Positions 1-24,339 of a DNA stretch of 24,339 nt are shown here, in pieces. Origin of the DNA: a virus; IMG/VR virus record IMGVR_UViG_3300025508_000149, positions 1 to 24,339 of that record. One strand, written 5' to 3'. The notes under the pieces were generated by a model. The model saw only the letters and a program-made list of their open reading frames with translations. It was not told the origin of the DNA and ran no database searches. A program made the position numbers and the translations under genes. Numbering within the stretch: position 1 is the first letter of the stretch; each line of letters starts with the position of its first letter.

Positions 1-94
1 GAACCCGTTGATCGAAGCTGACACCGCAGAACGGTCCGCAGCACAAGCGGTCGTAGATAACACACCAGAAGAGGTGTCTTCTTTCGGGGGCTAA
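1..94 (+). CDS. C-terminal fragment of an unknown gene (cut by window edge)
   Basis: An open frame enters from the left edge (first whole codon at base 2) and ends at TAA 92-94, giving about 30 residues ending in EEVSSFGG. It is open across the whole visible stretch, sits on the late-gene strand, and its stop lies one base before the ATG of the next gene, as expected for a co-transcribed late gene. The visible piece is hydrophilic and Ala/Glu-rich and matches no family I recognise. A structural protein is likely from position only. Too little is visible to assign a role. Confidence 0.55.
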   Translation, partial: NPLIEADTAERSAAQAVVDNTPEEVSSFGG

Positions 95-95
95 C

Positions 96-569
96 ATGCT
101 CACATTTGCATTCTATAAAGCTGTTCCCGGAAGATTCGCAGATAAGGTAATACGCCTTAGTAGCGGATCTCAGTACTCACATGTAGAGTTTCTTCTTACA
201 CCACCTTACGCGGGAGAGGCTTTATCCATAAGTGCATCTAAGCGTGATGGTAATAAAGTACGTGAAGCTTCCATTGTACTGAGAGACACTCATTGGGACT
301 ATCTTAGGGTACCGGGAGACTTTGAAGATGCTAGGTTATATGCAAGAAGCCAAGTAGGTACCCCGTACAATATGATAAGTGCAACCCTTTCAATCACTCC
401 TATTAAGAAGAAGATGGGTTCTGGGGTACACTGTAGTTGGTTCATGGGGGACATATGCAATGCAGCGGGATTATACGTGAATGATCCTTGGAGGCTTACA
501 CCCGGCGAGTTGCATCAGTTTCTACAGTCTTCCTGTGGCCTAAACAACACTATATATGATTCTACCTAA
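96..569 (+). CDS. Permuted NlpC/P60-like (YiiX-type) cysteine hydrolase, likely virion-associated
   Basis: This 157-residue protein has the order of conserved elements seen in circularly permuted NlpC/P60 (YiiX/G6R-like) papain-fold enzymes. His29 and Glu31 lie in SQYSHVEF, there is a GTPYN turn near residue 88, then the candidate nucleophile Cys113 in GVHCSWFMGDICNAAGL, and a closing LTPGEL segment near 135. In the family these enzymes cut peptide or amide bonds, often in peptidoglycan. In a phage late operon it could help cross the cell wall or process a virion or lipid substrate. It has no signal peptide or membrane segment. The ATG lies about five bases after a GGGGG run that may serve as ribosome binding site. 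The fold assignment rests on motifs only, and the substrate is unknown. Confidence 0.68.
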   Translation: MLTFAFYKAVPGRFADKVIRLSSGSQYSHVEFLLTPPYAGEALSISASKRDGNKVREASIVLRDTHWDYLRVPGDFEDARLYARSQVGTPYNMISATLSITPIKKKMGSGVHCSWFMGDICNAAGLYVNDPWRLTPGELHQFLQSSCGLNNTIYDST

Positions 570-614
570 ATAGTGTATACTATATGTAATTGTATATCAC
601 GACAAATACATCTA

Positions 615-632
615 CTATGGCTTTAGCCGTAG
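615..632 (+). other. Stem-loop in the leader of the fibrous-protein gene
   Basis: In the 107-base gap between the hydrolase stop and the next GTG start, CTATGGC and GCCGTAG can pair around a TTTA loop: seven pairs, one of them T-G. No T-run follows, so it does not look like an intrinsic terminator. It could be an RNA processing or mRNA stability element ahead of a structural gene. The gap is otherwise AT-rich and shows no convincing -35/-10 pair. Confidence 0.4.
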
Positions 633-676
633 GCATTCCCCCACATAAATAAAATACCCTATGAAGGAGCCTTATT

Positions 677-2221
677 GTGCTTGACCCAAATGATCCTATT
701 GTTCGCGCATACCAAGATAATCTGGGACGCGCTCCTGACGCCGCTGGCTATGCATGGTATTCAAACCAGATACAAAACAATGGGGTGTCGATTGAGACTA
801 TTTCCAGAAACATGGCCCGTGGTGCAGAGGCTAAGGGCGAGCAGGCCGCACCTACTTCTGGGCTGATGAAAATTTATACTCCCCCTCCTGTTGTCCCGAT
901 ACAGCCGACCTACGAAGCTCCTACAATGCCTGTCTGGCAGCCGGAGTCTCAATCCACCCCTACAGACCTAAGTCCTGTATACGGCGCGATTAACAACGCA
1001 TCACAGGGTACACAGCAGGCTATTAGTAGCGCATCACAGGGTACACAGCAGGCTATTGCGGGTGAGGGTAATACTACCCGTAATGCTGTTGATGGTATGC
1101 TTAATAGCCAAACCAATACGCTTAATAGCGGTATGCAGGCCCAAGGCGATGCTACCCGTAACGCGGTGTTCGACACAGGCAATCAGCTTTCTGGCTTCAT
1201 GGGTAGCGGCTTTGATAGCGTTAATAGTAACATGGGCGACTACGCGCAGCAGGCATCACAGGAACGTGCCAACAATATGGCTACGACTTCGGGCCTTATG
1301 TCTGCTAGCCTTGAAAACCAGAATACACTGGCACAGGGACAGCAGAGTGCTGCTAATACCCTGAACACATACTACAACGATCTGGCTACTACTCAGGGTA
1401 CTATTAACGCCAATCTAGGCAGCTTCCAGAACGCCTTTAGCGACTTCAATAATATGTACACAGCTAATAACACAGCCGCTGTACAGAGCCGCTCTGATAT
1501 GCAGACAGGTATGATGAACCAGACAGACCGTCTCCGTGATGAGTTTGGTCGTAGCATGGGTGCCGTACAGCAGGGTCAGGCGGATATCTCCAATAGTATT
1601 GATAGTGCATTTGGAGACGTATCCGGTGACTTCCGTGCAGGCCAAGAAGGTCTTTTGCGGGCTGTTGGTGACGTAGGCCGGGATATTCGTACAGGCCAAG
1701 ATGGTATGTCTTCTGGTATCATGTCTGAGTTTGGTCGTGGTAACAACATGATGCAGGCAGGGCAAGATCGCCTTATGTCTGCTGTCGGCGGTATGTCCAA
1801 TACCATGGATAGCGTGAACGGTACAGTACGCTCAAGCCAGAATGATGTTATGCGCCAGCAAGAGCGTTACCATGCTGAAATGGGAACACGGGTTACACGC
1901 CTGCGCGGTGTGATTGATTCCGCTGTAGCCAACCCCCAGATTGAGACGGGCCTCCGTCGGGATTTCAATGAAATGGGGAAAGCATATGATGCTAATGGTA
2001 ACTTTGTACCTCAGTCGCAAGACCGGGATGGTTCAGTAACTGTACGTGCTTTGGGCCAAGGCGGTAATCTAGATATGCGCAAGTACGACTCCCAAGGAAA
2101 CATCATGGGAGATCACTCAATCAACATGGATGAGCGTACCCGTCAGCTTTCTACTCTGGCATCTGCGTCTGCACAACAGTCCCGTGGTTTCGCTGCTTCC
2201 CCTTTCCAAAGGACATATTAA
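677..2221 (+). CDS. DUF4214-containing, repeat-rich fibrous structural protein
   Basis: A 514-residue protein starting at GTG 677, chosen because AAGGAG (664-669) sits seven bases upstream. Residues about 5-45 (VRAYQDNLGRAPDAAGYAWY and following) resemble the DUF4214 domain, found in many secreted and phage proteins. A Pro-rich linker follows (about 65-100), then some 300 residues of Gln/Asn/Ser/Gly-rich, mostly helical sequence with recurring GQ-anchored units (GQADIS, GQEGLL, GQDGMS, GQDRLM) spaced 22, 18 and 22 residues, consistent with hendecad/heptad coiled coil. A near-perfect 11-residue tandem (ASQGTQQAI) is encoded by a 27-base DNA repeat. This fits a tail fibre, tail appendage or internal rod; I cannot say which. 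Its stop overlaps the endolysin start (TAATG). Confidence 0.65.
   Translation: MLDPNDPIVRAYQDNLGRAPDAAGYAWYSNQIQNNGVSIETISRNMARGAEAKGEQAAPTSGLMKIYTPPPVVPIQPTYEAPTMPVWQPESQSTPTDLSPVYGAINNASQGTQQAISSASQGTQQAIAGEGNTTRNAVDGMLNSQTNTLNSGMQAQGDATRNAVFDTGNQLSGFMGSGFDSVNSNMGDYAQQASQERANNMATTSGLMSASLENQNTLAQGQQSAANTLNTYYNDLATTQGTINANLGSFQNAFSDFNNMYTANNTAAVQSRSDMQTGMMNQTDRLRDEFGRSMGAVQQGQADISNSIDSAFGDVSGDFRAGQEGLLRAVGDVGRDIRTGQDGMSSGIMSEFGRGNNMMQAGQDRLMSAVGGMSNTMDSVNGTVRSSQNDVMRQQERYHAEMGTRVTRLRGVIDSAVANPQIETGLRRDFNEMGKAYDANGNFVPQSQDRDGSVTVRALGQGGNLDMRKYDSQGNIMGDHSINMDERTRQLSTLASASAQQSRGFAASPFQRTY
998..1057 (+). repeat. Tandem 27-base direct repeat, 33-base period
   Basis: The copies at 998-1024 and 1031-1057 are identical over 27 bases, with a six-base spacer, so the period is 33 bases or 11 codons. 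The repeat encodes ASQGTQQAI units at the start of the fibrous region. Identity at the DNA level, including third positions, suggests a recent in-frame duplication or ongoing slippage/recombination that changes rod length. Confidence 0.9.
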
Positions 2222-2964
2222 TGCTCCCAGAACGTATCTCTTCTGTCGGTCTTGATCTAATTAAGAAGTTCGAAGGTTGTCATGATATCCGCAGTGACGG
2301 TATGGTACACTCCTATCGTGATCCTGTGGATGTCTGGACTATTGGATACGGCCACACTAAAGGTGTTAAGTCAGGTCAGTCTATCTCCATGGAGAAGGCA
2401 GAAGAGTTCCTTCTTGAAGATGTTAAAGATGCAGTGTGGGCAGTACGTAAGTTTGTTAAAGTGCCACTCACACAGTATCAGTTTGATGCTCTAGTATCTT
2501 TCACCTTCAATCTGGGTTCCGGTAATCTCCGTGGGTCCACACTATTGCGCATCTTGAATGCGGGACAGTACGATAAGGTTCCTGAGCAGCTAAACCGCTG
2601 GAATAAAGGCAAGGTAAACGGCAAGCTCGTAGAGTTGCGGGGTCTTACACGCCGTAGGTCTGCAGAAGCTGCCTTGTTCATGATGGATACACCTCTGGCA
2701 GGTGACGGTGGTGATCTTATGGTACAGAAGCCCCGTGCAGGCACCCCTACAACAAAGCCTCTGGTTAAAAGCCGTACAATGTGGGGTGCAGGTACTGCAG
2801 GTGTAGGTACAGTCGCTGGTATTATTAATGATACGGCAGGTGAGCTACAAGGCCTTGTATCATACTCTGATACACTCAAGTATGTCTTCCTTGCCCTTAC
2901 AGTGGCGGGTATTGCTCTTGCTGCATATGCACGGTGGGATGATCACAATAAGGCGGTTAAGTGA
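2221..2964 (+). CDS. GH24 endolysin (T4/RrrD-type lysozyme) with C-terminal membrane segment
   Basis: This 247-residue protein cleaves peptidoglycan glycan strands at the end of infection. Residues 1-155 form the lysozyme domain. Glu18 in KKFEG, Asp34 in YRDP and Thr40 in VWTIGYGHT have the spacing of the T4 Glu-Asp-Thr catalytic triad, and LTQYQFDALVSFTFNLG (83-99) is the family's central helix. The enzyme is usually about 150-165 residues, so about 90 are extra. That tail has a Gly/Ala-rich hydrophobic stretch (188-202) and a strong transmembrane helix at about 219-238 (YVFLALTVAGIALAAYA). No N-terminal signal is visible and no separate holin gene is adjacent, so the tail may anchor the enzyme or act holin-like. 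The start overlaps the preceding stop, and the spanins follow directly. Confidence 0.92.
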   Translation: MLPERISSVGLDLIKKFEGCHDIRSDGMVHSYRDPVDVWTIGYGHTKGVKSGQSISMEKAEEFLLEDVKDAVWAVRKFVKVPLTQYQFDALVSFTFNLGSGNLRGSTLLRILNAGQYDKVPEQLNRWNKGKVNGKLVELRGLTRRRSAEAALFMMDTPLAGDGGDLMVQKPRAGTPTTKPLVKSRTMWGAGTAGVGTVAGIINDTAGELQGLVSYSDTLKYVFLALTVAGIALAAYARWDDHNKAVK

Positions 2965-3215
2965 TGCTGTCTTTCATCCGGGAAAAGGTCCAGATGGTTG
3001 TCATTGGCGTCCTTCTGGCTCTTGGTCCTATCCTGTATGTTCTTGGCCTTATGCTTGGCCGCAAGAACGGTAAAGTACGCCAGCTTGAGCAAGAAGCCGA
3101 CAAGCAAAAAAGCATTGCAGATTTTTACAGAGAAATGGATGGTTTTGATGAGGATACTATTCGGCCTCGCAGCCGTGATGATCTCGTTGATAGGCTGCGC
3201 AAAGGCGACTTCTGA
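2964..3215 (+). CDS. i-spanin (Rz-like inner membrane lysis protein)
   Basis: An 83-residue protein with an N-terminal transmembrane helix (about 10-31, VVIGVLLALGPILYVLGLML) followed by a charged, coiled-coil-prone segment (KVRQLEQEADKQKSIADFYREM) and a short polar tail. This is the standard architecture of inner-membrane spanins, which join an outer-membrane lipoprotein partner to fuse the envelope membranes after the wall is cut. It sits directly after the endolysin, with a TGATG overlap favouring ATG 2964 over the GTG at 2961. The lipoprotein partner starts inside its 3' end in another frame, the classical Rz/Rz1 arrangement. The assignment rests on topology and context, since spanins diverge too fast for sequence motifs. 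Confidence 0.82.
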   Translation: MLSFIREKVQMVVIGVLLALGPILYVLGLMLGRKNGKVRQLEQEADKQKSIADFYREMDGFDEDTIRPRSRDDLVDRLRKGDF

Positions 3216-3387
3216 TCTAGAGATCTACTGTCCCAGCGTGTCTCAGTACACACAAGAATTCCAAAACAAATTGGCGGATGAGCTACAGAGCCTACCTTCT
3301 GACACTGCTATATCAGAAGCCCTCACTGACTACATCGTACTGCGCGATAAGATCCGTAAATGTCAGCAGATAGAGGATAAGATATAA
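3148..3387 (+). CDS. o-spanin (Rz1-like outer membrane lipoprotein), overlapping the i-spanin
   Basis: The +1 frame inside the i-spanin encodes MRILFGLAAVMISLIGC, a short lipoprotein signal peptide with lipobox L-I-G-C (Cys17), so the mature protein should be lipidated and sorted to the outer membrane. The 79-residue product continues past the i-spanin stop for 172 bases and has two further Cys residues (in IYCPS and IRKCQQ) that could form disulfides. The same frame is open back to 2998, but a lipoprotein signal must be N-terminal, so ATG 3148 (or ATG 3139, three codons longer) is preferred. The stop overlaps the next ATG as TAATG. Its role would be to pair with the i-spanin across the periplasm and complete lysis. 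Confidence 0.83.
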   Translation: MRILFGLAAVMISLIGCAKATSDLEIYCPSVSQYTQEFQNKLADELQSLPSDTAISEALTDYIVLRDKIRKCQQIEDKI

Positions 3388-5624
3388 TGGCTGGTACAGA
3401 AGGACACGGTGCAGGTGGCACCTCTGGTAACGCTGGTAACTCTGGTGATGGCGGCTCAGGTGGCGGCGGTGGCTTCTTTGGTGGTGGGTCTAGTTCCTCA
3501 TCAAATGACGGCTCAAACGCGGGTTTTAGTAAGGGTGTAGGTAATCCCGGTGCTGTGGCCCCTGTGGGTCGAGGAGGCGTCTCCGTTAATGGTTATGACG
3601 GCAATCGTGGCGTTGTATCGGGCAACGGTATGGATGGTAATGGCTTTGGCCGTACCAATGAGGTGGGCGTATCTACAAACAATCTTGGCGCTCCACAGTA
3701 TGGATATTCTGAAGTAGGGGCCAATTCCGGTCCCGGCTTTAAAGACGATAACAATGATGGTTACTCAGACTTCCATGATGAGAACCCCTCTTCTTCAATC
3801 TCCCCACAACAGTATGCAATACAGAAAGCTGCCAGCCGTGTTCTTGGTATGCTTACGGGCGGTATCATTGGTCTTGCTGGAAGCACAGTAACGGATCTAC
3901 AGGCCCGTGGTATTGTCCCCAGCTTGGGTAATGGAGATTTCAAAGGCCCTCGCTCAGGTGATGATACTGTAGAGCGGGAAGGCCAGAGTGAGATCGACAA
4001 GAAGGTAAATGATGTTCTGAATGACGGTACTCTTTCAGACACTGAAAAAGATGTTCAGGTTACCGAAATTCTCGTAGATGCCCTACAACAGGCTGAAGGT
4101 CAGGAAGCTGCACAGGTTAGTGCTAGCGTAGTGACCCCTATGGTTGATCAGGTGTATGGAAATAGTACCCAGACGCCGGAAGGCATTATGTCAGATCCCT
4201 TCTCTTTGATGGGTATTCCTATGTCTGCCCGTGTACGTCAGATGGACACCAACACAGGTCTCATCCAGAACCCTGTGGTAAATAATCCCTCACTGTACAA
4301 CTACACGGCAGATCAGGCTTCTACGTCCCTAGCTGCGCAGCAGACTGCTAAGAATGCCCAAGGGTATGAGGCGGCTTTAACAGCAGGCCGTATCGCAACG
4401 AATGGACAGGCTAACGCAGTAACAGGTACTGTATCCAATGACGCTATCATCACAGCAGAACAGCTTGATGCTGCAGGTACAGCCACAGGCGTTAACAGTG
4501 ATGGTACTACCAACTACACCGGACAGGCCCTTAATAGATCTGCACAGCAGGGCTTCGGTCAGATCATTGATACAACAACGGTGTCTGGTAAGCTTCTTGC
4601 ACAGGAACTAGGTGAAGGAAACTTCACAGATTCCAAGGCTACAATGCAAGGCCAGTTGGATATTCTGTCTAAGCAGTTTGTAGACCCAACAACCGGAGAG
4701 CCTAAGATCCCTACATGGGCTGCAGGTGTTGCCCGTAATGTATCCCGCATTGCTGCATTCAAAGGTATGACGGGTACAGCCGCTACAGCCGCCATGTCTC
4801 AGGCATTGATGGAAGCAAGTCTTCCTGTAGCACAGCAGGATGCACAGTTCTTCCAAACACTCACAGTAACGAACCTTAATAACCGACAGCAGATGGCAGT
4901 TACAAAGGCTAACGTACTTGCTAAGATGGATATGGCTAACCTTGATAGCCGTATGTCAGCAGCAGTTAACAACTCTAAAGCTTTCTTGCAGATGGATCTA
5001 CAGAACCTGTCCAATGAACAGCAGACAGAGTTGGTTAACACACAGGCGCGTGTACAGTCTATTTTGGAAGATGCTAAATCCACAAACGCTGCACGGCTAT
5101 TCACAGCAGACGCACAGAATGATTTCGCTAAGTTCTACGATCAGTTGGACCAGCAGATCAACATGTTTAACTCTGAACAGCAGAACTCTATGAATCGTTT
5201 CAATGTTGGTGAAACGAATTCTGCCAGCCAATTCAATGCCCAGCTAGAGAACCAGCGTGAACAGTTCTATCAGGAAATGCAGTATAACGTAGATCTGTCT
5301 AATGCCCGCTGGCGTCAGACTGTTGAGGTTACTGAGAACGCACAGCGTTTCCAAGCTGCCCAGATGGATATCATGAACGTAGTAAATATGAGTAAGGAAT
5401 CTCTGAACCGTATGTGGGACAGAGAAGACGCTATTCTTGATTACACATGGAAAACATCTGACAATGCTCTCACCCGTGATATTCAGCGGTACGCTGTTGA
5501 TAAGGAATACGAGCTGGGTAACCGTAAGGCTGATGATTCCGCTGACGCTGCTAAAGGTGCAGGCATCTATGAACTGGTCAAGATAGGCACAGACCTAGCC
5601 AAGAGCTTTGATATCTTTGACTAA
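3387..5624 (+). CDS. Large Gly-rich/coiled-coil structural protein, likely internal virion or tail component
   Basis: A 745-residue protein I cannot name by homology. Residues 1-120 are extremely Gly/Ser/Asn-rich. Residues 119-134 (FKDDNNDGYSDFHDENP) match the Asp-rich calcium-binding pattern of thrombospondin-type-3 or dockerin-like loops. A hydrophobic patch follows at 152-168. The middle is Ala/Thr/Gln-rich, and about 490-715 is a long Gln/Asn-rich predicted helical region with FxxQ and LxxQ spacing. It lies between the lysis cassette and the tail-lysozyme protein, within the late genes, and starts by TAATG coupling to the o-spanin. A virion protein (internal core, ejection or tail-associated) is likely; a head-stabilising protein is an alternative. 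No catalytic motif is visible. Confidence 0.6.
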   Translation: MAGTEGHGAGGTSGNAGNSGDGGSGGGGGFFGGGSSSSSNDGSNAGFSKGVGNPGAVAPVGRGGVSVNGYDGNRGVVSGNGMDGNGFGRTNEVGVSTNNLGAPQYGYSEVGANSGPGFKDDNNDGYSDFHDENPSSSISPQQYAIQKAASRVLGMLTGGIIGLAGSTVTDLQARGIVPSLGNGDFKGPRSGDDTVEREGQSEIDKKVNDVLNDGTLSDTEKDVQVTEILVDALQQAEGQEAAQVSASVVTPMVDQVYGNSTQTPEGIMSDPFSLMGIPMSARVRQMDTNTGLIQNPVVNNPSLYNYTADQASTSLAAQQTAKNAQGYEAALTAGRIATNGQANAVTGTVSNDAIITAEQLDAAGTATGVNSDGTTNYTGQALNRSAQQGFGQIIDTTTVSGKLLAQELGEGNFTDSKATMQGQLDILSKQFVDPTTGEPKIPTWAAGVARNVSRIAAFKGMTGTAATAAMSQALMEASLPVAQQDAQFFQTLTVTNLNNRQQMAVTKANVLAKMDMANLDSRMSAAVNNSKAFLQMDLQNLSNEQQTELVNTQARVQSILEDAKSTNAARLFTADAQNDFAKFYDQLDQQINMFNSEQQNSMNRFNVGETNSASQFNAQLENQREQFYQEMQYNVDLSNARWRQTVEVTENAQRFQAAQMDIMNVVNMSKESLNRMWDREDAILDYTWKTSDNALTRDIQRYAVDKEYELGNRKADDSADAAKGAGIYELVKIGTDLAKSFDIFD

Positions 5625-5639
5625 TTTAAGAGGTACGAT

Positions 5640-5792
5640 ATGAAACTCCGTGACGCTATTAGTAAATCCATCCGTAAGTATTATGATGGTGTACTTCCTG
5701 AGAGAGCTATTGAGGCATCCGATGAGGAATTCATCTGGACGCTTGAGGCATTTGATAAACTGAAAGAGGCCAAGAATGAAAAATCCAAATAA
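5640..5792 (+). CDS. Small conserved-looking hypothetical protein (50 aa)
   Basis: A 50-codon frame from ATG 5640 to TAA 5792 lies in the gap between two larger late genes. It encodes a charged, mostly helical protein (begins MKLRDAISKSIRKYY, ends KLKEAKNEKSK) with a central aromatic patch (EEFIWTLEAF). TAAGAGG upstream of the ATG provides a plausible ribosome binding site. Its last 17 bases overlap the start of the next gene, whose own ribosome binding site (AAAGAGG, 5763-5769) lies inside this frame, implying translational coupling. There is no membrane segment or known domain. The function is unknown; it may be a minor virion component or chaperone of its neighbours. Confidence 0.7.
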   Translation: MKLRDAISKSIRKYYDGVLPERAIEASDEEFIWTLEAFDKLKEAKNEKSK

Positions 5793-6312
5793 GATGGATG
5801 GCCCTATTCCCGGCGAGAACTTCACATCTAATACAAAGAATTATCCATGGCATCGTCCACCGGATATGGCTGACTACGTTGAGATCGTGAATAAGGCGGT
5901 TAATAACCTTCTGGATGATCCTGAGAAGACATCCTTTGCTCTTACTGCCTTGGAGACAGGGGAGAGCATTTTGGATTTTGTCACAGGTACTCTGCGGGTA
6001 GCTGTGGGTGGTGGTAAGATCCCTATTGATATGGCTGTATTGTCTGCTGGCCCTATTGCTAAAGCCATGGAGACATTGGCGGAAATGGCAGAGATTAAGT
6101 ATGATCGTGGCTGGAAGCAAGAGCCTAATATCGTAACACCACAGCGTGTTCGTGCTATTACAGGTATGGATACTTCTGAAGAGGTGGAGAAGACAGCCCC
6201 AATTCCAGAAGAAGAAATGACGGGTATTATGGCACGGGGCAATGGTCCTGCACCAAAAGAAGTACAGTCTGAAATGCTTGGTCAAACAGGCGACGATGAG
6301 GATATGCAGTAA
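5776..6312 (+). CDS. Hypothetical late protein, probably virion-associated (178 aa)
   Basis: The 178-residue product begins with a polar segment containing NYPWHRPPD (about 22-30), a motif I associate with small structural proteins of marine phages without being able to name a family. Residues about 45-110 are helical with a moderately hydrophobic stretch (IDMAVLSAGPIAKAMETLAEMA). The C-terminal 60 residues are acidic and low in hydrophobics (EEEMTGIM, GDDEDMQ). ATG 5776 has AAAGAGG seven bases upstream and overlaps the preceding small gene. The stop overlaps the next start (TAATG). It lies among ejection-type proteins, so a small internal or tail protein is reasonable, but nothing shows an activity. 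Confidence 0.6.
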   Translation: MKNPNKMDGPIPGENFTSNTKNYPWHRPPDMADYVEIVNKAVNNLLDDPEKTSFALTALETGESILDFVTGTLRVAVGGGKIPIDMAVLSAGPIAKAMETLAEMAEIKYDRGWKQEPNIVTPQRVRAITGMDTSEEVEKTAPIPEEEMTGIMARGNGPAPKEVQSEMLGQTGDDEDMQ

Positions 6313-8723
6313 TGTCTATGGTATTTGCCGGGTTTATGAATGCAGCCCGTGAAGATAGGGAACGCCGGGAAGACTTGGAAGCGGAAAAGGCTTCTGAGGA
6401 TAAGAAGTTTGAGCAGGCTAAATACCTTAAGAACATGACGCTGTATAATGAGCAGAAACTCAAAGATGCAGCAATTAGTAAGAATGCAAGGGTTCTTGCA
6501 GAACAATACAATCTTCCTTCCTCTGCTCTGGGTCCACTGGCGGGATACTTGGGTACATACACAACAGCAGAAGTTAGCAAGATGTTGAGTGACGGGTCTC
6601 TGGATCTTAGTTCCTCTGCAGCCACACCCTCGTATAATGTGGCCCCCGGAGATATCTCTGAGAACGCCAAAACTGCCTATAATTACTTTGTAGCGCAGGG
6701 TGAGACACCTGTGATGGCTTCGGGCATTGTAGGTAACCTGATGCAGGAATCTACAGCCCAGCTAGATCCCAATATCTGGGGGGATAACTACAACTCTTTT
6801 GGTATCGCCCAGATGAATGGCCCTCGTCGTCGCGCTCTGTTTAATTTTGCTAAACAGCGCGGTGAAAAGAAACCCTCATTTCAGACGCAGTTGGAATACA
6901 TACATTGGGAAGGTACAGAGGGTCCAGAGAAGAAAGCTTGGGAACAGGCCCGTGCAGGTTCTACACCAGAAGATACAGCACGTATTCTGTCGGAGAAGTT
7001 CTGGCGTCCGGGTGAACCCCATATCAATAACCGTATGAAACACGCCTCACTTGTCTATTCCACTATGTTGGATGATACAGCAGGCACGGAACAGGCCACA
7101 ACCGCTATGGGCGGTACAGGCACTGATACGATGGACGCTGCCTTCAATGTGGGCGGTAAAGGTTACAGCTTTGGTACAGAAGTATCAGAAGACACTAAAC
7201 CAGACACGGGCATTAAAGGCCTAGGCTTTGGCACTCTGGTAGACACAAAACAGTCCCCAGAAGAACAGACTGAGGAAGCCTTTGCTACGCCTAAACCCGC
7301 AAGTGGTATGCCAGAGATCCAGACCTTCAGCGGGCAGTTTAACCCTCGCCCCGTAGACATGAGTAAGCTGAAGGGTGACACCGTAGAAGATATCAACAGG
7401 TTCATTGCTGCAAACAACGGCAACTTCCGCCCAGAACAGGCGGAACAGATTAAGCGTATATATGATCTAGCGGCTTCTGGTGCAGAGAAACTGGGTGCTA
7501 CTGATCTGGCTAAACTTCTGGGTGGGTCTACTAGCCCCTCAGAGACTATCGCTGTGATTGAACAGATCCGATTGACGCCAAACCTGACAGAGGCCCAACG
7601 TGCTGAAGGTCTGGACGCAGCTAACCGTATCCTAGAGCAACAGCGGAAAGATAAGAATGAAGACAATAAAACCAAAGGTGAGTGGGTCTCCTATATTCCC
7701 TTTGGTGAAGACGGTACTCCGGGTAACCCCCTACAGGTTAAATACAGCAACGGAGCGTGGAGAACCGCAGATAACACACCTGTAGATGAGAATAAGGGCG
7801 TTACTGTATCCCGTGACGACCTCACTGATCAGGTTAAGATATACAACACACAGATCAAGGACATCAATTCTAAACTGCAGGGGGGTGTACAGGCTGTACG
7901 CGACCTCCTTGTACTCCGCGATCTTGTTCAGGATAACCCTGCGGCGCTCAACCCCGTACTTACGAAGCTTGGCGGTATAACAGGGTTTATCAAGGACGTT
8001 ACTTCTGCTGCTACCAGCCTTACCAATGAGAACGGAGAAGCGGTGTATGACTACAACACTGCAGAGAACGCTCTTATGGCCAAGATTGAGGGTCTGACAG
8101 AGGCAGATAAGAAAATTGCACAGGCACTCCTTCGTGCTGCCTATGGTATGGCATCTATGCGTGGGTCTTCTGGTCAGGCCTTGTCGGACAAAGAATTGGC
8201 ACAGAACCTTGCGGCATTGGGTTATGGGGTCTCCAACCCGAAGAAAGTCATGGGCCTGATCAACTCAGCGGTACAGAACGTACTGGCAGCTTCCGATGAT
8301 GCCCGCGTTTCAGGGTGGGAAGGTCTTACTATGCCGCCTGACGTGAAGGCTGCTATGGTAGCACCTCTCCTCACAACAAAGTTCTCAGACTTCATGTTGC
8401 AGACTATGTATGCGGAAGAGCCTGAAATGCAGAAAGCCCTAGTAGATGCTATGGCGGATGACGTTTCATATGCTGGCCCTGATAATAAGCAAGATACCTT
8501 GGGTGACACTACGGAGGAATCTGCCGTAACGGATGAAATGAAGGCTGAAGCGGACAATCTGATTGCCCAATACCAGAGCGGTGAAACGATCATCATCACC
8601 CCTGCGCTGGCTGCTGTATATCCACAATATAAAGACAGTATAGGTAAAGAGGCTACTAAGCCTACCGACAATGCCCCCAAGCAGAATGACGATGACATCG
8701 ACTACAGCACAATACCGGGATAA
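6312..8723 (+). CDS. Ejection/internal virion protein with embedded tail-lysozyme domain
   Basis: An 803-residue protein. Residues 1-60 are a highly charged helix. Residues about 115-250 form a phage tail-lysozyme domain (Phage_lysozyme2 type): YFVAQGETPVMASGIVGNLM, then MQES with likely catalytic Glu146, NSFGIAQMNGPRRRALFNFA (161-180), and QTQLEYIHWE (191-200). The remaining 550 residues are acidic, helix-rich and low in Cys, as in large internal virion proteins. By analogy with T7 gp16, which also carries a wall-cutting domain inside a large ejected protein, it would locally open peptidoglycan during DNA entry. TAATG couples it to the preceding gene, and another giant protein follows nine bases later. 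The domain call is strong; the ejection role is inferred from architecture and order. Confidence 0.82.
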   Translation: MSMVFAGFMNAAREDRERREDLEAEKASEDKKFEQAKYLKNMTLYNEQKLKDAAISKNARVLAEQYNLPSSALGPLAGYLGTYTTAEVSKMLSDGSLDLSSSAATPSYNVAPGDISENAKTAYNYFVAQGETPVMASGIVGNLMQESTAQLDPNIWGDNYNSFGIAQMNGPRRRALFNFAKQRGEKKPSFQTQLEYIHWEGTEGPEKKAWEQARAGSTPEDTARILSEKFWRPGEPHINNRMKHASLVYSTMLDDTAGTEQATTAMGGTGTDTMDAAFNVGGKGYSFGTEVSEDTKPDTGIKGLGFGTLVDTKQSPEEQTEEAFATPKPASGMPEIQTFSGQFNPRPVDMSKLKGDTVEDINRFIAANNGNFRPEQAEQIKRIYDLAASGAEKLGATDLAKLLGGSTSPSETIAVIEQIRLTPNLTEAQRAEGLDAANRILEQQRKDKNEDNKTKGEWVSYIPFGEDGTPGNPLQVKYSNGAWRTADNTPVDENKGVTVSRDDLTDQVKIYNTQIKDINSKLQGGVQAVRDLLVLRDLVQDNPAALNPVLTKLGGITGFIKDVTSAATSLTNENGEAVYDYNTAENALMAKIEGLTEADKKIAQALLRAAYGMASMRGSSGQALSDKELAQNLAALGYGVSNPKKVMGLINSAVQNVLAASDDARVSGWEGLTMPPDVKAAMVAPLLTTKFSDFMLQTMYAEEPEMQKALVDAMADDVSYAGPDNKQDTLGDTTEESAVTDEMKAEADNLIAQYQSGETIIITPALAAVYPQYKDSIGKEATKPTDNAPKQNDDDIDYSTIPG

Positions 8724-8731
8724 AAAGAACA

Positions 8732-11700
8732 ATGGCATCATTTATGGATAAGCAAGAAGATGATCCCCTCTCCGGGGCAATCTTCTCCGAAGCACCAAAG
8801 CCTCAAGACACCCCAGACATGCCTGTGGATACGGAAGTCCTAGACGACCCTCTTTCGGGTGCAGTTATTAGAGGTGGCCCTACAAGTACAGATACCCCAG
8901 AAGAGGGTGCAGAGCCTGTACCTTCCAAGCAAAACCCCTCAGATGATTGGTCACAGTTTGATACGTTCGAAGAGGCTAATGCTGCATGGTTCCAGATACT
9001 AGATAACCCCAACGTCCGTAAGGTTAACCCTATCGTGGGTTCAGTGATACCTTACGCCATCTTCACAGATCCTGACACACAAGAACAAACCTATATCCGT
9101 AGGCCTGAACCTGCGTCTATTCGGGCAGGCATCAAAGCTGCGGGTAAGGCAGTTAAGGGTGATTGGGAAGGTGCTAAAGAGGCCTTCAATAACCCGGCTG
9201 CTAAGACAGGCGTAGCGACTGATATAGTTACAGGTGGCATGGAATTCTTGGGGCAGGCCGCAGAGACTGTGGCTGCTGCGGGGGATAAAGTCATGGGGAC
9301 TAATATGGCCCCCACAGTAGACCAAATGACCCCTGACGTAGAGCTTAGGGGAATAGCCGAAAACCTGCTAGGTGAAGGCGTTCCTATGGTAGTGGCAGGC
9401 CTTGCCGGGGGTGCCTATATATCGGGTGTTACGAAAGGCCTAAAGACAATTCAGGGAGGCACTAAGTTCATCCAAGGTCTCGCTAAAGTCGCCCGTGGTA
9501 CTGCAATCACTTTGGCTGCAGAATCTTCTGCTGTAGTTGGTGCCAGTGATGATGCTGGTGGTTTGCTTATTGGTAAGGATGCACTCTTCTCTCTCACAGG
9601 CGATCTGGATCTGGGGGATACTAAAGCTGACGACATCATCGAAAAGCGTCTAACCCTTCTGGCTGATGCAGTCTTGGGTGGTAGTATCCTTGCTGCTGCA
9701 GGACAGCTTACTGTGGGTGTATCTAAATTCAGCAACAAGCAAGTACTCTCCCCTTTGCTTACACTCCTGCGCGGTGATGCAGGCCTTGAGAAGGCCGTGT
9801 ACCGTAATCTGATTAACACCCTACAAGAAGTAGACTTGGATACCTCACCGGAAGAAATGGCAGCTATTGCAGAGCGACTTGCTGCTGCTGTAGAGGAGAA
9901 CAAAGACGTTCTGGTAAAGAACATCTATGATCAAGGCGAGACAACCGTACAGCGTGATACTCTGTCTGCTATGGCTGAAGGTGCCACAACACCAGAGGAT
10001 AAAGTACGGGTATTGGGCGTACAGAGGGGGGTTCTGACTAATGCCCCACAGAACCCTAACACGGCTGCTAAAACCAATGGTCTGAACGTAGAGCTACAGA
10101 GACAGATCGACACACAGGCTGACACACTCAGTGGGCCTCTCCCCAGCGATCAGGAAGCGGCTATCAACTCCGCTAGTCAGGGTCTAGTGGATGATGCCCG
10201 CCGCAGGGTGGATGAAATCCAACAGCCTGTAGCTGATCTTGAGGTAAAGCTTAAGGATGCAGAAGACCGTATCCTTAATGCATGGGAAGGCGATGTAGAG
10301 TTTACCGCCCGCCTTGATAAGTTGAAGGACATCACAGGCACAGAAGTTGTGATGGATCGTACAGGCCTCAAAGATAATATGACTACCGCCCTGCGTAATG
10401 GGTATGAGATCATGCGGGCCACCAAGAATGAGAAATACGGTATGATCTCTGGTGGGTCTGTAGATCCACAAATGGTCATTGATATGTTTGCTGATCTGCC
10501 ACCAGAAACCATTTCTGCGGGTATGTCTCAGTTGGGTAATAGTAACCCCCTGCGAAAGCTTATCGCTATCACCCGTGAAGGTGAGGATGAACTAGAGATC
10601 CTAGAGAATGTAACCGACTTCCTCGCCCAGAATGGTGCAGACTTCGGTTTCTTCAACAACACCCTACGTCCAGAGCTTTCTCGCCTTGCATCTAACCTGT
10701 ATAAGACTAGCCCCGGCGCAGGGTCACTTGTGCGGGATATTGTTAATCGTATTGATACAGATATGGTTGACCATGTACGTCTATCAGATCCAGATCTGGC
10801 AGAGGCTGCAGTAGAGGCAAAGAGGTATTTTGCAGAAGAGTTTTCACCCGTCTGGGGTGGGACTAACCGTATGTCTGAATACGCCAATATTTGGGAAGAC
10901 ACAGTTGGTCGTACCTCAAATAGAGACCTTACTCGTACAGTAACAGGTGATGAGTTTGATGCCTCTGGGTATGCACAGCGATCTGATGCCTTTGTTGAAG
11001 AGGCGCTGGGGGATAAGCGGTTTGTCATCACCAGCTTTAAAACGGCACTTGAGACGGCTGGTAGGCCCGATGATATCGCTGACTACATGGTTATGGATAT
11101 CATGGATTCCTTCTCCACTCAGCTACGCAGTGCCGGGGATATCGCAGACATTGATCTAGGGGCCTTCACAGCCAAGCTGGATATGTACGCAGAACAGTTG
11201 AATACAGCTTTCCCTGATAAGGCTGCACAGATCAACGCATTCAAGCGCAGTGTTGAGGATGCTAAAGGTAGTAAGACACAACTCCTCAAGATCTTTGATA
11301 CTGTAACGGAGAAGGCTAAGGCTGCACAGGATGAGATCCTTAAGGGGGAACTCAAGACATTCTTTAGTGCAGGCGATATGCCAAGCATTAACGCCACCTC
11401 TAATCCCCGTGAGGCTTTCAACCAGATCTTCATGAGCAAAGAGTCCGTGGGTAGTGTCACAAAGATCCTAGACCGTCTGGATACAATGCCTGAAGGGGAT
11501 GCTCTTATCATCCGTAGAGGGATGCAGACAGCCTACAACCGCTATCTGGACAGTACCATCTTTGGCTCCCGACAAGAGCTGGCGGGTGGTATGGCTATGA
11601 ATAGCGGGAAGGTGGCCAAGACACTGGAAGAGAACAACCAAGTGTTTGCTATTGGTGATCAGATCTTCCGGGATGCACCAGAGATCATGGACAGCCTGCG

Positions 11701-12169
11701 TACACTCACAGACGCCGCCAGTAAGGTAGCAAATAACAAGTCTGCTGTACCTATCGCCACGAACTCCTCTACAGCGTATAATCAGGCAGCACAGACAGCC
11801 ACAAACCGTATGCTGTACCTTGTGTTGGGTCCATTGAACAGGCTTGCTACACAGATCCGTAGTGTTGCATCGACCAAGTTCCAAAGCGCAGATGCTATTG
11901 AGAAGGCTGCACGGATTAAGGATAACATCCTAGCCAACCCAGATGAGTATCTACGTCTATCCCGTAAGTACGACAAGACGCCCGGAGATCCAGAGCTACA
12001 GGATCGTATGCTTCGGCTTATCACAGGCTCTGCAGTACGCTCTCTTAATGATGAATCTACAGAAGAAACAGAATACCCTGATTGGGTGACTGAGAATAGC
12101 GCAGCTAACAGGTCACGTAACATAGCGGATCAAATGACAGACGCTTTCAGGTTTCTGACAGGTAGATAA
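8732..12169 (+). CDS. Giant internal virion/ejection-type protein (1145 aa)
   Basis: The longest gene in the window and the last of the late operon. The N-terminus has two copies of DDPLSGA (residues 10-16 and 38-44), each followed by an acidic Pro/Thr linker. An amphipathic, Gly/Ala-rich region follows (about 120-330) with two hydrophobic stretches (near 218-233 and 310-328) that could insert in a membrane. The remaining 800 residues are charged and helical with no recognised catalytic motif. Size, position after the tail-lysozyme protein and composition fit a DNA-ejection channel or core protein of a podovirus. The Shine-Dalgarno before ATG 8732 is poor (AAAAAGAA), and ATG 8744 is a possible alternative start. 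A bidirectional terminator follows. Confidence 0.7.
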   Translation: MASFMDKQEDDPLSGAIFSEAPKPQDTPDMPVDTEVLDDPLSGAVIRGGPTSTDTPEEGAEPVPSKQNPSDDWSQFDTFEEANAAWFQILDNPNVRKVNPIVGSVIPYAIFTDPDTQEQTYIRRPEPASIRAGIKAAGKAVKGDWEGAKEAFNNPAAKTGVATDIVTGGMEFLGQAAETVAAAGDKVMGTNMAPTVDQMTPDVELRGIAENLLGEGVPMVVAGLAGGAYISGVTKGLKTIQGGTKFIQGLAKVARGTAITLAAESSAVVGASDDAGGLLIGKDALFSLTGDLDLGDTKADDIIEKRLTLLADAVLGGSILAAAGQLTVGVSKFSNKQVLSPLLTLLRGDAGLEKAVYRNLINTLQEVDLDTSPEEMAAIAERLAAAVEENKDVLVKNIYDQGETTVQRDTLSAMAEGATTPEDKVRVLGVQRGVLTNAPQNPNTAAKTNGLNVELQRQIDTQADTLSGPLPSDQEAAINSASQGLVDDARRRVDEIQQPVADLEVKLKDAEDRILNAWEGDVEFTARLDKLKDITGTEVVMDRTGLKDNMTTALRNGYEIMRATKNEKYGMISGGSVDPQMVIDMFADLPPETISAGMSQLGNSNPLRKLIAITREGEDELEILENVTDFLAQNGADFGFFNNTLRPELSRLASNLYKTSPGAGSLVRDIVNRIDTDMVDHVRLSDPDLAEAAVEAKRYFAEEFSPVWGGTNRMSEYANIWEDTVGRTSNRDLTRTVTGDEFDASGYAQRSDAFVEEALGDKRFVITSFKTALETAGRPDDIADYMVMDIMDSFSTQLRSAGDIADIDLGAFTAKLDMYAEQLNTAFPDKAAQINAFKRSVEDAKGSKTQLLKIFDTVTEKAKAAQDEILKGELKTFFSAGDMPSINATSNPREAFNQIFMSKESVGSVTKILDRLDTMPEGDALIIRRGMQTAYNRYLDSTIFGSRQELAGGMAMNSGKVAKTLEENNQVFAIGDQIFRDAPEIMDSLRTLTDAASKVANNKSAVPIATNSSTAYNQAAQTATNRMLYLVLGPLNRLATQIRSVASTKFQSADAIEKAARIKDNILANPDEYLRLSRKYDKTPGDPELQDRMLRLITGSAVRSLNDESTEETEYPDWVTENSAANRSRNIADQMTDAFRFLTGR

Positions 12170-12204
12170 ACTAAGAGCCTTTCGGCATAATACCTACACA
12201 CACA

Positions 12205-12240
12205 CAAAAAAGCCCCCACCTTAATTGGTAGGGGCTTTTT
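12205..12240. terminator. Bidirectional intrinsic terminator between convergent arms
   Basis: A GC-rich stem (GCCCC/GGGGC, then ACC/GGT after one mismatch, loop TTAATT) is flanked by six A on the left and five T on the right, so it works as an intrinsic terminator on both strands. It lies 36 bases after the giant ejection-type gene and 65 bases beyond the stop of the last minus-strand gene, where the two transcription units converge. Confidence 0.92.
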
Positions 12241-12242
12241 CT

Positions 12243-12260
12243 GTAAGGAACCACCCTTAC
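12243..12260. other. Second hairpin beside the convergent terminator
   Basis: GTAAGG (12243-12248) pairs perfectly with CCTTAC (12255-12260) around a six-base loop. Minus-strand transcripts would form this hairpin just before the main terminator. It has no T-run of its own, so it may protect the 3' end or assist termination. Confidence 0.5.
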
Positions 12261-12304
12261 GTTCTAGCAACGAAGGTAACTAACCATCGCCTATACTGTG
12301 TACA

Positions 12305-12646
12305 TTAGTCGTCTTCAGAAGTAAAGCCCTCTGCTGGCGTACCAAGCTGTTTATACACTTCCTGTTCTTGTAGTTGCATTTCGTCCAGCATGAGTTGGTA
12401 GGTGTCTTGCAGAGTGTTACACATTGCCTGCTTAGGGAGAGAGCCAAAACCCGACATAACAGCTAGATTAGAAGCCATACGTGCCTGCTTGATTGCATTC
12501 CTCAGAAGCCCCTGTGCCTGTTCCATTGTACGTATAGACTCACAAGCAGCCATTAGGGCCATAGAGTTAGAAACTTCCTGTGCGGTATCACCGGGATTGT
12601 CCAAAATGGCATTATCTACGGCATCATAAAGATCTTTTAAATTCAC
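12305..12646 (-). CDS. Small helical hypothetical protein (113 aa), last gene of the minus arm
   Basis: A 113-residue protein, starting at GTG 12646 with AAAAGGA upstream on the minus strand. The sequence is almost wholly helical: LKDLYDAVDNAIL, then an Ala/Met-rich centre (MALMAACESIRTMEQAQGLL), then a Gln-rich helix (MLDEMQLQEQEVYKQL) and an acidic end (FTSEDD). There is no membrane segment, metal site or family I recognise. It follows PhoH after a 106-base gap containing a hairpin and a possible promoter, so it may be transcribed separately. The codon use looks like its neighbours. The function is unknown. Confidence 0.65.
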   Translation of the reverse strand: MNLKDLYDAVDNAILDNPGDTAQEVSNSMALMAACESIRTMEQAQGLLRNAIKQARMASNLAVMSGFGSLPKQAMCNTLQDTYQLMLDEMQLQEQEVYKQLGTPAEGFTSEDD

Positions 12647-12698
12647 TCTAGGAAGTCCTTTTAATTGTTCAATTTAAGGGGCGGGATGGCAGGGTTAC

Positions 12699-12734
12699 TT
12701 ACTACCTGTAGTTAGTGTCATAGTCAACAGTCAA
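12699..12734 (-). promoter_or_regulatory. Possible promoter with doubled TTGACT box ahead of the 113-aa gene
   Basis: On the minus strand TTGACT occurs twice, seven bases apart (12729-12734 and 12722-12727). The second is 17 bases from TAGTAA (12699-12704), a weak -10 match. The -35 boxes are good and the -10 is poor, so this is a candidate only. It would give a leader of about 45 bases before GTG 12646. Confidence 0.3.
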
Positions 12735-12754
12735 AATTACCAAAAAGGTAATTT
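12734..12754 (-). terminator. AT-rich hairpin at the end of the PhoH gene
   Basis: AAATTACC and GGTAATTT form a perfect eight-base stem around a five-base loop (all T on the minus strand), overlapping the PhoH stop codon by two bases. Only a few T follow on the minus strand, so termination would be weak. It may instead stabilise the PhoH mRNA. Confidence 0.4.
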
Positions 12755-13472
12755 ATGCATCCTCCATAAACGCCCGTACCCACAAGGCGCATAGGTCTGA
12801 TCTCACGATATCATCAACAGTGAATTCAATGATAGGAAAAGGCAGCATTTGCTGCTTTGTCATATGGATTACTTTAGACAACCCGCAGTCATGTGGAATA
12901 TCGGTCTGAAATATATCACCGTCGATAACAGTCTGTGTGTCTTTACCAATACGGGTAAGGAACATCTTCATTTCTTCCACACTGGCATTCTGTGCCTCAT
13001 CCAAGATTACAAAGGCGTTCTCAAATGACTTACCGCGCATTGTCTCGAAAGGCTCAAACACAAGCTCTTCGCACTTCATCATGGCTTCAACTTTCTGGGG
13101 GCCTAGATGCTTCTTCAATACGTCCACTGCTGGTGCTGCCCAAGGTGCTACCTTCTCTTCTAGCGTACCTTTATGATAACCCAAGCCCTTACCTCCTGCA
13201 GCGACATTGGGTCGGGACATAATGATCTTCTCGACATATCCCTGCACGTAGAGGTTAGCAGCATGTGTCATTGCCATGTAGGTCTTACCCGTACCTGCAG
13301 ACCCTACAGTGATAATCATATCCTCTCCCTTTAGACATCGCAGGTATTCAGCCTGTGTAGCATTAAGTGCCACTAAGGGAATGGATTTGGGTGTCTTATA
13401 TTCTGGCGTTATATCCTCCTGTACCTTCTGCTTACGTGTTCTACGTGCGGGACGGGGCTTGATCTTCGCCAT
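12753..13472 (-). CDS. phoH: PhoH-family P-loop ATPase
   Basis: A 239-residue PhoH-type NTPase. Residues 1-30 are a basic tail (MAKIKPRPARRTRKQK). The Walker A motif GSAGTGKT is at 57-64 and the Walker B-like VILDEAQN at 155-162. Between them lies the PhoH signature region SRPNVAAGGKGLGYHKGTLEEK, with downstream IDGDIFQTD as sensor-like segment. PhoH proteins bind and hydrolyse ATP; in bacteria they are linked to phosphate starvation and RNA metabolism, and phages, especially marine ones, often carry them. The exact role in infection is not settled. It is preceded by an extended -10 promoter and stands after the small-gene cluster. The length is typical of the single-domain family. ATG 13472 is the only reasonable start. 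Confidence 0.95.
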   Translation of the reverse strand: MAKIKPRPARRTRKQKVQEDITPEYKTPKSIPLVALNATQAEYLRCLKGEDMIITVGSAGTGKTYMAMTHAANLYVQGYVEKIIMSRPNVAAGGKGLGYHKGTLEEKVAPWAAPAVDVLKKHLGPQKVEAMMKCEELVFEPFETMRGKSFENAFVILDEAQNASVEEMKMFLTRIGKDTQTVIDGDIFQTDIPHDCGLSKVIHMTKQQMLPFPIIEFTVDDIVRSDLCALWVRAFMEDA

Positions 13473-13503
13473 ATAACTATCCTGATGTTTGTGTTACGGT
13501 GTA

Positions 13504-13516
13504 GTTATATTATAAC
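13504..13516 (-). promoter_or_regulatory. Extended -10 promoter of PhoH
   Basis: On the minus strand TGTTATAAT reads as an extended -10 element (TATAAT at 13509-13514), 37 bases ahead of the PhoH ATG. No convincing -35 lies 16-18 bases upstream, which is normal for extended -10 promoters. The box is part of a perfect inverted repeat, GTTATA-T-TATAAC. A second inverted repeat, ACCCT/AGGGT, lies just upstream and could be an operator. Confidence 0.55.
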
Positions 13517-13558
13517 ACAGGACCCTTAGTTAGGGTATCCCTAGATGTATTTCATCAG

Positions 13559-13834
13559 TCATTCTCCCTTTTGTGTTGGCGGGTTCGTTTTTTTGTCGCG
13601 CGCAATTTCAACTTGGAACTGAATTTCGGCGGCGTCTATAGCTGCGCGGAGTGTTCGCACATATGCCCCGCAAGTGTGTTCATAATCACCACCAGACTTT
13701 GCCGAAGATCGGAGAAGCTGCACTGCGCTCAATTTCTTGCGCAGGTCGCCTATCAGCCCGTTTACGTTGCTTTCGTAAATGTCACGGCAAAGGCGCGGAC
13801 CAGTATTGTTAAATTCTTCTTGAGTAAAAGCCAT
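13559..13834 (-). CDS. Small hypothetical protein (91 aa) of the small-gene cluster
   Basis: The frame is open back to 13927, but the start is placed at ATG 13834 because AAGGA lies eight bases upstream and the same leader precedes the ATG of the neighbouring gene. The 91-residue product begins MAFTQEEFNNTGPRLC, has two Cys (in RLCRD and EHTCG), a basic/helical centre and a charged C-terminus (ARDKKTNPPTQKGE). No domain is recognised. It is the last gene before the PhoH promoter. By eye its base and codon choice (more GCG, GGC and CGG) differs from the large phage genes, which may mean separate acquisition. Confidence 0.62.
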   Translation of the reverse strand: MAFTQEEFNNTGPRLCRDIYESNVNGLIGDLRKKLSAVQLLRSSAKSGGDYEHTCGAYVRTLRAAIDAAEIQFQVEIARDKKTNPPTQKGE

Positions 13835-13858
13835 TTTCGGCATCCTTGTGTTGTGGGC
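13834..13858 (-). repeat. Leader repeat, copy 1 (24 of 25 bases identical to 14145-14169)
   Basis: Immediately upstream of the ATG of the 91-aa gene lies a 25-base sequence containing its ribosome binding site. It recurs with one change upstream of the 81-aa gene. The shared element begins with GCCCACAACA on the minus strand and runs into the start codon. Confidence 0.85.
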
Positions 13859-13897
13859 TAAACGCCCGTTTAAGCCGCCCCTGCCGTTATGGCGGGG
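13855..13897 (-). other. Two tandem GC-rich hairpins between small genes
   Basis: CCCC-T-GCC pairs with GGC-GGGG (13878-13897, one bulged base), and GGGC pairs with GCCC around TAAAC (13855-13867). They fill the 64-base gap between the 81-aa and 91-aa genes. No T-run follows on either strand, so they do not look like terminators. They may affect mRNA processing or translation of the downstream gene. Confidence 0.5.
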
Positions 13898-13898
13898 T

Positions 13899-14144
13899 TT
13901 AGGTGCGGTTGAATTTAGAGGTGCCATTTGCGTCGAGGGTCATGTCGTATTCCGGCGCTACCTCACCTTCTGGTATTGCATCAAAATCGGGATGCTCACC
14001 GTAGTATGTGATCCGGTCCAGATCAAACCGCGCTTCTGTGTGCCAGACAACAAGACCAGAAAGGGCTTTCCCCATTACCTCAAGCGGCGTCCTGTATAGT
14101 ATTTCTCTGTCAATATGGAGGGCACCACGTTTTCTGCTGTTCAT
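13899..14144 (-). CDS. Small hypothetical protein (81 aa) of the small-gene cluster
   Basis: An 81-residue protein beginning MNSRKRGALHIDREILY. ATG 14144 is supported by AAGGA nine bases upstream within the repeated leader. The N-terminus is basic, the middle resembles a small beta-rich domain (GLVVWHTEARFDLDRITYY), and the C-terminus is acidic then polar. There are no Cys, membrane segments or catalytic motifs. It lies between a two-helix membrane protein and the 91-aa gene in a run of co-oriented tiny genes. Early host-takeover or accessory proteins often look like this, but nothing in the sequence shows a function. Confidence 0.6.
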   Translation of the reverse strand: MNSRKRGALHIDREILYRTPLEVMGKALSGLVVWHTEARFDLDRITYYGEHPDFDAIPEGEVAPEYDMTLDANGTSKFNRT

Positions 14145-14326
14145 TTTTCGGCATCCTTATGTTGTGGGCGCGTTAGTCGGTATCCCTTCACTTCAATGAG
14201 GGTCATAATCCACGCAGAGCCAAAAGATGCACCCGCGCTGACGCATAGGAGTGGATGCCAATCAAACACGCCAGCGAATAGAATGTTAATCGCTGTAAGC
14301 GCCCACATTTTCAGTACATACTCCAT
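14141..14326 (-). CDS. Small two-helix membrane protein (61 aa)
   Basis: A 61-residue protein with two hydrophobic stretches, about 7-20 (MWALTAINILFAGVF) and 24-43 (HPLLCVSAGASFGSAWIMTLI), separated by a short DW turn, and a basic, polar C-terminus (KGYRLTRPQHKDAEK). This predicts a helical hairpin in the inner membrane with both ends cytoplasmic by the positive-inside rule. The start is coupled to the preceding gene by a TAATG overlap, with AAAGAGA upstream. It could be a holin-like, superinfection-exclusion or host-interaction protein, but it lies far from the lysis genes. The function is unknown. Confidence 0.6.
   Translation of the reverse strand: MEYVLKMWALTAINILFAGVFDWHPLLCVSAGASFGSAWIMTLIEVKGYRLTRPQHKDAEK
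14145..14169 (-). repeat. Leader repeat, copy 2
   Basis: The 25-base partner of 13834-13858, with a single difference. It carries the ribosome binding site of the 81-aa gene and overlaps the C-terminal codons of the membrane-protein gene. Confidence 0.85.
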
Positions 14327-14643
14327 TAATCAGTCTCTTTTTTCTCTAAATTACGCAGCCACGCAGCGCACTCTGGACACGGTTCAGGAAATGAAGATGT
14401 TAAGACCCTGCACTGAGGACAGCGATCTGCAACTATCCTGCCGGAGTCGGATATCTCGAATTCTGTTACGGAACCAACGGATTCAGTTGAGAAACTAAGA
14501 CCCAGCCACCGCTCACACTTTTCCCAAGCAGCCTCTGTGGCAAAGCTGTTGTGTGCGCGTATGGCTGTGCGTAACTTATCAAAGTCCCGCAGCATCGTTT
14601 GCACCTTGGCTCCCTGCACAAATAATTTCTGGTCAGCCATCAT
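14326..14643 (-). CDS. Small zinc-ribbon-like hypothetical protein (105 aa)
   Basis: A 105-residue protein. Residues 1-55 are helical (KVQTMLRDFDKLRTAIRAH). A Cys-rich module follows: CPQC near 75-78 and CPEC near 89-92, two CxxC knuckles about 11 residues apart, as in zinc ribbons. The end is charged (LEKKETD). The start is the ATG at 14643 overlapping the preceding stop (ATGA), with AAAGGAG upstream; the adjacent second ATG is equally possible. Zinc ribbons bind nucleic acid or protein, so a regulatory or adaptor role is possible. No family is recognised. Confidence 0.62.
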   Translation of the reverse strand: MMADQKLFVQGAKVQTMLRDFDKLRTAIRAHNSFATEAAWEKCERWLGLSFSTESVGSVTEFEISDSGRIVADRCPQCRVLTSSFPEPCPECAAWLRNLEKKETD

Positions 14644-14903
14644 TCACTCTCCTTTTGATAACACTTTTCTCCACACTCGGGGCATTGAAAGTAAGGGGGT
14701 AGTTTGTTTCCTTCTGTATCGTAACCTTTTACGTAGATCTCTTTACCAAACCTACCTCTATCTGGGCCTGCCCCGTACATATAAGCTGTATCTAGTGCCT
14801 TCTGCCAATCGCCTTCATACTCTTTTAAGAAGTATTCATAAATCCTCTCCCCGTTTAAATCAAAGTCACAATGCACACACTTTCCGTGATCGTCAGTAGC
14901 CAT
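14640..14903 (-). CDS. Small zinc-ribbon-like hypothetical protein (87 aa)
   Basis: An 87-residue protein with CVHC at residues 9-12 and CPECGEKC near 74-81, so two CxxC pairs could bind one zinc with an intervening helical or loop segment (IYEYFLKEYEGDWQKALDTA). The start overlaps the preceding stop (TGATG) and has AAGGA nine bases upstream. It resembles other tiny treble-clef or ribbon proteins of phages, which are often host- or polymerase-directed, but there is no specific match. It lies directly next to another CxxC protein, so the two may work as a pair or derive from similar modules. Confidence 0.62.
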   Translation of the reverse strand: MATDDHGKCVHCDFDLNGERIYEYFLKEYEGDWQKALDTAYMYGAGPDRGRFGKEIYVKGYDTEGNKLPPYFQCPECGEKCYQKESE

Positions 14904-15103
14904 CAGTCAGTATCCTTCACTTCAAAAAACCAGATTGCGGCGGCTTTTGCAGTCTTGTGCTGTTCGGGGCATAGCTTTTTGCCTGTTTCTTTGTCATGTA
15001 CGGCCCAAAGCCCAGATGTGTACTGCTCTGCCATAGCCACTAAGTGGCCAGTGCCATCAACGATACGCTTACTGTACCGGAGGCCTGTGCTTTCAATCAC
15101 CAT
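14903..15103 (-). CDS. Small hypothetical protein (66 aa), first gene of the small-gene cluster
   Basis: A 66-residue protein reading like a small antiparallel beta-sheet domain: alternating polar and hydrophobic segments (RIVDGTGHLVAMAEQY, SGLWAVHDKETGKKLC) followed by a helix (TAKAAAIWFFEVKD). There is one Cys and no membrane segment. ATG 15103 has AAGGGG eight bases upstream and lies just after the terminator-like hairpin that follows the RNR gene, so expression depends on readthrough or on a promoter inside the RNR 3' end. The function is unknown. Confidence 0.62.
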   Translation of the reverse strand: MVIESTGLRYSKRIVDGTGHLVAMAEQYTSGLWAVHDKETGKKLCPEQHKTAKAAAIWFFEVKDTD

Positions 15104-15127
15104 TAGTCAGTCCCCTTTTTCAGGTTC

Positions 15128-15171
15128 TAAAAACAAATCTGGGGAAACTATAACTCGCATAGCTCCCCCAG
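15128..15171 (-). terminator. Intrinsic terminator downstream of RNR
   Basis: On the minus strand CTGGGGGAGCTAT pairs with ATAGTTTCCCCAG: 13 consecutive pairs, two of them G-T, around a seven-base loop, followed by ATTTGTTTTT. This is a good intrinsic terminator 27 bases past the RNR stop. Confidence 0.78.
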
Positions 15172-15198
15172 TAAAGACCTTAAATGATACCTTTTATG

Positions 15199-17349
15199 CT
15201 ACCTGATCGGACACGCCCCACTTGCACAATCATCCATATCCAACTCCTCTAGAGTATTACCGCTATCCAGATTGATAGGAGACAGCCGTGACACATACTC
15301 TTTGTACACCTCCTCAGTAACTACCTCCTGTGGTAGGTATGCGTAGCCTAGATCCTTAGCCGTCTTCGTTGGATCATTACGATAGATCCAGCTTACCCCT
15401 ACATAGTGATCCCAATTCTCTTCAAGCCACTGAATAATAGCGGGGATCTCTGTGGGGTCGTAGCTGATTGTTACAGAACAGTTATGGTCTACATAGTTGT
15501 CCATCATAAGCTTGTACCGCTCAAGCTGATCTACAGCGGTCTCAAGGTTAACATGCTTACCATCTACAATATCAAACTTAACATCTTCATATGCCACAGG
15601 GAACGTGGCTAGCATGCTGTCAGGCTCAAAAGGCTTCTCAACTACTTTATACCCTGCAGCAGCCAAAATAGGTATCAGAGGATCATTCTTGCTGAAGGTG
15701 ACATTGTTGAAGAGGTATCGTCCCAGAGGACGGTGTACGCCTTCTGTCGTGTCCATGATCTTAGACAAAGTACCTGAAGGCTTAACGGTAGTCACCGCCT
15801 TTGCGCGTGGAAGGCCTAGCTCATCCGCCATGCTATGCGCCCCAGCAGTCGCAGCCTTACGGGCCATCTGTAAGAAGGCCCTCTGGTTAGCTGTATCACA
15901 GAGGTGGTCCAGCATTTTGATAATACCAGTAGCCCCAACCCCACAGAGACGCAGGAACTCATTCAGTTCATGCCATGTACGCTGAAGGATACCATCATCC
16001 AAATTAACGCAGGTCTGGCGATAGTTTGCGCGGGCAATGATACGGATAATGTTGATCTGTTCTTCTGGCGACATATGCAGAAGCTTACCCCAATCCACCT
16101 CTACCAGATTACAGAAGTTGTGATTCCCCAACAGGATCTCAAAGCAGGGATTACCGCCCTTGAACCAGCTAGCTCTCTTCTGTGCGGCCTTGGCGTTAAT
16201 AAACCCCGGCTCTGAACCACCAGCTTCCACCATACGATCAAAGATATACCGCAACTCCCATGTAGAGGGTGTGTTGTAGAATAGGATGCTGTTGTTGGAC
16301 TGCTGTCGGTGTCCACGATCATAGTAGCCTGCGGCATTAGCCCGCTGTAGCAGGATATAATTAATAGGACCACGGCCCGACATAACCTCCTCTTGGGTTA
16401 GGAAGTCTTGGAGTGTCTTTTCTTGGCCCGTCTCTTCGTGGAACAGATTGAAGAAGTTCTTCTTTGCTACGATGAAATCGTCCGCCTCTTTGTCCGTAAC
16501 TGGCATCATGGCAATCTCAGCAGAGCGGCGAGAAGACAGAGTTGTACCGAGGTGGTTCATAATATCTACGATATCAATACGGGTAAGGAGTTTGCCCGCC
16601 CGCATGTTCATTACACGGCAGATATGCACAAATGCGGCACTGATAGATTCATCACCAGAGGAGATCCATCCATACCCTTTCAAGCGGATACCTGCAGCCC
16701 GGACCTCCGAGAAGTCAATGATGATACGATCTATTTTGGTTTTCATAGCCATAAGCTTGCCGATAGCCTTAGACCATGCTTCTGCACTATCTCCAACCGT
16801 CATATGGTACACAGATACAGTAGTACCTTCCTCTACAAGCTTGTAGAACGCCTCTTGGTTATTTGCGTGGCCTTTAGGGTCTCCCTTAACCTTAGCTGAC
16901 CGGATGATACGGATATCCGTCTTCTTGGCAAAGCCATTCAGTGTCCCTACCGTAGGTTCAAAGCCCACACCGCAGCCCTGTAGCAAAAGCCAAAAAGCAT
17001 CAACAACATCATGTACTGTCTCAACCTGCAAGAAACTACAATTGAATTGTGAGGCTTCCCGAAGCTTTGCTACATCTGTACCACCCAACCACAATGTACG
17101 CCCGGATACAGTAGCGATACGCTTGTACATCAGATCTCGTAGAGTATCCAACTCAGCGGTTTCTTTCTCGGTAAGGTCTACATCACCCTTGGCCCGTTGC
17201 CACAACCATTTCTGGTGGTCAATCACACGGTCTACCGTCTGTACCCATGTCTCAAACTCTGTGCCTTCTTCATTAAGAGGTCTATTGTAAGTACGGCGGG
17301 TGATTACGTTTGCGCGTGTGGAGAATGTAGGCATATTGTTAAGAGACAT
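15199..17349 (-). CDS. nrdJ: Class II (adenosylcobalamin-dependent) ribonucleoside triphosphate reductase
   Basis: A 716-residue monomeric class II ribonucleotide reductase, converting ribonucleotides to deoxyribonucleotides for phage DNA synthesis using a B12-derived radical and no oxygen. Residues match the Lactobacillus leichmannii enzyme closely: Cys104 in FNCSFL, the thiyl-radical Cys402 and Glu404 in NPCFEI, and Cys413 in NFCNL, with the same 2- and 11-residue spacings as C408/E410/C419. The C-terminal CASGACPIR (Cys708, Cys713) is the redox-shuttle tail. The length is close to the usual 740. ATG 17349 has GAGGAA upstream. The gene is bracketed by intrinsic terminators, so its expression is probably set by readthrough. 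The host must supply or import cobalamin. It appears intact. Confidence 0.96.
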   Translation of the reverse strand: MSLNNMPTFSTRANVITRRTYNRPLNEEGTEFETWVQTVDRVIDHQKWLWQRAKGDVDLTEKETAELDTLRDLMYKRIATVSGRTLWLGGTDVAKLREASQFNCSFLQVETVHDVVDAFWLLLQGCGVGFEPTVGTLNGFAKKTDIRIIRSAKVKGDPKGHANNQEAFYKLVEEGTTVSVYHMTVGDSAEAWSKAIGKLMAMKTKIDRIIIDFSEVRAAGIRLKGYGWISSGDESISAAFVHICRVMNMRAGKLLTRIDIVDIMNHLGTTLSSRRSAEIAMMPVTDKEADDFIVAKKNFFNLFHEETGQEKTLQDFLTQEEVMSGRGPINYILLQRANAAGYYDRGHRQQSNNSILFYNTPSTWELRYIFDRMVEAGGSEPGFINAKAAQKRASWFKGGNPCFEILLGNHNFCNLVEVDWGKLLHMSPEEQINIIRIIARANYRQTCVNLDDGILQRTWHELNEFLRLCGVGATGIIKMLDHLCDTANQRAFLQMARKAATAGAHSMADELGLPRAKAVTTVKPSGTLSKIMDTTEGVHRPLGRYLFNNVTFSKNDPLIPILAAAGYKVVEKPFEPDSMLATFPVAYEDVKFDIVDGKHVNLETAVDQLERYKLMMDNYVDHNCSVTISYDPTEIPAIIQWLEENWDHYVGVSWIYRNDPTKTAKDLGYAYLPQEVVTEEVYKEYVSRLSPINLDSGNTLEELDMDDCASGACPIR

Positions 17350-17386
17350 AAAGTTCCTCGTTCATTTGTGGGGGATTTAGGGGAAG

Positions 17387-17406
17387 AAAAACCCGCCAGA
17401 GGCGGG
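17387..17406 (-). terminator. Intrinsic terminator between the small membrane gene and RNR
   Basis: On the minus strand CCCGCC pairs with GGCGGG around a three-base TCT loop, followed by five T. It is a textbook intrinsic terminator, 36 bases past the membrane-protein stop and 37 bases before the RNR ATG. No promoter is visible between it and RNR. Confidence 0.9.
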
Positions 17407-17442
17407 CTTAAGTTGTTCAGGTAGGTAGGGTAGGGGGAGAGG

Positions 17443-17613
17443 TTAGAAGTAGCCTATAATGGCCCCTATTGGCGCTAGAAAGATGCCTGCAATCCGAATG
17501 ACAACCTCTGTGCTGATCGGTTGCGCCCAATCCAACACGATTAGGCTGTAGATGTTAAGGAAGTAACCGATACCCAAAAGCACAGAGATAACAAACCCGA
17601 TGATATGTCCCAT
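17443..17613 (-). CDS. Small two-helix membrane protein (56 aa)
   Basis: A 56-codon gene from ATG 17613 to TAA 17443. It has a near-perfect Shine-Dalgarno (GGAGGTGA), and its start overlaps the preceding stop as TAATG. The protein begins MGHIIGFVISVLLGIGYFLN (first helix, 4-25), has a short polar loop (LDWAQPIST) and a second helix (VVIRIAGIFLAPIGAIIGYF) running to the C-terminus. Proteins of this size and pattern, with a Pro-Gly-rich second helix ending in GY, are common in phages and have no established function; an effect on the host inner membrane or on superinfection is a guess. It is the last gene before the terminator. Confidence 0.8.
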   Translation of the reverse strand: MGHIIGFVISVLLGIGYFLNIYSLIVLDWAQPISTEVVIRIAGIFLAPIGAIIGYF

Positions 17614-17948
17614 TATTCACCTCCATCTGCTGTACGGGTTACAGCCTTATCAAATTGAGTTATGTAGGACTGAGCGGCATTACGGACCATACGGGCCTCC
17701 TCATGAAACATGTCCCGGCTTTGGTTCCACTGATTTATACTCTCAGCTAGTGTATTACGTTCCTGCTGTACCTGTGCATCAAGATCATCACAGAAAGTAT
17801 CGTTCACATGTTGGAGTTGATCAATTTCACTGACAGCCATCTTTAGCAACTTAACCATTGCGACATCCTCCTTAGAGTACACCCAATCGCCGCCCACCTT
17901 AAACGTGGACTCAATCTGTTTAGCTACAGGATTTCGTTCACCCCTCAT
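17613..17948 (-). CDS. Coiled-coil hypothetical protein (111 aa)
   Basis: A 111-residue protein. Residues 1-30 are a mixed polar segment (AKQIESTFKVGGDWVY), and residues about 32-105 are one long charged helix with heptad-like hydrophobics (VKLLKMAVSEIDQLQHVNDTF, ESINQWNQSRDMFHEEARM), suggesting dimeric coiled coil. There are no metal ligands, membrane segments or enzyme motifs. The start shares an ATGA overlap with the preceding pyrophosphohydrolase stop, and the stop overlaps the next start (TAATG), so it is tightly coupled in the replication operon. The function is unknown. Confidence 0.65.
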   Translation of the reverse strand: MRGERNPVAKQIESTFKVGGDWVYSKEDVAMVKLLKMAVSEIDQLQHVNDTFCDDLDAQVQQERNTLAESINQWNQSRDMFHEEARMVRNAAQSYITQFDKAVTRTADGGE

Positions 17949-18433
17949 GCTGCCACCAACAAGCTTAAGTCTGGGGCTTTGTAGTGTGGCCCCTTCATGA
18001 TCTTACCATCCGCACGGCGTACAGGCTTACCATCTTCTCCAAGCTTACTCATGTTGCTGGTATGAACTAGGGCGAAGGCCTCTGATAGTTGGGCGTCAGT
18101 ATAACGCGCAGAACTGGCATCCAGCATTTCATGCACTGCACCCATAAGCTTATCTACATACGACAGCTTATCTATACCCTCTTGGCTCACAAGGGCCTCA
18201 AGAAGACTTGGACGTACCAGCGTGAAACCAACAATAACGTATCGTAGATCTGCCAGTTCTTTCAGGTGTTGTTCCGGGCCTTCATTAGAAAAGGCTTTTA
18301 GAACTTCGTTGGCCTCTTCCTCAATCAAGTTGACCCACACCATGGGGTCCAAGGAGGCCCCGAAATAGGTCATAAACTGAGACAGTGATCGCCCTTCGTC
18401 TTGCGTCACAGGTTTTGTCAGGAACTCTTTCAT
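17945..18433 (-). CDS. MazG/HisE-like all-alpha NTP pyrophosphohydrolase
   Basis: A 162-residue protein with the all-alpha NTP-PPase signature: EExxE at residues 39-43 (LIEEEANEVLKAF) and ExxD at 59-62 (KELADLRYVIVGF), the acidic residues that bind magnesium in MazG, dCTPase and HisE folds. The C-terminal part (VHTSNMSKLGEDGKPV and KGPHYKAPDLS) matches the phosphoribosyl-ATP pyrophosphohydrolase-like subfamily common in phages. It hydrolyses a nucleoside triphosphate to the monophosphate and pyrophosphate, possibly to condition nucleotide pools or alarmones during infection. The substrate cannot be read from the sequence. It lies upstream of RNR in the nucleotide/replication operon. Confidence 0.82.
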   Translation of the reverse strand: MKEFLTKPVTQDEGRSLSQFMTYFGASLDPMVWVNLIEEEANEVLKAFSNEGPEQHLKELADLRYVIVGFTLVRPSLLEALVSQEGIDKLSYVDKLMGAVHEMLDASSARYTDAQLSEAFALVHTSNMSKLGEDGKPVRRADGKIMKGPHYKAPDLSLLVAA

Positions 18434-18466
18434 ATAATGGTTCTCTTTCTTATTGCTAGAGGTAAC

Positions 18467-18895
18467 TTACAGATGCTCTCCGCGAGAGTGCATTTCGATC
18501 AAGTCTTGGATGAAGAATTTCATCTTATTGAGGTCATACAGCGTGTCTGTGCCTTCCTTCTCCCCCAGCCTATAGCAGGCTTTGAAGATGTCCCCGCGTG
18601 ACTTACTCATAGCTTTAGCGGAAATCAGATGGCGCAACTCTGTGGCATGGTCTGGGATGCTGTAGTACTCTGTAGTGCTGCCATCTGACGCCACTTTCAC
18701 ACGGTCTTTTGGTATGTGCATAGAAAAGTACCTAGTGGCATCTGGGGCATGGTCTGTAAGGAATTTATCGGCTCTAGCAATACACAATACACACTCGTAC
18801 TCATTGTGATCTTCCACCTTCCGCAGATCCCGTTTGTGGTAACGCAGGTTACAACAGTGACAGCTACCAAACTCAGACAATCCTAAAGTATTCAA
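18467..18895 (-). CDS. Zinc-ribbon plus DUF3310-like protein
   Basis: A 142-residue protein with an N-terminal Cys knuckle pair (CHCC at 12-15, CVLC near 36-39) and a C-terminal helical segment, DIFKACYRLGEKEGTDTLYD then LNKMKFFIQDLIE, that follows the DUF3310 pattern (a conserved K/R-rich helix, a short acidic loop, then a DL-K-FIQ helix). DUF3310 proteins are widespread in phages, and their role is not known. The start is TTG 18895, chosen because AAGGGAGA lies upstream at good spacing and the TTG overlaps the preceding stop (TTGA). The central YYSIPDHATELRHLI segment matches the usual beginning of the DUF3310 region. Confidence 0.7.
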   Translation of the reverse strand: MNTLGLSEFGSCHCCNLRYHKRDLRKVEDHNEYECVLCIARADKFLTDHAPDATRYFSMHIPKDRVKVASDGSTTEYYSIPDHATELRHLISAKAMSKSRGDIFKACYRLGEKEGTDTLYDLNKMKFFIQDLIEMHSRGEHL

Positions 18896-19245
18896 CTTTT
18901 TCTCCCTTCTGTCTTCATACGTCTTAGAGCTTCCACAGATACCACTTTGGTACCATCCTGATCGGAAAGTACTCTATTGATCTCTTCCTCACGCAAAGCC
19001 TCTTGCTCAGATTGGCGCATACTCATAGCGAAACCCGCAACATCTGAGAGATACATCAGATCTTCTGGGTCAGTACTGATCTTAAGAATGGTACCCTCAA
19101 GTAGCTTCAGAAAGTCTACCGCTATCTCTTTATCCATATCTTCTGAAATATGGTATAGGCTGCTAATAGACAGATCCCCATCCTCTGACAGATGAAATAC
19201 AATCGACATAGTATTTACGGGGTACTCGTCTGTATTATCGTCCAT
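18892..19245 (-). CDS. Acidic hypothetical protein (117 aa)
   Basis: A 117-residue protein. Its N-terminal half resembles a small alpha/beta unit (MSIVFHLSEDGDLSISSLYH), followed by acidic helices (EIAVDFLKLLEG, MSMRQSEQEALREEEINRVL) and a basic end (RRMKTEGRKS). There is no recognised domain. It overlaps the resolvase-like gene by 11 bases and its stop overlaps the next TTG start, so it is translationally coupled. High acidity and small size could indicate a DNA mimic or an adaptor, but that is speculation. Confidence 0.62.
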   Translation of the reverse strand: MDDNTDEYPVNTMSIVFHLSEDGDLSISSLYHISEDMDKEIAVDFLKLLEGTILKISTDPEDLMYLSDVAGFAMSMRQSEQEALREEEINRVLSDQDGTKVVSVEALRRMKTEGRKS

Positions 19246-19612
19246 TATGTACTCTTTTCATCATATCCAAGAAGTAGACTGCATCCACTACCGCAAGAGG
19301 CTTTTGGCGATCTGCCTTCATAAACAGTACAGGCTCCATATTAGTAGGGGCGTTAGCCGTGGCCTGTTCGTAGTCTTTATAGATGGCGATTTTAGCCTTG
19401 GCCTTACACTCTACGGATACAGGCAGTAACTTACGGGCTGCAGGAGATAATTGTACGTCTTCTCCCCCAGCACCCATACTTGTGGATTTCACATCATCAG
19501 GTTCAAGCTCCGGGAAACATGCTAGGATGTAATCCCTGACCCATTGCTGAAAGCGACGACCTTTGGCCTTACCAGAGGCTACGGTAATGCGGGGTTTTTT
19601 AAGCTCAGTCAC
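19235..19612 (-). CDS. Resolvase-like PD-(D/E)XK endonuclease (Holliday-junction-type candidate)
   Basis: A 125-residue compact nuclease candidate. Basic residues 10-22 (VASGKAKGRRFQQ) precede a helix. The core motif is GGEDV (Asp52) followed by VSVECKAKAK (Glu68, Lys70), the D...ExK arrangement of PD-(D/E)XK enzymes, then a YEQA helix often present in phage resolvase-like relatives. It could cut branched DNA before packaging, as T7 gp3 does. The GTG start at 19612 has GGAGG upstream and overlaps the Cas4-like gene by eight bases. The fold assignment is good; junction specificity is inferred from size and context. Confidence 0.68.
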   Translation of the reverse strand: MTELKKPRITVASGKAKGRRFQQWVRDYILACFPELEPDDVKSTSMGAGGEDVQLSPAARKLLPVSVECKAKAKIAIYKDYEQATANAPTNMEPVLFMKADRQKPLAVVDAVYFLDMMKRVHNGR

Positions 19613-20489
19613 ACTCCACCCCCTCCATATCGGGATGCTTCACATACCAATGAAAAGCAGGTGACGCAGACTTGCTCATATGAGGTGTCAGTTGCTGTAG
19701 AGTAGGCCAGCAGGCGGCTTTATAGTCACAGAAGCTACAAGCTACTCCTAGCTTCTCTGCACCTGTAGGCTTCTTACGGAAGTACTCTTTCACCGGGGTA
19801 AAGCACCGCTCAAAGGGAAGATCTTCTGTAACGGATGTTACCACATTGGACCTATTAAACCTAATGCGTTCAGCTTCTGCCTTATCCGCCTCTACTTTAA
19901 CTACAGACACATACCCGTTGGATTTATCCATTACGATCCAACCGCCCGGTTTCTTATTCTGTGCATCCGCATAACCGAACAACTGGCCTACATAGCCAAA
20001 GCTGTCACTCTCAGCCAGCCCCCTATACCCCTTTGACCACTTGTTAGCGTAGGACCATTGGGAGGCTGACTTAACGTCATACACTTCACCATCAATATCC
20101 AGATCGCTGTCGCCTTTGATAGTAGTCCCTGCAACATCCAACTCTACACGGTCGCCGTGGCTTGTTACGTCTACTCCTGCGGCCTTCAGGAAAAACCTAG
20201 CGATAACCTCTGCAGCGTCACCCATCAGCATCCGGGTGATGAAGTTGTAAGGCATACGCGATTTCTCGGCCCCAGACTTCTCCATCTGTAACTGGCACAA
20301 GGGCCTACCAATATTAGACATACGGATACGGAAATCTCTGTCCCGTGGCGTTACCTGTTTGCGAAGAGCCTCTTTAAATTGCTCCCCCGCTTCTTCGATC
20401 CATTTATCCTCTACATGTACCTCTTCGCTATTAGAGAGGCGGTCTAGCGTAGAGTGTATCATCGCTTCTATTACATCAGCCTGCATCAT
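19605..20489 (-). CDS. Cas4/RecB-like nuclease with predicted 4Fe-4S cluster
   Basis: A 294-residue PD-(D/E)XK exonuclease candidate. The nuclease core shows GDAAE (90-94), the acidic GDSDLDID (126-133), DVKSAS (Asp138, Lys140) and a Gln-bearing helix (YVGQLFGYA, Gln169). Four cysteines, Cys65 (RPLC) and Cys251, Cys254 and Cys260 (CSFCDYKAAC), have the N-terminal-one plus C-terminal-three spacing of Cas4/AddB-type Fe-S clusters. The enzyme would resect DNA ends, probably for host-DNA degradation or phage recombination. No CRISPR array or other cas gene is nearby, so this is a phage replication-module enzyme. Either of two adjacent ATGs (20489 or 20486) may be used; the second has better spacing to CAGGG. 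Confidence 0.83.
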   Translation of the reverse strand: MMQADVIEAMIHSTLDRLSNSEEVHVEDKWIEEAGEQFKEALRKQVTPRDRDFRIRMSNIGRPLCQLQMEKSGAEKSRMPYNFITRMLMGDAAEVIARFFLKAAGVDVTSHGDRVELDVAGTTIKGDSDLDIDGEVYDVKSASQWSYANKWSKGYRGLAESDSFGYVGQLFGYADAQNKKPGGWIVMDKSNGYVSVVKVEADKAEAERIRFNRSNVVTSVTEDLPFERCFTPVKEYFRKKPTGAEKLGVACSFCDYKAACWPTLQQLTPHMSKSASPAFHWYVKHPDMEGVECD

Positions 20490-20515
20490 ATACCCTGCTT
20501 ATTGTGTTTAAAGGT

Positions 20516-20537
20516 GGCCGGGGTTTTATCCCCGACC
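20516..20537 (-). terminator. Hairpin between SSB and the Cas4-like gene, possible attenuator
   Basis: CGGGG pairs with CCCCG, extended by GG/CC after one mismatch, around a six-base loop, 14 bases after the SSB stop. Only three T follow on the minus strand, so it is at best a weak terminator. It could lower expression of downstream nucleases relative to SSB. Confidence 0.42.
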
Positions 20538-20550
20538 GACTAAGCAAGTA

Positions 20551-21396
20551 TCAAAATGGAATCTCGTCAAAGTCACCTTCAAGATCCGCACCATCAGGGA
20601 TAAAGCCCTCATCAAAGTCTTCGGAAGATTTACCAGACATTGAAGCTTTGTGCTTCTTGATGATGGCGTCATTCTGCTGAGAAGTGAGTGTAGAGAAATG
20701 GCGGATAGTATCTACCACGTCCCGGTCCAGTGCTACGGGTACATTCATATCTGTAGTGTAGCCAATGACGTAGTAAGTCACTGAACCCTTCTTCTCTTTA
20801 GTCAGAGAAAGCTCCGTCCAGAAATCCCACATCTTACGACCACGGGGAAGCTTCTTATAGAACTGATCATCAAATGCCATAAAGTTAGCACCACGAAGAT
20901 TAAGAACAACAGGCATATTCTCAACCGTATGCTCATTACCGTCTTTATCTTCCCCCGTGTATGACACCAGACAACTAATACGGCGAGTACAACTGATATC
21001 TTTGTACATAGCCTTACGGTCGTCTGTCATGTCTTTCAGGGTCTTGCTGTCTGGACGGCCACAGCGGACACCCCCCTTCTCATCAAGGAAGTCTTCGTAG
21101 AAAGACGTAGCAAAGACGGTCTGATTGATGAATTTCTCTTCATCAGAGTCATAGTGAGTGTATTGGTAGTGCATCTGCAGGGGACGGATACGTACCGTCT
21201 TCGCATACACGGGTACTTCCTGATCTGTTACAAACCACTGGCCCAAAGGTAGGCGGTTTTCCTGCGCATCTTCTGCGTTGTAGTTCACCTTAAGAGTAGG
21301 TGTACGCTCTTGGGAGTTAAGGGTGGGATCTGCACCGGAGAGCTTCGCCAGTTCATCAATTTCAGCCTGCGTGATCGTGGAGAGTTCAGTAGACAT
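20551..21396 (-). CDS. Phage single-stranded DNA-binding protein
   Basis: A 281-residue protein that would coat ssDNA during replication and recruit replication proteins. Evidence: gene position directly beside PolA and nucleases; a central basic/aromatic region with many beta-type segments (YAKTVRIRPLQMHYQYTHYD, VLNLRGANFMAFDDQFYKKL); and an acidic tail ending GDFDEIPF, the kind of C-terminal tip that SSBs of phages (gp2.5-like) and bacteria use to contact partners. The start is set at ATG 21396, where TAGGAG lies upstream, not at the open frame's earlier in-frame ATG at 21450, whose extra 18 residues overlap the promoter. A dedicated promoter fits the need for high SSB levels. Confidence 0.78.
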   Translation of the reverse strand: MSTELSTITQAEIDELAKLSGADPTLNSQERTPTLKVNYNAEDAQENRLPLGQWFVTDQEVPVYAKTVRIRPLQMHYQYTHYDSDEEKFINQTVFATSFYEDFLDEKGGVRCGRPDSKTLKDMTDDRKAMYKDISCTRRISCLVSYTGEDKDGNEHTVENMPVVLNLRGANFMAFDDQFYKKLPRGRKMWDFWTELSLTKEKKGSVTYYVIGYTTDMNVPVALDRDVVDTIRHFSTLTSQQNDAIIKKHKASMSGKSSEDFDEGFIPDGADLEGDFDEIPF

Positions 21397-21429
21397 ACAT
21401 GCTCCTATAGCATTGTTATTAGGTCTTTG

Positions 21430-21458
21430 AAGATACATTAGTACGAACATCAGGTCAA
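21430..21458 (-). promoter_or_regulatory. Sigma70-like promoter for SSB
   Basis: On the minus strand TTGACC (21453-21458) and TATCTT (21430-21435) are separated by exactly 17 bases, matching the consensus at five and four of six positions. The -10 lies 33 bases ahead of the SSB ATG, in the only sizeable gap of this part of the operon. Confidence 0.62.
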
Positions 21459-21488
21459 GCCCAACAATGGCCGTTTCCTGTTTTGTTC

Positions 21489-23657
21489 CTATAAAACTAC
21501 ATCTACCATCTTTGGTACTTCTATAGCTTCCATAGTCATCCAGCTACTACCGCCCTCAATCTCAATATCTAGAGGCAACTCCGGTTCGTAACCCCACCGA
21601 CGATACATATCGTCACCCATGAAATGCATCGCCCAAGTAAGTGCTTCAGCCACCTCTGAGATCTCTTCCGGGTGACAATCAACTACAATGGAGTCGTGTA
21701 CTGTCAGGATGATCTTGGAACGCAGCTTACGGGCCTTAAACGTCTTTAATGCTCGTACACAGGCCAGAGGTACAATATCTCCTGTAGCAAAGCCCTGTAC
21801 GGGATAGTTAACGATTTCTGTTGCTCGGCTTACACGGCCATTAGGATATCTCTTTACGTTGGGGAAGTGATACTCCCTGCCGCTAGGTACACGGACAATT
21901 CCATTCTTAAGGACACCGCTAAACAGTGTCTTATGCCATTCCGCCATACCAGAGTAGATCACGAAGAATTCCCTGAAGTACTTCTGGATATGTTCTGGCT
22001 CATTCGCGCCTTGTCCCCCATAAAGAGGTGCAAATGTATACGCCTTAGCTCCCTGACGAAGGTCTTTATCCACATCTGCTACATCACACTCATTAATGAT
22101 GGATGCAGTCTGCTTATGAACATCCTTACCCTTCATAATATCCTGAATAATCTGTATATCTTTGGATAGCTCTCCTGCGACACGGAACTCCAAGCCACTG
22201 AAGTCTGCCTCTATGATCAGACCATCTTCAAAGCGGCTTGTGATAGCCTTTCGTACAGGGAATTTACCCCCCTTTGGAAGGTTCTGGAAGTTAGGCTTGC
22301 TACACGACAAACGGCCCGTAGATGTTACACACTGATTAAAGTTAGGGTGTAGAAGCCCATCTGGCCGCGTCCATGTCTGGATACCGTTCACGAAGGTGGC
22401 GATGTAACTGGATACAGCATTCAACCTGCGCATCTTGTTCAGGAACTGGATGGCATCCCAATTCTGTTTCTTTTCCGCTTGGGAAAGCAGGCGAGGGATA
22501 ACGTCTTTACCTGTAGAAAAGCCATGGAAAGTTGCATCGCTAGGACGCTCTGGGGATAGCTTCAATCCTGCCACGACACCCGTGGATTTATAGACAACAC
22601 CTGCACCATCACAGTGCGTACAGTTAGGTGGGCGTTTATGCGGCTCCCCTGATTTAGTCAGCTTGAACTGCTTACCTCTACCATTGCATTCAAAGCAATG
22701 TTGCACCGTTGTGCGGTGGCATACGGTGGATATTGCACGAACGGCAGCATTAAACTCTGTACGGCGCATACGGGGCGGATACTTCTTCTTCCCGTTGGGC
22801 ATAGTACCGATGTTAAACATAGCGTGGTGGAGCTTCTTATCGGTGATTTCCCGGCTGTACATAACCTTGGACAGATCAATACCGCTGTTTAGGTTTATTG
22901 GGGTATCGCCCATGACACTGACAACGATATCCTCAAGATCCTTCTTAAGCTGTGCTTGCTCTGCCTTGAATTCTAGCTCCACCTCTTTCAGGGCATCCAA
23001 ATCTATGTTTGCGCCATTACCTTCAATCTCCACAAGGAACAGCAGCATTTCATTCATAAGATCAAAAGTGGGCCAGAGACCTTTATTATCTTCCTCTTTG
23101 AGGTCTTCTAACTGCGCCTCATAGATATCAGCACAGGACACAACATCTGCCTCTGCGTACTCTATGACAATCTCAAGCGGCATAGCTTCAAAGCCTGTAC
23201 CACCCTTGAACAGATCGTGTACCAGATCACCCTTCTTATGGGTTACCTTTCGACGTATTGCAGTCTTCTCTAGAGACAGTTCGACATTAGCCCCCCGCGC
23301 AAAGATGTACTCACCTATCATGGTACACCAGACACGCTCTGGCAGGTCAAAGCCCATTTCTGTGAGCCATGCCACATCGAATTTAGCGTGATGAGCTACA
23401 AGAACATTACTGCGATCTAACGCCTGCTGTAGGGCCTCTCTGCCCATAGGGACAGACTGCTCATTGTGGTTCCAAATGAGGTTTGTGACGGGTGTACGTA
23501 CACCATCCTTAATCTCAAGGAAGTGACCAGACACACAGAAGTTGTCTTCGTGGTAGGGGCTGTTGTCTGTGTCCTCAGTATCTTTGCCTGTAAGCTTCAC
23601 TGCGCTTACAGACGTTTCTAAGTCGAGTACTATTGTTCGTGTGGTTCCATCAATCAT
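21489..23657 (-). CDS. polA: Family A DNA polymerase with 3'-5' exonuclease and an inserted DnaJ-like zinc module
   Basis: A 722-residue replicative polymerase. The exonuclease domain has Asp12/Glu14 (VLDLET), Asp94 (HHAKFD) and Asp171 (YAEAD). The polymerase domain has motif A DFSGLEFR (485-492), the O-helix RQGAKAYTFAPLYGG (Arg534, Lys538, Phe542, Tyr546) and motif C VHDS (653-656). There is no 5'-3' exonuclease domain, as in T7-type enzymes. Between the thumb motif INLNSGIDLSKVMYS (254-268) and STGKDVIPRLL (381-391) lies an insertion of about 100 residues with two CxxCxGxG-type units (Cys321/324 and Cys346/349), like half of a DnaJ zinc domain. ATG 23657 is preferred because it overlaps the upstream stop as TAATG; 14 more N-terminal codons are open but precede the exonuclease fold. 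All catalytic residues are present. Confidence 0.95.
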   Translation of the reverse strand: MIDGTTRTIVLDLETSVSAVKLTGKDTEDTDNSPYHEDNFCVSGHFLEIKDGVRTPVTNLIWNHNEQSVPMGREALQQALDRSNVLVAHHAKFDVAWLTEMGFDLPERVWCTMIGEYIFARGANVELSLEKTAIRRKVTHKKGDLVHDLFKGGTGFEAMPLEIVIEYAEADVVSCADIYEAQLEDLKEEDNKGLWPTFDLMNEMLLFLVEIEGNGANIDLDALKEVELEFKAEQAQLKKDLEDIVVSVMGDTPINLNSGIDLSKVMYSREITDKKLHHAMFNIGTMPNGKKKYPPRMRRTEFNAAVRAISTVCHRTTVQHCFECNGRGKQFKLTKSGEPHKRPPNCTHCDGAGVVYKSTGVVAGLKLSPERPSDATFHGFSTGKDVIPRLLSQAEKKQNWDAIQFLNKMRRLNAVSSYIATFVNGIQTWTRPDGLLHPNFNQCVTSTGRLSCSKPNFQNLPKGGKFPVRKAITSRFEDGLIIEADFSGLEFRVAGELSKDIQIIQDIMKGKDVHKQTASIINECDVADVDKDLRQGAKAYTFAPLYGGQGANEPEHIQKYFREFFVIYSGMAEWHKTLFSGVLKNGIVRVPSGREYHFPNVKRYPNGRVSRATEIVNYPVQGFATGDIVPLACVRALKTFKARKLRSKIILTVHDSIVVDCHPEEISEVAEALTWAMHFMGDDMYRRWGYEPELPLDIEIEGGSSWMTMEAIEVPKMVDVVL

Positions 23658-24187
23658 TATGCAGCTTCCCCCATGGTGGCATGTGTCAGATATCGCCACA
23701 GGCTTGCGGGACTAGATAGTTTTGTGTGTGACAGGAGAAGAGTATTACCCGTTTTGCCCAGATAAGTGAGTTCTGCTGTATCTAGATACCGCTTTTGTGT
23801 CACCCATCCCCGGATAACCATCGTCTGTTCATCCTCTCCGGGGACCACCAGAACACCAATGTCGGCCTTAAATGCCGCCTTACTCTTGAATAAGAGATTA
23901 CCTTCGCGGCTGAAGGCGGCTTTTACATCAATACCGAGTGATCCCGAAAACATATCAGAACCTGCATCAATACCAAACATGAGGGGGTTGTGGTCGAGGT
24001 GATATGCCTTCGCTACTGCGATCTCCGCTTTGATACCTAAAAGATCAATCTCACTATCTTCTCTAACATCATCCCGTTTCTGATTAGCCACCCCTGCAGC
24101 CCGTGCCAGTTGCCACCGCATTGCAGCACCTTGATTGGCCGCTGCTAACTCTGCCCGTGAAAGGACAATACGTACATCATTCGACAT
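23657..24187 (-). CDS. PD-(D/E)XK-like endonuclease candidate
   Basis: A 176-residue protein from ATG 24187. GIKAEIAVAKAY (Glu55), an acidic stretch with Asp74 and Asp78, then GIDVKAAF (Asp87, Lys89) and a beta-rich C-terminal half (IGVLVVPGEDEQTMVIRGWV) match the layout of small PD-(D/E)XK nucleases of the restriction-enzyme-like fold. It could help degrade host DNA or process replication intermediates. The start overlaps the helicase stop by 11 bases and has no clear Shine-Dalgarno, suggesting coupling; a TTG at 24208 would add seven residues and is less likely. The stop overlaps the PolA start. The specificity is unknown. Confidence 0.65.
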   Translation of the reverse strand: MSNDVRIVLSRAELAAANQGAAMRWQLARAAGVANQKRDDVREDSEIDLLGIKAEIAVAKAYHLDHNPLMFGIDAGSDMFSGSLGIDVKAAFSREGNLLFKSKAAFKADIGVLVVPGEDEQTMVIRGWVTQKRYLDTAELTYLGKTGNTLLLSHTKLSSPASLWRYLTHATMGEAA

Positions 24188-24339
24188 ATCGAGACACCAT
24201 AGGTTCAAGGTTACAGATTACAGTGCCGTGCCAGCCTGAGAGCTTATTCTTGGACACTGTGAGATACCGGGAATTATCCGGTTCGTTATTCTCGTCTACT
24301 TCATGCTTACCTATACCAATGATCAGGTCAGCCTCTGCA
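24177..24339 (-). CDS. C-terminus of a RecA/DnaB-type replicative helicase (cut by window edge)
   Basis: An open frame enters from the right edge and ends at TGA 24177-24179, giving about 53 residues. The visible part, ADLIIGIGKHEVDE, then SRYLTVSKNKLSGWHGTVIC, follows the C-terminal pattern of hexameric RecA-fold helicases: a strand after the last motif ending in a hydrophobic GIG segment, then a K-N-K/R-x-G strand motif corresponding to the DnaB K-x-R-x-G finger. It is next to PolA, as in other phages with a primase-helicase. Only the end of the last domain is in the window, so a DnaB-like helicase and a T7 gp4-like primase-helicase cannot be told apart. Confidence 0.6.
   Translation of the reverse strand, partial: AEADLIIGIGKHEVDENNEPDNSRYLTVSKNKLSGWHGTVICNLEPMVSRYVE

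Follow-up and report, generated by a model that had tools for sequence, protein, structure and literature searches.

The small-gene array and its setting

The DNA considered here (‘the window’, the whole analysed stretch of 24,339 bases) is a virus record in itself. Going by its sequence it is that of an HMO-2011-like phage, since its DNA polymerase is nearest to those of the Roseobacter phages CRP-235, CRP-3, CRP-212 and CRP-738 (50–55% identity), with HMO-2011 being more distant. The polymerase is of family A (21489–23699) and has within it a weak match to the DnaJ central domain, insertion of which in the DNA polymerase is typical of HMO-2011-type phages; the host is probably a roseobacter. 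Recombination enzymes encoded in the window include a Cas4-type exonuclease and a RusA-like resolvase.

On the minus strand an array of six small genes, for proteins of 66, 87, 105, 61, 81 and 91 aa, is bounded by a ribonucleotide reductase gene (17349–15199) and phoH (13472–12753); its features are collected in Table 1. Directly behind the reductase gene, at 15139–15171 on the same strand, is a strong terminator-like hairpin with a T-rich tail, and the array may therefore form a separate transcription unit. The four CRP phages named above, all HMO-2011-like isolates, have 0–2 small genes after the reductase gene, so that the array has the look of an accessory insertion; in CRP-2 reductase and phoH are separated by four genes, with one for glutaredoxin among them.

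Table 1. Genes, joints and hairpins of the array, with coordinates in the window
Feature	Coordinates	Strand	Remarks
66-aa gene	14903..15103	-	no family match
87-aa gene	14640..14903	-	relative in L044/L015
105-aa gene, CxxC pairs	14326..14643	-	relatives in L011, L055
61-aa gene	14141..14326	-	relatives in L006, L007, L024
81-aa gene	13899..14144	-	relative not found
91-aa gene	13559..13834	-	relative in L004/L005, 71% over residues 13-81
Joint A AAGGGGACTGACTAATG, start of 66-aa gene	15101..15117	-	2 mismatches
Joint A AAGGATACTGACTGATG, end of 66-aa gene/start of 87-aa gene	14901..14917	-	1 mismatch
Joint A AAGGAGAGTGAATGATG, end of 87-aa gene/start of 105-aa gene	14638..14654	-	2 mismatches
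Joint A AAAGAGACTGATTAATG, KETD-stop of 105-aa gene/start of 61-aa gene	14324..14340	-	3 mismatches
Orphan joint A AGGGAGAATGACTGATG, array end, followed only by a 4-codon ORF	13553..13569	-	2 mismatches
Joint B copy 1, leader and ribosome binding site of 91-aa gene	13834..13858	-	intergenic
Joint B copy 2, final codons of 61-aa gene and ribosome binding site of 81-aa gene	14145..14169	-	
Pair of short GC-rich hairpins, separating 81-aa gene from joint B copy 1	13862..13900	-	

Ten array proteins gave nothing above the curated cut-offs of Pfam and only weak matches in PHROGs (best E 0.0034). Among isolate phages tblastn revealed no relatives of the 61-, 105-, 91-, 81- and 87-aa proteins, or of the 63-aa protein of L006 considered below, nor was there a match to the array DNA. 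A search of IMG/VR with PhoH and the 81-aa protein yielded no relatives, and the 61-aa protein was not found in 394 genomes of the genome family of L067, a search that had no positive control. The contigs compared in what follows (L numbers denote fetched loci) are metagenomic fragments; L006 and L011 are one contig, as are L007 and L056, and both of these contigs have relatives of the 61-aa protein.

Two kinds of repeated joint

An earlier note on this DNA drew attention to a near-identical pair of 25-base leaders ahead of two unrelated genes. The pair, here termed joint B, is real (GCCCACAACACAAGGATGCCGAAAA and GCCCACAACATAAGGATGCCGAAAA, identical at 24 of 25 positions), and the 81- and 91-aa proteins encoded downstream show no similarity to each other. 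That each copy carries the ribosome binding site and spacer of the following start needs some amendment: the AAGG of the next start is in both copies, but the register is shifted by one base, base 13834 being the A of the 91-aa gene's ATG while copy 2 stops one base short of the ATG of the 81-aa gene. Further, and missed by that first reading, copy 2 does not stand alone as a leader: the upstream 61-aa gene has its coding end there (...RPQHKDAEK and stop), with a stop that overlaps the start of the 81-aa gene as ATGA. In the frame of the 61-aa gene the sole difference between the copies, CAT/CAC, would change no amino acid. Only copy 1 is preceded by hairpins, whose fold is no better than that of shuffles (z -1.27) and pieces of which reappear in L007 at 5193–5227 and 5420–5445.

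The window has no other copy of the 25 bases at up to 3 mismatches, and the full element was not found outside the window. The prospect of relatives with no further copies is nevertheless not borne out, the left 17 bases of the leader being present in two related phages (L011 and L056). In IMG/VR this left part is in six contigs, two of which are these relatives; matches to it in L076–L079 were judged coincidental as the flanking joint context is missing, and so was one to the central 18 bases in L003, where the leader-like string is antisense in an unrelated gene. A longer stretch of 35 bases (13837–13871) is found again in L056/L007 preceding a different gene, and the homology with L006/L007 breaks off within copy 2, at 14160. 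Occurrence just twice in the window would fit chance, or recent tandem duplication of one gene pair. However, 100 shuffles of the sequence yielded no such repeat, the downstream proteins are unrelated and the leader occurs again in L011 and L056, which makes such an origin scarcely credible; a chance repeat was rejected on the shuffles and the recurrence in relatives, and gene duplication on the unlikeness of the downstream proteins.

The commoner joint, A, is AAGGARACTGACTGATG. Its 17 bases comprise C-terminal codons for K-E-T-D, a stop, a Shine Dalgarno (SD) sequence (AAGGAG) and the next ATG. Part of it had been perceived earlier as an ACTGA(C/T)T-type sequence just before three starts; those at 15103, 14903 and 14326 are real, and a worn copy at 14643 and the orphan at 13553–13569 are now added. 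At up to 3 mismatches the window has five matches to joint A where 0.13 are expected, and all are within the array or at its end. L007 also has an orphan joint A (5387–5403), followed by 9 codons and then by a hairpin with a T-rich tail (to 5445). In every joint the SD is at a workable distance, and in most the stop overlaps the start (TGATG or ATGA). Stops are present in two frames of the joint, the 91-aa gene using the first and the 105-aa gene the second; the TGA outside the K-E-T-D frame ends both the 91-aa gene (...KGE) and a 59-aa gene of L044 (...KGD).

Might the K-E-T-D ending instead be a functional C-terminal peptide tag, with the DNA repeat resulting from selection at the protein level? 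The three mismatches of the joint at 14324–14340 are all silent in the 105-aa frame and the changes in certain other copies are conservative (KDTD, KESE), as a tag would have it. Yet the ending is METD at L006 4790 and GEAD at L007 4790, the 61-aa gene is without such an end in the window, L006 and L007, and the 91-aa gene, reading the other frame of the joint, ends in KGE. We consider a tag very improbable.

In IMG/VR joint A is present in 58 contigs, 8 of which have several copies, versus 20 contigs, and none with several copies, for a spacer-shuffled control; this threefold excess is rough, there being a single such control and many of the 58 contigs belonging to groups of related phages. 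Among 63 exact copies in IMG/VR loci, 56 stand before an ORF of at least 40 aa, and 33 close an upstream ORF of at least 40 aa (1 of 20 in the control). None of six stretches from isolate roseophages has the joint. Matches to the pattern in genome_contigs (10 contigs, of mixed phyla) are near chance level and were left out of the evidence.

Islands of homology in otherwise dissimilar phages

When the window was compared by BLAST with all fetched loci, it had only array genes and joints in common with the contigs that contain array genes. These genes occur singly, at 90–93% DNA identity and with different neighbours, in phage contigs that are otherwise dissimilar, and the homology of the single-gene islands ends at joints or a few bases off. 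The 87-aa gene is in a 260-bp island (90.4%) in L044/L015, which match each other at 99.98% identity along 4882 bases; the island starts exactly at the first base of the joint at 14901–14917 and is placed after a different reductase gene. Around the next joint, 14638–14654, the L044 homology ends at 14658 and that with L011 begins at 14657. The latter island, that of the 105-aa gene, covers 335 bp at 91.9% in L011 (91.9–92.5% in L011/L055) and ranges from 3 bases ahead of one joint through the end of the next, while that of the 61-aa gene in L011/L056 is of 181–191 bp at 92–93%. For the 91-aa gene the match with L004/L005 begins at residue 13, and its first 12 residues would therefore be from elsewhere; the L004 homology ends 36 bases inside the gene, off the joint. 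L055 is N4-like, a virion RNA polymerase gene being present in L011, to which it is nearly identical; among its own products are a Sak4-like annealing protein, an SSB and a Holliday junction resolvase.

Synonymous and non-synonymous codon differences between island pairs number 14 and 7 for the 105-aa gene and 14 and 9 for the 87-aa gene, counts which suggest that these two proteins are maintained; the 61-aa gene (4 and 5 versus L006, 2 and 5 versus L007) gives no such sign.

Side observations in the same loci are that L004, the phage with the relative of the 91-aa gene, possesses a repeated start element of its own, ATAAAAGGAC (upstream stop plus SD), in four exact copies before small genes (4209–4218, 4406–4415, 4625–4634 and 5207–5216; 0.01 expected), and that 27 bases of L044 (3917–3943), consisting of joint A and the first codons of the 87-aa gene, are identical in L017, L048 and L051, where they are on a different gene (MATVYSDVRTD...).

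Phage mosaicism is often at gene boundaries, owing to selection, and ends may therefore lie near joints without the joints having guided the crossovers. With eight chosen ends of homology blocks, six are within 5 bases of a joint, a zone making up 12.5% of the region (binomial P 8e-5, a value that ignores the general tendency of mosaicism to gene edges and that comes from ends which are not fully independent), and seven are within 10 bases. Omitted from this count were two short pieces of L056, of 35 and 26 bases, the duplicates L015, L005 and L055, the 61-aa block as it is in L056 (5' end at 14350 rather than 14340) and an L024/L027/L050 block, 14250–14332, with one end in a joint and one inside a gene.

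Gain, loss and replacement of genes, and altered C-termini

Up to the joint that follows the 105-aa gene, L011 and L055 agree over 4227 bp at 99.7% identity. After that joint L011 has 65-, 61- and 70-aa genes and then a 63-aa gene, whereas in L055 the 63-aa gene (97.4%) follows directly, with a perfect joint A before it that L011 lacks at that place; the L055 junction is only 228 bases from the contig end, where misassembly is possible. The window has no 65-aa gene, and its 105-aa gene adjoins the 61-aa gene directly. What then follows the 61-aa gene also varies. Behind the leader AGCCCACAACACAAGGA there is a 70-aa gene in L006 and a 56-aa gene in L007, while the window has a shortened form of that leader before the 81-aa gene and a second copy before the 91-aa gene. 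The leader of L006 and L007 is a hybrid, its left half being B and its right half A. Relatives thus present both the same leader before different genes and the same genes with changed neighbours.

Genes also differ in their ends. The 61-aa gene closes with RPQHKDAEK in the window and RPEHTANEP in L006/L007, and its homologue in L024 (52% over residues 1–44) continues into joint A, where it closes with LIKKETD; for the 87-aa gene the counterparts are QKESE in the window and DTNKGV in L044. From these altered ends, crossovers would therefore have been inside coding ends beside joints. For joint B copy 2 a specific event can be proposed. The 61-aa gene of L007 ends ...GCGCCCAGAACAC...TGA, and GCCCACAACAC of the leader is 48 bases further on (47 in L006). 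Deletion between the 11-base near-repeats GCCCAGAACAC and GCCCACAACAC in an L007-like arrangement would remove the gene's own end and stop to give GCGCCCACAACAC, which equals the window save for one C/T (CAC/CAT), and would convert RPEHTANEP to RPQHKDAEK. Judging from this fit, copy 2 probably arose by such recombination between near-repeats.

Illegitimate recombination together with selection for intact genes is the standard model of phage mosaicism, and under it each joint could simply have travelled with the gene behind it as that gene's own ribosome binding site, the repeats then reflecting common ancestry of leaders rather than a site of recombination. The 87-aa gene of L044, which has joint A at its 5' end and none at its 3' end, is in accord with this. 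Less readily accommodated are the left half of B before different genes, the B-left/A-right hybrids of L006/L007, the 63-aa gene with joint A in L055 and without it in L011, and the altered C-termini, which bespeak exchange inside the end of the upstream gene. On balance, we find it rather unlikely that the joints merely accompanied their genes.

Recombination, translation or both

The interpretation we favour, at a probability of roughly two in three, is that the 25-base copies are one type (B), and the commoner AAGGARACTGACTGATG another (A), of joints in an accessory small-gene array, between which genes have been inserted, deleted and replaced via recombination at short matches, within and between phage groups. 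The joints themselves would be the short homology used, and the route would probably be single-strand annealing or similar recombination by phage exonuclease and annealing proteins. The fixed register of stop, SD and start would keep any arriving gene translated. The joints now in the window are worn (1–3 mismatches) and should therefore be poor substrates for recombination.

Gene swapping via homologous patches was one of two readings offered at the outset, and the shared leader before different genes and the ending of homology near joints support it well. The other, a shared translational element, may hold as well: a role in initiation or coupling is to be expected because every joint has an SD and most have the stop-start overlap, but nothing indicates a dedicated protein or sRNA site. 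In its stronger form this second reading holds that the joints are translational control elements whose strong SD and stop-start overlap were selected for co-translation, perhaps with a phage or host factor, recombination being incidental. Besides the well placed SDs, there is in its favour a likeness to the Start-Associated Sequences at start codons that, in excerpts of PMC3203893, PMC7302621 and PMC12699233, are thought to act in expression. Against it, bases outside the SD are common to unrelated genes (CCCACAACAC; ACTGAC), DNA islands end at joints, neighbours and C-termini vary with the joints, other genes of the window are without joint B, and the leader RNA folds no better than its shuffles, for which reason leader RNA structure was also rejected as an explanation in itself. 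Control by translation with recombination incidental is a serious possibility, to which we would give somewhat less than even odds. The two are not exclusive. Recombination is supported as the history of the array, the make-up of the joints (SD, stop-start coupling) makes a translational role likely, which is compatible with that history, and the persistence of the joints may be owed to translation, to recombination, or to both.

A bolder version would have the joints selected for reuse as cassette joints. The array would then be akin to that of an integron, but recombinase-light, with 17–25 bases providing both short homology for insertion by annealing and guaranteed translation. Unrelated environmental phages would share the standard and trade single small genes, with the orphan joint awaiting the next one. 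We hold this to be doubtful.

Does clean exchange of single genes at gene edges reflect illegitimate recombination with selection, or homology-guided exchange at linkers? The question is old, and finding the same joint with different flanking genes in both near-identical and dissimilar phages makes it testable with a defined 17-base sequence. What has been found suggests that several unrelated environmental phages trade single genes at standard joints, and mobile small accessory genes can be sought by scanning for joints.

Comparison with known systems

In the titles and abstract openings of a literature covered in part, no description of these joints in marine phages was found. In lambdoid phages there are linker or boundary sequences between modules, with short homologies proposed as points of exchange. 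Unlike those, one joint here recurs many times per array and across phage groups, and it also serves as coding end, stop, SD and start.

In T4-type phages PeSL units between small genes are reportedly (Arbiol in 2010, Comeau in 2014) thought to mediate modular shuffling. The accounts of these promoter/stem-loop cassettes drawn on here are passages citing them (PMC4503421). To that extent, the likeness is in short repeated units between small genes of variable regions, in hairpins beside some joints, and in flanking genes that differ between related phages (L011 and L055; L006, L007 and the window after the 61-aa gene). The difference is that the present joints are translational junctions, mostly without intergenic space. 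No PeSL-type early promoter was recognised at the joints, 12600–15400 having 5 promoter-like sites versus 4.2 expected when the sigma-70 type was searched for; with none located at joints, sigma-70 promoter control there was rejected.

PeSL units, which the joints resemble in effect, are one of the two closest parallels; the other, alike in placement, is that of the Start-Associated Sequences (SAS; mycobacteriophages of cluster K, Microbacterium phages of cluster EF), which excerpts of PMC3203893 and PMC7302621 describe as a 13-base element at the position of the ribosome binding site, a few bases ahead of many unrelated starts, mostly of non-structural genes, better conserved than the ribosome binding site and sometimes including the upstream stop. 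According to these excerpts about half of the sites have an extra upstream element (ESAS, paired 17-base inverted repeats), and the function of SAS is either called unknown or suggested to lie in expression (PMC3203893, PMC7302621, PMC12699233). As with SAS, an SD-containing element is repeated near several unrelated starts, the window having five copies of joint A and two of joint B. By eye, however, AAGGARACTGACTGATG and GCCCACAACAYAAGGATGCCG differ from the SAS consensus as the excerpts give it (GGGATAGGAGCCC or GGGAAAGGACCCC); the joints are of 17–25 bases including C-terminal codons of the upstream gene, are common to dissimilar phages and belong to phages of other hosts. They also come with comparative evidence of gain, loss and replacement of single genes between copies, a further difference from SAS as those excerpts present it, and a possible evolutionary role is thereby offered for the start-associated repeats of actinobacteriophages.

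Follow-up and report, generated by a model that had tools for sequence, protein, structure and literature searches.

The polymerase gene and its thumb insert

The window analysed here is a linear IMG/VR record of 24,339 bases, that is, a 24-kb fragment from a virus known through metagenomics. Its minus strand carries an intact open reading frame encoding 736 amino acids from a GTG codon, or 722 from the ATG at 23655-23657; residues are numbered here on the 722-residue form, and the numbering of the AlphaFold2 model begins one residue later. Profile scores for DNA_pol_A (5e-55) and DNA_pol_A_exo1 (5e-7), together with exonuclease motifs (DLETS, HAKFD, YAEADV) and polymerase motifs (EADFSGLE, HDS), identify the product as a family-A DNA polymerase, and the whole AlphaFold2 model matches Klenow- and Bst-type polymerases. 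The features that concern us are the following.

21489-23699, minus strand: family-A DNA polymerase gene (3'-5' exonuclease and polymerase), from the intact reading frame, Pfam matches and motifs
22857-22883, minus strand: thumb helix H1 (residues 259-267), just after the INLNS motif, from AlphaFold2
22500-22856, minus strand: thumb insert of about 119 residues (268-386) between helices H1 and H2, from AlphaFold2 secondary structure
22572-22718, minus strand: predicted beta-hairpin, its strands at residues 314-320 and 354-362 and its loop containing both zinc knuckles, from AlphaFold2 and matches to the DnaJ central domain
22675-22697, minus strand: knuckle 1, CFECNGRG (Cys321, Cys324), from the sequence pattern, Cys invariant in homologues
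22623-22674, minus strand: loop between the two knuckles, with basic and aromatic residues in relatives (consensus KxKKDGxPYKNxxK), reading KLTKSGEPHKRPPN in the window, from position-wise counts
22600-22622, minus strand: knuckle 2, CTHCDGAG (Cys346, Cys349), from the sequence pattern, Cys invariant in homologues
20551-21396, minus strand: conserved acidic-tailed protein, a candidate single-strand-binding partner, encoded directly after the polymerase

The same gene cluster contains genes for a ribonucleotide reductase (15199-17349), a PhoH-like protein (12753-13472) and a Cas4-like exonuclease (19605-20489), all on the minus strand. It also holds three small minus-strand reading frames with pairs of CxxC motifs, at 14326-14643 (CPQC..CPEC), 14640-14903 (CVHC..CPEC) and 18467-18895 (CHCC..CVLC), which may possibly encode zinc-ribbon proteins.

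The AlphaFold2 model, built from a 70-row alignment, has a pLDDT of 91.8 overall and of 80-94 across the insert. In model numbering it places helix H at 219-248, H1 at 258-266, H2 at 386-395 and helix I at 399-428, helices that we named according to what we take to be the usual Klenow scheme. Between H1 and H2 it predicts two short helices followed by the beta-hairpin (model 313-319 and 353-361). A sequence-only reading of this DNA had already located both CxxCxGxG units at the coordinates given above, and had bounded the insert at 22530-22856, which is right within about 10 residues, the model extending it to 22500. Between the NLxS motif and the beginning of H2 lie 134 residues in the window polymerase versus 37 in E. 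coli PolA, and 43-47, none of them Cys, in phage relatives that lack the insert. Among homologues, the length of the insert varies from 109 to 136 residues, counted from the Ser of N-x-x-S to the G of GF. Structures of the family-A polymerases Klenow and Taq have the H1-H2 loop close to the duplex.

Four invariant cysteines in a predicted DnaJ-like hairpin

Four rounds of collection from phage records and viral contigs yielded 163 distinct insert-bearing polymerases. Cys321, Cys324, Cys346 and Cys349 are kept in all 104 homologues of the first set, in 62/62 of a further set and in the 163 altogether, so that the module is indeed common to related marine phage polymerases, as had been surmised, and no relative has lost its cysteines. 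The knuckles are separated by 21 residues in 88 of the first 104 homologues and by 33 in the other 16 (L012, L040 and 14 more), which carry a 12-residue extension between them of the QVTRQKNGKK.. type. Each knuckle ends in a Gly that is invariant or almost so; its remaining Gly and its middle positions differ among homologues (one knuckle of homologue L014 reads CPDCKKVG), hence the constant signature is CxxC-21/33-CxxC and not a strict DnaJ repeat. Mean identity to the window is about 40% in the insert and 37% in the hairpin versus about 56% in the palm and fingers, making the hairpin, its four Cys apart, the least conserved of the polymerase stretches compared. Since the homologues all belong to one clade, conservation of the cysteines does not by itself point independently to any one function. 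At the DNA level, the degenerate CxxCxGxG pattern occurs three times in the window versus 0.27 expected from shuffles, the third match being on the plus strand, on the non-coding side of the polymerase gene.

The resemblance to the DnaJ Cys-rich domain is recovered by several methods. The window insert alone scores 22 bits against PF00684, below the Pfam cut-off of 32.7, and PF00684 matches 70/70 members of the insert alignment at E <= 0.1 (best 1.5e-7). A search of the insert profile against the PDB puts the Cys-rich domain of E. coli DnaJ (1exk) on top with an E-value of 0.0059, with weaker matches to antiterminator Q and anti-TRAP, and hhalign aligns the insert to DnaJ motifs II-III (87%). 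With the isolated insert as a query, Foldseek returns DNAJA2 first, with a probability of 1.00 but an E-value of 0.16; weak values are to be expected, as the module is only about 40 residues long. In DnaJ, motifs II and III make up one complete zinc site, and the insert may be read as one DnaJ-like zinc site, acquired through descent or convergence. In the predicted hairpin the two knuckles come together much as they do in DnaJ, instead of leaving the four Cys apart, and these invariant candidate ligands thus sit in a fold able to gather them. Invariant ligands and predicted fold together make a structural, zinc-binding role of the insert very likely. The earlier proposal of a DnaJ-like CxxCxGxG zinc module in the thumb is therefore borne out by conservation, profile matches and model alike.

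A published marker and an insert-less sister group

The module is real, but as a discovery it had been anticipated, a point on which the sequence-only reading was silent. The same architecture was described in 2019 (PMC6918029) and 2022 (PMC9038755), and credited there to the HMO-2011 paper. The latter article takes as a criterion for HMO-2011-type phages, which it describes as dominant and widespread in the ocean, a partial DnaJ central domain that lies between exonuclease and polymerase and contains two CXXCXGXG motifs; its text, as far as covered here, raises the binding of zinc and the part played by DnaJ in the replication of lambda, and reports no test of insert function (PMC9038755). 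The GenBank entry of HMO-2011 lists PF00684 for the polymerase gene, and a survey of viral PolA mentions neither DnaJ nor thumb. Mosaic phages have also been reported (PMC8528129). The DnaJ of Poorviridae (PMC11654794) was considered as an instance of the same thing and rejected: it is a separate chaperone gene and not a polymerase insert.

The window polymerase shows this very combination, being a family-A enzyme with a 3'-5' exonuclease whose two CXXCXGXG motifs form a partial DnaJ domain between the exonuclease and polymerase domains, and with the insert excluded it groups with the HMO-2011 and CRP polymerases (support 78, moderate). Its nearest relatives are one identical contig and then metagenomic contigs at about 60-63%. 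The architecture itself is thus not new. What we add, and what is absent from the earlier descriptions in the parts available, is the exact placement in the thumb, an insert-less sister group one branch away, and the charge pattern described below.

Used alone as a query, the insert retrieved only the 12 HMO-2011-type records among 50,697 phage records, and at this search sensitivity no spread to other proteins was found in them; a search for the polymerase in bacterial and archaeal genomes returned nothing. In a tree of the polymerase core built without the insert, a single branch separates 78/78 insert-bearing from 18/18 insert-less rows (support 78, moderate), which is compatible with a single gain, and no loss appears within the insert-bearing clade. 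Among other family-A polymerases, those of the Methylophilales phage MEP402 (L046 404-1573, 1805-2515), ctOsX528 (L047 389-1549, 1968-2513) and Alcaligenes phage QDWS535 (L049 257-1447, 1447-2172) are annotated as two reading frames, the first with exonuclease and thumb and the second with palm and fingers, with a small unrelated reading frame in between in MEP402 and ctOsX528; in all three, the H1-H2 loop is intermediate in length and has no Cys pairs.

A basic insert in an acidic polymerase

In the window, the insert has a net charge of +13 and the remaining protein one of -25. The charge of the insert ranges from +8 to +21 across 104 homologues, and in 89 of them it is more basic than any non-overlapping stretch of equal length. 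A second homologue set gives a mean of +12.3 for the insert and of -13.3 for the rest of the protein. In insert-less polymerases, the H1-H2 loop carries -1 to +5 and the whole protein +1.6, so outside their insert the insert-bearing enzymes are far more acidic (about -13) than their insert-less relatives are as a whole. The contrast looks as though the basic surface of the polymerase had moved to the insert. Among relatives in two homologue sets, positions 315, 332 and 334 are nearly always Lys or Arg and position 340 is nearly always aromatic; the window departs from the commonest residues with T334 instead of Lys and H340 instead of Tyr or Phe. We regard this charge pattern as the best clue to function: to judge from the sequences, it is the insert that brings the basic surface.

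Possible functions of the insert

A processivity device would be compatible with so strong and conserved a positive charge. Starting from what is directly supported (the position of the insert, the invariance of its cysteines, its predicted DnaJ-like fold, its charge and the single change on the tree), we infer a bound zinc, a contact with DNA and an effect on processivity. Cys321, Cys324, Cys346 and Cys349 would hold one zinc ion, as DnaJ motifs II and III do; the zinc would staple the tip of a basic beta-hairpin that has been added to the H1-H2 loop of the thumb; the hairpin would extend to the primer-template duplex or to the adjoining single strand; and the conserved Lys/Arg and aromatic residues would add to the hold on DNA, providing a built-in aid to processivity that dispenses with thioredoxin. 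This zinc-stapled hairpin adding grip on DNA is the reading that we favour, with about an even chance of being right. Were the insert to raise processivity, polymerase engineering might benefit from it as well.

The hairpin could instead be a dock for the acidic C-terminal tail of the neighbouring protein or of the helicase, with zinc serving only to shape it. The same conserved positive charge would suit this role, and in T7 gp5 it is the basic loop for thioredoxin that binds gp4 and gp2.5. The product of 20551-21396 ends in ...DLEGDFDEIPF, and its DFDEIPF tail resembles, in our estimation, those of bacterial SSBs. Across its family the tail is acidic (mean charge of -5 over the last 20 residues, n=79 in the first homologue set), and a member is encoded at the same place, just downstream of the polymerase, in 79 loci of the first set and in 64/68 loci of the second, insert-bearing set. 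It is the conservation of this acidic-tailed neighbour that makes docking an alternative to take seriously beside direct contact with DNA. The family is missing from all 16 insert-less loci, yet these hold other genes after the polymerase, several of them with acidic tails, and the link between neighbour and insert is therefore clade-wide rather than specific. Besides, the window protein has no Pfam, PHROG or PDB match, so we rejected its assignment to a known SSB family; that it is possibly a phage single-strand-binding protein is a guess. Tail binding would not need the conserved aromatic residue of the loop either. We consider docking possible, and the chief competitor of DNA grip, though less likely than not.

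The other explanations fare worse. The low identity of the insert and its variable length (109-136 residues) would fit a structural loop of no distinct function, retained for folding. Invariant cysteines and near-constant basic and aromatic positions across deep divergence, and the fact that the tree records no loss, make this improbable.

The sequence-only reading had also entertained a redox-sensitive or partner-binding insert. In the form considered here, the insert would be a redox switch or a thioredoxin-type partner site, and zinc release or disulphide formation would alter processivity. CxxC pairs are capable of redox activity, and a weak thiol-reductase activity has been reported for DnaJ (PMC4428491). 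Among insert-less phages, Stenotrophomonas phage StenR_269 encodes a thioredoxin-domain protein immediately before its polymerase (L048 1-219), a gene that its relatives do not share, and an exchange of thioredoxin for zinc was considered on this account. We dropped the idea, as no thioredoxin gene was found in the other 15 insert-less contigs, many of them fragments, or in nine insert-bearing isolate genomes; StenR_269 is therefore an exception and not part of a pattern. The glutaredoxin encoded by 4/9 isolates is equally explained by ribonucleotide reductase, and the conserved final Gly of the knuckles is typical of structural zinc knuckles. With no tie between thioredoxin genes and the presence of the insert, a redox or thioredoxin role finds no support and is, in our view, very improbable.

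Least probable of all, and hardly credible, is that the module recruits the host DnaK or itself chaperones, for although the name DnaJ suggests as much, DnaJ Cys-rich domains are its best sequence and fold matches and the lambda parallel has been raised (PMC9038755), the polymerase has a counterpart of just one DnaJ zinc site out of two and no J-domain (no match in a Pfam domain search), and CxxCxGxG hairpins are known from the unrelated anti-TRAP and phage antiterminator Q.

Comparison with known systems

The polymerases of HMO-2011, CRP-1/2/3, CRP-235, HTVC033P and others have the same domain order as the window polymerase and are 34-55% identical to it over about 700 residues. The window polymerase is a separate, metagenomic member of this group, whose nearest isolate is CRP-235, at 55%. 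The nearest family-A polymerases found without the insert, those of StenR_269 and VpV262-like phages (StenR_269 being 29% identical to the window), have in its place a 44-residue H1-H2 stretch without Cys and are followed by a different gene.

With the DnaJ Cys-rich domain (PF00684; 1exk, DNAJA2), the insert shares the CxxCxGxG hairpins and the alignment to motifs II-III. It differs from it in having two motifs only, where DnaJ has four motifs and two zinc ions, and in sitting inside a polymerase, without a J-domain and below the Pfam cut-off. In the literature covered here, the module has so far served as a marker of HMO-2011-type phages, with no tested function. With its exact placement, a clean insert-less sister group and the charge pattern in hand, what had been an odd DnaJ domain becomes a hypothesis, open to testing, on how the polymerase grips DNA or docks partners.

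The closest functional parallel is T7 gp5, likewise a phage family-A polymerase with an insert rich in basic residues in the thumb. The T7 insert comes before the FNPSS motif (FNPSSRDHIQ, from residue 334) and lies between helices H and H1, whereas that of the window follows INLNS and lies between H1 and H2; the two therefore occupy neighbouring but different loops, as the sequence-only reading had maintained. Because MAFFT misaligned T7 across the insert region, we located the T7 site by inspecting the gp5 sequence itself. The T7 stretch has one Cys and no CxxC, unlike the two CxxC pairs found here, and T7 relies on a thioredoxin-binding domain, while the insert-bearing phages have no thioredoxin of their own (0/9 isolate genomes). 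We tentatively suggest, at rather less than even confidence, that the family-A replicases of one dominant group of marine phages have a second and independent kind of processivity device in the thumb, a self-contained, zinc-stapled basic H1-H2 hairpin acting through DNA or through the acidic tails of the replisome. If this is true, the H1-H2 hairpin would do in these phages the job that the thioredoxin-bound loop does in T7.
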